A stretch of 64,000 bases of DNA from Mumia quercus. GTDB lineage: Bacteria > Actinomycetota > Actinomycetes > Propionibacteriales > Nocardioidaceae. The position numbers and the translations under genes were made by a program. Location of the stretch: assembly GCF_025506335.1 (NCBI RefSeq), contig NZ_JANZYO010000006.1:288349-352348 (forward strand), written 5' to 3'. A model generated the notes under the pieces. That model was not told the DNA's origin. It ran no database searches and was given only the letters and a program-made list of their open reading frames with translations. Shown piece by piece: positions 1-64,000 of the stretch; the first letter of the stretch is position 1, and the number at the start of each line of letters is the position of its first letter.

Positions 1-779
1 TCGAGGACGGTGATCTCGTCGTCGGTGAGGTCGCGTCGAAGACCGAGGAGGTCTGCGGTGCTGCGGGCGATGCGGGCGACCTGTGACCTCGTCGCCTCGA
101 TCTCCGCCGAGGCGTCGACGCCGATCACGCGGCGCGGGCGGTCCTGCAGGGCGAAGCCGGCGATCATGCCGGCCTGGGTGGAGCCGGTGACGGCACAGAC
201 GACGATCGTGTCGAAGAAGACGCCGAGCTCCTGCTCATGCTGCCGGACCTCCGCCGCCCAGCGTGCGAACCCCAACCCGCCGAGCCGGTGGTCCGACGCG
301 CCGGCGGGGATGCCGTACGGCGTGCCGCCGCGTCGGCGGACGTCCTCGAGCGCCTGCTCCCAGCTGCTCTTGATGCCGATGCCGAAGCCCGCGGGGTCGA
401 GACGCACCTCCGCGCCCATGATCCGCGACAGCATGATGTTACCGACCCGGTCGTTGAGGGGATCAGGCCAGTCGACCCAACGCTCCTGCACGAGGACGGC
501 CTCGAGGCCGAGATGGGCGGCGACCGCGGCGACCTGACGCGTGTGGTTGGACTGGTAGCCGCCGAGCGTCACGAGAGTGTCGGCGCCCTGCTCCACAATG
601 TCAGGCACCAGGTATTCGAGCTTGCGCGTCTTGTTCCCGCCGTACGCGAGCCCCGAGCTGCAGTCCTCGCGCTTCGCCCAGATCTGTGCGCCGCCGAGGT
701 GGGCAGTCAGGCGGTCGAGCCGGTGGACCGGGCTCGGTCCGAAGAGCAGCGGATAGCGGGGGAAGTCCTCCAGCGACAT
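1..779 (-). CDS. acdS: 1-aminocyclopropane-1-carboxylate deaminase, 3' end cut by the window edge
   Basis: PLP-dependent cytosolic enzyme that opens the cyclopropane ring of the ethylene precursor ACC to give 2-oxobutyrate and ammonia; D-cysteine desulfhydrase is the close alternative in the same fold. The visible 259 residues begin [20 protein letters not shown] and contain the Schiff-base lysine in [12 protein letters not shown] (about residue 51), the substrate loop [14 protein letters not shown] and the cofactor phosphate region [10 protein letters not shown]. The family is about 338 residues, so roughly 80 C-terminal residues, including the tyrosines that separate deaminase from desulfhydrase, lie outside. 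An ATG at 779 with a GGAGCG ribosome site fixes the start. It is divergent from a GntR regulator that probably controls it. Confidence 0.88.
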
Positions 780-836
780 CACGCACGCTCCTCGTCTGCG
801 GACAAAAGCGTTGCCGGATCGGTGACCCGCAGTGTG

Positions 837-842
837 TAATAT
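837..842 (+). promoter_or_regulatory. -10 box of the GntR gene, leaderless type
   Basis: TAATAT ends 5 bases before the ATG at 848 and lies in the only AT-rich patch of the acdS/gntR divergent gap. There is no ribosome site, which fits a leaderless mRNA. The AT-rich patch may also hold the GntR operator. Confidence 0.45.
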
Positions 843-847
843 ATCGC

Positions 848-1525
848 ATGCCGCGCCGGGACGACACGTTCACGATCGACCGTCGCCTTCTCCGCGACGA
901 CGTCTATCGGCGCCTGCGCGACGCGATCGTCGACGGTGCGCTTGCTCCGGGCGAGCAACTTCGCGACGCCGACCTGGCGGAGCGCCTGGGGGTCAGCCGC
1001 ACACCTGTCCGCGAGGCGCTGCTGCGACTGGCGGAGGCCGGCCTGGTCGTGGCGCGCCCTGGCAGATCCACCACGGTGAGCTCGCTCCATGCGCAGGACA
1101 TCAACGATGCCCGCGTCGTGGTCGCCGCCATGCACGCGGCGGCCGTCCGCGAGGCGATCGACCGCTTCACGCCCTTCGACCTGGAGGAGATGCGCGAGGC
1201 CAACCGCCGGTTCGCAGAGGCGATCGCGAGGGGCGACGTGGTCGAGGCGCTGCAGGCCGACGACGCGTTGCACGGCGTCCCTGTGCGGGTGGCCGGCAAC
1301 CGCGCACTGACGGCGGTGCTCGAGCAGTACGTGCCCGTCCTGCGGCGAGCCGAGCGGCTGCGGTTCTCGTCGTCGGCAGCCCGCGAGTCGGTCGCGCGCC
1401 ACGACCACCTCATCGCGCTGTGCGAGTCCGGGGACGGCGAGGGCGCCGGCGCGATCGAGTACAGCACGTTCGCCAGCCTGGCCGTCGAGATCGAGGCGGA
1501 GGTCGCAGCAGCGGACGAGGAATGA
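848..1525 (+). CDS. GntR-family regulator, FCD subfamily
   Basis: Winged-helix DNA-binding repressor or activator of 225 residues. The N-terminal HTH is visible as [20 protein letters not shown] followed by [19 protein letters not shown] (about residues 20-65). The C-terminal all-helical FCD ligand domain carries metal/ligand-site positions such as DDALHGVPV and the late His in ARHDHLIAL. The family usually has HxxFH at DDALHGV, so one metal ligand looks changed. The start at 848 was chosen over upstream in-frame codons because a TAATAT box sits just before it and the HTH then begins at the normal distance. Divergent placement next to acdS suggests control of ACC use; the effector is unknown. 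Confidence 0.82.
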
Positions 1526-1586
1526 GCCCGCCGCGGCACGTTCGGCGGGCGAGCCCATGGAGCGTGTCGACCGAGGGGGACCACCG

Positions 1587-4454
1587 ATGGGGGAACACGA
1601 CGTCACACCGCCGCTGTTGGTCGGACGTCGCCGGGAGTGCGCGAGGCTCGACGATCTCGTCGCGGACGCGAGAGCGGGCCGTAGCAGCGCCATGGTGCTC
1701 ACCGGCGAACCAGGCATCGGGAAGACGGCTCTGCTCGAGCACGTCGCAAACGCCGCGGGCGCCGCGGAAGGCCGCGTACTGAGGGCGGTGGGCGCACAGG
1801 CGGAGAACGACCTGCCGTACGCCGGTCTTCACCAGCTCTGCCACCCTCTGCTCGATCTCAGAGACCGCCTGCCGGCGCCCCAGGCCCAGGCGCTGGGCGT
1901 CGCGTTCGGACTCTGCAGCGGGCCGGCGCCTGAGAGGTTGATGGTCGGCCTCGCCACGTTGTCGCTGCTCACCGAGGCAGCGCGAGACCAGCCGCTCGTG
2001 TGTCTGGTCGACGACGCCGATGTGATGGACAGGGCATCGGCGCAGGCGCTGTCGTTCGTCGCGCACCGGCTCCGGACGCAGGCGGTGGTCCTCCTCGTCG
2101 CCACCCGGCCCGGGGCCGGGAACGAGTGGTCGGGGCTTCCTCGTACGGCGCTGCGCGGACTCCCCAGGCACGACGCCGAAACCCTGCTGAGCGCGGTGAT
2201 CCCCTCACCCCTGGACAGGCGGGTACGCGACCGCCTGCTGTCCGAGACCCGCGGCAACCCGTCGGCGCTGCGTACGCTGCCCAGGTGGTTCTCGGCTGCC
2301 GAGATGGTGCTCGGCCCGCAGACGATGACGCTCGCCTCGCCGAGCGAGCAGGATGCCGCGCTCCGGCGGCTCCTGGAGCCGCTCGCAGAGTCAGAACGTC
2401 AGCTCCTGCTGGCGGCAGCGTGCGATCCGACAGGAGACGTCGCCCTGCTTCGCCGGGTGGTGGAGCGGCTCGGTCTCGCGACCGACCTCTGCGTCGAGAC
2501 CGGCGTCACCGGGGTGCTCGAGCTCCGCGACACCGTCCGGTTCAGGCCACCGCTGATGCGCTCGGTCGTGTACCGCGCCGCCACTGCGGCGCAGCGGCGG
2601 ACCGTTCACGAGGCCCTCGCGCATGCCACGGACGCGGACCAGGACCCGCACCGGCGCGTCTGGCACCAGGCTCATGCGGTGGGCGCGCCCGACGAGGCGA
2701 CAGCGGTGGCGCTCGAAGAAGCGGCCGACCGTACGACCGAGTGCGGTGGCCCGGCCGTGGCCGCCGCGTTCCTCGAACGTGCGGCTGCGCTCACTCCTGA
2801 CGTCGGAGTGCGGGCGCGCCGCCAGCTCGCGGCGATCGAAGCCCTGCTTCACGTCGGCGCCGTCGACGCAGCGCGCGCGCTGTCCCGGGTCGCCGAGGGC
2901 GAGGTCCTGGACGAGGCGCGCCGAGCGCGGCTCGACCTGCTGCGTGCGCGGATCGAGGCCGTCTCGGGGACGTCCACCGAGGTGTCGCCGGTCTTGCTCG
3001 CCGTCGCGCGGCGGCTCGAGGCATGGGACTCCCAGCTGGCGCTCGACGGTTACGCCGATGCGTTCGCCGCTGCGTTGTTCTCCGCGCGCACGGACCCCAC
3101 GGCGGGGCTGAAGGACGTGGCCGAGGCGGTCCGCGGAGCGCCGGTACCGCAGGACCTGCGCCGGGGTGACCGGTTGCTCCACGGGGTGGCGACGCTCTAC
3201 ACCGACGGTTACGCCGCCGCAGTGCCGGTGCTCAAGGGCGCGATCGAGGCCTTCGACACCGAGGACGTCACGCTCGACGAGGCGGCCCGCGTGCTGTGGC
3301 TGGTCGAGCTCGTGGCCGCCGGACTCTGGGACGACCGAGCCTGGGATCGGTCGACCCGCCGTCACGTGGCGCTGGCGCGCAGCGCGGGGGCGCTCGGCGA
3401 GCTGATGACCTCGCTGCACGCGCGGGTCTTCGTGACGCTGTTCGAGGGTGACCTGGAGGCGGCGGCCGCGATGACCGAGGAGATCCGCGGGCTCGAGAGG
3501 GGGCCGGCGCCCACGCCGTACGGGGCCGTCGGGCTTGCCGCCTTCCGCGGTGACGAGGACGAGGCGGAGCGGCTGCTGGCGTCGGCCGACGCGCAAGCCG
3601 CCGCCCGAGGCGACGGGATGGGGGCGTGGGTCGCGCAGTGGGCGCGTTCGGTCCTGTACAACGGGCTCGGTCGATATCCGGAAGCGCTGGAGTCCACCCG
3701 CAAGGCCGCCGTGCACCCCCACGGGTTCGCCGTCGCAGCCTGGATGCTCGTCGAGAGGGTCGAGGCAGCCGCACGCGCGGGGGAGCGCGCCACCGCCGAA
3801 CGGGCGATGGCGCAGCTCAGCGACATCGCGCGGCCCAGCGGCAGCGACTGGTCGCGAGGCGTGGCCGCACGGTGCGAGGCCCAGCTCCGAGACGGTGAAC
3901 GTGCCGAGAGCCTTTACCGGGAGGCGATCGACCGGCTCGAGCGTACGACGATGCGCGCCGATCTCGGACGGGCGCAGCTCGCGTACGGGGAGTGGCTGCG
4001 GCGCGCCGGGCGGCGGACGGAGGCGCGGGCGATGCTGCGCGCGGCCCACGAGCTGCTGACGACGCTCGGGTTGGCGGCGTTCGCCGAGCGTGCGCGGCGA
4101 GAGCTCGCCGCGACGGGAGAGACGGTGCGCAAGCGGGTCGACGACGACCGGCACGCGCTCACCCCGCAGGAGCTGCACGTCGCGCGCCTGGCGGCGGAGG
4201 GGTTGACCAACCCGGACATCGGTAGCGAGCTCTTCCTGAGCCCTCGCACGGTGGAGTGGCACATGGGGAAGGTCTTCGGGAAGCTCGGCATCTCGTCCAG
4301 GCGCCAGCTGCGCGGCGCGCTGCGGGCAGGGGAACACGAAGAAGTCCCGGGGGTGGACCAGGGACGAGCACGGGGGCGACGACGGGAGCGGACGCCGATG
4401 CTCGAAGTCCGTGCAGTCGCCCTTCGGGGCCTTCGAGAAGGAGAACCGTCATGA
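1587..4454 (+). CDS. LAL-type LuxR-family ATPase regulator
   Basis: Large ATP-binding LuxR-family regulator (955 residues), MalT-like in layout. The N-terminal AAA module has a Walker A loop LTGEPGIGKTALL at about residues 38-50 and a Walker B region LVCLVDDADVMD. A long helical repeat region follows, and the C-terminal LuxR helix-turn-helix starts ALTPQELHVARLAAEGLTN and continues SPRTVEWHMGKVFGKL. About 45 low-complexity residues extend beyond the HTH, longer than usual. The ATG at 1587 was preferred to one at 1557 because GAGGGGGA lies just upstream. The stop overlaps the hydrolase start (ATGA), so the two proteins are translationally coupled and the hydrolase, or its substrate or product, is a likely target or signal. 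Confidence 0.85.
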   Translation: MGEHDVTPPLLVGRRRECARLDDLVADARAGRSSAMVLTGEPGIGKTALLEHVANAAGAAEGRVLRAVGAQAENDLPYAGLHQLCHPLLDLRDRLPAPQAQALGVAFGLCSGPAPERLMVGLATLSLLTEAARDQPLVCLVDDADVMDRASAQALSFVAHRLRTQAVVLLVATRPGAGNEWSGLPRTALRGLPRHDAETLLSAVIPSPLDRRVRDRLLSETRGNPSALRTLPRWFSAAEMVLGPQTMTLASPSEQDAALRRLLEPLAESERQLLLAAACDPTGDVALLRRVVERLGLATDLCVETGVTGVLELRDTVRFRPPLMRSVVYRAATAAQRRTVHEALAHATDADQDPHRRVWHQAHAVGAPDEATAVALEEAADRTTECGGPAVAAAFLERAAALTPDVGVRARRQLAAIEALLHVGAVDAARALSRVAEGEVLDEARRARLDLLRARIEAVSGTSTEVSPVLLAVARRLEAWDSQLALDGYADAFAAALFSARTDPTAGLKDVAEAVRGAPVPQDLRRGDRLLHGVATLYTDGYAAAVPVLKGAIEAFDTEDVTLDEAARVLWLVELVAAGLWDDRAWDRSTRRHVALARSAGALGELMTSLHARVFVTLFEGDLEAAAAMTEEIRGLERGPAPTPYGAVGLAAFRGDEDEAERLLASADAQAAARGDGMGAWVAQWARSVLYNGLGRYPEALESTRKAAVHPHGFAVAAWMLVERVEAAARAGERATAERAMAQLSDIARPSGSDWSRGVAARCEAQLRDGERAESLYREAIDRLERTTMRADLGRAQLAYGEWLRRAGRRTEARAMLRAAHELLTTLGLAAFAERARRELAATGETVRKRVDDDRHALTPQELHVARLAAEGLTNPDIGSELFLSPRTVEWHMGKVFGKLGISSRRQLRGALRAGEHEEVPGVDQGRARGRRRERTPMLEVRAVALRGLREGEPS

Positions 4455-5191
4455 CCGCTCCGTCGCCCGACTCCGACACGACCCCCACCATCGTCCTCGT
4501 CCACGGTGCGTTCGCCGAGTCCGCCAGCTGGAACGGCGTCGTCCCCGAGCTCCAGCGGCGCGGCTATCCCGTCGTCGCGCTCGCGAACCCGTTGCGCGGA
4601 CTGCGCAGCGACGCGACGTACCTGCGCAGCTACCTCGACAGCGTGGAGGGGCCCGTCGTCCTCGCGGGCCACTCCTACGGCGGGGTCGTGATGAGCGAGG
4701 CCGCGGAGGGGGCAGCGGGGGTGACCGCGCTCGTCTACCTCGCCAGCTTCACGCTCGAAGTCGGCGAGAGTGCGAACGAGCTCTCGTCGAAGTTCCCGGG
4801 TGCGAAGCTCGGGACAGCGGCCCAGCCGGTGCCGTTCGTCACCGGGGAGGGGAGCGGGGCGGACGTCTACATCGACCAGAGCAGGTTCCACGAGGTGTTC
4901 GCGGCAGACGTGCCGAGCGACACCGCGCGGCTGATGGCGGCGACGCAGCGTCCGATCGCCGCGGCCGCCCTGGACGAGCCGGCGACCAAGGCGGCCTGGC
5001 GGACCATCCCCTCGTGGACGCTGATCGCCACCCAGGACCTGGCGATCCCGGCCGAGTCCCAGCGGTTCATGGCCGAGCGGGCGCAGTCCCACACGGTCGA
5101 GATCGACGCGTCCCACGCGGTGACGGTCTCCCAGCCGGTGGCGGTCGCGGACCTGATCGATGCTGCCGCACGAGGGGTCACCGACGTCTGA
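4451..5191 (+). CDS. alpha/beta hydrolase, EstC-like
   Basis: Cytosolic serine hydrolase of 246 residues with a compact alpha/beta fold. The oxyanion strand reads TIVLVHGAFAESASWNG. The nucleophile elbow is AGHSYGGVVMSEAA (Ser about residue 76), and the catalytic His is probably in IDASHAVTVSQP near the C-terminus. Small hydrolases of this type act on esters or lactones, but the substrate cannot be read from sequence. The start overlaps the stop of the LAL regulator by 4 bases and has its own GAGAAGGAGA ribosome site inside that gene. Confidence 0.82.
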   Translation: MTAPSPDSDTTPTIVLVHGAFAESASWNGVVPELQRRGYPVVALANPLRGLRSDATYLRSYLDSVEGPVVLAGHSYGGVVMSEAAEGAAGVTALVYLASFTLEVGESANELSSKFPGAKLGTAAQPVPFVTGEGSGADVYIDQSRFHEVFAADVPSDTARLMAATQRPIAAAALDEPATKAAWRTIPSWTLIATQDLAIPAESQRFMAERAQSHTVEIDASHAVTVSQPVAVADLIDAAARGVTDV

Positions 5192-5234
5192 CGCGCGCCG
5201 CCGGCACGCGGTCGCGTGCTCGGCACCAGCGTCG

Positions 5235-5240
5235 TACGGT
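5235..5240 (+). promoter_or_regulatory. -10 box of the permease gene
   Basis: TACGGT lies 33 bases before the ATG at 5274, with a GAGGAGCG ribosome site between. It predicts a leadered transcript with a 5' UTR of about 28 bases, separate from the upstream hydrolase gene. Confidence 0.4.
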
Positions 5241-5273
5241 CGACAGACCATCCACCGACGCGAGGAGCGCGAG

Positions 5274-6347
5274 ATGGACGCACCGGAGCCGAGGATCGAC
5301 GACGTCGACCGTCGTCGTGCAGGGATCATCGGGGTCGCCGTCCTGCTCGTGCTCCTCGTCGTCGGGCTGGCGTGGGCGAAGTGGATGCCGTACGTCGACA
5401 AGACGACCGCGCTGTCGGGTTCCGGCGCGTGGGACGGGGCGGCGATCTTCGACTCCGCCGCCGATGCCAGCTCGCCCCTCGCGGCGGGGTGGGAGTTCAC
5501 CACCGCCTACTTCGCGGCCGTGTGGCGCGCGCTGCTCGTGGCGGTCCTCGTCGCGGCTGCCGTCGACGCGCTCGTGCCGCGTGCGTGGCTGCTGACGGTC
5601 CTCACGCGGCGCACCCTGGTCGGTCAGTCGCTGGTCGGCGGGATGGCGTCGACACCTAGCATGATGTGCACCTGCTGCGCCGCTCCGGTGGCGGCCAGCC
5701 TGCGCCGCCGCGGGTCGCCGATGGCGGCGTGCCTCGCCTACTGGGTCGGCAACCCGGTGCTGAACCCCGCCGTGCTGGTGTTCCTGCTGCTGGTGCTCCC
5801 GTGGCAGTACGCCGCGGTGCGGCTCGTCGTCGGCGGGCTCCTCGTGGTGGGGGCAGCGGCGCTCGTCGCCCGCCTGCTGGAGCCGCAGCGGGCGGCGCCG
5901 TCGGTCGTCGAGGTCGCGCCCGCCGAGGATGCCCGCTCGGTCGGTGAGCTGCCGGGACGCTACCTCCGCTCCCTGACCCGGTTCACGGTCGTGCTCGTGC
6001 CCGAGTACGCGATCGCGGTCTTCGCGGTCGGCATGGTCAGCGGGCCGCTCTCGGACTTCGAAGGGGTGCAGCGTCAGCTCGGCATCGTGGCCGTCCTGCT
6101 CATCGCTGTCGTGGCGACCGCGCTGGTCGTGCCCACCGGTGGCGAGATCCCGGTGATCGCGGCCCTCACGGCGGCGGGAGCGGGCGCCGGCCTCGGCGGC
6201 ATCCTGCTCATCGCGCTCCCGGCGCTCTCGCTGCCGTCCATGCTCATGGTGGGGAAGGCGTTCGGGTGGCGGGCCACGGTCGCGACCGCGGCGTTCGTCG
6301 TCGCCGCGAGCCTGGTGGCCGGTGCCGCCCTGGCTGCCCTGAGCTGA
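5274..6347 (+). CDS. permease of the DUF318/YraQ family
   Basis: Integral membrane protein of 357 residues with about 8 hydrophobic segments, the first at residues 15-35 after a short charged N-terminus. The family signature is the cysteine-rich loop STPSMMCTCCAAPVAASL, followed by WVGNPVLNPAVLVF. In relatives such as ArsP a related Cys-containing motif binds trivalent organoarsenicals, but the bulk of the family has no proven substrate. The two halves resemble each other, as in the family (VGGMASTP in one, VVPTGGEIPVI in the other). Start chosen at the ATG with GAGGAGCG 5 bases upstream. No arsenic genes lie nearby, so the substrate stays open. Confidence 0.78.
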   Translation: MDAPEPRIDDVDRRRAGIIGVAVLLVLLVVGLAWAKWMPYVDKTTALSGSGAWDGAAIFDSAADASSPLAAGWEFTTAYFAAVWRALLVAVLVAAAVDALVPRAWLLTVLTRRTLVGQSLVGGMASTPSMMCTCCAAPVAASLRRRGSPMAACLAYWVGNPVLNPAVLVFLLLVLPWQYAAVRLVVGGLLVVGAAALVARLLEPQRAAPSVVEVAPAEDARSVGELPGRYLRSLTRFTVVLVPEYAIAVFAVGMVSGPLSDFEGVQRQLGIVAVLLIAVVATALVVPTGGEIPVIAALTAAGAGAGLGGILLIALPALSLPSMLMVGKAFGWRATVATAAFVVAASLVAGAALAALS

Positions 6348-6362
6348 CAGGCGTCTGCGGCC

Positions 6363-7580
6363 TCACGCCCCTAGACGCCGGAGGCGGTCGCGCAGGTGGT
6401 GCTGCTCGGCGACGTTGACGGTGGCGGCGATCGCCCGACGGTACGCGTCCGCGGCGGCGTCGACGTAGCCGACCCGTTCGAGCAGGTGGGCGCGGACGGC
6501 GTCGACGCGCGCGAGCCGCGGGTGGGCTGCGGCCAGCTCGTCGAGGAGGGCGAGGCCGTCGTCGGGTCCGTGCACCATGCTGTGCGCGACGATCCGGTTG
6601 AGGCTCACCATCGGGTTGCGGTGCCCGGTCGTGTGCTCGAGGACCACGTACAAGGCGTGGATCTCGTCCCAGTCGGTCGACTCGGTGTCGGGTGCCTGGG
6701 CGTGCACCCCGGCGATGCACGCCTGGAGGAGGTACGGGCCGGGGTCGGCGCCGGGGACGACCGCGTCCAGCAGGGCGAGTCCTTCCTCGACGGCTGCTCG
6801 GTCCCAGCGCGAGCGGTCCTGCTCGTCCAGCGGGACGAGCTGACCGCGAGGCCCGACCCGCGCCGGGTGCCGTGCCTCGGTCAGCAGCATGAGCGCGAGG
6901 AGACCGGCGGCCTCCCGCGATCCCGGCGCAGCCGCGGACAGCATGCGCGTCACTCGGATCGCCTCCGCCGCGAGGTCGGCGTCGTGGGCGGGAGCGCCGC
7001 TCGTCGTGTGGTGCGCCTCGGTGAACATGACCGAGAGGACGTCCAGGACGGGGCCGAGGCGCTCCTCGACGCCCGCCGGCTGCGGGAAGGCGCCGAGCGT
7101 GGCGACGCGGCGTTTCGCCCGCGTGATCCGCTGCGCGATCGTCGCCTCGGGCAGCTGGTAGGCGTTGGCGATCTGCGAGGTCGTGAGGCCGGCGACGGCG
7201 CGCAGCGTGAGCGCCACCTGCGCCGACCGTGAGAGGGCGGGGTGGCAGCTCAGCTGCAGGAGAAGCAGGGTGTCGTCGCTGTGGGCACCCTCGTGGCTGA
7301 GCGGCGCTTCGAGCAGCGCGACCCGGTCCTCGCGCTCCCGGCGACGCCGCTCGCTGCGGACGCGGTCGACGAAGCGGCGCCGCGCCGTCGCGGTGAGCCA
7401 GGCCTGCGGGTCGGCAGGGGGCGCCGACGGCCACCGGACGTACGCCTCGAGGAGCGCCTCCTGCACGGCGTCCTCGCACAGGTCGAACTGGCCGCCGCCG
7501 TAGGTGCGCAGCAGCCGGGCGAGGGTCCGTGGCGCCAGCTCGCGCCACGGGCCGTCGCCGGCGGGAGGTGTGGTGCTCAC
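6363..7580 (-). CDS. ECF42-type RNA polymerase sigma factor with C-terminal TPR-like extension
   Basis: Extracytoplasmic-function sigma factor of 405 residues, twice the length of a minimal ECF. Region 2 is near the N-terminus (YGGGQFDLCEDAVQEALLEA, then DPQAWLTATARRRFVDRVR). Region 4 reads LRAVAGLTTSQIANAYQLPE followed by ATIAQRITRAKRRV. The remaining 220 residues form the helical extension that in ECF42 replaces a separate anti-sigma and is needed for activity. Start is a GTG that overlaps the stop of the YCII gene by 4 bases (GTGA). The pair sigma plus DGPF/YCII protein is the hallmark of the group. Confidence 0.88.
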   Translation of the reverse strand: MSTTPPAGDGPWRELAPRTLARLLRTYGGGQFDLCEDAVQEALLEAYVRWPSAPPADPQAWLTATARRRFVDRVRSERRRREREDRVALLEAPLSHEGAHSDDTLLLLQLSCHPALSRSAQVALTLRAVAGLTTSQIANAYQLPEATIAQRITRAKRRVATLGAFPQPAGVEERLGPVLDVLSVMFTEAHHTTSGAPAHDADLAAEAIRVTRMLSAAAPGSREAAGLLALMLLTEARHPARVGPRGQLVPLDEQDRSRWDRAAVEEGLALLDAVVPGADPGPYLLQACIAGVHAQAPDTESTDWDEIHALYVVLEHTTGHRNPMVSLNRIVAHSMVHGPDDGLALLDELAAAHPRLARVDAVRAHLLERVGYVDAAADAYRRAIAATVNVAEQHHLRDRLRRLGA

Positions 7581-7945
7581 CCGTCTCCCAGGTCGGAGAA
7601 CACGACGGGCCGGACCTCGAGGGCGAGGCCGGGGATGCGCGCGTCCGGGATCATCGTCGCGAGCTCGACCGCGCGGGCCTCGTCCTCGACGTCGATCAGG
7701 TAGAAGCCGCCCATGAACTCCTTGGCCTCGACGAACGGTCCGTCGGTGACCTCCGGGTCGTCACCGTTGCTGCGGACGACCTTCGAACGGGTCGGGTCGC
7801 CGAGCGCCTGGGTCGCGAGGAACTCGCCGCTCTCCTTCGTCGTCTCCATGAACGCGCCGTGGCCGTCGCCGATCGCCTGCTGCTGCTCGTCCGTGAGCTT
7901 CTCCAGGACCTCGGGGTTGACGTGCATCAAGATCAGGTACTTCAC
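7577..7945 (-). CDS. YCII/DGPF-domain protein
   Basis: Small ferredoxin-like-fold protein of 122 residues that begins MKYLILMHVNPEVLEKLTDE and carries the signature DGPFVEAKEFMGGFYLIDVE at about residues 67-86. These proteins accompany ECF42 sigma factors in many actinobacteria; their biochemical role is unsettled. The start is GTG with GAGGAGG upstream. It is first in the two-gene operon and is coupled to the sigma factor by a 4-base overlap. Confidence 0.88.
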   Translation of the reverse strand: MKYLILMHVNPEVLEKLTDEQQQAIGDGHGAFMETTKESGEFLATQALGDPTRSKVVRSNGDDPEVTDGPFVEAKEFMGGFYLIDVEDEARAVELATMIPDARIPGLALEVRPVVFSDLGDG

Positions 7946-8091
7946 GGTTCCTCCTCGGGACGAGGCGTCCCCGGGCGGGGCGCCACTGGGTGGTCGTCAC
8001 CGGAGGCGTCGACACGACACCACGACACGAGAATCTTCGCGAAGCTACGGCGGTGCTGTCGAGATCGCCACCGCCGCGACGACCGGCACGT

Positions 8092-9573
8092 ATGACGTCT
8101 CCCTGGCTCAGCCTCTGCCTGCTCCTGCTGCCGACGGCCGTCGTCGCCGTCGACCTCAACGTGCTCTTTCTCGCCGTGCCTTCCCTCACCGCGGACCTCG
8201 ACGCCTCAGCGACCCAACAGCTCTGGATCACCGACGTGTACGGGTTGGTGGTCGGCGTCCTCGCGATCGCGGCCGGCGCGGTCGGCGACCGCGTGGGCCG
8301 TCGCCGGCTCCTCCTGCTCGGCTGCGCGGGCTTCCTCGTGGCGTCGCTGCTGGCCGCCTCCGCGACGACCCCGGAGACGCTGCTGCTCGCCCGTGTCCTG
8401 CAGGGCGTCGCGGGCGCGACCCTGATGCCGTCGACGCTGGCCCTGATCGGGGACGTGTTCCCTGACGACGCCGCACGGACGCGTGCCATCGGGACGTGGG
8501 CGACGTGCCAGTTCGCGTGCGCGTCGCTCGGTCCGGTCGTCGGGGGCGTGCTGCTGCACTGGTTCTGGTGGGGGTCGGTCTTCCTCCTCGCCGTCCCGGC
8601 CTGTGCGGCGGTGCTGCTGCTCGGGCCCCGGCTCCTCCCGGAGCCGCGTCCGAGCGAGCGAGCGCCGCGGGTCGACATGGCGAGCGCCGGTCTTCTGATG
8701 GGTGTCCTTCTCGCGCTCTTCACCGCCCTCAAGGCGGGCGTCCCCGGCTCGCCGACCCCGGCCCGGGGTGCGGTCGCGGCGGTCGTCGTCGTGGTCGTCG
8801 GCACGGTGGCCTTCGTACGCCGCCAGCAGCGGCTGACCGTTCCGTTCCTCGACCTGGCGCTGCTGCGCGAGCGCGTGGTCGTCGTCTCCGTCGCCAGCCT
8901 CGCCCTCGTCGCCGTCGTCCTTGCCGGTACGGGGTTCTGGGTGACCCAGTACCTCCAGTCGGTCGTGGGCCTCTCGCCGCTGGCCGCGGCGGTGGCCTTC
9001 ATGCCGATGGGGCTGGGCATCGGTGCGGGGTCGTACCTCGCGCCGGTCCTCGCCCGGCGCGTCGACCCCGACGTGCTGATCCCTGCAGGGCTCGTCGTGG
9101 CCGCGGTCGGGGCGCTCCTCCAGCTGACCGTGTCTGCGGGGTCGGCGTACTGGCCGATGCTGGTCGCGATCGCGCTCACGGCGTTCGGGTGCGGCCCGCT
9201 GTTCGCCTTCGGCACCAGCCGGGTGGTCTCCGGCGCGCCGCCGTCAGCGGCGGGGCGGGCGGCCGCGCTCGCGGAGACGAGCAACCACGTCGGCTCGTCG
9301 TTGGGGTTCGCCGCGGTGGGCAGTCTCGCCACCGCGGTCTTCGTGCTGGCGCTGCGACCGACCGGCGGCGAGACGATGGCCGAGGCCCGTGCCGCTGCGG
9401 AAGGCTCGCCCGACCGCGAGTCGATCCTGGAGGCACTGACCCTCGCAGGGACGGACGCCCTGCACGCGGTGGGGCTCTGCGGCGCCGTGCTCCTGCTCTG
9501 CTGCGCCGTGCTCAACACCGGCCGACGGAGCAGGCGAGGTGGTCGGCTGGGCGCGGTAGGGTCCCGTGCGTGA
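8092..9573 (+). CDS. MFS transporter, DHA2 (14-helix) drug-exporter family
   Basis: Inner-membrane proton antiporter of 493 residues. Motifs: LDASATQQLWITDVYGLVVG (helix 1-2 region), motif A as GDRVGRRRLLLLG, and motif C-like GPVVGGVLLHWFWWGSVFL, all as in SmvA/EmrB-type multidrug exporters. Hydrophobic segments run to the C-terminus, consistent with 14 helices. The ATG at 8092 sets the first residue directly before helix 1; upstream codons in frame would add 34 non-membrane residues. There is no clear ribosome site. The last codon overlaps the lactonase start by 4 bases. Confidence 0.85.
   Translation: MTSPWLSLCLLLLPTAVVAVDLNVLFLAVPSLTADLDASATQQLWITDVYGLVVGVLAIAAGAVGDRVGRRRLLLLGCAGFLVASLLAASATTPETLLLARVLQGVAGATLMPSTLALIGDVFPDDAARTRAIGTWATCQFACASLGPVVGGVLLHWFWWGSVFLLAVPACAAVLLLGPRLLPEPRPSERAPRVDMASAGLLMGVLLALFTALKAGVPGSPTPARGAVAAVVVVVVGTVAFVRRQQRLTVPFLDLALLRERVVVVSVASLALVAVVLAGTGFWVTQYLQSVVGLSPLAAAVAFMPMGLGIGAGSYLAPVLARRVDPDVLIPAGLVVAAVGALLQLTVSAGSAYWPMLVAIALTAFGCGPLFAFGTSRVVSGAPPSAAGRAAALAETSNHVGSSLGFAAVGSLATAVFVLALRPTGGETMAEARAAAEGSPDRESILEALTLAGTDALHAVGLCGAVLLLCCAVLNTGRRSRRGGRLGAVGSRA
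9557..9562 (+). promoter_or_regulatory. -10 box, leaderless start of the lactonase gene
   Basis: TAGGGT lies 7 bases before the GTG at 9570, inside the end of the MFS gene. It suggests that the lactonase has its own leaderless transcript in addition to read-through. Confidence 0.5.
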
Positions 9574-10628
9574 CGACGCAGCTGGCCCTCCTCGGGTGCT
9601 ACACCACGGACGGAGTGCCGGGCCTGCAGTCCGTGCGGCTGGCGAGCGACGGGGTGGTCGAGCCGCTGCACTCCTTGGCGATGGAGTCGCCGTCGTGCGT
9701 GGTCTGGCACCCGACCCTTCCGGTCGCCTACGCGACGAACGAGACTCTCGCGGGCGGCGTCACCGCGGTCGCTGTCGCCGAGTCGGGCGAGATGCGTGTC
9801 CTCGGGACGGCCACGACGGGCGCGGCGCCGTGCCACGCCGCTGTCACGCCGGACGGACGGTGGCTGCTCACGGCCGACTACGTGGGCGGCACGGTCACGC
9901 TGGTGGCGCTGGCGTCGGACGGGCGGCCGCGCGCGACGGCCGACTCCCTGCCGATGCAGGGCTCGGGGCCGGACGCCGACCGGCAGGACGCGCCGCACCC
10001 GCACATGATCGCTGCGCCCGACGCGTCGAGGGAGGCGCTGATGTGCGTCGACCTCGGGACCGACCGGATCACCACGCTGACGGTCACCGGCGACGGCCGG
10101 CTCGAGGCGGGGGAGGCATGGACGCTCCCGCCCGGGACCGGCCCCCGTCAGGCCCTCGCGCATCCCGGCGGCGACGGGATGCTGGTCGCCGGCGAGCTGT
10201 CCGCGACCTTGCTGCACGTGCGGCTGCCCGCGGGTGGCGGCGACGCGGCGCCGGCGGAGGTCGTGACCGAGGTCGCGACGACGGCCGGCCACGAGCCGAC
10301 CTTCCCCGCGCAGCTCGTCAACACCCCAGACGGGTCCCACGTCCTGGTCTCCAACCGCGGCCCGGACACGCTCGCCGTCTTCGACGCCCGTACGCCCGCG
10401 CTGGACCGCGTCGCCGAGGTGCCGGCAGGCGCCGGGTGGCCGCGCCACTTCGCGTGCGTCGACGACCTCGACCTTCTCCTCGTCGCCGGCGAGCGGTCCG
10501 GCACGATCGCCTCGTACGCGCTCGGCGCCGCAGGACCGACGGGGACGCCGACGACCCGGATGGCGACCCCGGCGCCGACCTGGATCGCCGTACGGCAGGT
10601 CACTGCAAGGCAGCGGTCAGGCGCATGA
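9570..10628 (+). CDS. lactonase-family seven-bladed beta-propeller protein
   Basis: Cytosolic protein of 352 residues in the 6-phosphogluconolactonase (Pgl/YbhE) propeller family, with the diagnostic ADRQDAPHPHMIAAPD at about residues 131-146 and repeated blades such as PCHAAVTPDGRWLLTADYVG. It may hydrolyse 6-phosphogluconolactone in the oxidative pentose phosphate pathway; many relatives have other or unknown lactone substrates. gnd lies 31 kb away, so context does not decide. Start is GTG in a 4-base overlap with the MFS gene. The 3' end overlaps the convergent cardiolipin synthase gene by 29 bases. Confidence 0.8.
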   Translation: MTTQLALLGCYTTDGVPGLQSVRLASDGVVEPLHSLAMESPSCVVWHPTLPVAYATNETLAGGVTAVAVAESGEMRVLGTATTGAAPCHAAVTPDGRWLLTADYVGGTVTLVALASDGRPRATADSLPMQGSGPDADRQDAPHPHMIAAPDASREALMCVDLGTDRITTLTVTGDGRLEAGEAWTLPPGTGPRQALAHPGGDGMLVAGELSATLLHVRLPAGGGDAAPAEVVTEVATTAGHEPTFPAQLVNTPDGSHVLVSNRGPDTLAVFDARTPALDRVAEVPAGAGWPRHFACVDDLDLLLVAGERSGTIASYALGAAGPTGTPTTRMATPAPTWIAVRQVTARQRSGA

Positions 10629-12042
10629 CGTTGTCGACGTACGCGGAGGTGCGCCCGCGGGCGAGCCATTCGTCGAGCGTGAGCTCCTTGGCGACTCTGC
10701 GGTAGGCGTCCTGGACCTTGCGGACCTCCGACACGATGCCGGGACCGAGCATCATCAGCGAGACCTCGTAGTTCAGGGCGAACGACCGCATGTCCATGTT
10801 GCTCGAGCCGAGGACGACGACGTCGTCGTCGACGCTGAAGAACTTCGCGTGGAGGATCGCGGGGGCGGGGTAGAAGTAGATCCGCACCCCGGCACGCAGC
10901 AGCGCCTCGTAGTACGAGCGCTGGGCGTGGAACACCATGAACTGGTCGCCCTGCTCGCTGACGAACAGCTCGACGTCGACTCCGCGCTGCGCCGCGGTCG
11001 TCACCGCGTAGAGGAGGGACTCGTCGGGGACGAAGTACGGGCTGGTGAGCGACAGGCGCCGCTGGGCGGAGTAGATGAGCGTGGTGAAGAGGCGCAGGTT
11101 GTTCTCGGTGACGAACCCCGGCCCGCTCGGGATCACCTGAGCGTCGACCTTGCCGGCAGGCGGGGCGAGCGTGCTGACCTCGGCGTCGAGCCGCTGGCCG
11201 GTCTCCGTGTACCAGTCGGTCGCGAACAGGACGTTCAGCGCCGTCGCCGCAGGTCCCTCGACGCGCGCCATCAGCTCCACCCACTCGCGACCGGCCTTGT
11301 GGTTCTTCGGTTTGTCGTAGCCCGGCTCGATGAGGTTCTGCGAGCCGGTGAACGCGACCGTGCCGTCGACGACCAGGATCTTGCGGTGGTTGCGCAGGTC
11401 GGGGCGACGCCACTGTCCCTTCAGCGGCCGGATGGGGAGCATGGCGTGCGCGTCGAGGCCGGCCGCGTCGAGCCGCGCGAGGAAGTCCCGGTATCCCGGG
11501 ATCCCTCGCGACCCGAGGTGGTCGAAGAGGAACCTGACACTGATCCCGCGCTCGTGCGCGGCGACGAGCGCCTCGAAGAACGGCGAGGTGACCTCGTCCC
11601 AGGCGCTGATGTAGAACTCCACGTGCACCGACGTCTCGGCGCGAGCGACCTCCGCCGTCATCGCCGCGATGCTCTCCTCGTACCCGGGGAACAGCGTGAC
11701 GGCGTTCCCCGGCATCGCAGGGAGCGCCCCGAGGTTGCGGTTGAGCGCTGCGGCGGAGCGTACGTACGCGGGCCCGTCGAAGTCGGCGTCCAGGGTCGGC
11801 ACGGGCGCGGTACGGGCGGCCACCTCGGCGTTGACCTCGGCCTGCTGGGCGTGGCGCCGCCGGCCGAGCGAGGTCCTGCCGAGCATGAGGAAGAGCAGGA
11901 GCCCGACGAAGGGGATCACGAGGATCAGCAGCAGCCACGCCATCCCGCTGGACGGCCTCCGGTTGCGCGGCACCACACCGAGCGCGACCACCTTGATCGT
12001 GAGGTCGAGCAGGTAGAGCACAGTCCCGATCCAGGCAGCCAT
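10600..12042 (-). CDS. cls: cardiolipin synthase, phospholipase D family
   Basis: Membrane-bound enzyme of 480 residues that joins two phosphatidyl units to make cardiolipin. Two N-terminal transmembrane segments (about residues 5-25 and 33-55) precede two PLD domains, each with an HKD motif: NHRKILVVDG in the first and LHAKFFSVDDDVVVLGSSNM in the second. The flanking sequence FTGSQNLIEPGY is also typical. The length matches bacterial Cls. The start ATG at 12042 puts the first helix at the N-terminus. Its 3' end overlaps the lactonase gene on the other strand. Confidence 0.9.
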   Translation of the reverse strand: MAAWIGTVLYLLDLTIKVVALGVVPRNRRPSSGMAWLLLILVIPFVGLLLFLMLGRTSLGRRRHAQQAEVNAEVAARTAPVPTLDADFDGPAYVRSAAALNRNLGALPAMPGNAVTLFPGYEESIAAMTAEVARAETSVHVEFYISAWDEVTSPFFEALVAAHERGISVRFLFDHLGSRGIPGYRDFLARLDAAGLDAHAMLPIRPLKGQWRRPDLRNHRKILVVDGTVAFTGSQNLIEPGYDKPKNHKAGREWVELMARVEGPAATALNVLFATDWYTETGQRLDAEVSTLAPPAGKVDAQVIPSGPGFVTENNLRLFTTLIYSAQRRLSLTSPYFVPDESLLYAVTTAAQRGVDVELFVSEQGDQFMVFHAQRSYYEALLRAGVRIYFYPAPAILHAKFFSVDDDVVVLGSSNMDMRSFALNYEVSLMMLGPGIVSEVRKVQDAYRRVAKELTLDEWLARGRTSAYVDNVMRLTAALQ

Positions 12043-12112
12043 GCCTCACCCTGCCCCAGCGCAGGGTGGGTCGGCCTCACTCACCGAGGGTGAGTTCGGG
12101 TCGGCCGACCCG

Positions 12113-12118
12113 TACGAT
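12113..12118 (+). promoter_or_regulatory. -10 box, leaderless start of the LOG gene
   Basis: TACGAT lies 6 bases before the ATG at 12125, with no ribosome site between. Confidence 0.5.
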
Positions 12119-12124
12119 CCGGGG

Positions 12125-12721
12125 ATGCAGCGATCCGCGTCCCGCCCTCTCGCGAGCCTCGGCGTCTTCCTCGGGTCCAGCGACGGCAACGACCCTGCGC
12201 TGGTCGAGTGCGCGTACGAGGTGGGGACGCAGCTCGCCGAGCGTGACATCGAGGTCGTGTACGGCGGGGGAGGCAGCGGTCTGATGGGAGCACTCTCGCG
12301 AGGAGTGCTGGACCATCGAGGACGTGTCTGCGGCGTCATCCCGACCTTCATGGTCGACCGTGAGTGGGGGCGCAGGGACGAGCCCGGGCTCGAGATGCAC
12401 GTGGTCGGCACCATGCACGAGCGCAAGGCGATGATGACGGCGCGGTCGGACGCGTTCCTCGTGCTGCCCGGCGGTCTCGGGACGCTCGAGGAGATGTTCG
12501 AGGTGTGGACCTGGCAGACGCTGGGGCTCCACGCCAAGCCGTTGGGCGTGCTGAACCCCGACGGGTTCTGGGACCCGCTCGTCGCGATGCTGGACCGGAT
12601 CGCCGAGGCCGCCTTCATGCGCCGGAGCCTGGTCGACGCTCTCGTCGTGGACGCGGACCTGCCCACCGTCCTCGACGGTCTCGCCGCCCAGGTCGTGCGG
12701 GCCCGCGGTCGGCTCAGCTGA
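12125..12721 (+). CDS. LOG-family protein (TIGR00730), probable nucleoside 5'-monophosphate phosphoribohydrolase
   Basis: Rossmann-fold protein of 198 residues. The diagnostic active-site motif reads LPGGLGTLEEMFEVWTW at about residues 118-134, with the other family block VYGGGGSGLMGALSRGVLDH. LOG proteins cleave cytokinin riboside 5'-monophosphate or AMP to base plus ribose 5-phosphate; 'lysine decarboxylase' annotations of this family are wrong. The start at 12125 places the first strand LASLGVFLGSSDGNDP normally and fits the TACGAT box. The last 8 bases overlap the convergent GlxA-type gene. Confidence 0.87.
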   Translation: MQRSASRPLASLGVFLGSSDGNDPALVECAYEVGTQLAERDIEVVYGGGGSGLMGALSRGVLDHRGRVCGVIPTFMVDREWGRRDEPGLEMHVVGTMHERKAMMTARSDAFLVLPGGLGTLEEMFEVWTWQTLGLHAKPLGVLNPDGFWDPLVAMLDRIAEAAFMRRSLVDALVVDADLPTVLDGLAAQVVRARGRLS

Positions 12722-13697
12722 GCGACTGTCCGAACGTCGCACGGTACTCACCGGGCCCGACGCCGACGTGGCGGCTGAACAGCCGCGCGAACGCCGCCGG
12801 GTCGCGGTAGCCGACGTCGCGGACGACCTCGTTCCACGTCCGGCCGGTGCGTTCGAGCAGGTGCTGGGCGCGGCGGACGCGGGCCTCCTGGAGGTGGCGG
12901 AGCGGGCTGCGGCCCGCCTCGGCCTTGTAGCGGCGCAGCATCGTCCTGGTGCTGGTGTGGAAGGCGTCGGCGAGCACAGCGAGGTCGTACGGCGCGTCGA
13001 GCCGCCGGTCGAGCCAGCGCTCGACCCGAGCCGCGAAGCTGCCGCCCGTCGCCGGGAGCAGCGCAGCGTCGACGTACGGCGCCTGGGTGGCACGTGCGTC
13101 GTCGACGAGGGCGAGCCGGGCGGTGCGGCGGGCGACGGACGGGCCGCAGTGACGGCCGACGAGGTCGAGGACGAAGTCGTACATCGCGGTGAAGCCGGCG
13201 GTCGTCGTGACGCCGTCGTCGTTGGCCACCAGGACGCGCGCGTCGACGTCCGCACGCGGACAGCGACGTGCGAGCGCGTCGGCGAACAGCCAGGACGTCG
13301 TCACGCGGCGTCCGTCGAGCACCCCCGCCTCACCCAGGAGGAAGGCGCCGACGCAGATCGACACGAGCGCGCGCCCGGACTCCGCGTGCGCACGGATCGC
13401 CGCGACCTCAGGCCCGAGCGCCCCCAGCCGCGCGTCCAGGTCGAGCGACGGCGCGAGCGCGAAGCCGGGCACGACGAGCACGTCGGCCTCGTGCAGCGGG
13501 CGTACGCCGACGGGCACGTCGCCCGCGGCGAGCACGCGGCGTCGCGGCGACACGACAGACGTGATGAAGGGCGTCTCTGCTCCACCGTGCGCCGCGGACA
13601 CGTGCGCCCCCATCGCCAGCAGGTCGAGGACGCCGAAGACCTCGGACCCGAAGCACCCCGGGTACGCGAGCACGCCGACGCGCAAGGACTCCGTCAT
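12714..13697 (-). CDS. GlxA-type regulator (DJ-1/PfpI domain plus AraC HTH)
   Basis: Transcription factor of 327 residues. The N-terminal class I glutamine-amidotransferase-like domain (about 1-185) shows VLVVPGF and the nucleophile-elbow region ALVSICVGAFLLGEAGVLDG, where Cys is retained. The C-terminal AraC pair of helix-turn-helices is seen in LAVLADAFHTSTRTMLRRYK and VVRDVGYRDPAAFARLFSRH (about 235-325). The domain order is that of GlxA and ArgR-type sensors; the ligand is unknown. The ATG at 13697 has TAATCT 6 bases upstream, so the mRNA is probably leaderless. It is divergent from the dienelactone hydrolase gene, a possible target. Confidence 0.87.
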   Translation of the reverse strand: MTESLRVGVLAYPGCFGSEVFGVLDLLAMGAHVSAAHGGAETPFITSVVSPRRRVLAAGDVPVGVRPLHEADVLVVPGFALAPSLDLDARLGALGPEVAAIRAHAESGRALVSICVGAFLLGEAGVLDGRRVTTSWLFADALARRCPRADVDARVLVANDDGVTTTAGFTAMYDFVLDLVGRHCGPSVARRTARLALVDDARATQAPYVDAALLPATGGSFAARVERWLDRRLDAPYDLAVLADAFHTSTRTMLRRYKAEAGRSPLRHLQEARVRRAQHLLERTGRTWNEVVRDVGYRDPAAFARLFSRHVGVGPGEYRATFGQSLS

Positions 13698-13703
13698 CTG
13701 GCG

Positions 13704-13709
13704 AGATTA
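13704..13709 (-). promoter_or_regulatory. -10 box, leaderless start of the GlxA-type gene
   Basis: Read on the minus strand, TAATCT lies 6 bases before the ATG at 13697. Confidence 0.5.
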
Positions 13710-13791
13710 GCCCGGATCATGGCGATCCCGCCGGTGTTCTGGTCTGTCTCGCCCCCTCGACGATGGGGGATCGACGAGCAGAGGAGGCCCG

Positions 13792-14625
13792 ATGACGGAC
13801 ATCGAGGGGCAGGCAGGCGTGCTGGACGGGTTCACGCGGCGGAGGTTCGCCGCGGAGGGCACGGAGAAGGTCGTGCACGTGGCCGGCGAGGGGCCGGCGG
13901 TGGTCGTGATGCCGGAGATGCCGGGGATCAGCCCGGACGTGCTGCGCTTCGCGCGCTGGGTGCGCGAGGCGGGGTTCACCGTCTACGTCCCCTCGCTGTT
14001 CGGGACCGACGGCGCCGTCCCCACCGCGGACGACGGCACGGCGGTGATGAAGCGGGCGTGCGTCAGCGCGGAGTTCCGCGCGTTCGCCGGTGGCGGGACC
14101 AGCCCGGTCGTCCGGTGGCTACGGGCGCTCGCGCGGCAGGCGCACTCGGAGTGCGGCGGACCGGGGGTCGGGACGGTCGGGATGTGCTTCACCGGCAACT
14201 TCGCGCTGACGATGACGCTGGAGACGTCGGTGATCGCCCCGGTGCTGGGGCAGCCGTCGCTCCCGCTGGACGACCCGTCGGTGCTGGAGATCTCGCCCGA
14301 GGACGCCGACGCCGTACGGGAGCGCTTCGACCGGGACGACCTGAGCGCGCTCGCGTACCGCTTCGACAACGACCGGTGGTGCACAGGCCAGCGGTTCGCG
14401 GCGTACCGGAAGCTGCTGGGCGACCGGTTCGACGGTCGCGTCCTGGACGGCGGGGTCGCGAACCCCGAGCCGCCGCCGTTCTTCCGCGACGTGGTCGGCA
14501 CGCCCCACAGCGTGGTGACCGCGCACCTGGTCGACGAGGAGGGGCACCCCACCGTGCAGGCGCGCGACGAGATCCTCGCGTACCTGGCTGCACGGCTCCG
14601 CCCCGACGGCGACGGTGCCCGGTAG
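13792..14625 (+). CDS. dienelactone hydrolase family protein
   Basis: Alpha/beta hydrolase of 277 residues with a cysteine nucleophile in VGTVGMCFTGNFALTMTLE (Cys about residue 128), as in dienelactone hydrolases of chlorocatechol degradation. VVVMPEMPGISPDVLRFAR provides the oxyanion side, and the late DEEGHPTVQARDE probably holds the catalytic His. No catechol-pathway genes surround it, so the natural substrate is unknown. The start is an ATG with GAGGAGG 6 bases upstream. It is divergent from a GlxA-type regulator across 94 bases. Confidence 0.82.
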   Translation: MTDIEGQAGVLDGFTRRRFAAEGTEKVVHVAGEGPAVVVMPEMPGISPDVLRFARWVREAGFTVYVPSLFGTDGAVPTADDGTAVMKRACVSAEFRAFAGGGTSPVVRWLRALARQAHSECGGPGVGTVGMCFTGNFALTMTLETSVIAPVLGQPSLPLDDPSVLEISPEDADAVRERFDRDDLSALAYRFDNDRWCTGQRFAAYRKLLGDRFDGRVLDGGVANPEPPPFFRDVVGTPHSVVTAHLVDEEGHPTVQARDEILAYLAARLRPDGDGAR

Positions 14626-14693
14626 GACGCCGATGAGTTCGAGGGCTGGGTGGGGTCCACAAGCCTGTCACCACCGACCGTACGGAGGAACCC

Positions 14694-15233
14694 ATGCGCA
14701 ACGTCGTCGCCTACATGCTGCTCTCGCTGGACGGGGTCGCCGAGTCACCTGACCGGTACGTCCTCGAGTTCGACGACGTCATGTACGACAACCTGCGGCG
14801 CGTGATCGGCACGCAGGACGCGGTGCTGCTCGGGCACCGCATGTACGACGAGTGGTCGACGTACTGGCCGGGTTCGGACCACGAGCCGTTCGCGTCGTTC
14901 ATCAACACCGTCCCGAAGTACGTCGCCGCGTCGGAGCCGTTCGCGCCCGACTGGGCCGCGACGACGGTCGTCGACGGCCCGTTCGAGGACGCCGTGCGCG
15001 TCCTCAAGAAGGAGGATGGCGGCGACATCGGGATCCACGGCAGCCTCGCGCTGACCCGGTCGCTGCTCGACGCCGACCTCGTCGACGCGTTGCGGCTCGT
15101 CGTGACCCCCGTCGCCGTGGGGGAGGGGAGGCGGCTCTGGGACGGGTTCGCCGAGCCGCAGCGCTGGCAGCTCGAGAAGTCCGTCGCCGCACCGAGCGGC
15201 AGCCTGCTCCTCGACTACCGGCGGCTGGCGTAG
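14694..15233 (+). CDS. dihydrofolate-reductase-like protein (RibD C-terminal domain)
   Basis: Cytosolic 179-residue protein with the RibD C-terminal/DHFR fold: VVAYMLLSLDGVAESPD at the N-terminus, LLGHRMYDEWSTYWPG (NADPH-side loop), and GDIGIHGSLALTRSLLDADL followed by DALRLVVTPVAVGEGRRLW. These small YyaP/YwjB-like oxidoreductases are common and mostly uncharacterised; a role in riboflavin or folate synthesis is not implied. The ATG follows a GGAGGAA ribosome site. It stands alone on the plus strand, convergent with the TetR gene. Confidence 0.82.
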   Translation: MRNVVAYMLLSLDGVAESPDRYVLEFDDVMYDNLRRVIGTQDAVLLGHRMYDEWSTYWPGSDHEPFASFINTVPKYVAASEPFAPDWAATTVVDGPFEDAVRVLKKEDGGDIGIHGSLALTRSLLDADLVDALRLVVTPVAVGEGRRLWDGFAEPQRWQLEKSVAAPSGSLLLDYRRLA

Positions 15234-15243
15234 CCGCACGCGC

Positions 15244-15867
15244 TCAGTCGGCGAGCAGCGACCCGAGCTCGGACGGCTGAGCGGCGGCCGGCAGCGCGAC
15301 GAGTGCGCCGACGAGGGCTCCGGCGCACATGTCGCGAACGTCGTCGAGCGGGACGTCGGCGGCGGTCGTCGCCCACTCGTGCCCGACGGTGCGCAGGTGC
15401 AGCAGCCAGCCGCGGACGGCCAGGACCAGCAGCGGGTGTGGCTCGGCTCCGGGAGCGAGGACGGTGAGGATGCGCTCCTCGTGCTGGCGCGTCGAGCGCT
15501 CGAGGATCGACTCGATCTCGGGGTCGCCGCTGGCTGCTCCGCGGTGGATGGTGCTCACCCCGAGCCGGTTGGCGGCGCAGTGGCGGAGGTAGTTCTCGAC
15601 GCCCGCGAGCAGCTGCTCGCGCGGGCTGACGTCCGGCTTGGGCGTCGTGGCCTCCGCGAGCTGGTCGGCGGCCTGCGCGAGGAGCGCGGCGAAGAACGCG
15701 CGCTTCGTCGGGAAGTAGTGGTAGAGCAGCCCTCGCGACACCGACGCCATCTCCGCGACCCGCTCGATGTGGACGTCCTCGTACGGCTGGGTCGCGAAGA
15801 GCTGCGCACCGAGCTGCAGCAGCTGCGCGCGGCGCTGCTCCGGAGAGAGCCTCGTGCGGGACGCCAT
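15244..15867 (-). CDS. TetR-family repressor of the divergent P450 gene
   Basis: DNA-binding repressor of 207 residues. The HTH is typical: QYEDVHIERV-like helix (PYEDVHIERVAEMASVSRG) followed by LLYHYFPTKRAFFAALLAQA. The C-terminal helical domain should bind a hydrophobic effector. The start ATG at 15867 is preferred over a GTG at 15888: TAGTGT lies 7 bases before the ATG, and the GTG would put the operator inside the coding region. It faces a CYP102-like P450 across 75 bases that hold two inverted repeats, so self- and P450-repression are likely. This resembles Bm3R1 control of CYP102A1 in Bacillus, though that is an analogy. Confidence 0.87.
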   Translation of the reverse strand: MASRTRLSPEQRRAQLLQLGAQLFATQPYEDVHIERVAEMASVSRGLLYHYFPTKRAFFAALLAQAADQLAEATTPKPDVSPREQLLAGVENYLRHCAANRLGVSTIHRGAASGDPEIESILERSTRQHEERILTVLAPGAEPHPLLVLAVRGWLLHLRTVGHEWATTAADVPLDDVRDMCAGALVGALVALPAAAQPSELGSLLAD

Positions 15868-15874
15868 GCGGCGA

Positions 15875-15880
15875 ACACTA
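15875..15880 (-). promoter_or_regulatory. -10 box, leaderless start of the TetR gene
   Basis: TAGTGT on the minus strand, 7 bases before the ATG at 15867. Its upstream edge is covered by the 22-base inverted repeat at 15878-15899, which fits autorepression. Confidence 0.5.
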
Positions 15881-15899
15881 CTTGACACGCGTTCAGTAG
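15878..15899. promoter_or_regulatory. candidate TetR operator 1
   Basis: An imperfect inverted repeat with CTACT at the left end and AGTAG at the right end; 8 of 11 base pairs match. It overlaps the tetR -10 box and a TTGACA (15882-15887) that could be the -35 of the P450 gene, so one bound repressor would shut both promoters. Confidence 0.55.
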
Positions 15900-15900
15900 C

Positions 15901-15920
15901 GGTTCAGTCTTTGTTGAACC
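15901..15920. promoter_or_regulatory. candidate TetR operator 2
   Basis: Perfect 6-base inverted repeat GGTTCA-N8-TGAACC. A third GTTCAGT half-site at 15891-15897 is in direct repeat with the one at 15902-15908. The site covers the expected -10 region (CAGTCT, 17 bases after TTGACA) of the P450 gene. Confidence 0.5.
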
Positions 15921-15942
15921 GACGTGCAACAAGGAGTTACCG

Positions 15943-17343
15943 ATGCGCAACGCCTGGTCCGGACACACGTTCCCTCATCCTGCCGGGCGTCGGCGCTGGA
16001 TGAAGGACGCGGAGAGCATGGATCCCGACCGTCCCGTCCAGTACATCCTCGAGCACCACCGCCGCCTCGGGCCGATCTTCGAGATCGTCGTCTTCGGGCA
16101 GAAGTTCGTGTTCGTGACCAGCGCGGAGCTCGCCGCCGAGCTCAACGACGAGAAGCGGTTCGTCAAGGCGAACTCGCCGGCGCTCGACGGCCTGCGCGGC
16201 ATCGCCGGCGACGGGCTCTTCACCGCGTACAACGACGAGCCCAACTGGCGGCTCGCGCACGACCTTCTGGTCCCGGCGTTCACCAAGCAGGCGATGCAGC
16301 GCTACCACCCCGTGATGGCCGAGACGCTCGACGAGCTGTTCGGGGTGTGGGACGAAGGTCCGGGCCGCATCGACGTCTCCGCGGACATGACACGCCTGAC
16401 GCTGGAGACCATCGGTCGTACGGGGTTCAGCCAGGCGTTCGGCTCGTTCACCACCCGAGAGGTCCACCCGTTCGTCGAGGGCATGGTCACCGCGCTGACG
16501 CTCGGGCGGCGCAAGGGCGTCATCGGCGCGCTGCCCGGGGCGCGGATCCTCGAGCGGCGCCTGGACCGCAAGCACGCCGACCAGCTGTCGTACGTCAACC
16601 GGTTCCTCGACGACATCGTGGCGTCGCGGCGGCGGTCGCCGGCCACCGGTGGCGACGACCTGCTCGGCATCATGCTCGACCAGGCCCACCCCGAGACCGG
16701 CGAACGGCTGAGCGACGCCAACATCCGCTACCAGATCCTGACGTTCCTCGTCGCCGGCCACGAGACGACCTCCGGTGCGCTGTCGTTCGCGCTCTACTAC
16801 CTCCTGCGCCATCCCGAGGCGATGGCCAAGGCACAGGCGGAGACCGACGCGATCCTCGGTGCCGACCCCGACGCGACCCCGTCGTACGAGCAGGTGGCGC
16901 GCTTCCGCTACCTCCGCAAGGTGCTCGACGAGTCGTTGCGCCTGTGGCCGACGGCTCCCGGCTACGCGCGCAGCCCGCGCGAGACGACGACGCTCGGCGG
17001 CCGCTGGACGATGACGCCCGACGACTGGGCGCTCGTGTTCCTCCCGCTGGTCCAGCGCGACCCGGCGGTGTGGGGCGAGACGGCCGACGACTTCGAGCCC
17101 GAACGCCCCAGGCCGCGGCTCGCGGGGACGGCCAAGCCGTTCGGGACCGGTGAGCGCGCCTGCATCGGGCGCCAGTTCGCGGTGCACGAGGCGACGATGG
17201 CGCTGGCGCGGATCCTGCACCGCTACGACCTCGTCGGCGACCCGTCGTACGAGCTGAGCATCGACGAGCGGCTGACGCTGATGCCCCAAGGCCTGGAGCT
17301 CACGCTGACGCCACGGCATACGCTGAGCGTACGACCGGCGTGA
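15943..17343 (+). CDS. cytochrome P450, stand-alone CYP102-like heme domain
   Basis: Heme monooxygenase of 466 residues. Motifs: I-helix AGHETTS at 271-277, the ExxR glutamate in ESLRLWPTAPGY, and the heme loop FGTGERACIGRQFA at 400-413 with Cys407 as the iron ligand. Blocks such as GDGLFTAYNDEPNWRLAHDL and the C-terminal YELSIDERLTLMPQGLEL match, from memory, the heme part of P450 BM3 (CYP102A1), a fatty-acid hydroxylase. The usual fused FMN/FAD reductase is absent: the gene stops after the heme domain and the next gene is on the other strand. A separate reductase must supply electrons. AAGGAG lies 6 bases before the ATG. Confidence 0.88.
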   Translation: MRNAWSGHTFPHPAGRRRWMKDAESMDPDRPVQYILEHHRRLGPIFEIVVFGQKFVFVTSAELAAELNDEKRFVKANSPALDGLRGIAGDGLFTAYNDEPNWRLAHDLLVPAFTKQAMQRYHPVMAETLDELFGVWDEGPGRIDVSADMTRLTLETIGRTGFSQAFGSFTTREVHPFVEGMVTALTLGRRKGVIGALPGARILERRLDRKHADQLSYVNRFLDDIVASRRRSPATGGDDLLGIMLDQAHPETGERLSDANIRYQILTFLVAGHETTSGALSFALYYLLRHPEAMAKAQAETDAILGADPDATPSYEQVARFRYLRKVLDESLRLWPTAPGYARSPRETTTLGGRWTMTPDDWALVFLPLVQRDPAVWGETADDFEPERPRPRLAGTAKPFGTGERACIGRQFAVHEATMALARILHRYDLVGDPSYELSIDERLTLMPQGLELTLTPRHTLSVRPA

Positions 17344-17353
17344 CCTGCGGCCG

Positions 17354-18286
17354 TCAGTGCTTCTTGCGGCGCCCCAGCAGGTGCCTGACGGCGACCACGA
17401 CGGCGCCGACGACGAGACCGAGCAGTGCCGAGGCGGCGGTGTTGACCAGCCACGGCAGGACTCCGCCCGCACCCGGGACGGCGTCGTGCACGATCTCCTC
17501 GAGGTGGTGCACGGCGTCGAACAAGCCGTGCCATCCGAGGTCGTCGACGCCGACGAGCAGGATGTGGCCGCCGACCCAGAGCATCGCGGCGACGCCGACG
17601 ATCGACAGCGTGCCGAGGACGACCGGCATCGCGCGGACGAGGAACCGGCCGACCTTCTGCGAGAAGGCGGAGCTGCGGGCGGCCAGAGACAGTCCGATGT
17701 CGTCCATCTTGACGATGAGACCGACAGCGCCGTAGACGAGCGCCGTGATGGCGATCGCGACGACCGCGAGGATCACGGCACGCGAGACGAACGGCTCGTC
17801 GGCCACCTCGTTGAGGGCGATCACCATGATCTCGGCCGACAGGATGAAATCGGTCGTGATGGCGCCTGAGACGACCTTGCTCTCCTCGACGGGCCCCTGC
17901 GACGACGAGGGGACGTCGGGACCGTGGTGGCCCGAGACCTTCTCCCAGATCTTCTCCGCGCCCTCGTAGCAGAGGTAGGTGCCACCGACCATGAGGATCG
18001 GGGTGAGCAGCCACGGCGCGAACTGGCTGAGCAGCAGCGCGACGGGGAGGATGAACACGAGCTTGTTGCGCAGCGAGCCGATCGCGATCTTCTTGATGAT
18101 CGCCAGCTCGCGCTCAGGTCTGAGCCCCTGGACGTACCGCGGGGTGACCGCGGCGTCGTCGACGACGACTCCGGCTGCCTTCGTGCTGGCACGTCCGGCA
18201 GCCGCACCGACGTCGTCGATCGAGGCTGCAGCCAGCTTGGCGAGCGCGGCGATGTCGTCGAGGAGGGCGGCCAGTCCGGCGCTCAC
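17354..18286 (-). CDS. DUF808 (YedI-like) membrane protein
   Basis: Inner-membrane protein of 310 residues with the opening typical of the family, GLAALLDDIAALAKLAAAS, then DDAAVTPRYVQGLRPERELA and IGSLRNKLVFILPVALLLSQ. It has several transmembrane segments and the cytosolic loop YEGAEKIWEKVSGHH. The family is common in Gram-negatives and actinobacteria with no assigned function. The start is a GTG at 18286. It is convergent with the P450 gene, with 10 bases between the stops. Confidence 0.82.
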   Translation of the reverse strand: MSAGLAALLDDIAALAKLAAASIDDVGAAAGRASTKAAGVVVDDAAVTPRYVQGLRPERELAIIKKIAIGSLRNKLVFILPVALLLSQFAPWLLTPILMVGGTYLCYEGAEKIWEKVSGHHGPDVPSSSQGPVEESKVVSGAITTDFILSAEIMVIALNEVADEPFVSRAVILAVVAIAITALVYGAVGLIVKMDDIGLSLAARSSAFSQKVGRFLVRAMPVVLGTLSIVGVAAMLWVGGHILLVGVDDLGWHGLFDAVHHLEEIVHDAVPGAGGVLPWLVNTAASALLGLVVGAVVVAVRHLLGRRKKH

Positions 18287-18378
18287 GCGCGGGGACCTGT
18301 CGGCAGGTGCGAGATCACGGCCACAGCGTACGTCCCCGCGGGGCGAGGCCGGGTGACAGCGTCGCTGTCAGAGACAGG

Positions 18379-18384
18379 TACGGT
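18379..18384 (+). promoter_or_regulatory. -10 box of the dipeptidase gene
   Basis: TACGGT, 26 bases before the ATG at 18411, with a GGAAGGA ribosome site in the short leader. Confidence 0.45.
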
Positions 18385-18410
18385 GTGACGCCCGCCACGG
18401 AAGGACCCCC

Positions 18411-19631
18411 ATGTCGTCTCCCGCTGCCTCGGAGCCCGCACCGAGCCGCCGTCGCTTCGTCAAGACCAAGCGTGTGCTCGTCACCCTCCTCGTGCTCCTC
18501 GTGCTCGCCGCGGTCGCGTTCTTCACCCTCGCGCCGGGCATCGTCGAGCGCAGCATGAACGAGATCGTCGAGGGACCGCAGCCCGAGGTGACCGCCGAGA
18601 CGCAGAAGCTGCACGACTCCCTCACGATCCTCGACATGCACTCCGACACCCTGCTGTGGAAGCGCGACCTGCTCGAGCGCAGCGAGCGAGGACACGTCGA
18701 CCTGCCGAGGCTCCAGGAGGGCAACGTCGCCCTCCAGGTGTTCTCGTCGGTCAGCAAGTCGCCGAAGGGGCAGAACTTCGACTCCAACAGCGCCGACACC
18801 GACAACATCACGCTGCTGACGTTCGCCCAGCTCCAGCCGCCACGGACGTGGAGCTCGATCTTCGAGCGGTCGATGTACCACGCCGAGAAGCTCCGCGACG
18901 CCGAGAAGCGCTCCGACGGCGCCCTGCGCATCGTCCGTACGCGCGAGGACCTCACGACGCTCGTCGCCGACCGCGCGGCCGGCAAGGACGTCACCGGGGC
19001 ACTGCTCTCGTTGGAGGGCCTGCAGTCCCTCGAAGGGGATGCGGACAACCTCAAGCGTCTGTACGACGCCGGCCACCGGATGGCGGGCTTCACCCACTTC
19101 TTCGACAACGAGGTCGCGGGCTCGATGCACGGGGAGGAGAAGGACGGGCTGACCGACCTCGGGCGTGAGGTCTTCGACGAGATGGAACGCCTCGGCATGA
19201 TCGTCGACGTCGCCCACGCCAGCCACCCCGCGGTCGCGGAGATGCTCGCCCGCGCCACCAAGCCCGTCGTGTCGAGCCACGGCGGCGTCCAGGCGACCTG
19301 CAAGGTCAACCGCAACCTGACCGACGACGAGATCCGGGGCGTCGCAGCGACCGGTGGCGTCGTCGGCATCGGCTACTTCGACGGTGCCGTGTGCGACACC
19401 ACCGCGAAGGCTGTCGTCGACGCGATGGTGCACGTGCGTGACCTCGTCGGGATCGCGCACGTCGGCCTCGGCAGCGACTACGACGGCTCGGTCGCCGTCG
19501 GCTGGGACACCGCCGACCTCGCCGTGCTGACCCAGGAGCTCGTCGACCGCGGCTTCAGCGACGCCGACATCGCCGCAGTCATGGGCGGGAACGTCCAGCG
19601 CGTGATGACCGAGGTGCTGCCCGCGCGCTGA
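18411..19631 (+). CDS. membrane-anchored dipeptidase, peptidase family M19
   Basis: Zinc dipeptidase of 406 residues related to renal dipeptidase. A single N-terminal transmembrane anchor (about residues 21-43) should place the catalytic domain outside the membrane. Metal ligands are visible in LDMHSDTLLWKRD (HxD), LLSLEGLQSLEGD (bridging Glu), VVSSHGG and GLGSDYDGSVAVGWD. M19 enzymes cleave dipeptides, including D-residue and cell-wall-derived ones. The third ligand region, usually a His-Ser block, reads VSSHGGVQATCK here. The last 53 bases overlap the convergent LssY-like gene. Confidence 0.88.
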   Translation: MSSPAASEPAPSRRRFVKTKRVLVTLLVLLVLAAVAFFTLAPGIVERSMNEIVEGPQPEVTAETQKLHDSLTILDMHSDTLLWKRDLLERSERGHVDLPRLQEGNVALQVFSSVSKSPKGQNFDSNSADTDNITLLTFAQLQPPRTWSSIFERSMYHAEKLRDAEKRSDGALRIVRTREDLTTLVADRAAGKDVTGALLSLEGLQSLEGDADNLKRLYDAGHRMAGFTHFFDNEVAGSMHGEEKDGLTDLGREVFDEMERLGMIVDVAHASHPAVAEMLARATKPVVSSHGGVQATCKVNRNLTDDEIRGVAATGGVVGIGYFDGAVCDTTAKAVVDAMVHVRDLVGIAHVGLGSDYDGSVAVGWDTADLAVLTQELVDRGFSDADIAAVMGGNVQRVMTEVLPAR

Positions 19632-20907
19632 CGTCCTGCGTCGCGTACGCGCGCGAGCGCGGACTCGTCAGCGCGAGGATGACGAGGATGTTGACGCCCA
19701 CCGTCGGCAGGTGCGTCAGCGTCACCGGCTGGTCGCCTCCGACGTCGGCGACGAACGCCGTCACCGTCGCCACGGCGCACAGCGACATCAGGACGAGTCG
19801 GGCGAGGTTGCCCCCGCGGAGCACGGCCACGGCCAGCACGAGGTCGATGAGGCCGTAGACGGCGAGCCCGGCCGCCCCCCATCGCGCGGCGGCCTCGATG
19901 TCGCGGGTCGACACGTCCGCGCCGGCGCGGGTGGCGACCTCGGCGACCACGTCGGGAGCCAGCACGGCGACGACGACGGAGACGAGGTATCCCAACGACC
20001 GCAGGGCGGCGACGCCGGCTCCGAAGACGGTCGGCGCGGGGGGCCCGGACCGTCCGCCCGGCGTCGTCACGGCGGGCGGCTCGGGGGGCGCGTCGACCGC
20101 GGTGACGTCGACGACGGGCAGGTCACCGTCGGTCTCGATCGCGTCGCCCCCGCCGTTGCGGGCGTGGTAGCCGGTGGAGAAGTCCTCGATCACCCTCACC
20201 GACACGGCGGGCTCCGCGCCGCGGACCGACGTGAGGACGAAGTCGCGCTCGACGTCGGTGTCGAGGGCGACCTTGTGGGTGATCTGGAGGGTGAACGTGG
20301 ACAGGCCCACGCTGCGGTCGTACGTGGCCGCGGCGAGCCAGTCCGCGGAGAACCCGCCGGGCAGCTTCCACCCTTCCGGGCACCGCCAGAACCGGACGTG
20401 GTGGCGCTGCGAAGGGCTGCCGTCCACCTCGCGCTCGTACGCGAAGTCCTGCTGGTGGTCGAACAGCACGAGCGGGCTCACCGGGGCAGCGGCGTAGCTG
20501 CGGCGGCTCAGTGTCGACGTGACGATGCGCCGTCCGGAGCGCAGGTCGAGGTCGTCGGCACGCGTCCACCCTCCCCGCACCATCGCCTGGTGGATCTGCT
20601 GCTCGCGACCGCGGAAGGCCAGGTTGACGGGGTCGCCCAGGCGGCCGTCCGGCGTACGGGCACGGCCGATGAAGTAGCCCGGGACGTAGATCTGCGTGAA
20701 GATCCGGTGGAGCCGGGGGAGCAGCAGGTAGGCGACGAACAGCCAGAAGACGACCAGCAGGCCGGACTGCCACCCCGGCCGCGCCCCCTCGACGAGCAGC
20801 AGGTAGGCGAACCACGCCGCCGCCAGCGCCGAGAACGCGACGAACCCCCGGTCGATCCCGTTCGCGACGGCGGCACCGATCGAGAACCGCCGCCTCGTCG
20901 CCCCCAT
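19579..20907 (-). CDS. membrane protein with LssY C-terminal domain
   Basis: A 442-residue protein with two or three transmembrane segments near the N-terminus (about residues 15-60), then the LssY-like domain in which GDPVNLAFRGREQQIHQAM, RRSYAAAPVSPLVLFDHQQD and RHHVRFWRCPEG are the conserved blocks. About four more transmembrane helices follow after residue 310. LssY domains occur in the Legionella type I secretion locus and in PAP2-type membrane proteins; no activity is proven. The start was set at the ATG at 20907, since further upstream the frame runs antisense to the MoxR gene. The 3' end overlaps the dipeptidase gene by 53 bases. Confidence 0.75.
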   Translation of the reverse strand: MGATRRRFSIGAAVANGIDRGFVAFSALAAAWFAYLLLVEGARPGWQSGLLVVFWLFVAYLLLPRLHRIFTQIYVPGYFIGRARTPDGRLGDPVNLAFRGREQQIHQAMVRGGWTRADDLDLRSGRRIVTSTLSRRSYAAAPVSPLVLFDHQQDFAYEREVDGSPSQRHHVRFWRCPEGWKLPGGFSADWLAAATYDRSVGLSTFTLQITHKVALDTDVERDFVLTSVRGAEPAVSVRVIEDFSTGYHARNGGGDAIETDGDLPVVDVTAVDAPPEPPAVTTPGGRSGPPAPTVFGAGVAALRSLGYLVSVVVAVLAPDVVAEVATRAGADVSTRDIEAAARWGAAGLAVYGLIDLVLAVAVLRGGNLARLVLMSLCAVATVTAFVADVGGDQPVTLTHLPTVGVNILVILALTSPRSRAYATQDVSARAAPRSSRAGRSRP

Positions 20908-21012
20908 GAGACCCAGTGTGGAGGACGGGAGCCGCCTGAGCGCGTCCTTGTCGTCGCCGGGCTTCTGTCCGCCGTCAGCGAACGGTCGTCGGTGATCTTG
21001 GCCACGCCGGAC

Positions 21013-21018
21013 TAGCGT
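21013..21018 (+). promoter_or_regulatory. -10 box, leaderless start of the MoxR gene
   Basis: TAGCGT lies 6 bases before the GTG at 21025. GGAGGA is also present but directly abuts the GTG (spacing about 1 base), too close to serve as a normal ribosome site. Confidence 0.55.
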
Positions 21019-21024
21019 GGAGGA

Positions 21025-22410
21025 GTGAATGCGCCTGCACCCAGCACGGTCGCCGAGCTTCGCGCCTCCGGCCACATCCAGAAGTCCCTCCGTCACGAGG
21101 TCCGAGACAACCTCCTCGCCGCCCTGCGCGAGGGGCGCGATCCCTGGCCCGGCCTCCACGGCCTCGACGACACGGTCATCCCTCAGCTCGAGCGTGCGCT
21201 CCTCGCCGGGCACGACGTGGTCCTCCTGGGCGAGCGCGGCCAGGGCAAGACCCGCCTGCTGCGGTCCCTCGCGGGGCTCCTCGACGAGTGGACGCCCGTC
21301 ATCGAGGGGTCCGAGCTCGGCGAGCACCCGTACGAGCCGATCACGCCGGTCGCACGTCGGCGTGCCGCCCAGCTCGGCGACGACCTGCCCGTGGCCTGGC
21401 GCCACCGCGACGAGCGGTACGCGGAGAAGCTTGCCACCCCCGACACGAGCGTCGCCGACCTCATCGGCGACGTCGACCCGATGAAGGTCGCCGAAGGACG
21501 GTCGCTCGGTGACCCGGAGACGATCCACTTCGGGCTCGTGCCGCGCTCCCACCGCGGCATCGTCGCGATCAACGAGCTGCCCGACCTCGCCGAACGCATC
21601 CAGGTCGCCATGCTCAACGTGATGGAGGAGCGCGACATCCAGATCCGCGGATACGTCCTGCGGCTCCCGCTCGACGTCATGGTGGTCGCCACCGCCAACC
21701 CGGAGGACTACACGAACCGCGGGCGCATCATCACGCCGCTGAAGGACCGCTTCGGTGCCGAGATCCGTACCCACTACCCGTTGGAGCTCGAGGACGAGAT
21801 CGCCGTGATCCGCCAGGAGGCGGCGCTGGTCGCGACCGTGCCCGACTTCCTGCTGGAGATCATGGCGCGCTTCACGCGGGCTCTGCGGGAGTCGCAGGCC
21901 GTCGACCAGCGCTCGGGCGTGTCCGCCCGCTTCTCGATCGCCGGTGCCGAGACGGTCGCCGCCGCGGCCCTGCACCGCGCGACGGTCGGCGGTGAGGACG
22001 ACGCCGTCGCCCGTGTCGTCGACCTCGAGACGGCAGTGGACGTGCTGGGTGGCAAGGTCGAGTTCGAGACCGGTGAGGAGGGGCGTGAGCGGGCGATCCT
22101 CGAGCACGTCCTCCGTACGGCCACCGCCGAGACCGTGCGGCACCGGCTGCGCGGCATCGACTTCGCGCTCCTGGTCGAGGCGTTCGCCTCTGGAGCGACG
22201 GTGACCACCGGCGAGCAGGTGACCGCGAACGACTTCCTCTCCGGGCTCCCCGTGCTGGGGGAGTCAGACCTCTACGACGAGGTGATGGACCGGCTCGGAG
22301 CCGACGGCGACGGTGAGCGGGCGAGCGCGCTGGAGCTCGCCCTCGAAGGGCTCTTCCTGGCACGCAAGATCGGGAAGGACTCGGGCGGAGGAGAGACGGT
22401 CTACGGATGA
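21025..22410 (+). CDS. MoxR-family AAA+ ATPase
   Basis: Cytosolic AAA+ chaperone-like ATPase of 461 residues, related to the ChlI/magnesium-chelatase branch. The Walker A loop is LLGERGQGKTRLLRSLAG at about residues 68-85. RSHRGIVAINELPDLAERIQ holds the Walker B region, VVATANPEDYTNRGRIITPL is sensor 1 and LKDRFGAEIRTHYPL the arginine-finger region. MoxR proteins work with a VWA-domain partner to load metals or remodel targets; that partner is the next gene, overlapping by 4 bases (ATGA). No alternative in-frame start exists near the GTG. Confidence 0.88.
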   Translation: MNAPAPSTVAELRASGHIQKSLRHEVRDNLLAALREGRDPWPGLHGLDDTVIPQLERALLAGHDVVLLGERGQGKTRLLRSLAGLLDEWTPVIEGSELGEHPYEPITPVARRRAAQLGDDLPVAWRHRDERYAEKLATPDTSVADLIGDVDPMKVAEGRSLGDPETIHFGLVPRSHRGIVAINELPDLAERIQVAMLNVMEERDIQIRGYVLRLPLDVMVVATANPEDYTNRGRIITPLKDRFGAEIRTHYPLELEDEIAVIRQEAALVATVPDFLLEIMARFTRALRESQAVDQRSGVSARFSIAGAETVAAAALHRATVGGEDDAVARVVDLETAVDVLGGKVEFETGEEGRERAILEHVLRTATAETVRHRLRGIDFALLVEAFASGATVTTGEQVTANDFLSGLPVLGESDLYDEVMDRLGADGDGERASALELALEGLFLARKIGKDSGGGETVYG

Positions 22411-24425
22411 GCAGGCGCGACAGCCGGTACGGCCGGTACGCCGGCGGAGACCCTCTGGCTCCGCCCGTCGACATCGCCGAGGCGCTCGAGGCCATCGGCG
22501 AGGACGTCATGGCCGGCTACTCGCCCGAGCACGCGATGCGGGAGGTGCTGCGACGCGGCACCGAGAGTCGTACGGGTCTCGACGACCTCGCGCGACGCGT
22601 CGCGCAGCGTCGACGCAGCCTGCTCGAGCAGCACGACCTCGACGGCACGCTGCGCGAGGTGCGCGAGCTCCTCGACCGCGCGGTGCTGGAGGAGCGCAAG
22701 CAGCTCGCCCGCGACCTCGACGACGACGCGCGGTTCGCCGAGATGCGCATCGAGAACCTGCCGTCGTCCCCGGCGGCCGCGGTGTCGGAGCTGTCGGACT
22801 ACTCCTGGCGCAGCGCGCAGGCGCGCGAGGACTTCGAGCGCATCAAGGACCTGCTCGGACGCGAGCTGCTGGACCAGCGGTTCGCCGGCATGAAGGAGGC
22901 GCTGGAGAACGCCACGGAGGCCGACCGCGAGGCGGTCGCCGAGATGGTGCGCGACCTCAACGAGCTCCTCGCGGCCCACCGGCGCGGGGAGGACACCGAG
23001 GAGCAGTTCCGCGACTTCATGGACAAGCACGGCGACTTCTTCCCGGAGAACCCGCAGTCCGTCGACGAGCTCATCGACACGCTCGCTGCCCGCTCGGCGG
23101 CCGCGCAGCGGATGCTCAACTCCATGACGCCCGAGCAGCGCGACGAGCTGATGGCGTTGTCGGCCCAGGCCTTCGGCAGCCCCGAGCTGCAGGACGCCCT
23201 GGGCCAGCTCGACGCGAATCTCCAGGCGCTGCGGCCCGGGGAGGACTGGACAGGATCGGAGCGGTTCGACGGCGAGCAGGGGCTCGGTCTCGGTGACGGG
23301 ACCGGGGTACTGCAGGAGCTGGCGGACCTCGACTCCCTCGGCGAGCAGCTCTCGCAGTCCTACCCCGGCGCGCGGATGAGCGACATCGACCTCGACAAGC
23401 TCGGCGAGCTCCTCGGTGAGGACGCCGCGGTCGACGCCCGCGCGCTCGCCGAGCTCGAGCGCGCGCTGCGCGAGAGCGGGTCTCTCAAGCGGGGCACCGA
23501 CGGCGGGCTGCGGCTGTCCCCGAAGGCGATCCGCCAGCTCGGACGGTCGCTGCTGCGTGACGTCGCGAACCGGATGTCCGGTCGCCAGGGCGCGCGCGAC
23601 CTCCGCCGGGCAGGGGCCGCAGGCGAGCTCTCCGGCGGTTCGAGGGAGTGGGCCTTCGGTGACACCGAACCGTGGGACGTGACCAAGACCGTGACGAACG
23701 CCGTACTCCGTACGACGGCCGAGGGCGGCGATCCGCGCACCGGTGTCCGCCTCGACATCCGCGACGTGGAGGTGAGCGAGACCGAGGCGCGGACGCAGGC
23801 GGCCGTCGCCCTGCTGGTCGACACGTCGTTCTCGATGGCGATGGACGGACGCTGGGTGCCGATGAAGCGCACCGCGCTCGCCCTCCACACGCTGATCCAG
23901 AGCCGCTTCCGTGGCGACCACCTGCAGCTCGTCGGGTTCGGCCCGTACGCCGAGGTCATGGACATCGACCAGCTCACGGCCCTCGACGCGAAGTGGGACA
24001 AGGGCACCAACCTGCACCACGCGCTGCTTCTCGCGCACCGGCACTTCCGCAAGCACCCGTCGGCCCAGCCGGTGCTGCTCGTCGTCACCGACGGTGAGCC
24101 GACCTCGCACCTGGAGCCCGACGGCGAGGTCTTCTTCACGTATCCACCGTCGCCCCGGACGGTCGCGCACACGGTCCGGGCGCTCGACGACGTGGGTCGC
24201 CTCGGTGCGCAGACGACGTTCTTCCGGCTCGGCGAGGATCCAGGGCTCGCGCGCTTCATCGAGCAGATGGCGCGGCGCGTCGACGGGCGCGTCGTCGCTC
24301 CCGAGCTGGAAGACCTCGGCGTCGCCGTCGTCGACAGCTATCTCGGGGCGCGAGGAGGCACCGGCTCGGCGTACGAGTCGTACGGCGGGTGGTTCGGCAG
24401 CCGCGGGTTCTGGGTGGACGAATAG
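22407..24425 (+). CDS. VWA-domain protein, partner of the MoxR ATPase
   Basis: A 672-residue soluble protein with a long, charged, mostly helical N-terminal part (about 1-460) and a C-terminal von Willebrand A domain. The MIDAS metal site begins VALLVDTSFSMAMDGRW (DxSxS) at about residue 470; the later MIDAS residues are probably the Thr in WDKGTNLHHAL and the Asp in VVTDGEPTSH. VWA/MoxR pairs act together in metal insertion or complex assembly, for example with CO dehydrogenase or RuBisCO, but no such client lies here. The start overlaps the MoxR stop by 4 bases, so the two are co-translated. Confidence 0.87.
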   Translation: MSRRDSRYGRYAGGDPLAPPVDIAEALEAIGEDVMAGYSPEHAMREVLRRGTESRTGLDDLARRVAQRRRSLLEQHDLDGTLREVRELLDRAVLEERKQLARDLDDDARFAEMRIENLPSSPAAAVSELSDYSWRSAQAREDFERIKDLLGRELLDQRFAGMKEALENATEADREAVAEMVRDLNELLAAHRRGEDTEEQFRDFMDKHGDFFPENPQSVDELIDTLAARSAAAQRMLNSMTPEQRDELMALSAQAFGSPELQDALGQLDANLQALRPGEDWTGSERFDGEQGLGLGDGTGVLQELADLDSLGEQLSQSYPGARMSDIDLDKLGELLGEDAAVDARALAELERALRESGSLKRGTDGGLRLSPKAIRQLGRSLLRDVANRMSGRQGARDLRRAGAAGELSGGSREWAFGDTEPWDVTKTVTNAVLRTTAEGGDPRTGVRLDIRDVEVSETEARTQAAVALLVDTSFSMAMDGRWVPMKRTALALHTLIQSRFRGDHLQLVGFGPYAEVMDIDQLTALDAKWDKGTNLHHALLLAHRHFRKHPSAQPVLLVVTDGEPTSHLEPDGEVFFTYPPSPRTVAHTVRALDDVGRLGAQTTFFRLGEDPGLARFIEQMARRVDGRVVAPELEDLGVAVVDSYLGARGGTGSAYESYGGWFGSRGFWVDE

Positions 24426-24478
24426 GGTCCTTCCCGCGCGTGGTGGCCGTGGCACCGGTGGCTGGCAGACTGCCTCGC

Positions 24479-25033
24479 ATGAGCACCGAACGCCAGGCAC
24501 CGGACATGTGGGTCGACCCCCAGGACGACCCGCGTGAGCCCGATGCGCCGCTGGTCGGCGAGCGAGAGACGTTGTTGGACTACCTCCGCGCCTACCGGTT
24601 GTCGCTGAAGATGAAGTGCGACGGGCTCGACGCCGAGCAGATGGCCCGCCGTTCGGTCCCGCCGTCGACGTTGTCCCTGCTGGGGCTCGTACGCCACATG
24701 GCCGACGTCGAGCGGACGTGGTTCCGGCAGGTGATGGCCGATGAGGACGCGCCTCGCCACTACCGGACCGCGGAGGACCGCGACGCCGACTTCAACGGCG
24801 CGGTCGCCGACGACGAGGTGGTGGCCGACGCGTGGCGTCGGTGGGAGGACGAGGTCGCCAACGCCGACGAGCTCGTCGCCGCCACCGACGACCTGGGGAT
24901 GCTCGCCGCGAGCACCGCGCGCGGCGAGATCGCCTTGCGCGAGGTGCTCGTGCACATGATCGAGGAGTACGCCCGGCACGTCGGTCACGCCGACCTCCTC
25001 CGCGAGTGCATCGACGGTCGTACGGGCCAGTAG
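24479..25033 (+). CDS. DinB-family (DUF664) protein
   Basis: A 184-residue four-helix-bundle protein of the DinB/YfiT-like superfamily. SLLGLVRHMADVERTWFRQV contains the first metal His, and EVLVHMIEEYARHVGHADLL the last two, giving the three-His site typical of the group; ETLLDYLRAYRLSLKMKCDG opens the bundle. Actinobacterial members include mycothiol-dependent transferases, which is possible here given the mycothiol-type redox genes at 59 kb, but the substrate is unknown. A near-consensus -10, CAGACT, lies 7 bases before the ATG. It is not part of the MoxR-VWA operon by spacing (53 bases). Confidence 0.8.
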   Translation: MSTERQAPDMWVDPQDDPREPDAPLVGERETLLDYLRAYRLSLKMKCDGLDAEQMARRSVPPSTLSLLGLVRHMADVERTWFRQVMADEDAPRHYRTAEDRDADFNGAVADDEVVADAWRRWEDEVANADELVAATDDLGMLAASTARGEIALREVLVHMIEEYARHVGHADLLRECIDGRTGQ

Positions 25034-25041
25034 GGCGTACG

Positions 25042-25791
25042 TCAGCGCGCGTGCAGGCGCCGGTCGAGAGTCGCGGCGGTGCTCCGTACGGCAGCGACGA
25101 CGTCGGTCTCGGCGACGCCGGCCGTGGACTCCCACGTCACGGCGACGGCGGCGCGCACCGACGGTGCCGCCAGCGCGACCGCGACGCTGCGGAACCCCGG
25201 GGTGACCTCGCCGTCCTCGGTGGCGTGGCCGCGCCGGCGCGTCTGGCTGAGGAGGTCCCGCAGCTGCGTCGGCGTACGGGGGCCGACGTCGGTCCGGGTC
25301 ACGAAGGCCGCCGGGTCCGGGTAGAGCGCACGCACCTGAGGGCGCGAGAGCGTCGCAAGAAGGGCGCGACCGGAGGCGGTGAGATGCGCCGGCAGGCGTA
25401 CGCCGACGTCGGTGACCAGCGACGGGCGGCCGGGTGCCCGTTCCTCGAGCACGTACAGGACGTCGGACCCGTGGAGGACGGCGAGGTGCGCGGACTGCCC
25501 GAGCCGGTCGACGAGCCGTGCCAGGGGGACCCGTGCGAGGCGGGCGAGCGGCTCCTGCTGGGCGAACGCCAGCCCGACCTCCCACGCGCCGACCCCCACC
25601 CCCCACGTGCGGTCGTCGGGGTAGTGGACGACGAAGTCCTCCTCCGCCATCGCGGCGAGCAGGTGGTACGTCGAGGACCGGGGCAGCCCGATCTCCGCGG
25701 CGATCCGGCTGGCCGGGACGGGGACGGGCTGCGCGGAGAGGAACCGCAGCGCGCGCAGCGTCGCCGTCGCCGCGGGGACTGGGCGGACCAT
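25042..25791 (-). CDS. IclR-family regulator, probable controller of the hut operon
   Basis: A 249-residue IclR-type regulator: N-terminal winged HTH (ATATLRALRFLSAQPVPVPA, then SRIAAEIGLPRSSTYHLLAA) and a C-terminal effector domain with GQSAHLAVLHGSDVLYVLEE and the conserved HLTASGRALLATL. The ATG at 25791 was chosen over a GTG at 25815 because AGGAGG stands 9 bases upstream of the ATG and the GTG would overlap the operator boxes. It is divergent from hutH across 183 bases that contain a symmetric array of four boxes and an 18-base palindrome, so control of histidine degradation, probably sensing histidine or urocanate, is a fair inference. Confidence 0.85.
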   Translation of the reverse strand: MVRPVPAATATLRALRFLSAQPVPVPASRIAAEIGLPRSSTYHLLAAMAEEDFVVHYPDDRTWGVGVGAWEVGLAFAQQEPLARLARVPLARLVDRLGQSAHLAVLHGSDVLYVLEERAPGRPSLVTDVGVRLPAHLTASGRALLATLSRPQVRALYPDPAAFVTRTDVGPRTPTQLRDLLSQTRRRGHATEDGEVTPGFRSVAVALAAPSVRAAVAVTWESTAGVAETDVVAAVRSTAATLDRRLHAR

Positions 25792-25813
25792 GTCCGGTTG
25801 CCTCCTCGTCGTC

Positions 25814-25883
25814 ACGAAGCCACGGTTCCGGGGACGAAGCCACGGTTACAGGGCGCGCTTCGTCCCAGGAACGCTCGCTTCGT
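25814..25883. promoter_or_regulatory. symmetric four-box operator between iclR and hutH
   Basis: Two direct copies of ACGAAGCCACGGTT begin at 25814 and 25834 (20 bases apart). Two inverted GCTTCGT copies begin at 25857 and 25877, also 20 apart. All four are placed symmetrically about 25848.5; the inner pair is extended to GGACGAAGC/GCTTCGTCC, perfect over 9 bases. Spacing of about two helical turns suits an IclR dimer or tetramer bound on one face. Confidence 0.6.
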
Positions 25884-25902
25884 ACGCACGCGTGGGCGAA
25901 GA

Positions 25903-25920
25903 TGTCTCGGATCCGAGACA
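25903..25920. promoter_or_regulatory. 18-base perfect palindrome upstream of hutH
   Basis: TGTCTCGGATCCGAGACA is a perfect palindrome 54 bases before the hutH start. It differs in sequence from the four-box array, so it may be the site of a second regulator of the hut promoter. Confidence 0.5.
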
Positions 25921-25974
25921 GGTACGCCTTCGACAGCGTAGCGGGTGCGCCCGCGTACGGCCTGGAATGGACCC

Positions 25975-27516
25975 ATGCACACCGTCATCGTCGGACCCGG
26001 CCCGCTCGCGCCCGAGGACGTCGTCGCCGTCGCCCGTGAGGGCGCCCCTGTGGCCCTGTCGGAAGAGGCGCGCAGCGCGATCAAGGCCGCGCGCACCCAC
26101 GTCGAGGCGCTGGCGGCCTCCGAGGAGCCCGTGTACGGGGTCTCGACCGGCTTCGGCGCCCTCGCGACACGCCACATCCCGCCCGAGAAGCGCGTGGAGC
26201 TCCAGCGCAGCCTGGTCCGTTCGCACGCCGCCGGCACCGGCCCGCAGGTCGAGGACGAGGTGGTGCGCGCGCTCATGCTGCTGCGTCTCTCGACCATGGC
26301 CAAGGGGCACTGCGGCGTGCGTCTGGAGACCGCGGAGGCGTACGCGGCGCTGCTGAACGCCGGGCTGACCCCGGTCGTCGGCGAGTACGGGAGCCTCGGC
26401 TGCTCCGGCGACCTCGCCCCGCTGTCGCACTGCGCGCTGGCCGTGATGGGCGAGGGCGAGGTGACGGACCGGAGCGGAGTCGTACGCCCCGCCGCCGACG
26501 CGCTGCGCGAGCACGGGATCACGCCGGTCGTGCTGCACGAGAAGGAAGGGCTCGCGCTCATCAACGGCACCGACGGGATGCTCGGGATGCTGGTGCTCGC
26601 GCTGCACGACCTGCAGGCCCTGCTCGACACCGCGGACCTCGCGGCCGCGATGAGCATCGAGGGCCAGCTCGGCACCGACCAGGTCTTCTCGGAGGAGCTG
26701 ATGGCCCTGCGACCGCACCCAGGCCAGGCGACGTCGGCCGCCCACCTGCGGGTGCTGCTCGCCGGCTCGGAGATCGTGGCGAGCCACCGGCACGGCGACG
26801 GCGTGGTCCAGGACGCGTACTCGCTGCGCTGCACCCCCCAGGTCCACGGCGCCGCCCGTGACACCCTCGACCACGCGGCGCAGGTCGCCGCACGCGAGCT
26901 CGCCTCGGCGATCGACAACCCGTCGGTCCTCGCGGACGGGCGGGTCTCGTCGCACGGGAACTTCCACGGCGCCCCGCTGGCCTACGTCGCGGACTTCCTC
27001 GCGATCGCGGTCGCGGACGTCGCAGGCATCAGCGAGCGTCGTACGGACCGGTTCCTGGACGTGGCGCGCAACCGCGGCCTCCCGCCGTTCCTCGCGGGCG
27101 ACCCGGGGGTCGACTCCGGCGCGATGATCGCGCAGTACACGCAGGCCGCGCTCGTCTCCGAGCTCAAGCGCCTCGCGGTCCCGGCGAGCGTCGACTCGAT
27201 CCCGTCGAGCGCCATGCAGGAGGACCATGTGTCGATGGGCTGGGCCGCGGCACGCAAGCTCCGACGCAGCGTGGACGCCCTCACGCGGGTGCTCGCGATC
27301 GAGATCATGGTCGCCGCCCGCGGCCTCGACCTGCGCGCGCCGCTCACGCCCGCGCCGATGACCGGCGCGGCGCTCCGTACGCTCCGCGAGCACGTCCCCG
27401 GGCCCGGTCCCGACCGGTTCCTCGCCCCCGAGATCGACGCCACGGTCACCCTCGTCCGTACGCACACCCTCCGTCCCCGACTGGGTACGGGACCCGCACA
27501 GGAGGCAGCACGATGA
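25975..27516 (+). CDS. hutH: histidine ammonia-lyase
   Basis: First enzyme of histidine degradation: it removes ammonia from L-histidine to give urocanate. 513 residues, cytosolic tetramer in the family. The autocatalytic MIO cofactor forms from C143-S144-G145 in [15 protein letters not shown]; most HALs have Ala in the first position, and Cys is a tolerated variant. Other blocks: [16 protein letters not shown] (active-site Tyr), [15 protein letters not shown] and [19 protein letters not shown]. The ATG at 25975 gives the normal N-terminus; the ribosome site is weak. The stop overlaps hutU by 4 bases. Confidence 0.95.
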
Positions 27517-29159
27517 CCACCGTCCGCGCCCCGAGGGGCACGCAGCTGACCGCCCGCTCGTGGCAGACCGAGGCTCCGCTGCGGATGCTCATGAACAACC
27601 TCGACCCGGAGGTGGCCGAGCGCCCGGAGGACCTCGTCGTCTACGGCGGTACGGGCCGTGCCGCGCGCAGCTGGGAGGCGTACGACGCGATCGTGCGCAC
27701 GCTGACCACCCTGGAGGACGACGAGACGCTGCTCGTCCAGTCCGGCAAGCCCGTCGGCGTGTTCCGTACGCACGCCTGGGCGCCGCGCGTGCTCATCGCC
27801 AACTCCCACCTCGTCGGCGACTGGGCGACCTGGCCGGAGTTCCGACGTCTCGAGGCCGAGGGGCTCACGATGTACGGCCAGATGACGGCCGGCTCGTGGA
27901 TCTACATCGGCACGCAGGGCATCCTGCAAGGCACGTACGAGACCTTCGGCGCCGTCGCGCGCAAGAAGTTCGGCGGCACCCTCGCCGGCACCCTCACCCT
28001 CACCGCAGGCTGCGGCGGGATGGGCGGCGCGCAGCCGCTGGCCGTGACCATGAACGAGGGCGTCGTGCTCGTCGTCGACGTGGACGAGACGCGGCTCGCG
28101 CGGCGCGTCGACCACGGCTACCTCGACGAGTACACGCCCCACCTCGACGACGCCGTCGAACGTGTCCTCGCCGCCAAGAAGGAGCGCCGTCCCCTCTCCG
28201 TCGGCGTCGTCGGCAACGCCGCGGCGGTCTTCCCCGAGCTGCTCGCGCGCGGTGTCGAGATCGACGTCGTCACCGACCAGACCAGCGCTCACGACCCCCT
28301 CAGCTATCTCCCTGAGGGCATCGACGTCGCCGACTGGCACGCCGAGGCGCAGCGCGACCCCGAGGAGTTCACGCGACGTGCGCGGGCCTCGATGGCCAAG
28401 CACGTCGAGGCGATGGTCGGGTTCATGGACGCCGGCGCCGAGGTCTTCGACTACGGCAACTCGATCCGCGACGAGGCGCGCCAGGGCGGGTACGACCGCG
28501 CCTTCGCGTTCCCCGGGTTCGTCCCCGCGTACATCCGGCCGCTCTTCTGCGAGGGCAAGGGCCCGTTCCGCTGGGCGGTGCTGTCGGGCGACCCGGCGGA
28601 CATCGCGGCGACGGACCGCGCGATCCTCGAGCTGTTCCCGGAGGACGAGCAGCTGCGCCGGTGGATCGTCCAGGCGGGGGAGAAGGTTCAGTTCGAGGGC
28701 CTGCCCGCCCGGATCTGCTGGCTCGGGTACGGAGAGCGCCACCGCGCCGGGCTCCGGTTCAACGAGATGGTCGCCTCGGGCGAGCTGAGCGCGCCGGTGG
28801 TCATCGGGCGCGACCACCTCGACTCCGGCTCGGTCGCCTCGCCTTACCGCGAGACCGAGGCGATGGCCGACGGCTCCGACGCGGTCGCCGACTGGCCGCT
28901 GCTCAACGCGCTGCTCAACACCGCGTCCGGTGCGACATGGGTGTCGCTGCACCACGGTGGCGGCGTCGGCATCGGCCGCTCGATCCACGCGGGTCAGGTC
29001 GTCGTCGCCGACGGGACGGACCTCGCCGCCGAGAAGATCGCGCGGGTCCTCTCCAACGACCCCGGGACGGGCGTGATGCGCCACGTCGACGCCGGGTACG
29101 ACCGGGCGCGCGAGGTCGCGGCCGAGCGCGGCGTGCGGATCCCGATGGAGGAGGCGTGA
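27513..29159 (+). CDS. hutU: urocanate hydratase
   Basis: Second enzyme of the pathway: adds water to urocanate to form 4-imidazolone-5-propionate using tightly bound NAD as an electrophile. 548 residues, the family length. The NAD-binding loop is [20 protein letters not shown], the conserved Cys is in [20 protein letters not shown], and the C-terminal block is [24 protein letters not shown] overlap with hutH and GTGA overlap with the next gene show tight translational coupling. Confidence 0.96.
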
Positions 29160-30358
29160 ACCTTCTCGCTCCGATCGAGCGCATCGGCCGCGACCCTCGT
29201 ACGGGGGGTTATCGCCGGTACGTGTGGAACGACGCCGACATGGAGCTGCGCGAGTGGTTCGCGGGCGAGGCCGCCGCGCGGGGGATGGCGTACGAGGAGG
29301 ACGGCAACGGCAACCAGGTGGCGTGGTGGGGTTTCGACTCGCACGCTCGCTCAACCGACGAGGGAGGCAGTGCGCTGCTGCTGGGCTCGCACCTCGACTC
29401 CGTCCCGGACGGCGGGGCGTACGACGGCCCGCTCGGCGTCGTCTCCGCCTTTGCCGCCGTCGACCGCCTGCGCGCCGACGACTTCACGCCGTCGCGCCCG
29501 ATCGCGGTCGCGTGCTTCGCGGACGAGGAGGGAGCGCGCTTCGGCGTCGCGTGCGCCGGGTCGCGGCTGGCGGCCGGCACGCTCGACCCCGCCCGCGCGC
29601 TCGCGCTCAAGGACCGCGACGGCCTGACGCTCGCCGAGGTCCTGACCGCCCGGGGCCGCGATCCCCGTACGCTCGGCCGCAGCGCATGGCTCGACCGTGT
29701 CGGCACGTTCGTCGAGCTGCACGTCGAGCAGGGTCGCTCGCTGGTGCACTCCGGCGACGCGGTGGGCGTGGCGACCGCGATCTGGCCGCACGGCCGCTGG
29801 CGGCTCGACTTCGAGGGGCGTGCGGACCACGCCGGGACGACGCCGATGCCGGACCGGCGCGACCCGATGCCGGCCTACGCGGCCACCGTGGTCGCGGCGA
29901 CCCGCCGTGCGTACGAGGAGGGGGCGCGGGCGACGTTCGGGCGCGTCGAGGTCGAGCCCGGCGGCGCGAACGCGATCCCGTCGCGCGTGACGGCGTGGCT
30001 GGACGCCCGCGCCGCCGACGACGCCGTCCTCGCACGCATGCTGGACGCGATCCTCGTCGACGCCCGGGAGGCCGCGTCGGCCTCGCGCGTACGGGTCGAG
30101 GCCGCTGTCGAGTCCGCAAGCCCGGCCGTCACGTTCGACCACGACCTGCGGACACGGCTGGCGGCGGCCCTCGACGCCCCGCTTCTCCCCACCGGCGCCG
30201 GTCACGACGCCGGGGTCCTGAGCGCCTTCGTCCCGACCGCGATGCTGTTCGTCCGCAACCCGTCCGGCGTCTCGCACTCGCCGGACGAGCACGCCGACGA
30301 CGCGGACTGCGCGGCCGGCGTCGACGCGCTCGTCCGCACGGTGCTGGAGCTGGCATGA
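29156..30358 (+). CDS. M20-family amidohydrolase (allantoate amidohydrolase-like), probable N-formylglutamate deformylase
   Basis: A 400-residue binuclear metal amidohydrolase of the AllC/N-carbamoyl-amino-acid hydrolase group. Metal ligands are visible in [20 protein letters not shown] (His, Asp), [11 protein letters not shown] (Glu pair), FVELHVEQG (His) and [11 protein letters not shown] (His). The dimerisation lid shows [20 protein letters not shown]. It lies inside the hut operon between hutU and hutF, and there is no hutG. Because HutF makes N-formimino-derived N-formyl-L-glutamate, the inferred job is to release formate and glutamate. The start is a GTG overlapping the hutU stop. True allantoate activity is the alternative but no purine genes are near. 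Confidence 0.82.
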
Positions 30359-31548
30359 GTGGCCTCGATACGCCCTCGCCCAGCGGCTCGGGCTACTCGA
30401 CCAGCGAACGGACGACGTTCCCGGGGCTGGCGAACTGTCACAGCCACGTCTTCCACCGGGCGCTTCGGGGGCGAGAGGTCGGAGGGGACACGTTCTGGGG
30501 CTGGCGCGACCGCATGTACGCCGTCGCGGCCGTCCTCGACCCCGACCTCCTGCACGACCTGGCGGTCGCGACGTACGCCGAGATGCGGCTCGCCGGGATC
30601 GGCGTCGTCGGGGAGTTCCACTACCTGCACCACGGCCCCGACGGGGTCGCCTACGACGACCCGAACGCCACCGGGGAGGTACTGATCGCCGCCGCGCGCG
30701 AGGTCGGGCTGCGGATCTGCCTGCTCGACACGTGCTACCTCTCGTCGGGCTTCGGGGGCGCGCCGGCGGGCGTCCAGGACCGCTTCTCCGACGGCGACGC
30801 GGACGACTGGGCGGAACGCGTGAACGACCTCGCCTCCCGCCACGTCGGCGCCGACGACGTCGTGGTGGGCGCCGCGATCCACTCCGTCCGTGCCGTGCCG
30901 GCCGACCAGCTCGCGACCGTCGCGTCCGCCTTGCCGCAGGCCCCGCTGCACGTGCACGTGTCCGAGCAGCCGGCGGAGAACGCGGACTGCCTCACCGCGA
31001 CCGGCCGCACCCCGGTCGCGCTCCTCGCCGAGGCCGGCGTCTGGACCCCGCGCACCACTGCCGTCCATGCCACGCACCTGACCGACGCGGACGTCGCCAC
31101 CCTCGGGGACGCGTCGGCGTACGTGTGCCTCTGCCCGACGACCGAGGCCGAGCTCGCCGACGGCGTCGGCCCTTCCGTACGGTTGCGCGAGGCCGGCGCC
31201 CGCCTCACGCTCGGGTCGGACAGCAACACGGTGATCGACCTGTTCGCGGAGGCGAGGGCGGTGGAGATGCACGAGCGGCTGGTGACCGGCACCCGCGGCG
31301 CGTGGGACGCCGCCGCGCTGGGGGAGGCGGCGACCCGGTCGGGCTACGCCTCGCTCGGGTTCGCCCCCGAGCTCGCCGATGCCGACGCGGTCACGCTGCG
31401 CGACTCCGTACGACTCGGCGGCGTGGTCGAACCCCTCTGGGTGGCGACGGCCGCAGACGTCGAGCCGCCGAAGGCCCTGCCGTACGAGGCCGAGGACGTG
31501 GCGGCGATGATGCGCCGCGCGGTCAGCGCCGTCTGGGAGCGCGTGTGA
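30355..31548 (+). CDS. hutF: formimidoylglutamate deiminase with a shortened, repeat-derived N-terminus
   Basis: Converts N-formimino-L-glutamate to N-formyl-L-glutamate plus ammonia. Amidohydrolase-fold metal ligands are present: [40 protein letters not shown] and [14 protein letters not shown]. The protein is 397 residues; family members are about 450 and carry about 45-60 residues of N-terminal beta-sandwich before the first His-x-His. Here only 27 residues come before HSH, and those at 3-17 are encoded by a palindromic repeat-like element (30361-30406). The start is fixed by the ATGA overlap, so no longer version is possible without overlapping the amidohydrolase extensively. The enzyme may be altered in stability; the catalytic barrel looks intact. 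Confidence 0.85.
30361..30406. repeat. palindromic repeat-like element inside the 5' end of hutF
   Basis: The segment runs from GGCCTCGATACGCC to GGCTACTCGACCAGCG with a GC-rich centre; the ends form an imperfect inverted repeat. Dispersed elements with CTCGATACG...CTACTCGACCAG ends are, from memory, common in intergenic DNA of several actinobacteria. Here it is in frame and translated as [15 protein letters not shown]. No second copy was found in this window. Confidence 0.5.
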
Positions 31549-32726
31549 GCAGCCTCCTGGTCACGAACGTCGGCGAGCTCGTCACCTGGGACGACGAACG
31601 CCCCGTCCGCCACGACGCCGCACTGGTCGTCGCCGACGGGCGCGTGGAGTGGGTCGGGGACGCCGGCGCCGCACCTGCCGCCGACGACGTCCTCGACGTC
31701 GCCGGCGCCGCGGTCGTCCCCGGCTTCGTCGACTCCCACAGCCACCTCGTCTTCGCAGGCGACCGGGCGGGCGAGTTCGAGGCGCGGATGGCCGGCAGGC
31801 CCTACGCCGCCGGCGGCATCCGTACGACCGTCGCTGCCACCCGGCGCGCCTCCGACGACGTCCTCGACGCCCACGTCCGCCGGCTCCTCGCGGAGATGCG
31901 TCGCCAGGGCACGACGACGGTCGAGGTCAAGAGCGGGTACGGGCTCACCGTCGCCGACGAGGCGCGGTCGTTGGCGATCGCCTCTCGGCACACGGCAGAG
32001 ACCACCTACCTCGGAGCCCACGTCGTCCCCGACGGCACCAGCCCCGAGGCGTACGTCGACCTCGTCACCGGCCCCATGCTCGACGCCTGCGCCCCGTACG
32101 CGCGCTGGGTGGACGTCTTCTGCGAGGAGGGCGCATTCGGCGTCGACGCGGCGCGCACCGTCCTCACTGCCGGAGGCGCCGCCGGTCTCGGGATGCGCGT
32201 CCACGCCAACCAGCTGTCGTACGGGCCCGGGGTGCGGCTCGCCTGCGAGCTGGGGGCCGCCGCGGTCGACCACTGCACGTACCTCACCGATGCCGACGTC
32301 GACGCGCTCGCCGGCTCGGACACCGTCGCCGGACTCCTCCCCGGCGTGGAGTTCTCGACGCGCCACCCGTACCCGGACGCGCGCCGTCTCCTCGACGCGG
32401 GCGTCACGGTCGCCCTCGCGAGCGACTGCAACCCCGGCAGCAGCTACACGTCGTCGATCCCGTTCTGCCTCGCGCTCGCCGTGCGCGAGATGGGCATGAC
32501 CCCGTACGAGGCGCTGCGCGCCGCCACCGTCGGAGGTGCCGCGTCGCTGCGCCGCCAGGACGTGGGGCACCTGCGGGTCGGCGCGAGGGCGGATCTCGCG
32601 GTCCTGGACGCGCCCTCGGCGGTCCACCTTGCGTACCGACCCGGGGTGCCGCTCGTCGCCCGCACGCTGGTCGCCGGTGCCGGTGCCGAGGCCGGACCGG
32701 TCACGGGTGCAGGCGTGCGCCCTTGA
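31545..32726 (+). CDS. hutI: imidazolonepropionase
   Basis: Third pathway step: hydrolyses 4-imidazolone-5-propionate to N-formimino-L-glutamate. 393 residues with a metal-dependent amidohydrolase barrel: [20 protein letters not shown] (HxH), [11 protein letters not shown] (substrate loop), [12 protein letters not shown] (metal His), [10 protein letters not shown] and [16 protein letters not shown] (metal Asp and substrate). N- and C-terminal strands form the normal beta-sandwich, unlike HutF here. The start is GTG in a 4-base overlap with hutF. Last gene of the operon; the 3' end overlaps the convergent DUF2000 gene by 26 bases. Confidence 0.95.
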
Positions 32727-33135
32727 CGGTCTTGTCGACGCCGTTGCGCGGGCCGTGCAGTGCGATCCCGACCAGGTCGAGCCCGTCGGTCGGGACCGCC
32801 CGGACCGCGGCACGGTTCGCGTCGTCGTGCCCCGTCGTGAACAGCTCGCGGGTGTAGATCGACATCGGCATCTCACGCCGCAACGCCGTCGCGTGGATGC
32901 GCCGCATCGTCGCGGCGTCGGCGACGAATACCAGCATCGGCTGGCGCATCATCGGCAGGTAGCGCCGGCCGTCGGCGTCCTCGTACGGCTCGCCGACCAT
33001 GCCGTCGGCCCGCGTCGCGATGCCGCTCACGAGGAACGCGGTGACGTTGAGCTCCTGCCACGGGAGCAGGTCGTCCCGCAAGACGATGGCGATCTTGGTG
33101 TCGAAGCGGGTGGCGGTGTCCACGACGGTCGTCAT
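32701..33135 (-). CDS. DUF2000 protein
   Basis: A 144-residue cytosolic protein of the DUF2000 family (peptidyl-tRNA-hydrolase-like fold). [20 protein letters not shown] and [20 protein letters not shown] are the characteristic blocks. No function is assigned to the family. It begins at the ATG at 33135, with GATGCT (a weak leaderless-type -10) 6 bases upstream, and is divergent from an AraC-family gene across 49 bases. This DUF2000/AraC pairing recurs in other genomes and suggests that the regulator controls it. The 3' end overlaps hutI by 26 bases. Confidence 0.8.
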
Positions 33136-33172
33136 GACCCGAGCATCGTCGCGTCGGCGCCTGCGGGTCTTG

Positions 33173-33178
33173 TACGTT
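33173..33178 (+). promoter_or_regulatory. -10 box, leaderless start of the AraC gene
   Basis: TACGTT lies 6 bases before the ATG at 33185; no ribosome site is present. Confidence 0.5.
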
Positions 33179-33184
33179 CTTTGC

Positions 33185-33973
33185 ATGGCCGACCGGGTCC
33201 GCGCGTGGCGACCCGACGTGCCGCACCTGCGCGAGGTGCTGCACGCCGAGTTCACCGAGCACGCCTACCCGCGCCACACCCACGGCGACTGGACGGTGCT
33301 GCTCATCGACACCGGCGCTGTCTCGTACGCGCTCGACCGTCACCCGCACACCGCGGAGCCGACGACGGTCACCCTCCTTCCGCCGCACGTGACGCACGAC
33401 GGGCGCAGCGCGCGCGAGGGGCACGCGTTCCGCAAGCGGGTGCTCTACCTCGACGAGACCTGGCTCCCGCTCGACGCCGTCGGGCCCAGCGTCGACCGGC
33501 CGACGGTCGTCCGGGCCGACGTCGCCGCGACCGTACGCCAGGTGCACGGGGCGCTCGCCGGCGGCGACGTCTTCGAAGCGGAGTCCGAGCTCGTCCGCGT
33601 CCAGGACCTGCTGCGTCAGCACCTCAGAGGTCTCGCGCCGTCGACGACCTCCGACGTGCCGCTGGCGCGCCGCCTCCGGTCGCTGCTCGACGAGGCGGTC
33701 ACGACCGGTGTGACCCTCGAGGAGGCCTCGCGCACGCTCGACGCGCACCCGAGCCACCTCGTACGGTCGTTCTCGCACGCCTTCGGGCTCCCGCCGCACC
33801 GCTACCTCACGGGACGACGTGTCGACCTCGCCCGGCGGATGCTGCTGGACGGGCTGCGGCCCGCCGAGGTCGCCGTCGCGGTCGGCTTCCACGACCAGGC
33901 GCATCTGACACGCCACTTCCGCGCCGTGCTTGGGACGACGCCTGGCGCGTTCGCCAGGGGCTCGCGGCGCTAA
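33185..33973 (+). CDS. AraC-family regulator with N-terminal cupin
   Basis: A 262-residue regulator. The N-terminal AraC-binding cupin shows YPRHTHGDWTVLLIDTGAVS; the C-terminal double HTH (about 165-258) shows VTLEEASRTLDAHPSHLVRS and VAVAVGFHDQAHLTRHFRAV followed by LGTTPGAFARG. Ligand unknown. It is divergent from the DUF2000 gene and probably regulates it. Downstream lies the first copy of a small leader/micro-protein cassette. Confidence 0.86.
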   Translation: MADRVRAWRPDVPHLREVLHAEFTEHAYPRHTHGDWTVLLIDTGAVSYALDRHPHTAEPTTVTLLPPHVTHDGRSAREGHAFRKRVLYLDETWLPLDAVGPSVDRPTVVRADVAATVRQVHGALAGGDVFEAESELVRVQDLLRQHLRGLAPSTTSDVPLARRLRSLLDEAVTTGVTLEEASRTLDAHPSHLVRSFSHAFGLPPHRYLTGRRVDLARRMLLDGLRPAEVAVAVGFHDQAHLTRHFRAVLGTTPGAFARGSRR

Positions 33974-33986
33974 GTCGCCGTCCGTC

Positions 33987-34056
33987 GAATCTGAGGCACC
34001 TGGGGTCACGAACCTAGGGCCTCCTCCCGATGCGAGCCGCTACCTCAGACGACGAG
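33987..34056 (+). promoter_or_regulatory. leader-box cassette, copy 1
   Basis: Four boxes shared with copy 2: GAATCTGAGGCACC (33987-34000), CTAGGG (34014-34019), GATGC (34029-34033) and CTACCTCAGACGACGAG (34040-34056). Spacing from CTAGGG onward is identical in both copies. CTGAGG and CCTCAG at the two ends form an inverted pair. It probably contains the promoter and a regulator site for the small protein gene at 34091. Confidence 0.6.
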
Positions 34057-34090
34057 AGTCGAGGCATCAGGACGAGCGAAGGAGAACCTG

Positions 34091-34228
34091 ATGTACATCG
34101 ATCCCGTGCAGTCGGTGCAGACCGAGATGAAGCACCGCATCGAGCGGCTCCCGGTCCCCGGTGACGACCGCCGGGCCGGGGCAGCGACCGGCCCGCGCCT
34201 GCGTCGTCGTCGCGGCACGCGTCGCTGA
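34091..34228 (+). CDS. 45-residue Arg-rich small protein, paralogue of the one at 37912
   Basis: Begins MYIDPVQSVQTEMKHRIERL and ends in a cluster of arginines (PRLRRRRGTRR). A strong GAAGGAGA ribosome site stands 6 bases before the ATG. The N-terminal pattern M-x3-P-x3-V-x-T-E-hydrophobic-x2-R-hydrophobic-E is shared with the protein at 37912, and so is the upstream DNA, which argues that both are translated. No known family is recognised. A small nucleic-acid- or membrane-binding protein would fit the composition. It is too short for standard gene calling. Confidence 0.6.
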   Translation: MYIDPVQSVQTEMKHRIERLPVPGDDRRAGAATGPRLRRRRGTRR

Positions 34229-34269
34229 GTGACCCCTCTATGAGCGTCGCCCGTGCGAGGATCACTCGC

Positions 34270-35223
34270 ATGGGCGACGCGGTCGAGGTCGAGGTCGGGG
34301 ATCGCGACGTCCGCATCTCCAACCCCGACCGCGTCTACTTCCCCGAGCGCGGTGAGACCAAGCTCGACCTGGTCCACTACTACCTCGCCGTCGGAGACGG
34401 CATCGTGAACGCCCTTCGGGAGAGGCCGTGCATGCTGCACCGCTTCCCGAAGGGCGTCGCCGAGAAGAAGGTCCACCAGAAGCGTGTCCCCGCCGGCGCC
34501 CCGCCGTGGCTGGAGACCGTGCGGGTCGAGTTCCCGCGGTACGGGCGCCACGCGTACGAGCTGTGCGTCACCGAGCTGGCGAGCGTGATCTGGGCGGTCC
34601 AGATGTCCACCGTCGAGTTCCACCCGTGGAACTCCCGCCGCGCCGACACCGAGAAGCCCGACGAGTGGCGCATCGACCTCGACCCCGGCCCGGACTGCGA
34701 CTTCGCGACCGTACGCCGGGTGGCGCACGTGGTCCACGGGGTCCTCGACGAGCTCGGCGCCGTGGGGTGGCCGAAGACGTCCGGGGGATCCGGGATGCAC
34801 GTGTACGTCCGCATCGAGCCCGAGCACGGGTTCTCCGACGTCCGGCGTGCTGCGCTCGCGTTTGCCCGCGAGGTCGAGCGACGTGCTCCCGACGACGTCA
34901 CCACGACCTGGTGGCGCAAGGACCGCGACCCGTCGAAGCTCTTCGTGGACTACAACCAGAACACGCGCGACCACACGATCGCCGCCGCGTACTCCGTACG
35001 AGGAGTCCCGGACGCCCGGGTGTCGGCACCGATCCGCTGGGACGAGGTGGACACCGTGGAGCCCGCCGAGCTGACGATCGCGACCATGCCGGCGCGCTAC
35101 CGCGAGCTCGGCGACCTCCATGCCGGGATCGACGACGCCGTCTTCTCGATCGCGCCTCTGCTCGAGTGGGCCGAGCGGGACGAGGCGGAGGGAGCGGAGA
35201 TCCCGCCGGAGGAGGGTGGCTGA
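34270..35223 (+). CDS. LigD-type polymerase domain protein (stand-alone)
   Basis: A 317-residue archaeo-eukaryotic-primase-type polymerase, like the POL domain of LigD and the mycobacterial PolD proteins. Metal-binding acids are visible in WRIDLDPGPDCDFATVRR (DxD, about residues 136-138) and LFVDYNQNTRDHTIAAAYS (third Asp). Other family blocks: MLHRFPKGVAEKKVHQKRVP and GWPKTSGGSGMHVYVRI. It can add ribonucleotides at DNA ends in repair. No ligase, nuclease or Ku gene adjoins. The start at 34270 was chosen over an ATG at 34240 because GAGGAT lies 7 bases upstream and the domain begins at once. Confidence 0.87.
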   Translation: MGDAVEVEVGDRDVRISNPDRVYFPERGETKLDLVHYYLAVGDGIVNALRERPCMLHRFPKGVAEKKVHQKRVPAGAPPWLETVRVEFPRYGRHAYELCVTELASVIWAVQMSTVEFHPWNSRRADTEKPDEWRIDLDPGPDCDFATVRRVAHVVHGVLDELGAVGWPKTSGGSGMHVYVRIEPEHGFSDVRRAALAFAREVERRAPDDVTTTWWRKDRDPSKLFVDYNQNTRDHTIAAAYSVRGVPDARVSAPIRWDEVDTVEPAELTIATMPARYRELGDLHAGIDDAVFSIAPLLEWAERDEAEGAEIPPEEGG

Positions 35224-35239
35224 CCCCGGGTCGAGGCGC

Positions 35240-35245
35240 TAGCGT
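35240..35245 (+). promoter_or_regulatory. -10 box of the YtxH-like gene
   Basis: TAGCGT about 35 bases before the ATG at 35281, predicting a leader of about 29 bases that contains the GAGGAG ribosome site. Confidence 0.4.
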
Positions 35246-35280
35246 CGAAGCTTGGGCAACGCCCGTCGAGAGGAGCTCTC

Positions 35281-35637
35281 ATGCGTAAGATCCCGCTGCT
35301 CGTCGCCGCCGGCGTCGGGTACGTCCTCGGCGCCAAGGCCGGACGCGAGAGGTACGACCAGATCGTCACCCAGGCCAAGAGGCTCATGGGGAGTCAGCCG
35401 GTGCAGGACGGCGTCTCGAAGGCGACCGAGACCATGAAGGACCAGGCGCCGGTCGTCAAGGACAAGGTGTCCGGGGTCGCTCACAAGGTCGCCGACAAGG
35501 TCACCCCGGGCGGTGACGCGTCGGACGCCGGCGACGACGTCGTCGGGACGTACTCGACCACGCCGAGCGGCACCCACATCGACGTCGAGGAAGAGGTCGC
35601 CTGGACGACCTCCACGGACGACAAGCCCACTCCCTGA
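35281..35637 (+). CDS. small YtxH-like protein
   Basis: A 118-residue protein: a short hydrophobic start (KIPLLVAAGVGYVLGAKAG, residues 3-21) leads into a helical, charged stretch GRERYDQIVTQAKRLMGSQP and an acidic tail rich in Thr, Asp and Ser. The glycine-rich hydrophobic segment plus amphipathic helix is typical of YtxH-like and 'general stress' small membrane-associated proteins. Function unknown. GAGGAG stands upstream of the ATG. A strong hairpin follows the stop. Confidence 0.72.
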   Translation: MRKIPLLVAAGVGYVLGAKAGRERYDQIVTQAKRLMGSQPVQDGVSKATETMKDQAPVVKDKVSGVAHKVADKVTPGGDASDAGDDVVGTYSTTPSGTHIDVEEEVAWTTSTDDKPTP

Positions 35638-35651
35638 CGCCCGCCGCCCCG

Positions 35652-35709
35652 CGATCTGACGCGTTCCCCCCTCGTTGCGGACGAGAGAGGTGGCGAACGC
35701 GTCAGATCG
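35652..35709. terminator. bidirectional hairpin between convergent genes
   Basis: A perfect 15-base inverted repeat (CGATCTGACGCGTTC at 35652-35666 with its complement at 35695-35709) encloses a second 5-base stem (CTCGT/ACGAG). It starts 15 bases after one stop and ends 17 bases before the other. There is no U-tract, as is common for actinobacterial terminators. Confidence 0.65.
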
Positions 35710-35726
35710 GGAGGGCGGACGAGTTG

Positions 35727-37736
35727 CTACCGCGTGCGCAGGCCGAACCCGTACGGGTAGAGCGGGTCGTAGTCCGCGTCACCGACGTTGATCGGCTCCT
35801 GGTCGACGCTTCGCGGCCAGGTCACGGGGAGCCTGCCGGTGAACCGCTTCTTGCCGAAGAGCACGTCCGCGACGCCGTCGCCCTCGCTTCCGGGCAGCCA
35901 GCCGGCGACGAGCCCGTCGATCTTGCTCAGGAGAGCAGGCGGGATCTCCAGCGGCCGACCGGAGACCACGATCACGACGCACTCCGCTGCCTGTGTGCAC
36001 ACCTTGTCGACGGCCTGCTGATCTGCCGCGGACAGCTTCATGTCCTTCACCGGCCGCGGGACGCCGTTGTCGCCCGGGTCGTACGCCCACTGCGGACCGC
36101 CGACGTCGCCGAAGCCCTCCGCGTACGGGGTCTCGCCGACGACCACGACACCCGTCGCGTCACTCGGCACCGGCTCCGCCGCCGTCTCGCTCACCGTGAC
36201 GTCCCCGCGCGTCGCGTCCTCGATGCCCTCGAGGATCGTCGTGCCCGGGATCACGTTGGTCGAGCCGCCCTGCCAGGTCAGCGTCCAGCCGCCCGCCTGG
36301 TTGCCGATGTTGTCGGCGTTGCTGCCGGCGACGTAGAGCGGTGCGCGCTTCGACAGCGGCAGGACCCGTCCGCGGTTCTTCAGCAGCACCTGCGACTTCG
36401 CGACCGCTTCGCGGGCGACCTTGCGGTGCTGCCTGCTCCCGACCTCGTCGAGGTGACGGCGATCGGTGTAGGGCTTCTCGAACAGCCCGAGCTCGAACTT
36501 CTGGGCCAGGATCCGGCTCACTGCGTCGTCGATCCGCCGCATCGAGACGCGCCCGGCCTCGACCTCTTCGGTGAGCGCCGTGATGAACTGGCGGAACTGC
36601 GCGGGCTCCATCGCCATGTCGACGCCGGCGTTGATGGCGGTGCGGACCTGCGTGTTCCAGTCGCCGGGGATCTGGTGGATGCCTTCCCAGTCGCTGATCA
36701 CGAACCCGTCGAAGCCCATCCGCCGCTTGAGGACGCCGGTGAGAAGCTCGGAGTGCGCGTGCATCTTGAGCGGGTTGCCGACGCCGTCCTCGGTCCAGTC
36801 CACCGAGGAGAACGACGGCATGACCGAGCCGGCCCCGTAGCGCTGGATCGCCGGCCAGTACGGCGCGAGCGCGAGCCGCGCGAACTCCTGGCGGCTGACG
36901 ATCGTGATGCCCTGGTCGATCGTGTAGTCACCGGCGGCCGTGCCGAAGGTGGTGAGCCCGTCCCCCGCGAAGTGCTTCGGGGTTGCCAGCACACGGTCGG
37001 GGTTGTCGAGCTGACCACGCCTGCCCTGGAAGCCGCGGACGGCGACCGCCATCTGCGAGACCAGCCGCGGCGACTCCCCGAAGCTCTCGTACGTCCGGCC
37101 CCACCGGTCGTCGCGGGCGACGCACAGGCAGGGCGCGAAGTTCCACTGCGGCCCGGTCGCGCGCGTCTCCTCGGCGGTGATGTGGGCCGCCTTCTCGACG
37201 AGCTTCGGGTCGCGGGTAGCGCCGAGCCCGATGTTGTGGGGGAAGACGGTCGCGCCGTACAGGTTCCCGTGGCCGTGTACCGCGTCGACGCCGTACAGGA
37301 CGGGGATCTTGAGCCGGGTCGCCAGCGCCCCGTCCTGGAACGCGTCGACCATGTCCGCCCAGCCTTCGGGCGAGTTGTCGGCGGGGACGGAGCCGCCTCC
37401 GGAGAGGATGCTGCCGAGACCGAGCTCGGTGACGTCGGCAGGAGTGGCGTTGGCCCGCTCGGCCTGCGTCATCTGGCCGATCTTCTCCGCGAGCGTCATC
37501 CGCGACAGCAGGTCCTTCACCCGCTTCTCGGTCGAAAGGCGCGGGTTGAGGTACGCGGGCTTGCCGCGGTCCTTCGCGGCCGCGTGGCCGGGCGCGCTGG
37601 CGGGCGTGGCCGGTGCGGCGGCGGCGCCGACGCCGACGGTGCCGGCGACCAGGGCCGTGACCGCCCCCAGGGCGAGCGCGGCGCGTCGGGAGGGGGATCG
37701 GGGTGCTGCGTCCGTGCTTCGAGGTGTGGCGTCCAT
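35727..37736 (-). CDS. exported glycoside hydrolase family 3 beta-glucosidase
   Basis: A 669-residue secreted exo-acting glucosidase/glucanase. The N-terminus has a twin-arginine-like signal (SPSRRAALALGAVTALVAG, residues 14-32). The GH3 barrel begins KRVKDLLSRMTLAEKIGQMT and has VLYGVDAVHGHGNLYGATVF, TPKHFAGDG and the nucleophile Asp in GFVISDWEGIHQI (about residue 333). The C-terminal half has AREAVAKSQVLLKNRGRVLP and ends YPYGFGLRTR. It resembles plant-type exo-beta-glucanases. GGAGG precedes the ATG. The upstream DNA holds TGAC-GTAT-GTCA (37755-37766) overlapping TATG-T-CATA, a possible operator. Confidence 0.88.
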   Translation of the reverse strand: MDATPRSTDAAPRSPSRRAALALGAVTALVAGTVGVGAAAAPATPASAPGHAAAKDRGKPAYLNPRLSTEKRVKDLLSRMTLAEKIGQMTQAERANATPADVTELGLGSILSGGGSVPADNSPEGWADMVDAFQDGALATRLKIPVLYGVDAVHGHGNLYGATVFPHNIGLGATRDPKLVEKAAHITAEETRATGPQWNFAPCLCVARDDRWGRTYESFGESPRLVSQMAVAVRGFQGRRGQLDNPDRVLATPKHFAGDGLTTFGTAAGDYTIDQGITIVSRQEFARLALAPYWPAIQRYGAGSVMPSFSSVDWTEDGVGNPLKMHAHSELLTGVLKRRMGFDGFVISDWEGIHQIPGDWNTQVRTAINAGVDMAMEPAQFRQFITALTEEVEAGRVSMRRIDDAVSRILAQKFELGLFEKPYTDRRHLDEVGSRQHRKVAREAVAKSQVLLKNRGRVLPLSKRAPLYVAGSNADNIGNQAGGWTLTWQGGSTNVIPGTTILEGIEDATRGDVTVSETAAEPVPSDATGVVVVGETPYAEGFGDVGGPQWAYDPGDNGVPRPVKDMKLSAADQQAVDKVCTQAAECVVIVVSGRPLEIPPALLSKIDGLVAGWLPGSEGDGVADVLFGKKRFTGRLPVTWPRSVDQEPINVGDADYDPLYPYGFGLRTR

Positions 37737-37832
37737 GTGTCCTCCGCTCGAATGTGACGTATGTCATACCCAGCTTCTGAATATTGCGCAGGCGACAACA
37801 AATGGCAAGAGGGGCGTGGCGGGGTACGGCAC

Positions 37833-37901
37833 GGATCTGAGGTACCAGCGGGACCAGACTAGGGAGGTCACCTGATGCCCCTGCCTACCTCAGACGACGA
37901 G
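37833..37901 (+). promoter_or_regulatory. leader-box cassette, copy 2
   Basis: Same boxes as copy 1: GGATCTGAGGTACC (37833-37846), CTAGGG (37859-37864), GATGC (37874-37878) and CTACCTCAGACGACGAG (37885-37901). CTGAGGTA and TACCTCAG form a perfect 8-base inverted pair. It precedes the small gene at 37912 and the LAL regulator, and is divergent from the GH3 gene. Confidence 0.6.
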
Positions 37902-37911
37902 CATCGACGGC

Positions 37912-38028
37912 ATGATCCTTCTTCCTGAGTACTACGTCAGCACCGAGATCAACCGTCGGCTCGAGGACGCTCACCCGCGTCCCCGCCGCCGTACGGTTCG
38001 CCGTCGGGTCCGCCGGTCGCGCCTCTGA
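37912..38028 (+). CDS. 38-residue Arg-rich small protein, paralogue of the one at 34091
   Basis: Begins MILLPEYYVSTEINRRLEDA and ends in about 18 residues dominated by Arg (RPRRRTVRRRVRRSRL). Seven of the first 18 residues are identical to the protein at 34091 without gaps. Unlike that copy it has no clear ribosome site, and the ATG lies only 10 bases after the last leader box, so it may be translated from a very short leader. It sits 73 bases before the LAL regulator on the same strand and may be part of its circuit. No known family is recognised. Confidence 0.55.
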   Translation: MILLPEYYVSTEINRRLEDAHPRPRRRTVRRRVRRSRL

Positions 38029-38101
38029 CGGGGGACCTGCGGCGGTGCAGCCCCAAGGAATCGGCTCGAATCCTGTCGGCCCCGTGAGCGATCATGAGGG
38101 T

Positions 38102-41008
38102 ATGTCCGCCGACTGGAGACCTGCCGAGCCCCTCGTCGGACGTGAGGCCGAGCTCTCGCGCCTGCTCGCCGCCGCCGGCGTCGAAGACCCGGAGGCCCGC
38201 GGGGGTGTCCTCCTCAGCGGCGACGCCGGGATCGGCAAGACGCGGCTCCTGCGCGAGCTGGCCGTCCGAGCCTCAGACGCCGGCCACCGCGTGCTCGCCG
38301 GCCACTGCCTCGACCTCGGCGACAGCGCCATCCCTTTCCAGCCCTTCGCGGAGGTGCTCTCCGGCCTCGACCACGACACGCGTGCGGCGATGTCCGAGGC
38401 GATGCCCCCGCTGGGGCCACTGATGTGGGGCGCCGCAGCCGGCTCCGGAGTCGACCGCGGTGAGCTCTTCTCGTCCGTCGTGGCCGCCCTTGAGCTGCTC
38501 GCGGCGAGCCAGCCGCTGCTACTCGTTATCGAGGACGCACACTGGGCGGACGCCTCCACGCGCCATCTCATCCGTTACGTCCTCTCCCAGCGGTACGAGG
38601 GGCAGGTCCGCATCGTGGTGTCCTACCGCAGCGACGACCTCCACCGGCGCCACCCGCTGCGTACCGATATCGCCGAGTGGAGCCGGATGCCGCACGTACA
38701 ACGTCTCGACCTTGGCCCGCTCGCCGACGACGACGTTCGCAGGCTCGTGCGGTCCCGCGCGGACGGCGACATCGGCGTCGCGGGGATGAGCGCGATCGTG
38801 CGCCGCGCCGAGGGCAACGCGTTCATCGTCGAAGAGCTGCTGGACGTCGCCGACCGCACAGGTCCGCTGCCGCCCACGCTGGCCGACCTGCTCCTCGTGC
38901 GACTCGACCGCCTCGACGACGACGCACGGCACGTCGTGCGGGCCATCGCGTGCGCCGGAGGTGAGGTCAAGGAGGATCTCCTCGCCTCGGTGGTCGACCT
39001 TCCGGCGGCCTCGCTGGAGGAGGCGATCCGCTCGGCGGTCGACCACCGGATCCTGGCGCCGACCAGACGCGACGGCTACGTCTTCCGCCATGCCCTGCTC
39101 GCGGAGGTCGTCCGAGACGACCTGCTGCCCGGCGAGCGTCGGCGGTTCCACCGGGCTTACGTCGAGGCACTCGGAGACAGCGGCAACGCCGCCGACGTGG
39201 CGCGTCACGCGTTCGAGGCAGGTCTCGACGACGTGGCCTTCTCCGCCAGCGTGCGCGCGGCCGAGCGCGCCTCGCGCGTCACCGGCCACGACGAGGCGGC
39301 CGACCACTACGACCGAGCGCTCTCGGTCGTCTCGGCGGCGCCTGCAGGCACGGACGTCGTCGGGCTCGTGATCGCAACGGCCGAGGCGAAGACCGCCGCG
39401 GGGTACGTCCGCCGCGCCTGGGCGCTGCTCGGCGACTACCTCGAGACGACATCCGACCTCTCGACGGAGGAACGCGCGCGACTCCTCGTCGCCTACGGGT
39501 CGTCGGCGGTGCTTGCCGACCACGCCGTCGAGGTGCTCGACGTGCTGGACGAGCTCTTCACGCTCGTGCCCGAGCAGCCGACCCCGCTCCGGGCGTCCGT
39601 CGAAGAGCTTGCCGCGCTCATGATGACCGCCACACGCCGCGACGAGGAGGCGATGCGATGGGCGACGCAGGCGATGACCTTGGGTCAGCGTCTCGGCCTC
39701 AGTCGGATCGTGTCCGACGCGGCTGCCACCAAGGCCCGCGCTCGGTCGCGAATCGGAGACGATCCCGAGGGGGACGAGCGCCGGTTCCTCGAGGTCGCCG
39801 AGATCGCCCGACGCGAGCACAACGTGGTCGCGGAGCTGAGGGCGCGCCACCATCTCGCCTTCCACTACCACGACCGAGGCGATCTCGACCGCGCCGAGGA
39901 CGAGTTCCTCCACGTCATGGCGACGGCGGCGAAGGCAGGGCGCCAGTGGGCGCCGTACGGGTTCGACGGGCGGTTCTTCGCCGCGGTCACCGCCTACCTC
40001 CGAGGTCGTTGGGACCGCGTCGTGGAGCTCGTCGACGTCGCCGCACTGAGACCGCCGAAGGTGCCCGCGGCCAGCCTCGAGGCGGTCGGGCTGCTCGTCT
40101 CGGCGGGCCGCGGCGACGCGTCGGCGCTGAAGACGGCAGAGCGGTTGCGCGGCTTCTGGAAGAAGGACATCGCCCTCGCCATCCACGCCGCGACTGCGGC
40201 AATCGATCTGGCACCGGACGTCGCCACAGCGACGTGGTGGCACGACGGCCTGGTCGAGGCGCTCGTGGCCGACTGGGACGCCGAGCTCGTCCCCGGCCGC
40301 CTGCGCATGGCAGGGCTCCTGGTCGGTCGTTTCGCCGACGCTGCGCCGCACGCGTCGACCGTCGAGCGAAGCACGTGGCTGGAGCGCGCCGAGCAGCTGC
40401 GTACGGTCGGCGACCGGGCGATCGCCGAGCGCGGACCTTTCGGGCCCGAGGGGACGGCGTGGGAGCGGCGGCTCGATGCGGAGATCCTGCGGCTGCGCTG
40501 GATCGTGGGGGACGAGGTCGGCCTCGACGACCTGGTGGACGGCTGGCGCAAGACGACGGAGGCGTTCGCCACGCTCGGCCACGTGTACGAGGAGGCGCGC
40601 TCGGCCTCACGACTGGCCGCAGTCCTGCACGCCGCAGGTGACGTGGCCGGCGCCAAGCAGGTCGCCAGCGCCGCGTACGAGCAGGCGGCGGCGCTGCGCG
40701 CGGCGCCGCTGATGAGCACGCTCGAGCAGCTCGCCGGCGCGACGTCCGCCCGGAGCTCCACGACGACGGGCTCCTCCGGGGCGGAGGCTCCGCGCACCCA
40801 GGACGGGGAGAAGCCGCTGACCGCGAGGGAGCAGGAGGTCCTCGAGCACCTCGTGGAAGGCCGGACGAACGGCGAGATCGCGTCGCTGCTGTTCATCAGC
40901 ACCAAGACGGTCTCGGTCCACGTCTCGAACATCCTCGCCAAGCTCGGCGCGTCGACGCGGACGGAGGCGGCCGCGATCGCACGACGAGCAGGATCGCGCG
41001 AGCGCTGA
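38102..41008 (+). CDS. LAL-type LuxR-family ATPase regulator
   Basis: A 968-residue ATP-binding transcription factor. Walker A is LLSGDAGIGKTRLLRELA (about residues 37-54), Walker B is LLLVIEDAHWADASTRHLIR, followed by a winged helix and long TPR-like helical region. A Ser/Thr-rich linker precedes the C-terminal LuxR HTH (PLTAREQEVLEHLVEGRTNG, then STKTVSVHVSNILAKLGAST). The ATG at 38102 was chosen over GTG codons at 38045 and 38081: GATCAT lies 6 bases upstream and the ATPase domain starts at once. Its neighbour upstream is a small-protein cassette whose boxes may be its own binding sites. Confidence 0.86.
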   Translation: MSADWRPAEPLVGREAELSRLLAAAGVEDPEARGGVLLSGDAGIGKTRLLRELAVRASDAGHRVLAGHCLDLGDSAIPFQPFAEVLSGLDHDTRAAMSEAMPPLGPLMWGAAAGSGVDRGELFSSVVAALELLAASQPLLLVIEDAHWADASTRHLIRYVLSQRYEGQVRIVVSYRSDDLHRRHPLRTDIAEWSRMPHVQRLDLGPLADDDVRRLVRSRADGDIGVAGMSAIVRRAEGNAFIVEELLDVADRTGPLPPTLADLLLVRLDRLDDDARHVVRAIACAGGEVKEDLLASVVDLPAASLEEAIRSAVDHRILAPTRRDGYVFRHALLAEVVRDDLLPGERRRFHRAYVEALGDSGNAADVARHAFEAGLDDVAFSASVRAAERASRVTGHDEAADHYDRALSVVSAAPAGTDVVGLVIATAEAKTAAGYVRRAWALLGDYLETTSDLSTEERARLLVAYGSSAVLADHAVEVLDVLDELFTLVPEQPTPLRASVEELAALMMTATRRDEEAMRWATQAMTLGQRLGLSRIVSDAAATKARARSRIGDDPEGDERRFLEVAEIARREHNVVAELRARHHLAFHYHDRGDLDRAEDEFLHVMATAAKAGRQWAPYGFDGRFFAAVTAYLRGRWDRVVELVDVAALRPPKVPAASLEAVGLLVSAGRGDASALKTAERLRGFWKKDIALAIHAATAAIDLAPDVATATWWHDGLVEALVADWDAELVPGRLRMAGLLVGRFADAAPHASTVERSTWLERAEQLRTVGDRAIAERGPFGPEGTAWERRLDAEILRLRWIVGDEVGLDDLVDGWRKTTEAFATLGHVYEEARSASRLAAVLHAAGDVAGAKQVASAAYEQAAALRAAPLMSTLEQLAGATSARSSTTTGSSGAEAPRTQDGEKPLTAREQEVLEHLVEGRTNGEIASLLFISTKTVSVHVSNILAKLGASTRTEAAAIARRAGSRER

Positions 41009-41020
41009 GACGCTGAAGGC

Positions 41021-41884
41021 ATGTGTCGCCTGTTCGGTATGCACTGCGGTCGGCTGCCGATGACCGCGACGTTCTGGCTGCTCGACGCGCCTGACAGCCT
41101 GCGGTTGCAGGGCCGCCGAAACCCTGACGGGACAGGCATCGGCGTCTTCGAGCCCGACGGCACCGCGCGCGTCGACAAACAGCCGATCGACGCGTGGGAC
41201 GACACCGACTTCGCCCGCGACGCGCGCACGATGCACGGGACGACGTTCGTGGCGCACGTCCGGTACGCGAGCACCGGGGCGCACACGGTGGCCAACACGC
41301 ACCCGTTCGAGCGGGACGGCCGGATCTTCGCGCACAACGGCGTCGTTGAAGGGCTCGACGCGCTCGACGCGCGGCTGGACGAGCTCGGGGCGCGCACGCT
41401 CGTCGAAGGCGAGACGGACAGCGAGCGCGTGTTCGCGCTGATCACGGCCGAGGTGCGCCGCAACTGCGGGGACGTCGCCGACGGCGTGAACGCGGCGATC
41501 GGGTGGATCGCCGAGCACCTCCCCGTGCTCTCGCTGAACTTCGTCATGGTGACGGCGAAGGACCTCTGGGCGCTGCGCTACCCGGAGACCCACCCGCTCT
41601 GGTACCTCGAACGCGCCGACCGGGTGCCCGGCGAAGCCGGCTGGGACGGCGCCAGCGCGCGCATCCGTACGCGGGTGGCTCCCTCTGACGACGACCACCG
41701 GACCGTGGTGGTGGCCACCGAGCGGATGGACGACGAGCCGGGATGGTCGGCGTTGGAGCCAGGTGAGCTCATGCACGTCGACCGCGACCTCGCGGTGACG
41801 CGCACCGTCGCGTTCGGTCCGCTGCGCCACCCGCTCACGCTCGCCGACCTCGAGCCGACCGCGTCGGCGTCCCAGCGCGCGTAG
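41021..41884 (+). CDS. class II glutamine amidotransferase, YafJ-like
   Basis: A 287-residue N-terminal-nucleophile hydrolase. After Met removal Cys2 (MCRLFGMHCG) would be the catalytic residue, and RNPDGTGIGVFEPDG, FVAHVRYASTGAHTVANTHP and FAHNGVVEGLDALDARLDE form the glutamine site, as in GATase_4 proteins. It lacks a synthase domain, so the ammonia acceptor is unknown; relatives include YafJ and EgtC, which works in ergothioneine synthesis. No ergothioneine genes lie here. The gene is 12 bases after the LAL regulator and could be co-transcribed, although GACGCT also lies 6 bases before its ATG. Confidence 0.82.
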   Translation: MCRLFGMHCGRLPMTATFWLLDAPDSLRLQGRRNPDGTGIGVFEPDGTARVDKQPIDAWDDTDFARDARTMHGTTFVAHVRYASTGAHTVANTHPFERDGRIFAHNGVVEGLDALDARLDELGARTLVEGETDSERVFALITAEVRRNCGDVADGVNAAIGWIAEHLPVLSLNFVMVTAKDLWALRYPETHPLWYLERADRVPGEAGWDGASARIRTRVAPSDDDHRTVVVATERMDDEPGWSALEPGELMHVDRDLAVTRTVAFGPLRHPLTLADLEPTASASQRA

Positions 41885-41887
41885 GCT
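41882..41887 (+). promoter_or_regulatory. -10 box of gnd
   Basis: TAGGCT overlaps the stop of the amidotransferase gene and lies 24 bases before the gnd GTG, leaving room for an AAGGGAGA ribosome site. Confidence 0.45.
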
Positions 41888-41911
41888 GCGCGACAGACAA
41901 GGGAGACACAC

Positions 41912-43363
41912 GTGAACGACACTCCGAGCGCACGGATCGGCGTCACCGGACTCGCCGTGATGGGTCGCAACCTCGCCCGCAACCTGGCGCGCCACGGCTT
42001 CCCGGTGGCCCTGCACAACCGGACGTACGCCCGGACCGAGTCCCTGGTCGCCGAGCACGGCGACGAGGGCACGTTCGTCCCGTCGGAGTCGCTGGAGGAC
42101 TTCGTGGCGTCGATCGAGCGGCCGCGGCCGATCATCGTCATGGTGAAGGCGGGCGAGCCGACCGACGCAGTCATCGACGAGCTCATCCCGCTCCTCGACG
42201 AGGGCGACGTCGTCATCGACTGCGGCAACGCCCACTTCCTGGACACCCGCCGGCGCGAGGCGGACCTGCGCGACAAAGGACTGCACTTCGTCGGCGCCGG
42301 CGTCTCCGGAGGTGAGGAGGGGGCGCTCAACGGACCGAGCATCATGCCCGGAGGCTCCGCCGAGTCGTACGAGACGCTCGGGCCGATGTTCGAGAGCATC
42401 GCGGCGCAGGTCGACGGCACGCCGTGCTGCACCCACGTCGGGCCCGACGGCGCCGGACACTTCGTCAAGATGGTCCACAACGGCATCGAGTACGCCGACA
42501 TGCAGCTGATTGCAGAGGCGTACGACCTCCTGCGGCGCGGGCTGGGTGCGGAGCCGGGCACGGTGGCCGAGATCTTCGCCGAGTGGAACGAGGGCGACCT
42601 CGAGTCCTACCTCATCGAGATCACGGCCGACGTGCTCGCGCACACCGATGCCGAGACCGGCCGCCCGTTCGTCGACGTCGTGCTCGACCAGGCGGAGCAG
42701 AAGGGCACCGGCCGATGGACCGTGCAGACCGCCCTCGACCTCGGGGTTCCCGTCACCGGCATCGCCGAGGCGACGTTCGCACGCTCGGTCTCGGGGCATG
42801 CCGAGCAGCGCGAGCCGGTGCGGGCCGCATACCCGGACGGGCACGCGGACACGTCGTGGCGTCCTGAGGACCCGGCCGCGTTCGTCGAGGACGTGCGGCG
42901 CGCGCTCTACGCGTCGAAGGTGGTCGCGTACGCGCAGGGGTTCGACGAGATCCAGGCGGGGAGCCGCCACTACGACTGGGGGATCGACCCCGGCGCGATG
43001 GCGACGATCTGGCGCGGGGGATGCATCATCCGGGCGCGGTTCCTCGACCGGATCCGCGAGGCGTACGACGCCGATCCGGATCTGCCGACGCTGCTCGTCG
43101 CGCCGTACTTCGTCGAGGCGGTCCAGGCCGGTCTGGAGTCCTGGCGTCGGGTCGTCGCGGTCGCCGCGCGCACGGGCATCCCCGCTCCGGCGTTCGCCTC
43201 GTCGCTGGCGTACTTCGACGCGCTGCGTGCCGAACGTCTCCCGGCCGCCCTGATCCAGGCGCTGCGCGACGACTTCGGCGCCCACACGTACCGCCGCGTC
43301 GACAAGCCGGGCAGCTTCCACACGCTCTGGGCCGGTGACCGCTCTGAGGAGCAGCAGGAGTGA
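41912..43363 (+). CDS. gnd: 6-phosphogluconate dehydrogenase, decarboxylating
   Basis: Oxidises and decarboxylates 6-phosphogluconate to ribulose 5-phosphate, making NADPH in the pentose phosphate pathway. 483 residues, the length of the dimeric NADP-type enzyme. The Rossmann start IGVTGLAVMGRNLARNLARH, the signature VGAGVSGGEEGALNGPSIMP, the catalytic Lys in FVKMVHNGIEYADMQLIAE and the C-terminal GGCIIRARFLDRI are all present. The start is a GTG with AAGGGAGA upstream. The stop overlaps the AraC gene by 4 bases. Confidence 0.95.
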   Translation: MNDTPSARIGVTGLAVMGRNLARNLARHGFPVALHNRTYARTESLVAEHGDEGTFVPSESLEDFVASIERPRPIIVMVKAGEPTDAVIDELIPLLDEGDVVIDCGNAHFLDTRRREADLRDKGLHFVGAGVSGGEEGALNGPSIMPGGSAESYETLGPMFESIAAQVDGTPCCTHVGPDGAGHFVKMVHNGIEYADMQLIAEAYDLLRRGLGAEPGTVAEIFAEWNEGDLESYLIEITADVLAHTDAETGRPFVDVVLDQAEQKGTGRWTVQTALDLGVPVTGIAEATFARSVSGHAEQREPVRAAYPDGHADTSWRPEDPAAFVEDVRRALYASKVVAYAQGFDEIQAGSRHYDWGIDPGAMATIWRGGCIIRARFLDRIREAYDADPDLPTLLVAPYFVEAVQAGLESWRRVVAVAARTGIPAPAFASSLAYFDALRAERLPAALIQALRDDFGAHTYRRVDKPGSFHTLWAGDRSEEQQE

Positions 43364-43809
43364 GCACCGACACCGTCCCGCGCCACCTGCTGGTCCACCT
43401 GCGACGAGCCCGCGATCTCGCGGACCGCCGGTACGCGGAGCCGCTCGACCTCGACGCGCTCGCCCGCGCGGCAGGGATCTCCAAGCACCACTTCCTGCGC
43501 TCGTTCGCCGCCGAGTACGGCACGACGCCGGGTGACTACCTGCGACGTCGGCGCATCGAGCGCGCCCAGGACCTGCTGCGCGCCACGAACCTCACGGTGA
43601 CCGAGATCTGCCACCTCGTCGGCTACTCGAGCCTCGGGACGTTCAGCAGGACGTTCACCGCGGCCGTCGGGGTCTCGCCGTCGGCGTACCAGCGTCGCTT
43701 TGCCGATGGCGCGCCACGGATCCCGGGCTGCTGGCTGTTCATGCGAGGACTGAGCGACGTCGCGCAGCCCGCAACATCGGAGAAGCCAGACGGCGCCGAC
43801 CCGCCGTAG
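43360..43809 (+). CDS. short AraC-type HTH regulator
   Basis: A 149-residue protein made of little more than an AraC double HTH: LDLDALARAAGISKHHFLRS, then VTEICHLVGYSSLGTFSRTF and TAAVGVSPSAYQRRF. There is no N-terminal ligand domain, as in SoxS/Rob-like activators. It starts with a GTG that overlaps the gnd stop by 4 bases and ends 9 bases before a VOC protein gene; AraC/VOC pairs of this type are common and suggest that the regulator controls the VOC gene. Confidence 0.83.
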   Translation: MSTDTVPRHLLVHLRRARDLADRRYAEPLDLDALARAAGISKHHFLRSFAAEYGTTPGDYLRRRRIERAQDLLRATNLTVTEICHLVGYSSLGTFSRTFTAAVGVSPSAYQRRFADGAPRIPGCWLFMRGLSDVAQPATSEKPDGADPP

Positions 43810-43812
43810 CGT
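43807..43812 (+). promoter_or_regulatory. -10 box, leaderless start of the VOC gene
   Basis: TAGCGT overlaps the stop of the AraC gene and lies 6 bases before the ATG at 43819. Confidence 0.5.
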
Positions 43813-43818
43813 CGAGCC

Positions 43819-44256
43819 ATGATCACGAACATCTCGCTGGTGACCCTGTGGGTCACCGACCAGGACACCGCCCGCGACTTCTACGTCGACCGTCTCGGCT
43901 TCGAGACGCGTACCGACCAGACGCTCGGCGACGGCTTCCGCTGGCTGACGATCGGCCACCCGTCCCAGCCCGAGCTCGAGGTCACCCTCATGGTGCCGGG
44001 GCCGCCGCTCGACCCGGGCGTGGCCGACGCGGTGGGGCGCGCGTTGGAGAACGGCACGATGAGCGGGCTCGGCCTCACGGTCGACGACTGCCAGAAGACG
44101 TACGACGAGCTGACCGCGCACGGCGTCGACTTCGTCCAGCCGCCCTCGGAGCGGCCGTACGGGGTGGAGGCGGTCATGCGCGACGTCGTCGGCAACTGGG
44201 TGGTGCTCGTCGAGAGGCGTCCGTACGGCGGCGAGGACTTCCCGCACGCGGGCTGA
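43819..44256 (+). CDS. VOC-superfamily (glyoxalase/bleomycin-resistance-like) protein
   Basis: A 145-residue two-module protein with the usual openings ISLVTLWVTDQDTARDFYVD for the first and LGLTVDDCQKTYDELTAHGV for the second, and VEAVMRDVVGNWVVLVERRP near the end. Metal-ligand positions are not all the canonical His/Glu, so the reaction cannot be named; relatives range from glyoxalase-like enzymes to binding proteins. Probably under control of the preceding AraC gene. Confidence 0.78.
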   Translation: MITNISLVTLWVTDQDTARDFYVDRLGFETRTDQTLGDGFRWLTIGHPSQPELEVTLMVPGPPLDPGVADAVGRALENGTMSGLGLTVDDCQKTYDELTAHGVDFVQPPSERPYGVEAVMRDVVGNWVVLVERRPYGGEDFPHAG

Positions 44257-44306
44257 GGTATCGACGCCGTAATCCGGAAGGCACCCCGGTCGAAACACCT
44301 GCTCCC

Positions 44307-44312
44307 TAGCGT
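44307..44312 (+). promoter_or_regulatory. -10 box of the amine oxidase operon
   Basis: TAGCGT about 46 bases before the ATG at 44359; the leader carries an AAGGAG ribosome site. Confidence 0.45.
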
Positions 44313-44358
44313 CGCGACCACAGCGCCCCTGCCGAGGGCGCGACGCGAAGGAGCAGGG

Positions 44359-45951
44359 ATGCCACAGACTCGTCGAGACTTTCTCAAGCAGGTGGGCATC
44401 GCCGGTGGAGCCGGCGTCATGCTGCAGTCCATGGGGGCGCTCGGGCTCAGCCCCGCAGCCGCCGCCGACCGTCCACCGTTCACTCCTCCCAAGCCCGACG
44501 ACCTCCGCGGCCGAGGGACGAAGTCCGTCGTCATCCTCGGGGCGGGCATCGCCGGCCTGACCGCCGCGTACGAGCTGGGCAAGGCGGGCTACCGGTGCAC
44601 CGTCCTCGAGGCTCGCGACCGGCCGGGCGGGCGCAGCTGGACGATCCGCAAGGGCACGAAGGAGACCGATCTCGCCGGGAACACGCAGACCGCCGGGTTC
44701 TCGGCGGGGCAGTACATGAACGCGGGGCCCGGTCGTCTCCCGCAGCACCACCTGACGGTCGACTACTGCCGCGAGCTCGGCGTGGAGCTCGAGACCTTCG
44801 TCAACGCGAACGCCGAGGGCTACCTCTACCGCGTCGGCAACCACGGCCTGTCTGGCCAGCCGGTGCGTCACCGCGCGGCCAAGGCCGACACGTTCGGATA
44901 CATCTCCGAGCTGTTGGCCAAGGCGACGGACCAGGGGGCGCTCGACACCTACCTCAGCGCCTCCGACAAGGACGCGCTGATCGCGCTGCTGCGCAGCGTC
45001 GGCTCGATCGGCCCGAAGGTGGCCGGCGACCCGGCGGCGAGCTACCGGTACACCGGGGGAGGGCGGCGTGGTTACGAGGTCGAGCCCGGCGTCACCGCGG
45101 GGACGCCGCTGCCGCCCTACGCGCTGAGCGACGTGCTCGCCAGCGGGATCGGGCAGTACTTCTCGTTCGAGCTCGGCTGGGACCAGGCGATGCAGATGCT
45201 GCAGCCCGTGGGCGGCATGGACCAGATCGCGTACGCGTTCGAGCGGGCGATCGGACGCGGCAAGATCCGGTACGGCACCGAGGTCGTGGCGTACCGCAAC
45301 ACGAGCCAAGGGGTGGAGGTCGACTACCGGACGAACGGCGGCCAGCGGACCGTCGACGCGGACTTCCTCGTCTGTGCGCTGCCGCCGCACATCGCGGCCA
45401 AGATCACGAGCAACCTCCCTGCCGAGGTCGTCACCGCGCTGAGGTCGGCGACGGTGACCAACGCCGGCAAGATCGGCATCGAGTACGGCCGACGCTGGTG
45501 GGAGCTCGACCACGGCATCTACGGCGGCATCACGAATGCCAACAACGAGCTCGGAAACATGTGGTACCCGTCTTCGGGGTTCCACGGCAAGCGCGGCGTG
45601 ATGATCGGCTACTACAACACCGGAGCCAGCGCGAACACGTACGGGGCGCTGACGCCGCAGCAGCGTCTCGTCAAGGCGTTGGAGCAGGGCGCCCAGATCC
45701 ACGGGCCCGCCTACACCCGCGACGTCCGTGCGGCGTTCTCGACCGACTGGGCGACCAACCGCTACTCCGAGGGCGCGTGGGTGGGTTGGCGCTCACGCAC
45801 CGACGGCAACTACGACCGGCTCCTCGCCCCCACCGGCAACATCTACTTCGCCGGCGACCACATGTCGTACACGATCGCGTGGCAGCACGGGGCGATCGTC
45901 TCCGCCCGTGCCGTCGTCGAGTCGCTGCACCAGCGGGTGACGGCGGCATGA
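44359..45951 (+). CDS. Tat-exported flavin amine oxidase, L-amino-acid-oxidase-like
   Basis: A 530-residue FAD enzyme. The signal has the twin-arginine motif TRRDFLKQVG (residues 4-13) and a cleavage region SPAAAADRPP, so it is folded with FAD before export. The dinucleotide-binding fold reads VVILGAGIAGLTAAYELGKA, followed by LEARDRPGGRSWTIR. The C-terminal FAD block is GNIYFAGDHMSYTIAWQHGA. Family members oxidise amino acids or amines to imines with H2O2. The next gene encodes an exported RidA, which would hydrolyse the imine. AAGGAG precedes the ATG. Confidence 0.87.
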   Translation: MPQTRRDFLKQVGIAGGAGVMLQSMGALGLSPAAAADRPPFTPPKPDDLRGRGTKSVVILGAGIAGLTAAYELGKAGYRCTVLEARDRPGGRSWTIRKGTKETDLAGNTQTAGFSAGQYMNAGPGRLPQHHLTVDYCRELGVELETFVNANAEGYLYRVGNHGLSGQPVRHRAAKADTFGYISELLAKATDQGALDTYLSASDKDALIALLRSVGSIGPKVAGDPAASYRYTGGGRRGYEVEPGVTAGTPLPPYALSDVLASGIGQYFSFELGWDQAMQMLQPVGGMDQIAYAFERAIGRGKIRYGTEVVAYRNTSQGVEVDYRTNGGQRTVDADFLVCALPPHIAAKITSNLPAEVVTALRSATVTNAGKIGIEYGRRWWELDHGIYGGITNANNELGNMWYPSSGFHGKRGVMIGYYNTGASANTYGALTPQQRLVKALEQGAQIHGPAYTRDVRAAFSTDWATNRYSEGAWVGWRSRTDGNYDRLLAPTGNIYFAGDHMSYTIAWQHGAIVSARAVVESLHQRVTAA

Positions 45952-46004
45952 GGAGCCCCCGTCCCTTCCCCCGACCCCGTCCGCACAGCCCTGAGGAGCG
46001 CCTC

Positions 46005-46658
46005 GTGTCCCGTCGTCTCGCCCTGGTGGTCGCCGCCACCGCACTCGTCTCTCTGCCCGTCGGTGCCGTCGCGCACGGCCAGCTCGCCAAGCCGCCGAGG
46101 CCGGGGACCGCCGTCCCGGCGCTGCCTGCCGGCCAGGACAACCCGATGATCTCCGAGGGCGTCGCGATCGGCGCGAACACCCCGCTCTACAAGTCGAGCG
46201 GGCTCGGCCCGGCAGCCCTCAACACCGCTGCGCCAGCGGGGAGCGAGGGGCGCTACGTCGACACCGAGGTGTTCCCGGGTGGTGTCCTGCCGGCGGGCGT
46301 GACGATCACCGAGGCGCAGGGCATCAACGTGCTGCGTCGCATCGGCGAGAACCTCGCCCGGCAAGGCCTGTCGTACGACGACGTGATCACCATGCGGGTG
46401 TTCCTGCAGAATCCCGCAGGGGCGGCGTCGGCCGACTTCGCCGGGTGGAACCGTGCGTACCGCCAGTACTTCGCCAACACCAGCCTGTCCACGGGCAAGC
46501 CGGTGCTGGTCCCGCTGGGGTCGGCGGCGCCGGCACGCCCGTTCGTCGTCAACCCGGCGCGTCCGAGCCGTTTCGCGCTCGAGATCGAGAACCTCCCGGT
46601 GGCCGGCTGGCTCGTCGAGGTCGAGGTCGACGCGGTCTTCCCGTCCAAGGGCAGGTGA
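46005..46658 (+). CDS. exported RidA-family protein
   Basis: A 217-residue protein with a Sec-type signal (RRLALVVAATALVSLPVGAV, then AHG) followed by a RidA (YjgF/UK114) domain: INVLRRIGENLARQGLSYDD, ITMRVFLQNPAG and the strand with the key Arg, ARPSRFALEIENLPVAGW. RidA proteins hydrolyse reactive enamines and imines from amino acids; an exported one is unusual. The GTG at 46005 was chosen because GAGGAG lies 6 bases upstream and the signal follows directly; an ATG at 45948 overlapping the oxidase stop would add 19 Pro/Arg-rich residues. Confidence 0.82.
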   Translation: MSRRLALVVAATALVSLPVGAVAHGQLAKPPRPGTAVPALPAGQDNPMISEGVAIGANTPLYKSSGLGPAALNTAAPAGSEGRYVDTEVFPGGVLPAGVTITEAQGINVLRRIGENLARQGLSYDDVITMRVFLQNPAGAASADFAGWNRAYRQYFANTSLSTGKPVLVPLGSAAPARPFVVNPARPSRFALEIENLPVAGWLVEVEVDAVFPSKGR

Positions 46659-46740
46659 GGGTGAGGGGTTGCGTCCACGCCGGGCGCCTCGTCTACGCCG
46701 GCACCCCGGTGACCGTCACCGCCTGACCGCCCCGGCCCTT

Positions 46741-46807
46741 GGTGCGGCTCCGACGGGGTACCCCAACGGAGCCGCACCGACCCGAGCGAGGACGGTCGGG
46801 TCGGTGC
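46741..46807. terminator. nested hairpins between convergent genes
   Basis: The 188-base gap 46659-46846 holds no gene. A perfect 12-base stem (GGTGCGGCTCCG at 46741-46752 with 46767-46778) has GGGGTACCCC in its loop. A perfect 11-base stem (GCACCGACCCG at 46774-46784 with 46797-46807) shares its first arm with it, so the two hairpins are mutually exclusive. A second GGGTACCCC follows at 46819-46827. Confidence 0.6.
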
Positions 46808-46846
46808 ACGTTGGCTCGGGTACCCCAGCGAACGGGCAGAGCGCGG

Positions 46847-47494
46847 TCAGGCAGGGCCGGTGAGGTCGCGTACGGACGGTGGCAGCGAGATCCCCGAGCG
46901 CAGGTCGGGAGCCGGCCGCGGGTCGCCCGCCGTCTCCCGCAGCGGAACGACGCCCGCCCACGCGTCACCGGCCACGTCGACGTCCTCGTCCTCCGGCCAG
47001 CCGTCGGACACCTTGAGCGACCAGCGGGCGATCGGCATCGCCAGCACCAGCGTGGCGGCGAGCTCGCGCGCGGTCGAAGGGCGCACCTCGCGGGCGCGGC
47101 CGGGGATCAGCGCGTCCGTCAGCCGGTCCAGTGCGGCGACGCGCTGCTCCGGCGGGACCACCGACGCCGTCCCGAACAGCACGGCGCTGCGGTAGTGCAG
47201 CGACGACTCGAAGGCCGAACGCGCCACCACGATCCCGTCGAGCGCGGTCACGGCCACCGACAGGGGAGCACCTCCAGCCGCGGCACGCATCCATGGCGAA
47301 CCCGTCGACCCGTGCAGGAGGAACCGGTCGCCGTCGCGCGCGAACGCGGTCGGCACGACGAGGGGCCCGTCGTCGACGACGAGGCCGACGTGGCAGACGC
47401 GTGCGGAGTCGAGGAGCCCGTCCAGCTCGGTGCGGTCGTGGCGCTGCTTGCCTGCGAGACGGGTGACGTCGGTACGCGGCAGGTCGTCCGGCAC
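46847..47494 (-). CDS. pyridoxamine 5'-phosphate oxidase-like flavin-binding protein
   Basis: A 215-residue split-barrel protein of the Pyridox_ox_2/NimA-like group: ARVCHVGLVVDDGPLVVPTA and DGDRFLLHGSTGSPWMRAAA form the FMN/F420-type binding sheet, then SSLHYRSAVLFGTASVVPPE. Function in such proteins ranges from nitroimidazole reduction to heme handling; none is assured. It starts at a GTG 6 bases after the stop of the CBS gene and is probably co-transcribed with it. Confidence 0.77.
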   Translation of the reverse strand: MPDDLPRTDVTRLAGKQRHDRTELDGLLDSARVCHVGLVVDDGPLVVPTAFARDGDRFLLHGSTGSPWMRAAAGGAPLSVAVTALDGIVVARSAFESSLHYRSAVLFGTASVVPPEQRVAALDRLTDALIPGRAREVRPSTARELAATLVLAMPIARWSLKVSDGWPEDEDVDVAGDAWAGVVPLRETAGDPRPAPDLRSGISLPPSVRDLTGPA

Positions 47495-47500
47495 GTCGCG

Positions 47501-47938
47501 TCAGCGCGCGGACGCGACGTACTGGTTGAGCTGGTCGCGCTCGAACTGCAGCTGCTGCATGCGGAACTTCACCGCGTCGCCGATCGACAAGATCGCGACG
47601 AGTGCCTCGTCCTCGTCGACGACCGGCACGTGGCGGATGCGCTCGTTCGTCATGATCTCGAGCAGGGCACCGATCGAGTCGTCAGGACCGCAGGTGTGCA
47701 CCTCCGAGGTCATGATCGACGAGACCGGCTGCGCCAGAGGATCGCCTGCGCTGCGCAGCTTGCGGACGATGTCGCGCTCGGACACGATCCCCGCGACGTG
47801 CGTGCCGTCCTCGCTCACGACGAGGGCGCCGATGTTGCGGGCATCGAGCTCGTCGAGGAGCGCGGAGACCGGTGCGTCGGGCGCGATGGTGAAGACCTCG
47901 GTGCTGCCCTTCGACGTGACGACGTCGCTGACCTTCAT
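47501..47938 (-). CDS. tandem CBS-domain protein
   Basis: A 145-residue soluble protein made of two CBS motifs: VFTIAPDAPVSALLDELDAR with IGALVVSEDGTHVAGIVSER, and THTCGP-like DDSIGALLEIMTNERIRHVP with VVDEDEALVAILSIGDAVKF. CBS pairs bind adenosine nucleotides and act as sensors; hypoxia-response and universal-stress contexts are common in actinobacteria, but no partner domain or gene shows what is sensed. First gene of a two-gene operon with the PNPOx-like gene. TAGGTT (47975-47980, minus strand) is a likely -10 with a leader of about 30 bases. Confidence 0.83.
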   Translation of the reverse strand: MKVSDVVTSKGSTEVFTIAPDAPVSALLDELDARNIGALVVSEDGTHVAGIVSERDIVRKLRSAGDPLAQPVSSIMTSEVHTCGPDDSIGALLEIMTNERIRHVPVVDEDEALVAILSIGDAVKFRMQQLQFERDQLNQYVASAR

Positions 47939-47974
47939 CGCTGACCCCCTGGGTTCACGTGGCCGATGCGCTCA

Positions 47975-47980
47975 AACCTA
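47975..47980 (-). promoter_or_regulatory. -10 box of the CBS gene
   Basis: Reads TAGGTT on the minus strand, 36 bases before the ATG at 47938. Confidence 0.4.
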
Positions 47981-47998
47981 GCGTGATCCAGGCCACTC

Positions 47999-48673
47999 TC
48001 ACCAGCCCGTTGGCGGTCCCTGCTGCCCGTAGGAGCCCCCCGGCTGCCCGTACGACGGGGCGTCCCACTGCGAGCGCGAATGCGAGAACCACTCGTTCGC
48101 GCCACCGGTGAACAGCAGGACGATGACGGCGATCCCGGCGGCGACCCACAGCAGGGAGACGAACGACAAGATGAGCACCAACCCCACGACGAGCGTGATC
48201 GATGCCATCACGACCAGGACGATGCGCGCCCACGCCTGCCGCCGCAGCACGAAGATGCTGACCACGACCGCGAGGATCGCCGCCGCGATGAACAGCGCGA
48301 CCATCGCGTAGACCACCGGGCGGTTGTCCTGGACCGCCTGCACGTCCGAGGCCGTCAGGTCGAAGTCGCCCGGGTTCTTCCGCATCTCGTCGAGGACGAA
48401 CCCGAGCGTGAGCGCGATCAAGAGCCATCCCACCGCCGTCAGCGTCGACAGCGCGATGGTGATCCAGGCCGCCAGCGTCACCGTCACCGGACGGGCGTCG
48501 GGATCCCGCGGGATCTGGTAGCTCGCCTGCGGCAGGCCGCCCGCGTACGGGTCGTACCCGCCGTACTGCTGGGGCCCGTACGAGGGTTGTTGAGGGTACT
48601 GCGGACCGTACGGCGACGGGTCCTGCCCCAGAGGACGACCAGGGTCGGACGGCGGCGGCGTCGGTGTGGACAT
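47999..48673 (-). CDS. four-helix membrane protein with Pro/Tyr/Gln-rich N-terminus
   Basis: A 224-residue protein with a disordered 60-residue N-terminus (SYGPQQYGGYDPYAGG type) and a similar short C-terminal tail, flanking about four transmembrane helices (LAAWITIALSTLTAVGWLLI, YAMVALFIAAAILAVVVSIF and two more). Such Pro/Tyr/Gly-rich tails are common in actinobacterial envelope proteins. Function unknown. The ATG follows TAGGAT by 7 bases, a leaderless start. Confidence 0.72.
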   Translation of the reverse strand: MSTPTPPPSDPGRPLGQDPSPYGPQYPQQPSYGPQQYGGYDPYAGGLPQASYQIPRDPDARPVTVTLAAWITIALSTLTAVGWLLIALTLGFVLDEMRKNPGDFDLTASDVQAVQDNRPVVYAMVALFIAAAILAVVVSIFVLRRQAWARIVLVVMASITLVVGLVLILSFVSLLWVAAGIAVIVLLFTGGANEWFSHSRSQWDAPSYGQPGGSYGQQGPPTGW

Positions 48674-48680
48674 GCGCCCG

Positions 48681-48686
48681 ATCCTA
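48681..48686 (-). promoter_or_regulatory. -10 box, leaderless start of the membrane protein gene
   Basis: TAGGAT on the minus strand, 7 bases before the ATG at 48673. Confidence 0.5.
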
Positions 48687-48711
48687 AGGCCGACGGTGTC
48701 CGTGCGGGCAC

Positions 48712-49614
48712 TCAGCCGTCAGAGCGTCGGTGCGCGGCGAGGTCGGTGACGTTGGTGCGGGAGGGCGTGTCTCGGGAACCGGGATCGCCCTCGGGGTCGG
48801 ACGGCTCGGTGTCCGGGAAGTAGCCCAGGTAGGCCATCGCCGCCTCGTGGAGCAGCGTGTTCGTCGCGAGCGCGTTGCCGTGCCACGGACCGGGCTGGCC
48901 GTTGAGGGCCGTGAAGGTGCCGCCTGCCTCGCGGACGATCGGGTCGAGCGCCGCCATGTCCCACAGCGCCAGCTCGGGCTCGGCGGCGATGTCGACGGCC
49001 CCTTCGGCGAGCAGCATGTAGGACCAGAAGTCTCCGTACCCGCGGGTCCGCCAGCAGCGTCGGGTCAGCGCGAGGAAGCTCTCCAGCTTGCCGATCTCCT
49101 CCCAGCCGCCGAGCGAGGCGTACGACAGGGACGCGTCGTCGATCCGGTCCACCTTCGAGACGTGGAGGCGGGTGGCCGACATCAGTGACTTGCCGGTGTA
49201 GGCGCCGCCGCCCTTGGACGCCCACCAGCGTCGTCCGAGGGCGGGCGCGGACACGCAGGACGCGACGACCTCGTCCTCGATCGCGATCGCGATCAGGGTC
49301 GCCCACACGGGCACACCGCGGACGTAGTTGGAGGTCCCGTCGATCGGGTCGATGATCCAGCGACGGGTGGCGTCCTCGATCGTGCCGAACTGCTCGCCGT
49401 TCTCCTCGCCGAGCACGATGTCGCGGGTGCGTGCGCTGCGCAGCGTACGCCGGATCGCCTGCTCGACCGCCTGGTCGGCCTCCGTCACCCAGGTCATGTC
49501 CGGCTTCGTCGAGACCTCGAGGTCGACGGCGCGGAACTTCTCCATCGAGATCGCGTCGGCGTTGTCGGCGAGCACGTGGCACAGCCGGAGATCGTCGTGG
49601 TGGGAGTGCGCCAT
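48712..49614 (-). CDS. hisN: histidinol-phosphatase, inositol-monophosphatase family
   Basis: A 300-residue Mg-dependent phosphatase. Metal-site motifs are all present: DIVLGEENGEQFG (Glu), WIIDPIDGTSNYVRGVPVW (DPxDGT) and ALWDMAALDPIVREAGGTF (WDxAA). The IMPase fold covers histidinol-phosphatase and inositol-phosphatase activities. I favour HisN because this gene is next to rsgA and aroA, an arrangement I recall from Streptomyces, but activity is not decided by motifs. The ATG at 49614 has TACTGT 6 bases upstream; the C-terminal 40 residues are an acidic, Thr/Asp-rich tail. Confidence 0.83.
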   Translation of the reverse strand: MAHSHHDDLRLCHVLADNADAISMEKFRAVDLEVSTKPDMTWVTEADQAVEQAIRRTLRSARTRDIVLGEENGEQFGTIEDATRRWIIDPIDGTSNYVRGVPVWATLIAIAIEDEVVASCVSAPALGRRWWASKGGGAYTGKSLMSATRLHVSKVDRIDDASLSYASLGGWEEIGKLESFLALTRRCWRTRGYGDFWSYMLLAEGAVDIAAEPELALWDMAALDPIVREAGGTFTALNGQPGPWHGNALATNTLLHEAAMAYLGYFPDTEPSDPEGDPGSRDTPSRTNVTDLAAHRRSDG

Positions 49615-49620
49615 GGCCCC

Positions 49621-49626
49621 ACAGTA
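49621..49626 (-). promoter_or_regulatory. -10 box, leaderless start of hisN
   Basis: TACTGT on the minus strand, 6 bases before the ATG at 49614. Confidence 0.5.
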
Positions 49627-49640
49627 GAGGTTCGGGTCCC

Positions 49641-49646
49641 TACGAT
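49641..49646 (+). promoter_or_regulatory. -10 box of the DUF2231 gene
   Basis: TACGAT, 24 bases before the ATG at 49671; a GAGGAGGG ribosome site lies between. It sits 15 bases from the hisN -10 box on the other strand, so the two divergent promoters almost abut. Confidence 0.45.
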
Positions 49647-49670
49647 GGAGACCGTCCACGAGGAGGGCCG

Positions 49671-50168
49671 ATGTTCGACTTCATCGACGGGGTGCCCTTG
49701 CACCCGTTGTTCCTGCACGTGCCCATCGTCCTGATCCCCGTGACGACGCTGCTCACGCTCGCCTTCCTGGTCCCACGGTGGCGCTGGGCGCTGCGCTGGC
49801 CGCTGGCGATCGTCGCGGTGGTCGCCGCCGCCGGGACGTACGTGACGGTGCAGTCCGGCAAGGAGCTGAAGGCGCGCGTCGGCGCCTCCGGTGAGATCGG
49901 CAAGGCGCTCGACCTGCACCAGACGTGGGGAGAGCGGCTGCTCTACGCGTCGATCGTGCTCGCGGTGCTCGCCGTGGTCGCGGCGGTGATCGCGACACGT
50001 ACCGCCGGGACGGCGGCGACCGTGGCGGCCGTGCTGCTCGCCGTCGCCGGTGTGACCGCCGGCTGGATCACGTACGAGACCGGCGACCGCGGATCCCGCG
50101 CCGTCTGGTGCGCCACGGGCGTGTCCTCCGGAGAGGTCACGTCCCTCGAGGAGTGCCTGCGCGTCTGA
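49671..50168 (+). CDS. DUF2231-type membrane protein
   Basis: A 165-residue inner-membrane protein with four hydrophobic segments. The family signature GVPLHPLFLHVPIVLIPV (residues 7-24) has the His pair that may bind heme or metal in DUF2231 proteins; a second His-containing segment is ALDLHQTWGERLLYASIV. Function unknown. It is on the plus strand between the minus-strand genes hisN and rsgA. Confidence 0.75.
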   Translation: MFDFIDGVPLHPLFLHVPIVLIPVTTLLTLAFLVPRWRWALRWPLAIVAVVAAAGTYVTVQSGKELKARVGASGEIGKALDLHQTWGERLLYASIVLAVLAVVAAVIATRTAGTAATVAAVLLAVAGVTAGWITYETGDRGSRAVWCATGVSSGEVTSLEECLRV

Positions 50169-50177
50169 CCGACGATC

Positions 50178-51167
50178 TCAGTCCGAGCCCTCGCGGGAGG
50201 ACAGCAGCCGTCGGAAGGAGTCGACGCGCGCCGCGTCCAGCGTGCCGTCGGCGACCGGGTCGTCGAGCGCGCACTCGGGGTCGGCCTCGGTGTGCTGGCA
50301 CCCGCGGGGACAGTCGGTCGCCACGTCGGCGAGGTCGGGGAACGCGGCGAGGAGCCGCTCGACGGAGACGTGGGCCAGGCCGAAGCTGCGAATGCCCGGC
50401 GTGTCCACGATCCAACCGCCGAACGGCAGCGCGAGCACGCGCGTCGCGGTCGACGTGTGCCGTCCGCGCCGACTGATCTCGTTGATGACACCGGTCGCCA
50501 GCTCCGCGTCGGGGACGAGCGCGTTCACGAGCGTGGACTTGCCGACGCCGGAGTGCCCGACCAGGACGCTCGTACGACCACGCAGCCGCTCCCGCATCAT
50601 CTCCAGGTCCCCGCCGCGCTCGGTCACGACGACGTCGACCTCCAGCGGCAGCAGCGACGCGACCAGTGGCGCAGGGTCGCCGATGTCGGCCTTGGTGAGG
50701 CACACCAGAGGCGTCATCCCGGCGTCGTACGCGGCGACGAGGCAGCGGTCGATCAGCCGCGGGCGTGGGGGAGGGTCGGCGAGCGCGGCGACGACGACCA
50801 TCTGGTCGGCGTTCGCCACGATCACGCGCTCGATCGGGTCGTTGTCGTCGGCGGTGCGTCGCAGCACGGTCGTGCGCTCCTCCACCTCGACGATGCGGGC
50901 GAGCGTGTCCGGGGCGCCGGAGGTGTCCCCGACCACGCGGACGCGGTCGCCCACGACGACCGCCTTGCGTCCCAGGGGGCGTGACTTCATCGCCGTGACC
51001 TCGCGCTCGTCGTCGACGAGCAGCGTGTAGCGGCCGCGGTCGATGCCCACCACCCAGCCGTTCTCGGCATCGGCGTAGGAGGGGCGGTCCTTCGTACGAG
51101 GTCGCGTGCGACGACGCGGGCGGTCGAACTGCTCGTGCGGCCGGTCGGCGTCGTAGCGCTGCGTCAC
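50178..51167 (-). CDS. rsgA: ribosome small-subunit-dependent GTPase A
   Basis: A 329-residue circularly permuted GTPase that checks late 30S subunit maturation. An OB-fold region (GWVVGIDRGRYTLLVDDERE) comes first, then G4 (VCLTKADIGDP), G1 (SVLVGHSGVGKSTLVNALVP) and G3 (WIVDTPGIRSF) in permuted order, then the zinc knuckle CPRGCQHTEADPEC. It starts with a GTG that overlaps the aroA stop by 4 bases, so the two are co-translated. Confidence 0.92.
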   Translation of the reverse strand: MTQRYDADRPHEQFDRPRRRTRPRTKDRPSYADAENGWVVGIDRGRYTLLVDDEREVTAMKSRPLGRKAVVVGDRVRVVGDTSGAPDTLARIVEVEERTTVLRRTADDNDPIERVIVANADQMVVVAALADPPPRPRLIDRCLVAAYDAGMTPLVCLTKADIGDPAPLVASLLPLEVDVVVTERGGDLEMMRERLRGRTSVLVGHSGVGKSTLVNALVPDAELATGVINEISRRGRHTSTATRVLALPFGGWIVDTPGIRSFGLAHVSVERLLAAFPDLADVATDCPRGCQHTEADPECALDDPVADGTLDAARVDSFRRLLSSREGSD

Positions 51168-52435
51168 GACGCGAACCGCTCCCAGACCTGCGCGAACCCC
51201 GGGTACGTCTTGGCGGTCGTCTCGACGTCGTGGACCAGGGTGTCCTTGACGGCAAGGCCGAGCACGGCGGCCGCGTGGGCCATGCGGTGGTCCGCGTACG
51301 TCTCGAGGGCGGCCGCGTGGAGCGGGCGCGGGGTGATCGCCAGGCCGTCGTCCAGCTGCTCGACCTCCCCGCCCATGCGGGTGATCTCCGTCGCCAGCGC
51401 GGCGAGGCGATCGGTCTCGTGGCCGCGCAGGTGCGCGATGCCGGTGAGCCGCGACGGCGCGGAGGCCAGCGCGGCCACCGCGGCGACGACCGGGGTCAGC
51501 TCGCCCTCGTCGCGCAGGTCGAGGGTGACTCCGCGCAGGCGGCCCGGTGCCGTGACGACGAGGTCGTCGCCGTCGAAGGCCACCTCGGCGCCGAAGGCGG
51601 AGGCGATCTCGCGCCAGCGGTCGCCCGCCTGGTCGGTCGTCCGCGGCCAGTGGCGGACCCGGACGCGGCCTCCGGTCACCAGCGCGCCCGCGACGAAGGC
51701 GCCGGCGTTGGACAGGTCCGGCTCGATCGCGCTGTCGTACGCGGCGACCGGACCGGGAGCCACCGTCCATCGACCGGGGACGGAGTCGTCGACCTGCACG
51801 CCTCGGCGGCGCAGCTCGGTCAGCGTCATCGCGACGTGCGGCATCGAGGGGACCGGCGGTCCCTCGTGGTGGACGTCGATCCCCTCATCGTAGCGCGCGC
51901 CGGCCAGCAGCAGCGCCGAGAGGAACTGGCTCGACGCGGAGGCGTCGATCGTGACCGGGCCGCCGGCGACGTGACCGGCACCGACGACGGTGAACGGCAT
52001 CGTGTCGCGACCGTCGTCCTCGATGCGGACCCCGAGCGCCCGGAGACTGCTGAGCGTGGTGGCCATCGGGCGCTCCCGGGCGCGCTCGTCACCGTCGAAG
52101 GTCACGGCGCCGTCGACCAGCGCCGCGACAGGCGGAACGAAGCGCATCACCGTGCCCGCCAGCCCGACGTCGACGGTGGTCTCGCCCAGGGAGGTGCCCG
52201 ACAGGGCCTCGACCGTCCAGACGTCGCCGTCGGTGGTGACCGTCGCGCCGAGCGTCCGGAGGGCGTCGGCCATCAGACGGGTGTCGCGCGAGTCCAGGGG
52301 CCGCGACAGCCGCGACGAGCCGTCGGCGAGGGCAGAGAGGACCAGCGCGCGGTTGGTCTGGGACTTGGACCCCGGCAGCGCCACCGTGGCGTCGACGGGA
52401 TCGGTACGGAACGGGGCGGCCCACAGCGATGACAT
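51164..52435 (-). CDS. aroA: 3-phosphoshikimate 1-carboxyvinyltransferase (EPSP synthase)
   Basis: Shikimate-pathway enzyme (423 residues) that transfers enolpyruvate from PEP to shikimate 3-phosphate. Both half-barrel signatures are present: VALPGSKSQTNRALVLSALA near the N-terminus and RGHETDRLAALATEITRMGG near the C-terminus, with DVGLAGTVMRFVPPVAALVD (substrate loop) and SNAGAFVAGALVTG. The ATG follows TAGGCT by 7 bases, a leaderless start. First gene of the aroA-rsgA unit. Confidence 0.95.
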   Translation of the reverse strand: MSSLWAAPFRTDPVDATVALPGSKSQTNRALVLSALADGSSRLSRPLDSRDTRLMADALRTLGATVTTDGDVWTVEALSGTSLGETTVDVGLAGTVMRFVPPVAALVDGAVTFDGDERARERPMATTLSSLRALGVRIEDDGRDTMPFTVVGAGHVAGGPVTIDASASSQFLSALLLAGARYDEGIDVHHEGPPVPSMPHVAMTLTELRRRGVQVDDSVPGRWTVAPGPVAAYDSAIEPDLSNAGAFVAGALVTGGRVRVRHWPRTTDQAGDRWREIASAFGAEVAFDGDDLVVTAPGRLRGVTLDLRDEGELTPVVAAVAALASAPSRLTGIAHLRGHETDRLAALATEITRMGGEVEQLDDGLAITPRPLHAAALETYADHRMAHAAAVLGLAVKDTLVHDVETTAKTYPGFAQVWERFAS

Positions 52436-52442
52436 CGGTGCG

Positions 52443-52448
52443 AGCCTA
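52443..52448 (-). promoter_or_regulatory. -10 box, leaderless start of aroA
   Basis: TAGGCT on the minus strand, 7 bases before the ATG at 52435. Confidence 0.5.
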
Positions 52449-52478
52449 TCCGACCTCGCCGCCGGGGCCGCGGTTCCG

Positions 52479-53009
52479 TCAACGACCGGGGAGCGAGCGC
52501 TTCACCTGGTGCGCGGTGTCGTGAAGGGTCTCCTGCACTGCTCCGCTCGCCTCGACCACCTTGTCCTTCGCGCGGCGCGGCAGGATCTTCTTGTGCGGGT
52601 CGGGGTCGAGCGTGGCCATCAGGAGGCCGCCCATCATCGACACGTTCTTGAAGAAGTGGATCTTCTGCTGCGCGGCGGCACCCGCGTCGTCCTCCGCCCA
52701 GAACGCGTGGGCGGCGGCGGTCGTCGGGACCAGAGTGCCGGCGAGGACGAGCGCCGAGAGCCGGGGGAAGCGTCCGAGGGCGAGCGCGGTGCCGAACCCG
52801 ACGTGCAGCGCGCCGTTGACCCGGACGAGCGTCGCGGGATCGGTCGGGAGCTGGACACCGGGGGCGACCGAGCGGAGGACGCCTGCGACCTTCTCGGAGA
52901 GCGGCTGAGCGGCCCCGGCCATCGCCGGGGCGTTGCGGAGCGACATGGCCCCGCCGTAGACGAACATCGAGGCGAGCATCGGGCGGGCGACGGTACGCAG
53001 GAGGGTCAT
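52479..53009 (-). CDS. DoxX-family membrane protein
   Basis: A 176-residue protein with about four transmembrane segments. The DoxX start MTLLRTVARPMLASMFVYGG is followed by RVNGALHVGFGTALALGRFP and KIHFFKNVSMMGGLLMATLD, all typical of the family. DoxX proteins occur in redox and envelope-stress complexes (for example with SodA in mycobacteria); no partner is seen here. The ATG at 53009 was chosen because AAGGAGCC precedes it; an upstream GTG/ATG would add a non-membrane extension. Confidence 0.82.
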   Translation of the reverse strand: MTLLRTVARPMLASMFVYGGAMSLRNAPAMAGAAQPLSEKVAGVLRSVAPGVQLPTDPATLVRVNGALHVGFGTALALGRFPRLSALVLAGTLVPTTAAAHAFWAEDDAGAAAQQKIHFFKNVSMMGGLLMATLDPDPHKKILPRRAKDKVVEASGAVQETLHDTAHQVKRSLPGR

Positions 53010-53049
53010 GGCTCCTTCGTACCCCGGCTCGGGCGCGGTTACACCTCGG

Positions 53050-54285
53050 CTACACGGCGACGTCGTCGAGCGAGACCGACGGGTCGGCGAGACGGGCCGC
53101 GTCGACACGCCGACCGACGAGTGCCTCGAGCGGCTCGATGCCGGTGTCCCAGACGTTCGCGTGCATCGCCGCCTGGACCACCCCGTCGCGCAGCCAGAAG
53201 GCCTGGAACGCGAGCGCCCCCGTGGCGTCGGTGTCCCCGCGCAGCACGACGTCGGTCTCGGTCACGTCGGGCACGTGCCCGACGTACTCCATCCCGAGGT
53301 CGTACTGGTCGGTGTAGAAGAACGGCAGCTTGTCGAAGACGGCGTCCTGGCCGAGCATCGCCCGCGCGGCGACCGGTCCTGAGTCGTTGGCCATCGCCCA
53401 GTGCTCGACACGGACGCGGCGGCCGAGGGTCGGGTTGTCGACCGCGGCGATGTCCCCGACCGCCCAGATGGAGGGGTCCGACGTCCGCAGGCTCGCGTCG
53501 GTGTCGACCCCGTCGTCCCCCTTCAGGCCGGCGGCGAGGATCCAGTCGGTCTGGGGTGTCGCGCCGATGCCCACGACCACGGCTGCAGCCGGGATCTCCT
53601 CGCCGTCGTCGGTCACCACCGCGGACACCGAGGTGCCGTCCTCACCGCGGATCTGCGCGATGCCGATGCCGAGGCGCAGGTCGACGCCGTGGTGACGGTG
53701 GAGGTCGGCGAAGATCGTCGCGACCTCGTCCCCGAGCACCCGCTGCAGGGGGAGCGCGGCGGTCTCGAGGACCGTCACCGGGACACCGTGCGTACGGGCG
53801 GCCGCGGCGACCTCGAGACCGATCCAGCCGGCGCCCACGACGACGAGGGGACCCCCGGAGTCGAGCACGGCCTTGATCTGCTCGGCCTCGGGCAGGTCGC
53901 GCAGGTAGAGAACCCCGTCGAGGTCGGCCCCGGGGACCTCGAGGCGCCGAGGCCACGAGCCGGTCGCGAGCGCCAGCTTGTCGTACGGCAGCGTGCCGTC
54001 CTCGAGGACGAGCTCGTGCTCGGCCGGTCGCAGGCCGGTCACCATCGTCTCCGTCCGGACGTCGATGCCGTGCTCGGACCACCAGCTCGCGTCGTGCAGG
54101 TACGCGGCCGTCGGGGGTTCGTTGCCGAGGAGGTAACCCTTGGAGAGGACGGGGCGCTCGTACGGCGGACGGTCCTCCACCGTCACCAGCACGACCCGGC
54201 CCTCGAACCCTTCGTCGCGCAGCGTCTCGGCCACACGTCCGCCTGCCAGTCCGCCGCCCACGACGACATAGGTCTCGTCACTCAT
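53050..54285 (-). CDS. FAD-dependent NAD(P)H oxidoreductase, ferredoxin/rhodocoxin reductase-like
   Basis: A 411-residue flavoprotein with two dinucleotide folds: TYVVVGGGLAGGRVAETLRD for FAD and PLVVVGAGWIGLEVAAAART for NAD(P)H, the FAD block SIWAVGDIAAVDNPTLGRRV and the reductase C-terminal domain with RVEHWAMANDSGPVAARAML. It resembles putidaredoxin and rhodocoxin reductases, which feed electrons through a ferredoxin to P450s. No ferredoxin gene adjoins. It is a possible but unproven electron donor for the P450 at 15.9 kb. The ATG follows TACCGT by 6 bases. Confidence 0.86.
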   Translation of the reverse strand: MSDETYVVVGGGLAGGRVAETLRDEGFEGRVVLVTVEDRPPYERPVLSKGYLLGNEPPTAAYLHDASWWSEHGIDVRTETMVTGLRPAEHELVLEDGTLPYDKLALATGSWPRRLEVPGADLDGVLYLRDLPEAEQIKAVLDSGGPLVVVGAGWIGLEVAAAARTHGVPVTVLETAALPLQRVLGDEVATIFADLHRHHGVDLRLGIGIAQIRGEDGTSVSAVVTDDGEEIPAAAVVVGIGATPQTDWILAAGLKGDDGVDTDASLRTSDPSIWAVGDIAAVDNPTLGRRVRVEHWAMANDSGPVAARAMLGQDAVFDKLPFFYTDQYDLGMEYVGHVPDVTETDVVLRGDTDATGALAFQAFWLRDGVVQAAMHANVWDTGIEPLEALVGRRVDAARLADPSVSLDDVAV

Positions 54286-54291
54286 GCCCAG

Positions 54292-54297
54292 ACGGTA
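54292..54297 (-). promoter_or_regulatory. -10 box, leaderless start of the flavoprotein gene
   Basis: TACCGT on the minus strand, 6 bases before the ATG at 54285. Confidence 0.5.
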
Positions 54298-54333
54298 GGC
54301 CGTCCGCGCGGTGACCGCCAGGGGTCGGACGGC

Positions 54334-56499
54334 TCAGCGCGTCGGGGGACCCTGGTCGCCCACGGAGAAGGTGAACCGCTGGTTGCGGTCGAGCCGGGCG
54401 TCGTGGATGCGCGGGGCGGTGAGCAGTGGGCCGCCGACGCTGGCGACCGTCGCGTCGAGCACCTGGCCCGGCCGTGCGCGCGCCGCCACCTGCTGAGCGG
54501 CGTCGTCGGTCGGGTCGAGGTCCCACTGCTGGCGCGCCGCACCCGGGTCGCACTCCGTCATCGTGACGGTCGAGATCACGGGGGTCGCGGCGGAGGCGAG
54601 GCAGGAGCCGGCGAACGGACCCGTCTGCGCCTTCAGGGTGACCCACCCGTCCGCCTCGGTCCCGTCCCAGACGCGCCACGACGTCGCCGAGCCGCAGTCG
54701 GCGGTCAGCCGGACCGTCGCCGCGCCGGGGCGGCCTCGGACGTCCAGGCAACGGGTCCCGAGCCCCACCGGGCGCACCGAGAGGGTGCCCGTGCTCGGGA
54801 GCGCGAGGGGCCCGACCGTGGCCGTCTGCGAGCGGCCGCCACGGCCGACGGCGACGACCTCGTAGAGGACACGTCCGCCGTTCGGTGCGTCACGGTCGAC
54901 GAAGGTCCGGGCCGTGATCGGCTCGGGCCCAGAGATCAGCTCGCCCGTGATGGCGGCGGCCCGGGAGAAGCGGCCCGCGGCTCCCGCGGTGCTCGCGGCT
55001 CGGTAGACCTCGTACCCGGTCGCGCGGGGGACCTCGTCCCAGCGCAGGGTCACCCCGTCCGACTCGTCGCTCAGCGCCAGGCCGGTGGGCGACGACGGAG
55101 GCTCCTCCGGCGGCTCGGTCGGAGTCGGTTCCGTGGGCGTCGGCTCCGTCGGGGTGGGCTCGGTCGGGGCGGGGTCGGTCGGTACGGGGTCGGTCGGTAC
55201 GGGGCCCTCGCCGGGATCGCGCGGCACCTCCGGCTCGTCCGGTCCGGGCCCGTCCGCCTCCGGCGAGTCAGGGCCGGGTGCGTCGCTGTCCGGGACGCCC
55301 GGGACGACCGGCGAGCCGGGATCGGTCAACGGGAAGCCGGGAGTGGTCGGCAGCGGGCCGGGGAGGCTCAGGGCCGGAGGTAGGAGAGCAGGCCCGGCGG
55401 GGTCGGGACCCGGCGCGGCCGGTGGCACCGGGGTGCCACCGCCCTGCGGGCCGGGGAGCTGCAGCTGCGGACCGTCGGAGGCCTCGTCGGAGGTGGGAGA
55501 AGACTGCGTCCCGAGCGTCATCGCCAGCATCGTGCCGGCGACAGCAGCGCCGATGAGGCCGACGGTGACGCCGGCAGCGGTGATGCCGTGGGAAGGTGCG
55601 GCCATGATCCAGTCGCGGGCGCGCCCGGCGACGGTGCTGCTGCCACCGCCACCACCCCCGCCTCCGGCGCTGCTGCCGGCACCGGCGGCGGCCGCCCCGG
55701 CCACGGTCTCGCCGCGGGTCGCGGCGACGTACGCGGCGCCGACCGAACCGAGCAGGATCGGCGCGAGCAGGCCCCGCAGACCGGAGTTGACCTCGACGAG
55801 CTCGAGGTAGACGGCGGTGCAGCGCGCGCACTCGTCGAGGTGCTCGCGGACCCGGACGCTGTCGCGCTTGCCCAGGCCCTGGCGGACGTACGCACCGAGG
55901 TGCTCGGTCGTCCAGCGGCACTGCTCCTCGGCGGTGTCGGCGAGGTGGAGCTGGAGGTAGGACTGGCGCAGCCCTTCGCGTGCTCGGTACGCGAGAGCCG
56001 ACACGCCGTTGGCGGTCATCCCGAGCATCGGCGCGACGTCGGCAGGCTTGGCGCCCTCGACGTCGAGGTGCCACAGGACGAGCTGCCAGCGCTCGGGGAG
56101 GGAGGCGAAGGCACGCGCGGCGGCCGAGCTCTCGAACGCGGCGACGGCCGTGTCGTCGAACTCGACCCCACCGTCGTACTTCTCGAGGTCGTCGGTGGGC
56201 TGCACGCGCTTCTCGGCACGGACGCGGTCGATGTGCAGCCGACGGACCGCCGTCAGCAGGTACGCGCGGAACGCGACGTCCGGACCGCCTCCTGCGCGGA
56301 GCTGGTCGAGGACCTTGATGAAGGCCTCGGAGACGAGGTCGTCGCCGTCCGGACCCCGCACCAGCTGTGCGGCCAGCCTGCGGGCGGCGTCGCGGTGCCG
56401 TTCGAACAGCACACCGTACGCATCGTTGTCGCCCGCGCGGACGGCCGAGATCAGCTCGGCGTCGCTCGGGACGGTCGGATCAGCAGGGATGTCGGTCAT
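54334..56499 (-). CDS. single-chain ECF sigma factor fused to anti-sigma, transmembrane and extracellular domains
   Basis: A 721-residue membrane-tethered sigma factor. Order: sigma region 2 (DAYGVLFERHRDAARRLAAQ, VSEAFIKVLDQLR), region 4 (LPERWQLVLWHLDVEGAKPA, MTANGVSALAYRAREGLRQ), a zinc-finger anti-sigma module with Cys in EHLDECARCTAVYLELVEVN (about 225-245), a hydrophobic segment near 305-330, a Pro/Thr/Glu-rich spacer with repeated PTEPT units, a fibronectin-III-like domain (SPTGLALSDESDGVTLRWDE) and a C-terminal ricin-B/lectin-like part (GTRCLDVRGRPGAATVRL). The layout is like the ECF53 group. Release would need proteolysis. GGGAGG precedes the ATG. Confidence 0.82.
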   Translation of the reverse strand: MTDIPADPTVPSDAELISAVRAGDNDAYGVLFERHRDAARRLAAQLVRGPDGDDLVSEAFIKVLDQLRAGGGPDVAFRAYLLTAVRRLHIDRVRAEKRVQPTDDLEKYDGGVEFDDTAVAAFESSAAARAFASLPERWQLVLWHLDVEGAKPADVAPMLGMTANGVSALAYRAREGLRQSYLQLHLADTAEEQCRWTTEHLGAYVRQGLGKRDSVRVREHLDECARCTAVYLELVEVNSGLRGLLAPILLGSVGAAYVAATRGETVAGAAAAGAGSSAGGGGGGGGSSTVAGRARDWIMAAPSHGITAAGVTVGLIGAAVAGTMLAMTLGTQSSPTSDEASDGPQLQLPGPQGGGTPVPPAAPGPDPAGPALLPPALSLPGPLPTTPGFPLTDPGSPVVPGVPDSDAPGPDSPEADGPGPDEPEVPRDPGEGPVPTDPVPTDPAPTEPTPTEPTPTEPTPTEPPEEPPSSPTGLALSDESDGVTLRWDEVPRATGYEVYRAASTAGAAGRFSRAAAITGELISGPEPITARTFVDRDAPNGGRVLYEVVAVGRGGRSQTATVGPLALPSTGTLSVRPVGLGTRCLDVRGRPGAATVRLTADCGSATSWRVWDGTEADGWVTLKAQTGPFAGSCLASAATPVISTVTMTECDPGAARQQWDLDPTDDAAQQVAARARPGQVLDATVASVGGPLLTAPRIHDARLDRNQRFTFSVGDQGPPTR
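55111..55205 (-). repeat. in-gene tandem repeat encoding the Pro/Thr/Glu spacer
   Basis: Short, imperfect tandem units that encode PVPTDP and PTEPTPTEP runs in the extracellular spacer of the sigma fusion. The unit is 18 bases in part and 12-18 in the rest. Copy number is likely to vary between strains. Confidence 0.7.
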
Positions 56500-56600
56500 C
56501 GCGCCTCCCACGGTAGGCGAGAACGGGCGACCCGGGGCACTCGGGACAAAAAAGTTGTCGAACCGGCGTCATAGACGGCGGGGAGCCGCGTCTCAGGACC

Positions 56601-57338
56601 ATGAAGCACGACGAGAGGGCCTCCAACCCCGCGTTCCGGGGTTCGGCCGAGACGCTGTTCGTGGTCCCGACGCGCCACCTGGACGCCCTGCGCGACGTGC
56701 TTCGTCGAGGAGGTGACCCCGAAGGTGCTGCCGTCGAGCTGGGGACGACGGCAGCGGCGGAGGGGATCGGGTGGAGCGAGCTGTTGCGCGACGTCGAAGA
56801 CGTGTGTCGCAGCGTCTCGGGCTCGCTCCCACCGTACGAGATGGTCCGCGCGATGAGCATCGCGTGGACCGAGACCGCCCTCCAGGATGCGTACGCGATG
56901 TCGTGCGAAGACCCTCTGACGGGTCTGACGACTCCGGAGCACCTGCGCACGAGGCTCGACGACGCCTATCGGCTCGCCGAGCGCAACGGTGTCTCCGCGT
57001 CGGACCAGTGGGCCTTCGTGGTCGTCGAGCTGACGTCCACCGGTGGGCCGGAGATCGGGCTGCTGCGGTCGTTGTCGATGATCGCGGTGGCCGAGCTCCT
57101 CAGGGCGTGCTTCGACGGTGACGAGACCCTCGCGCGACTCGGCCAGCGCCGGGCCGTCGCGCTGGTCCACCGCTCCGACGCGACACGCGGGTACGTAGCG
57201 CTGCGCGAGCTCCTCGCGCAGTCGTCCGACGTCCCTTCGACCCGGGTGTGGGTCGAGGGCGTCCCGGCGAGCTCGCACGCAGCGAGCCGCCTGCTCAACG
57301 AGCTCGGACGCGGGTCCTCCGCGGACGGGCTCGGCTGA
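56601..57338 (+). CDS. degenerate GGDEF-domain protein
   Basis: A 245-residue soluble protein. After a helical N-terminal part (1-100) comes CEDPLTGLTTPEHLRTRLDD, the start of a GGDEF (diguanylate cyclase) domain, then WAFVVVELTSTGG and DETLARLGQRRAVALVHR. In active cyclases the last block reads ARLGGDEFAVLL, so here the signature has become GQRRA, and the metal-binding Asp of the first block is also missing. It should not make c-di-GMP but may bind a ligand or partner. It is divergent from the sigma fusion across 101 bases, suggesting a joint role. Start supported by the distance to the first helix; ribosome site weak. Confidence 0.72.
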   Translation: MKHDERASNPAFRGSAETLFVVPTRHLDALRDVLRRGGDPEGAAVELGTTAAAEGIGWSELLRDVEDVCRSVSGSLPPYEMVRAMSIAWTETALQDAYAMSCEDPLTGLTTPEHLRTRLDDAYRLAERNGVSASDQWAFVVVELTSTGGPEIGLLRSLSMIAVAELLRACFDGDETLARLGQRRAVALVHRSDATRGYVALRELLAQSSDVPSTRVWVEGVPASSHAASRLLNELGRGSSADGLG

Positions 57339-57441
57339 CCGCGCCGGCGTCCGCTCGCTCTCGGGTCGGGCGGACGCCGGAGCGGTATGCACGTCGGCGG
57401 TCGTCCCGCCTCGTGTCGTCGCGATGTGGAACGCTGGCCCC

Positions 57442-58230
57442 ATGTGCGGTCGTTACGCCACCACCCGCTCCACCGCCGACCTCAGCGCCGAGTTCGAGGC
57501 CGAGCCGGCCGAGGACCTGCCCGAGCTGCGTCCCGACTACAACGTCGCTCCGACGAAGGTCGTCCCGCTCATCCTCGAGCGGCGCTCCTCCGACGACCCG
57601 GAGGTGAAGCACCGCCTGGTCAAGGCGCTCACCTGGGGGCTCGTGCCCAGCTGGGCCAAGGACCGGGCGATCGGCAACCGGCTCATCAACGCGCGCTCGG
57701 AGACCCTCGGCGAGAAGCCGTCGTTCCGGGCGGCGTTCGCGAAGCGTCGCGCGCTGGTGCCCGCGGACGGCTTCTACGAGTGGTACGAGACCGACCGGCT
57801 CAACGCCAAGGGCAAGCCGATCAAGCAGCCGTACTTCATCCACGCCCCCGACGGCGGCACGCTCGCCATGGCGGGGCTGTACGAGATCTGGCACGACAAG
57901 TCGCGTCCTGAGGAGGACGACGACTCGTGGCTGTGGACGTTCACGATCATCACCACCACGGCGACCGACGAGCTCGGGCGCATCCACGACCGTGCGCCCA
58001 TGCTCGTGCCGCAGGACCAGTGGGCGACCTGGCTCGATCCCGACCTGGACGACAAGGAACGCCTCGGCAGGCTCCTGGTCCCCGCCGCGCCGGGTGCGCT
58101 CGAGGCGTACCCGGTATCGACGTCGGTCAACAACGTCCGCAACAACGGCCCGGAGCTGATGGAGCCGATCGCCGCCGAGGGAGAGCCGGAGACCGACGAC
58201 GGGGGACAGCCCCGTCTCGGTGACCTCTGA
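57442..58230 (+). CDS. SOS response-associated peptidase (SRAP, YedK-like)
   Basis: A 262-residue protein that forms a covalent thiazolidine link to abasic sites in single-stranded DNA through Cys2 after Met removal. The family residues are present: MCGRYATT, DYNVAPTKVVPLI (Asn), PADGFYEWYETD (Glu) and LGRIHDRAPMLVP (His). The ATG at 57442 leaves Cys at position 2, which decides the start; AACGCT, a weak leaderless-type -10, ends 6 bases upstream. It overlaps the next gene by 1 base (TGATG). Confidence 0.92.
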   Translation: MCGRYATTRSTADLSAEFEAEPAEDLPELRPDYNVAPTKVVPLILERRSSDDPEVKHRLVKALTWGLVPSWAKDRAIGNRLINARSETLGEKPSFRAAFAKRRALVPADGFYEWYETDRLNAKGKPIKQPYFIHAPDGGTLAMAGLYEIWHDKSRPEEDDDSWLWTFTIITTTATDELGRIHDRAPMLVPQDQWATWLDPDLDDKERLGRLLVPAAPGALEAYPVSTSVNNVRNNGPELMEPIAAEGEPETDDGGQPRLGDL

Positions 58231-58886
58231 TGACGACGCTCTCCGAGACCACGTACGACACCCCGTACGGGCCCGGGCGGATCGTCGCGCGCCGTGCGGA
58301 CCGGCCGTGGGCGGCCCTCGTCCTCACCCACGGTGCCGGCGGCGGGATCGAGAGTCACGACCTCGCTGTCCTGACGGCCGGCCTCCCGAGGTTCGGCGTC
58401 AGCGTGCTGCGGGTCGAGATGCCGTGGCGGACGGCGGGCAAGCGCATCGCTCCTGCGCCGAGCGTCCTCGACACGTCGTTCACCGCGCTGGTCGACCACC
58501 TGCGTCCTCGCGTGCCGATGTTCATCGGTGGACGCAGCGCGGGCGCGCGGGTCGCCTGCCGACGAGGACGCGCGCTGGGTGCGGTCGGGGTCGTCGCGCT
58601 CGCCTTCCCGCTGCACCCGCCGGGCAAGCCGGAGCGCAGCCGCGCCGACGAGCTCCTCGGTGCCGGCGTGCCCACGCTCGTCGTCCAGGGGGAGCGCGAC
58701 ACGTTCGGCACCCCGGCGGAGTTTCCCGTCGGGACGTCGATGGTGGTGCTTCCCGGCGCCGACCACGCGCTGAAGGTGCCCAAGCGTGCGCAGCCCGGCC
58801 AGGTCGAGGTGGACGCGCTGCTCGTCGACGGGGTCCACACCTTCCTCCGGCGGCGCGTCGGACGGGTCGACGTCGCCGGGGAATGA
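58230..58886 (+). CDS. alpha/beta hydrolase, KANL3/Tex30-like
   Basis: A 218-residue small alpha/beta hydrolase: ALVLTHGAGGGIESHDLAVL is the oxyanion strand, MFIGGRSAGARVACRRGRA the nucleophile elbow (Ser about residue 107) and LVVQGERDTFGTPAEF with PGADHALKVPK the acid and His region. Related proteins are often called dienelactone-hydrolase-like; the substrate is unknown. It is translationally coupled to the SRAP gene. The SigR-type promoter for the next operon starts inside its last codons. Confidence 0.78.
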   Translation: MTTLSETTYDTPYGPGRIVARRADRPWAALVLTHGAGGGIESHDLAVLTAGLPRFGVSVLRVEMPWRTAGKRIAPAPSVLDTSFTALVDHLRPRVPMFIGGRSAGARVACRRGRALGAVGVVALAFPLHPPGKPERSRADELLGAGVPTLVVQGERDTFGTPAEFPVGTSMVVLPGADHALKVPKRAQPGQVEVDALLVDGVHTFLRRRVGRVDVAGE

Positions 58887-58906
58887 CGTCGCGCGAAGCA
58901 GTGTTG
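58879..58906 (+). promoter_or_regulatory. SigR-type promoter driving the sigR operon
   Basis: GGGAAT (58879-58884), 18 bases, then GTTG (58903-58906): an exact match to the SigR/SigH consensus GGGAAT-N18-GTT. It lies 53 bases before the long GTG start of sigR and gives positive autoregulation under thiol stress. Confidence 0.8.
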
Positions 58907-58958
58907 ACACCGGCGTACCGCGACACGAGCGGTGCTTCCTGACAGCGGAGGAGGTCGC

Positions 58959-59690
58959 GTGCTCGCCACCCTGACTCGCCCCACGGACGTCGTCACCCTC
59001 GACCCGGGGCAGAACGTGGCTCCGGAGGTAGGCTGGGCGGTGATGACCGATCCCAGCGAAGCCCCTGACGCGACCGTCTCCCAGGAGTCGACCGAGCGGG
59101 CCGAGGCGAGCGAGAGCCCCGAGGAGCGCACCGCGCGCTTCGAGCGCGACGCCTTGCCGTTCCTCGATCAGCTGTACTCGGCTGCGCTGCGCATGACGCG
59201 CAGCCCGCACGACGCCGAGGACCTTGTCCAGGAGACGTTCGCCAAGGCGTACCAGTCGTTCCACCAGTTCCGGCCGGGCACCAACCTCAAGGCGTGGCTC
59301 TACCGGATCCTCACCAACACCTACATCAACTCCTACCGCAAGAAGCAGCGCCAGCCGCAGCAGCAGATGACGGAGGAGATCGAGGACTGGCAGCTCGCCC
59401 GCTCCGCTGCGCACACCTCCAGCGGACTCAAGTCGGCGGAGATGGAGGCGCTGGAGCACCTCCCCGACAGCGACGTCAAGGAGGCCCTGCAGCAGCTGCC
59501 CGAGGACTTCCGCTACGCGGTCTACCTCGCGGACGTCGAAGGCTTCCCCTACAAGGAGATCGCCGAGATCATGGAGACGCCGATCGGCACCGTGATGTCG
59601 CGGCTCCACCGTGGACGAAAGCAGCTGCGCGAGCTGCTCTCCGACTACGCGCGCGAGCGCGGGATGGTTTCGGCAGGTGACAAGGCATGA
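58959..59690 (+). CDS. sigR: redox-stress ECF sigma factor SigR, long and short start
   Basis: RNA polymerase sigma factor for thiol-oxidative stress genes. Region 2 reads [20 protein letters not shown], then [20 protein letters not shown]; region 4 is [20 protein letters not shown] followed by [20 protein letters not shown]. Two starts are plausible. A GTG at 58959 with GGAGGAGG upstream gives 243 residues and would be used from the SigR promoter. The ATG at 59043 (or GTG 59040) after TAGGCT gives 215 residues. In Streptomyces the long form SigR' is unstable and self-limiting; that model is inferred here. The stop overlaps rsrA by 4 bases. Confidence 0.92.
59029..59034 (+). promoter_or_regulatory. 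-10 box for the short form of sigR
   Basis: TAGGCT, 5 bases before the in-frame GTG at 59040 and 8 before the ATG at 59043. A housekeeping-type, probably leaderless promoter for the short SigR isoform. Confidence 0.5.
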
Positions 59691-59974
59691 GCGACGAGAT
59701 CAATCTGGGCCCGGACTGCCAGCGTGCCCTGGAGAACCTCTACCTCTTCCTCGACCACGAGCTCGCCGAGGGTGACTGGGACGCGGTGCACGCGCACATC
59801 GCGGACTGCGCGCCCTGCCTCACGCAGTTCGACGTGGAGCGCATCGTGAAGGAGCTCGTCGCGCGCTCGTGCCGCGAGAAAGCGCCCGACGTGCTCCGCG
59901 CGAAGGTGCTGACGTCGATCCGCACCACCACCGTGACGGTCCGGACCGAGCGCGTCGGCGAGACGGACGCGTGA
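59687..59974 (+). CDS. rsrA: thiol-sensing anti-sigma factor RsrA
   Basis: A 95-residue zinc anti-sigma factor that holds SigR and releases it on disulfide formation. The ligand set C11, H37, C41 and C44 (HIADCAPC) is at the same positions as in Streptomyces RsrA, and a further Cys follows in [15 protein letters not shown]. The mycothiol-linked version of this system is actinobacterial. ATGA overlap with sigR and GTGA overlap with the next gene. Confidence 0.93.
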
Positions 59975-60357
59975 GCGCCCTCGAGAAGGGGCTGACCGCG
60001 ACACTCACCCGAACTGTCGGCGACGACGACACGGCGCGTGCGCTCGGCAGCGGGTCGCTGGAGGTGCTGGCTACCCCGCGCGTCCTCGCGTGGTGCGAGG
60101 AGGCGACGTGCGAGGCGATCGCACCGGTTCTCGAGGGCGGCTCCACCTCCGTCGGCACGCGTGTGCGGCTCGACCATCTCGCGGCCACTGCGGTGGGCGC
60201 GACCGTCGCGGTCGTCGCGACGGTGACAGCGGTGGACGGACGCATGGTGGCGTTCGAGGTCGTGGCGACCGACTCCGACGGCAAGCTTCTCGCCGAGGGC
60301 GAGGTCCGGCGCGTCGTCGTCGACGTCGAGCGTTTCCTGGCCCGCGTCGGCGCATGA
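59971..60357 (+). CDS. hotdog thioesterase, FlK-like
   Basis: A 128-residue hotdog protein similar to fluoroacetyl-CoA thioesterase FlK. The active-site positions are suggested by LATPRVLAWCEEATCEAIAP (Thr, Glu) and GTRVRLDHLAATAVGATVAV (His). Its GTG start overlaps rsrA by 4 bases, so it is made with the redox sigma factor. The role could be removal of acyl or mixed thioesters during thiol stress, which is inference. Confidence 0.8.
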   Translation: MSALEKGLTATLTRTVGDDDTARALGSGSLEVLATPRVLAWCEEATCEAIAPVLEGGSTSVGTRVRLDHLAATAVGATVAVVATVTAVDGRMVAFEVVATDSDGKLLAEGEVRRVVVDVERFLARVGA

Positions 60358-60857
60358 TCACGATCCGCCCCGTCCGTCCGGAGGAGTACGCCCGGGCCGG
60401 CGAGGTGGTGGTCGCCGCGTACGAGGCCGAGGACTACCTGCGGCTCACGGACGGGTCGTACGACACCCGGTACGCCGCGATGCTCGCTGACGTTGCGTCG
60501 CGTGTCGCGAAGTCCGACGTCCTCGTCGCCGAGCTGGACGGCGAGCTGGTCGGTTCGTTCACCTGGTGCGGCCACGGGTCGCCGATGCGCGAGCTGGCGA
60601 CACGCGACGACCAGGGTGAGTTCCGGATGCTCGGCGTCGACCCGTCGGCGGCAGGGCGAGGCGTGGCCTCCGCGATGGTGCGCTGGTGTCTCGAACGGGC
60701 TGCGCAGGAAGGGCTCTCGGAGGTCGTGATCAGCTCGCTGCGCGAGATGCGTCCCGCGCACCGCGTGTACGAGCGCCACGGCTTCGTACGTCGCCGCGAC
60801 CTCGACTGGTCACCGCTGCCAGGGACGCAGCTCATCGGCTTCAGCCGCACCCTCTGA
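60354..60857 (+). CDS. GNAT-family N-acetyltransferase
   Basis: A 167-residue acyl-CoA transferase: ITIRPVRPEEYARAGEVVVA opens the fold, EFRMLGVDPSAAGRGVASAM is the acetyl-CoA pyrophosphate loop (motif A), and RPAHRVYERHGFVRRRDLDW is the C-terminal block. Acceptor unknown. ATGA overlap with the thioesterase gene makes it the fourth gene of the sigR operon. A long inverted repeat follows 2 bases after the stop. Confidence 0.86.
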   Translation: MITIRPVRPEEYARAGEVVVAAYEAEDYLRLTDGSYDTRYAAMLADVASRVAKSDVLVAELDGELVGSFTWCGHGSPMRELATRDDQGEFRMLGVDPSAAGRGVASAMVRWCLERAAQEGLSEVVISSLREMRPAHRVYERHGFVRRRDLDWSPLPGTQLIGFSRTL

Positions 60858-60858
60858 C

Positions 60859-60944
60859 ACTTTGCGTTGGGCCCACCGAAGAGTGGCGCCCCCACCGCAA
60901 CGTTCCGGTGGGGGAAGGACGTGGCGTGGGGCCCAACGGAAAGT
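60859..60944. terminator. large nested hairpin after the sigR operon
   Basis: Perfect outer stem CGTTGGGCCC (60865-60874) with GGGCCCAACG (60929-60938); the arms also match on both sides with a few mismatches. A second 9-base stem, CCCCCACCG with CGGTGGGGG, lies inside. It follows the GNAT stop closely, so it probably ends the sigR operon. Confidence 0.6.
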
Positions 60945-60976
60945 TGCCGACGGTCGAGTGGGCGCGAGCGCGCAGA

Positions 60977-61007
60977 AGGGCCTCGTACCGGTCTGGTACG
61001 AGGCCCT
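60977..61007 (-). terminator. hairpin terminator of the bL37 gene
   Basis: A perfect 13-base stem (AGGGCCTCGTACC at 60977-60989 with its complement at 60995-61007) and a 5-base loop GGTCT, 13 bases after the bL37 stop on the minus strand. Only a short TTCT follows, not a full U-tract. Confidence 0.8.
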
Positions 61008-61020
61008 CAGTGCGTGCTGC

Positions 61021-61095
61021 TCAAGCGTTGGGACGCTTGCCGTGGTTCGCGCCCTTCTTGCGACGCGCCCGGCGCTTGCGACCAGTCTTGCCCAT
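61021..61095 (-). CDS. 50S ribosomal protein bL37
   Basis: A 24-residue protein, MGKTGRKRRARRKKGANHGK followed by RPNA, matching the tiny mycobacterial 50S subunit protein bL37 in length, basic character and ANHGKRPNA end. It is too short for routine gene calling. A GAGGAGG ribosome site stands 4 bases before the ATG and a strong hairpin follows the stop, both supporting expression. It lies 66 bases after the IlvG-like gene on the same strand. Confidence 0.85.
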   Translation of the reverse strand: MGKTGRKRRARRKKGANHGKRPNA

Positions 61096-61161
61096 GGGTC
61101 CTCCTCGAAAAATGTGCTCGTTCCATGGTCGCATGCGGGGACAACAGCCCCGTACGCGACC

Positions 61162-62856
61162 TCAGACGCCCGTGGTGCTCCGGGGGTACTGCGCGTCGAC
61201 GTCCGTCATCACGTTCACGAGGTACGGGATTCCGGAGGCGAACGCGCGGTCGAGCGCGGGACCGATCTCCTTCGGGTCCGTGACCGTCTCCCCGCCACCA
61301 CCGAGCGCAGTGACGATCTGGTCGTAGCGCGTGTTCGGGGCGAGGTCGGCCGCGACGTCGTAGCCGTACAGGAACTGCATCGGCGCTTTCTCCAGGCCCC
61401 AGGCCGAGTTGTTGCCGACGACCATGACGACCGGAAGGTTGTGGCGCACCAGCGTGTCGACGTCGATCAGCGACATGCCCGCTGCGCCGTCTCCGAAGAG
61501 CACGACGACCTGACTGTCCGGTCGGGCGATGCGCGCCGCCATCGCGGCACCGAGGCCGGCACCGAGGCACCCGTACGGTCCCGGGTCGAGCCAGCAGCCC
61601 GGGCGCGCCGGATCGAGGAACTTGCCGGCGAAGGACACGAAGTCGCCGCCGTCGCCGATCACGACCGCATCGTCGGCGAGGCGGGGGATGAGCTCGCCGT
61701 AGATCCGCGCCGGGTGGATCGGGTCCGCCTCGGCGGTGAGCAGGGCCTGGTCGCGGTCGGTGGCCGCCGCGACGGCCTCCCGGAGCTGCTGGGCCCACGG
61801 TGCCCAGGACGGCCGGGAGCCGCTCGTCGCCTGCAGCGCCTGCAGGACCTGGTCGAAGCACGACGTGAGGTCGCCGGCCAGCGACGCGGCGAGGTTCGCG
61901 CGCGTCGAGACCTGGCCGGGGCTGTCGGCGACGTGCACGACCTGCGCCGGGGTGGCGCCGTCCTTGCCGCCGAAGACGCCGTAGCCGAGCCGGAAGTCGA
62001 GCGGCGTCCCGACGACCACCACGAGGTCGGCCTTGCCGAGCGCCTGCGAGCGGGCCTTCGTGACGAGCAGCGGGTGACCGCCGGGGACGACACCGCGTCC
62101 CATGCCGTTGGCGATCGCGGGGATCCCCGTCTCGTCGACGAAGCGCAGCGCCGCCTGCTCCGCCCCGTCGGCCCAGACGTCGGTCCCCAGCACGAGCACC
62201 GGTCGTTGCGCCCCGGCGAGGAGCCGGGCGACCGCGGCCACCTGGTCGCCGTCGGGCTCGAGCGCCTCCGGGCGGGCGCCGTACGTGGTGCCGGTCATGG
62301 TCGTCCGGCTGAAGAGCTGGTCCATCGGCACGTCCAGGAACGTCGGCCCTCGGTGCGAGGAGCCGGCGAGCGCGAACGCCTGGTCGACCATCGGGCCCAC
62401 CGCGTCGACGGTCGGCGCCGTGTCGGCCCACTTCGACACCGTGGACACGATCGGCGGGTGGTCGAGCTCCTGGAGGCTGCCCATGCCCCACGTGTGGGTG
62501 GCGGCGCGGCCCCCGATCGTCACCAGCGGCGACCCGGCGAAGTGCGCCTGCGCGATCGGGCTCACGCCGTTGGTCACGCCCGGGCCCGCCGTGAGGACGG
62601 CCAGCCCCGGCGTACGCGTCAGCTTGCCGGTGGCCTCGGCGGCGAACACCGCGGACGGCTCGTGGCGGACGTCCACGATGCGCATCGGCGACTCGGCCTT
62701 CACGGCGGCGTCGTACAGCGGGAACACGTGCGCGCCCGAGAGCGTGAACATGGTCTCGACGCCGTGGGCGCGTGCGGCGTCGACGGCGTGGTCGCCGCCG
62801 TGGCCCTCGCGGCCCTCGGGGCCGGCGTCGGTGGCAGTGGGGGTCTCTGCGGTCAT
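61162..62856 (-). CDS. TPP-dependent acetolactate synthase-like enzyme (IlvG type)
   Basis: A 564-residue thiamine-diphosphate enzyme. The catalytic Glu is in VDVRHEPSAVFAAEATGKL, the ligand loop is VLTAGPGVTNGVSPIAQAHF and the TPP motif reads VVVLFGDGAAGMSLIDVDTL followed by VVGNNSAWGLEKAP. It resembles mycobacterial IlvG (Rv1820), from memory, more than the IlvB large subunit, and no small subunit adjoins. Acetolactate synthesis is possible; a 2-hydroxyacyl-CoA lyase-like reaction is the alternative. The ATG at 62856 follows TAACCT by 7 bases; an upstream start would add a Pro/Gly-rich segment. Confidence 0.85.
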   Translation of the reverse strand: MTAETPTATDAGPEGREGHGGDHAVDAARAHGVETMFTLSGAHVFPLYDAAVKAESPMRIVDVRHEPSAVFAAEATGKLTRTPGLAVLTAGPGVTNGVSPIAQAHFAGSPLVTIGGRAATHTWGMGSLQELDHPPIVSTVSKWADTAPTVDAVGPMVDQAFALAGSSHRGPTFLDVPMDQLFSRTTMTGTTYGARPEALEPDGDQVAAVARLLAGAQRPVLVLGTDVWADGAEQAALRFVDETGIPAIANGMGRGVVPGGHPLLVTKARSQALGKADLVVVVGTPLDFRLGYGVFGGKDGATPAQVVHVADSPGQVSTRANLAASLAGDLTSCFDQVLQALQATSGSRPSWAPWAQQLREAVAAATDRDQALLTAEADPIHPARIYGELIPRLADDAVVIGDGGDFVSFAGKFLDPARPGCWLDPGPYGCLGAGLGAAMAARIARPDSQVVVLFGDGAAGMSLIDVDTLVRHNLPVVMVVGNNSAWGLEKAPMQFLYGYDVAADLAPNTRYDQIVTALGGGGETVTDPKEIGPALDRAFASGIPYLVNVMTDVDAQYPRSTTGV

Positions 62857-62863
62857 GTGACCT

Positions 62864-62869
62864 AGGTTA
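62864..62869 (-). promoter_or_regulatory. -10 box, leaderless start of the IlvG-like gene
   Basis: TAACCT on the minus strand, 7 bases before the ATG at 62856. Confidence 0.5.
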
Positions 62870-62927
62870 CCCAGCGGTAAGAGGGCCGTACAGCGAACCT
62901 GGGCGACCGCCCAGCCGAGCCGTCCTG

Positions 62928-63854
62928 TCAGCCCCTCGACGGGACGGGGCGGTGCGCCTTCGGGGTGGTGAACAGCCACGGGCTCTCCGCGCGGATCTGC
63001 TCGAGCGCGGCGAGGAGCAGGTCGGCCCGGTGCGGCGACGGGGCGGCGAACAGCGCGTCGTCACCGCGTACGCCCGAGCGGCCCTTGACGCCGAGCGCGA
63101 GCTGCAGGTGGAGCGCCCGCAGGAACCGCGACGTGTTGTGCGCCGCGGGCGTCGGCCACTCGCCTGACGCCTTGCCCCGCGTCCGCGGACGCCGCGTGCC
63201 GGCACCGAGGCGCGCGATCCACGGCTCGACCACGTTTGGCGCGACGACGTCGCGGTGGAGGACCGCCATCGCGGCGTACGCCAGCCGGTCGTCCTCGCCG
63301 TGGTGGAGCACGTGCTCGGTGGGCGCCAGCAGGCGGTCGGCGATCACGTCGAGCAGCACCGTCAGCTCGAGCTTGTCGAAGTGCGGCGAGCGCGCGAGCG
63401 CGCCGAGGAGGTCGGCGCCGTTGGCGACCGCGTGCGCCCACCCGACGTCGGGGATCCAGCCGCGGAGGTCCTTCTCGCGGACGAGCCAGGACGTGGCCTG
63501 GTCGCCCCAGCCCATCACGGTCGCGGCGGGCAGCAGCTGCATCTCGTTGTCGCGGGTGATGATCTCGGTGAGGACCAGCGCGGTGTACGAACGGCGGAGC
63601 ACGGTCAGGTCGCCGGAGCTGCCGAGCCCGTTCGTCAGGCCGGTGACCACGCCGTTGCCGAACCCGCGCAGGAGCGCGTCGTACTCGCCGGAGTGGATCC
63701 AGGTGGCGAGCAGCGGGAAGGCGATGCCGTCACGCTGCTGAGGATCGGGGCTCGCGAGCATGTCGATGAGCTCGAGCGTCAGGTCGTTGAGCGAGCGGTC
63801 GCTCGGCACTTGCATCCCGGCGCCGATCACGGACTGCCAGTACGACTCGGACAC
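62928..63854 (-). CDS. DUF2785 protein
   Basis: A 308-residue all-helical cytosolic protein: RDGIAFPLLATWIHSGEYDA, TARDNE-type block VLTEIITRDNEMQLLPAATV, and WLVREKDLRGWIPDVGWAHA followed by ANGADLLGALARSPHFD match the DUF2785 family. No function is known. The GTG at 63854 was chosen over an upstream start because GACCAT, a weak leaderless-type -10, ends 6 bases before it and the conserved part then begins promptly. It is divergent from the partial gene at the window end. Confidence 0.78.
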   Translation of the reverse strand: MSESYWQSVIGAGMQVPSDRSLNDLTLELIDMLASPDPQQRDGIAFPLLATWIHSGEYDALLRGFGNGVVTGLTNGLGSSGDLTVLRRSYTALVLTEIITRDNEMQLLPAATVMGWGDQATSWLVREKDLRGWIPDVGWAHAVANGADLLGALARSPHFDKLELTVLLDVIADRLLAPTEHVLHHGEDDRLAYAAMAVLHRDVVAPNVVEPWIARLGAGTRRPRTRGKASGEWPTPAAHNTSRFLRALHLQLALGVKGRSGVRGDDALFAAPSPHRADLLLAALEQIRAESPWLFTTPKAHRPVPSRG

Positions 63855-63943
63855 GGGCCTATGGTCGCACGTTCGCGGCGCGAAAGGAGACCCACCCCAC
63901 ACCCAATTCTGCTGGGGCGCGCAGGAAGGCTGCAGGGCCTGGC

Positions 63944-63949
63944 TACGCT
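63944..63949 (+). promoter_or_regulatory. -10 box of the partial gene at the window end
   Basis: TACGCT, 6 bases before the GTG at 63956; leaderless type. Confidence 0.45.
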
Positions 63950-63955
63950 GGCGGT

Positions 63956-64000
63956 GTGCCCTCCCTCGACGACGTCGCCAGTCACCAGACGAGCCTCTCG
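63956..64000 (+). CDS. start of an unidentified gene, cut by the window edge
   Basis: Fifteen codons are visible, MPSLDDVASHQTSLS. The start is inferred only from the leaderless-type -10 box and an open frame to the edge; a GTG at 63954 in another frame is possible. No family can be assigned. Confidence 0.4.
   Translation, partial: MPSLDDVASHQTSLS

Follow-up and report, generated by a model that had tools for sequence, protein, structure and literature searches.

A composite DNA element that stands before genes across the class Actinomycetes, and that is tied there to a LAL (large ATP-binding LuxR-type) regulator by its conservation, linkage and co-occurrence, is present twice in the window, i.e. 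the whole stretch of 64,000 nucleotides of DNA of the soil actinobacterium Mumia quercus analysed here. We consider it reasonably probable that both cassettes are target promoters of a single LAL, encoded at window positions 38102-41008, within an autoregulated operon that has a compact regulon. Copy 2 of the element would act as the autoregulatory promoter of an operon formed by a small ORF and the LAL gene, and copy 1 would be a second target, located before another small ORF and a gene for a LigD-type polymerase. The cassette probably switches on itself and a few other genes, and it may be linked to the stress response.

Two copies of a composite element in the window

Copy 1 spans positions 33987-34228 and copy 2 positions 37833-38028, with their starts 3846 nt apart and all the features described below on the forward strand. 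The exact 17-mer CTACCTCAGACGACGAG is located at 34040-34056 and 37885-37901, and when up to three mismatches were allowed the window contained three matches compared to 0.26 expected, a number that none of 100 shuffles produced, supporting that the shared 17-mer of the original prediction is real. This significance belongs to the combination of boxes only, as the first box taken singly stays at chance level in the window (two matches with up to two mismatches, 2.78 expected). The spacings between CTAGGG and GATGC and between GATGC and CTACC are equal in both copies, and the spacer 5' of CTAGGG differs by 1 nt, both as had been predicted. Moreover, box 1 (CTGAGGTA) is the reverse complement of box 4 (TACCTCAG), so that an inverted repeat is present among the four boxes. 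A profile scan of the same genome returned two strong matches and no third good copy; three weak matches (E 0.03-0.5) appeared by eye to lie in coding sequence or antisense to it.

Based on the aligned cores, copy 1 consists of an upstream box E1 (CTGAGG, -35-like) at 33991..33996, 24 nt before TAGGG, followed by the core boxes E2 (TAGGG, -10-like) at 34015..34019, E3 (GATG, the probable transcription-start region) at 34029..34032 and E4/E5 (CTACCTCAG-ACGACGAG) at 34040..34056, with E4 as the reverse complement of box 1. In copy 2, E1 (CTGAGG) is located at 37837..37842, 23 nt before TAGGG, E2 (TAGGG) at 37860..37864, E3 (GATG) at 37874..37877, and E4/E5, with the same CTACCTCAG-ACGACGAG sequence, at 37885..37901, the last assigned from the exact 17-mer as well as from the aligned cores. 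Each copy leads into a small Arg-rich ORF, of 45 codons in copy 1 (34091..34228), with GAAGGAG upstream, and of 38 codons in copy 2 (37912..38028), for which no clear Shine-Dalgarno sequence was seen by eye. Both the lengths and the common pattern M-x3-P-x3-V-x-T-E-x3-R-x-E agree with the original prediction. The small ORF of copy 1 is followed after 41 nt by a LigD primase-polymerase homologue (34270..35223, its ORF listed from 34240), and that of copy 2 by the LAL gene (38102..41008), which is listed from a GTG at 38045 and likely starts at the ATG at 38102.

Distribution and consensus of the element

Counterparts of both copies were found in four other Mumia genomes. Strict patterns, tried before the profile, matched only 2 of 149 and 2 of 100 genomes of the family Nocardioidaceae, to which Mumia belongs, and a 241-base DNA query gave matches in 31 of 58 genomes, of which those in Mumia and G028 were followed up; most of the others fell in the Arg-rich coding part. 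Of 294 family genomes, a first profile, based on sequence only and built from 12 copies, matched 212 at E<=1e-3 and 246 at 0.05. As these E-values are per genome, chance alone could produce a match at 0.05 in around 15 of these genomes; E<=1e-3 was taken as the working threshold. The element scans scored the best 15-16 candidates per genome and the LAL search the best two, and the absences reported below are accordingly provisional.

From the family scan, 30 listed loci and 60 regions picked by rank and match length were examined, leaving out seven of the 30 that repeated places already included, L116 (unusable) and L105 (a repeat of L075). In the refined locus set 94 of 99 matches were kept, after removal of the L099 tandem (9.5e-5) and of four opposite-strand echoes, all of them weak. 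Core statistics were calculated on 92 copies, as L034 and L114 lie off the fixed-spacing anchor, and a downstream gene was found for 91 of these, with L103 at a contig end. The consensus of the 92 cores reads T-A-R-G-G, seven bases, CCGATG, seven bases, CTACCTCAG, C-G-A and, four bases later, a T; no variation occurs in eleven columns of the alignment, and the fourth base of TARGG is G in every one of the 92 cores.

The element family extends beyond Nocardioidaceae. A refined profile built from the 92 copies matched 50 of the 296 genomes of a class-wide sample at E<=0.001, and 35 of these 50 belong to 14 other families; 16 of the 35 were inspected, and short partial matches in genomes of 7-10 Mb may be due to chance. 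In addition, an exact pattern was present in 67 stretches of named genomes, mostly from Nocardioides, with Aeromicrobium, Mumia, Pimelobacter, Austwickia, Intrasporangium, Terrabacter, Nostocoides, Allobranchiibius and a Frankiales bin as the other taxa.

Linkage of the element to a LAL regulator

The protein encoded after copy 2 has the architecture of the LAL class, with an N-terminal ATPase (Pfam AAA_16, 1.6e-24) and a C-terminal LuxR-type HTH (GerE, 3e-19) in one long polypeptide. MalT is a regulator of this type. A homologue of this LAL is encoded by the next gene in 81 of the 91 family loci (blastp E<=5.7e-56, 40-100% identity). In a second set, analysed by tblastn, a LAL was found downstream in 18 of 20 loci, corresponding to 15 of 16 non-family and 3 of 4 family loci, with the weakest match at E 4.8e-21 and 30% identity, and the same was true for 56 of 68 named-genome matches, a set that overlaps the first. 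The ten family loci in which the LAL does not come first are the five Mumia copies 1 (followed by the LigD-type polymerase), two whiB7-like genes, the first member of a tandem pair, and L096 and L106, for which the LAL was not found. The 12 LAL-free named matches comprise nine whiB7-like genes, one Mumia copy 1, one match at a contig end, and L199, where a short Arg-rich ORF is present and the LAL is absent within 1500 nt. The LAL, which the original prediction did not mention, is a more constant partner of the element than the small ORF.

Co-occurrence was scored in the 294 family genomes with thresholds of E<=1e-3 for the element and E<=1e-60 for the LAL. Both were present in 212 genomes, the element only in none, the LAL only in 12, and neither in 70, an association (Fisher p 1.3e-55) that is uncorrected for kinship among genomes that are not phylogenetically independent; 28 and 50 match-free genomes enter this table through the totals. 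When the element threshold was relaxed to 0.05, 26 element-only genomes appeared, none of them with a match better than 1e-3. Ten LAL-free genomes remained negative after further candidates had been scored. Eight of the 12 LAL-only genomes have a weaker element match and four have none. Among the eight is another Mumia genome (G049), with a LAL 61% identical and no element match better than E 0.0017, in which the 650 nt upstream of the LAL gene contained neither the element nor a small ORF. Since the element adjoins the LAL gene, joint loss in a single event explains much of this co-occurrence.

Mean identity to the LAL of the window, measured on 66 loci with some genomes counted twice, was 72% for the GerE HTH, 56% for the ATPase and 43% for the middle region. 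The sequence of the recognition helix is of a common LuxR type, and so its conservation is weak evidence. The LAL is predicted to bind the CTRAGG/CCTYAG boxes, with E4 downstream and E1 either near -35 or upstream of that by around one or two turns of the helix. This prediction draws on the inverted repeat, the helical phasing described below, the conservation of the HTH and the finding that LAL-free genomes lack the element. Judging from the spacing, transcription would start near GATG from the -10-like TARGG, and the transcript probably includes part of the element.

The usual actinobacterial -10 box is TANNNT. E2 consists of TARGG followed mostly by C or A, a poor fit to that sequence, so E2 may be an operator half-site. 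This deviation from the housekeeping type, together with the arrangement of -35-like and -10-like boxes mostly 15-17 nt apart, could also be explained if another DNA-binding protein, either an unlinked regulator or an alternative sigma factor, recognised the element and the LAL was just its most conserved target. We regard this as rather unlikely, as an unlinked factor that served other genes should have preserved the copies there, whereas none of the 70 LAL-free genomes keeps the element at E<=1e-3.

The small Arg-rich protein

In the proposed frame of the small ORF, pN/pS values were 0.51 for Mumia copy 1, 0.41 for the first 33 codons of Mumia copy 2 and 0.40 for one Nocardioides-type group, compared to 1.18-2.16 when the same DNA was read in its two alternative frames, showing that the ORF is coding and under purifying selection. 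This upholds the claim of a family that is real, conserved and probably co-regulated and that includes a short coding gene. However, the original prediction had taken the boxes plus a small Arg-rich protein as the unit, and had named boxes without a small ORF, or an ORF free of purifying selection, as observations that would count against it. The second was not what we found, but the first does occur: the boxes also stand before whiB7-like genes with no small ORF in between, so the small ORF is not an obligatory part.

An alignment of 63 of 108 small proteins, chosen by hand for spread, revealed nearly constant M, E and R positions, with a basic tail after a consensus similar to F-x3-E-x2-YR-x-ER. 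As the small ORFs were picked by a score that rewarded Arg content and an E-x-YR motif, the motif in the alignment is partly selected for; moreover, some of the picked ORFs start too late (MPEYY for MILMPEYY), and the picks for L113, L075, L096 and L106 look unreliable. AlphaFold2 modelled a single helix (residues 5-20) and an open tail, with a mean pLDDT of 73.5 and a pTM of 0.36. The protein belongs to no curated family of Pfam or NCBIfam: the 63 members gave matches at E<=1 to five Pfam families, with one member each and a best E of 0.014, and five proteins searched against NCBIfam gave one match (E 0.017), far below its cut-off. The transcript would encode a protein of around 35-80 amino acids that has a single helix at its N-terminus and a basic tail and that, as a guess, could bind nucleic acid, or bind the LAL as a feedback partner. 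An anti-phage defence role was considered and rejected, as PADLOC returned nothing for P0001 and P0002 and only weak matches for the LAL (CARF models at 2.4e-7 and 1.1e-4, in the C-terminal HTH region, and mad8 at 0.0047).

A reading that is compatible with promoter control by the LAL, though we find it doubtful, places a leaderless start codon at GATG, from which ATG-nnn-nnn-CCT-ACC-TCA-GRC-GAC-GAG would open a regulatory peptide or the N-terminus of the gene. Of the 92 cores, 91 have this ATG, 8-9 nt after the -10-like box, and six of nine whiB7-like genes (four of them nearly identical) open in frame from it, as do 33 of 90 small ORFs; however, the remaining 57 small ORFs and three whiB7-like genes are in other frames. 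Within the cores, some of the most constant bases are the third positions of CCT, ACC and TCA, whereas base 24, a first position, is variable; coding selection would produce the opposite pattern. ATG-stop is found in 4 of 92 cores and also in L143 and L158. The third-position constancy and the ATG-stop copies speak against the view that the element serves mainly as a leaderless ORF from GATG.

Probable further targets: LigD-type polymerase and WhiB7-like genes

The order copy 1, small ORF and LigD-type polymerase was found in five Mumia genomes, including the one analysed here. In some lineages, motif evidence suggests a WhiB7-like gene as a further target of the LAL. The nine element-bearing whiB7-like genes encode C-x2-C-x5-C and GVWGG, and the three proteins tested all contain a Whib domain, with an AT_hook match in one. 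A survey of 16 chosen genomes detected 19 WhiB7-type loci in 12 of them. The element precedes three of these loci, all in LAL genomes, and is absent from the other 16, including all seven in three Mumia genomes and all six in LAL-free genomes; a GC-rich palindrome is present in the leader of 11 of the 19. With so few loci bearing it, the element does not act as a promoter of whiB7 genes in general, and this candidate was rejected.

The presence of the element before whiB7-like genes, with a Whib domain in the three products tested, could also mean that the boxes are targets of WhiB7 or of a paralog, and that the small ORFs are part of that regulon. This is improbable in view of the 16 WhiB7-type loci that lack the element and of the fact that no genome has it at E<=1e-3 without the LAL. 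In addition, known WhiB7 targets are described in PMC3905903 as carrying an AT-rich motif immediately 5' of the -35 box, and no such stretch was seen in 56 occurrences of the element, where the 8 nt before E1 are 34% AT versus 27% further upstream.

Position of the upstream box E1

CTRAGG was detected within 120 nt in 81 of the 92 copies, against a background of 8.7e-5 per base, and was absent from this range in 11, including the two whiB7-like ones. Its distances to TARGG were 22-24 nt (54 cases), 31-33 (13), 43-47 (11), 35-37 (6) and 13 (4), with seven singles elsewhere. The 39 distances outside 21-25 gave a best resultant length of 0.53 (periods 9.5-11.5), which was reached in none of 5000 uniform simulations that ignore relatedness among copies; the best period was around 11, with a phase nearly that of 23. 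When only distinct distances were considered, the resultant length at a period of 10.5 was 0.37, and the 35-37 group was a poor fit to the phase. Among 19 other loci, mostly non-family, four have the shorter CTRAG at a distance of 23-24 and six have it at 33-34. Such helically phased distances point to DNA binding, as a protein contacting one face of the DNA would explain them and an RNA stem would not.

The term leader boxes in the original prediction can be read in an RNA sense, and in many copies TCTGAGGTA and TACCTCAGA are complementary, so that they could form the closing stem of a riboswitch or attenuator before the small ORF; copy 2 of the window folds that stem, and the E1/E4 stem beats slid versions of itself, as an inverted repeat would. 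Folding and covariation count against this proposal. Single-strand fold energies were unremarkable (z -1.7 and +0.2), RNAalifold on the 92 cores, with arm E1 excluded, produced 0 consensus pairs, and pairing of the E1/E4 stem in 12 copies was 84.3% compared to 84.6% in shuffles, with a single compensated cell. Two Mumia copies have CCTAAGG or CCTAAGA opposite an unchanged CTACCTCAG, and no Rfam match was obtained at the gathering threshold (permissive best E 1.3). With neither a conserved structure nor compensatory changes beyond those of shuffles, the marks of structured cis-regulatory RNAs, in these analyses, and with an upstream arm that shifts in helical steps, we consider a structured leader RNA very improbable.

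A possible PafBC-like promoter before the LAL gene

The sequence TGTCGGCC-8 nt-GATCAT at 38074..38095, 6 nt before the ATG at 38102, is a possible LAL promoter that resembles the PafBC/RecA-NDp motif. The pattern TGTCRGNN - 8 nt - NATSAT was found before the LAL gene in 29 segments under strict criteria, compared to 0.84 expected, and in none at other spacings from 4 to 15. The counts of 29 strict and 45 loose out of 99 are lower bounds, as the segment was too short for several loci, that of the window included. When a wider region was searched, the motif (TGTCRG, two bases, 8, NATNAT) was detected in 40 of 108 loci, and in the examples listed and read the start codon follows six or seven bases after it.

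The RecA-NDp promoter controlled by PafBC is given as tTGTCRgtg - 8 nt - TannnT in PMC5656591 (see also PMC6789036). A subset of loci resembles it in the left half and the exact 8-nt spacing; however, nearly all the listed sites begin their -10 with C or G, and many loci lack the motif. Its presence in that subset makes DNA damage a candidate input, with PafBC as a candidate regulator of the LAL on the evidence of the motif.

Comparison with known systems

We tentatively propose, as one possibility, that these parts form a widespread, undescribed actinobacterial stress circuit, in which damage or another stress, in some lineages via a PafBC-like promoter, would induce an ATP-dependent LAL that activates the uniform composite promoter to produce a new family of short basic effector or feedback proteins, to which a WhiB7-like paralog or a repair polymerase would be added in some lineages. 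Its steps are of falling strength, from LAL binding through the GATG start and the damage input to the role of the small protein as a partner. No description of the element, of the small-protein family or of its coupling to a LAL was found in the open-licence PubMed Central papers, as far as their searchable content goes and with most subscription papers outside that set, in line with the original prediction, which knew of no described system with these parts.

The operator of PAS-LuxR regulators of the PimM type, according to PMC9774167, is the 16-bp palindrome CTVGGGAWWTCCCBAG. CTAGGG resembles its half-site CTVGGG, and in both cases GGG faces CCC as a dyad, but the element has GGG-N6-CCC instead of GGG-N4-CCC, with CCCGATG as the right arm, and the 16-bp palindrome was not found in the aligned cores. 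The LAL of the window also differs from these regulators in having no PAS domain in Pfam. The element-bearing whiB7-like genes share with WhiB7 the cysteine pattern, the GVWGG motif and, in the three tested, the Whib domain, and differ from the other WhiB7-type genes surveyed, which lack the element; this suggests that WhiB7-like genes can come under control other than the known WhiB7 loop.

With described LAL regulators, such as SCO0877 and SCO7173 (PMC3282765), the protein shares the AAA_16 ATPase and the C-terminal GerE HTH in one long polypeptide. It differs from them in its partners, as none was found with a coupled small Arg-rich ORF or composite element in the literature searched, which includes PMC3466318. 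LAL regulators are described as poorly studied in PMC3282765. For one homologous group of them, a precise candidate operator can now be given, along with a few further targets and a coupled family of small proteins that no curated profile covers, and these together make the LAL binding site, regulon and input directly testable.

In another genome of this genus (G049, locus L164), the end of a LigD-Pol gene is followed by a small YtxH-like gene and then directly by the large AAA-ATPase/LuxR-type regulator (LAL), with neither the element nor the small ORF ahead of the regulator gene. This gene order suggests that the arrangement at 34270-38102 in the window originated through an insertion or a loss beside LAL. 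Elsewhere in the window, long ORFs that overlap one another occupy 28661-32726; judged by eye, they look as if they encode amidohydrolases from a pathway that degrades nitrogen compounds.

Two elements per region, spaced about 300-1050 nt apart, were observed at L075, in G322 (L153) and in G071 (L099). At L085 and L107 the upstream box takes the palindromic form CTGAGGTACCTCAG, which may constitute a complete operator. Four loci (L069, L094, L099 and L102) carry an additional CTGAGGTAG immediately 5' of the presumed Shine-Dalgarno sequence of the small ORF, where pairing with CTACCTCAG would be possible in the transcript.

One element-bearing gene, L205, is of WhiB type, and its N-terminus, TEFAEVGFRERT, is similar to the small-protein motif; a fusion of this motif with a WhiB-type gene is possible. 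Among the 19 WhiB7-type loci, visual inspection revealed a palindrome of the GGCCGCGGAnCCC...GGGATCCGCGGCC kind upstream of 11 (L240-L244 and L246-L251), at most 170 nt from the matched start, resembling a terminator or attenuator in appearance.
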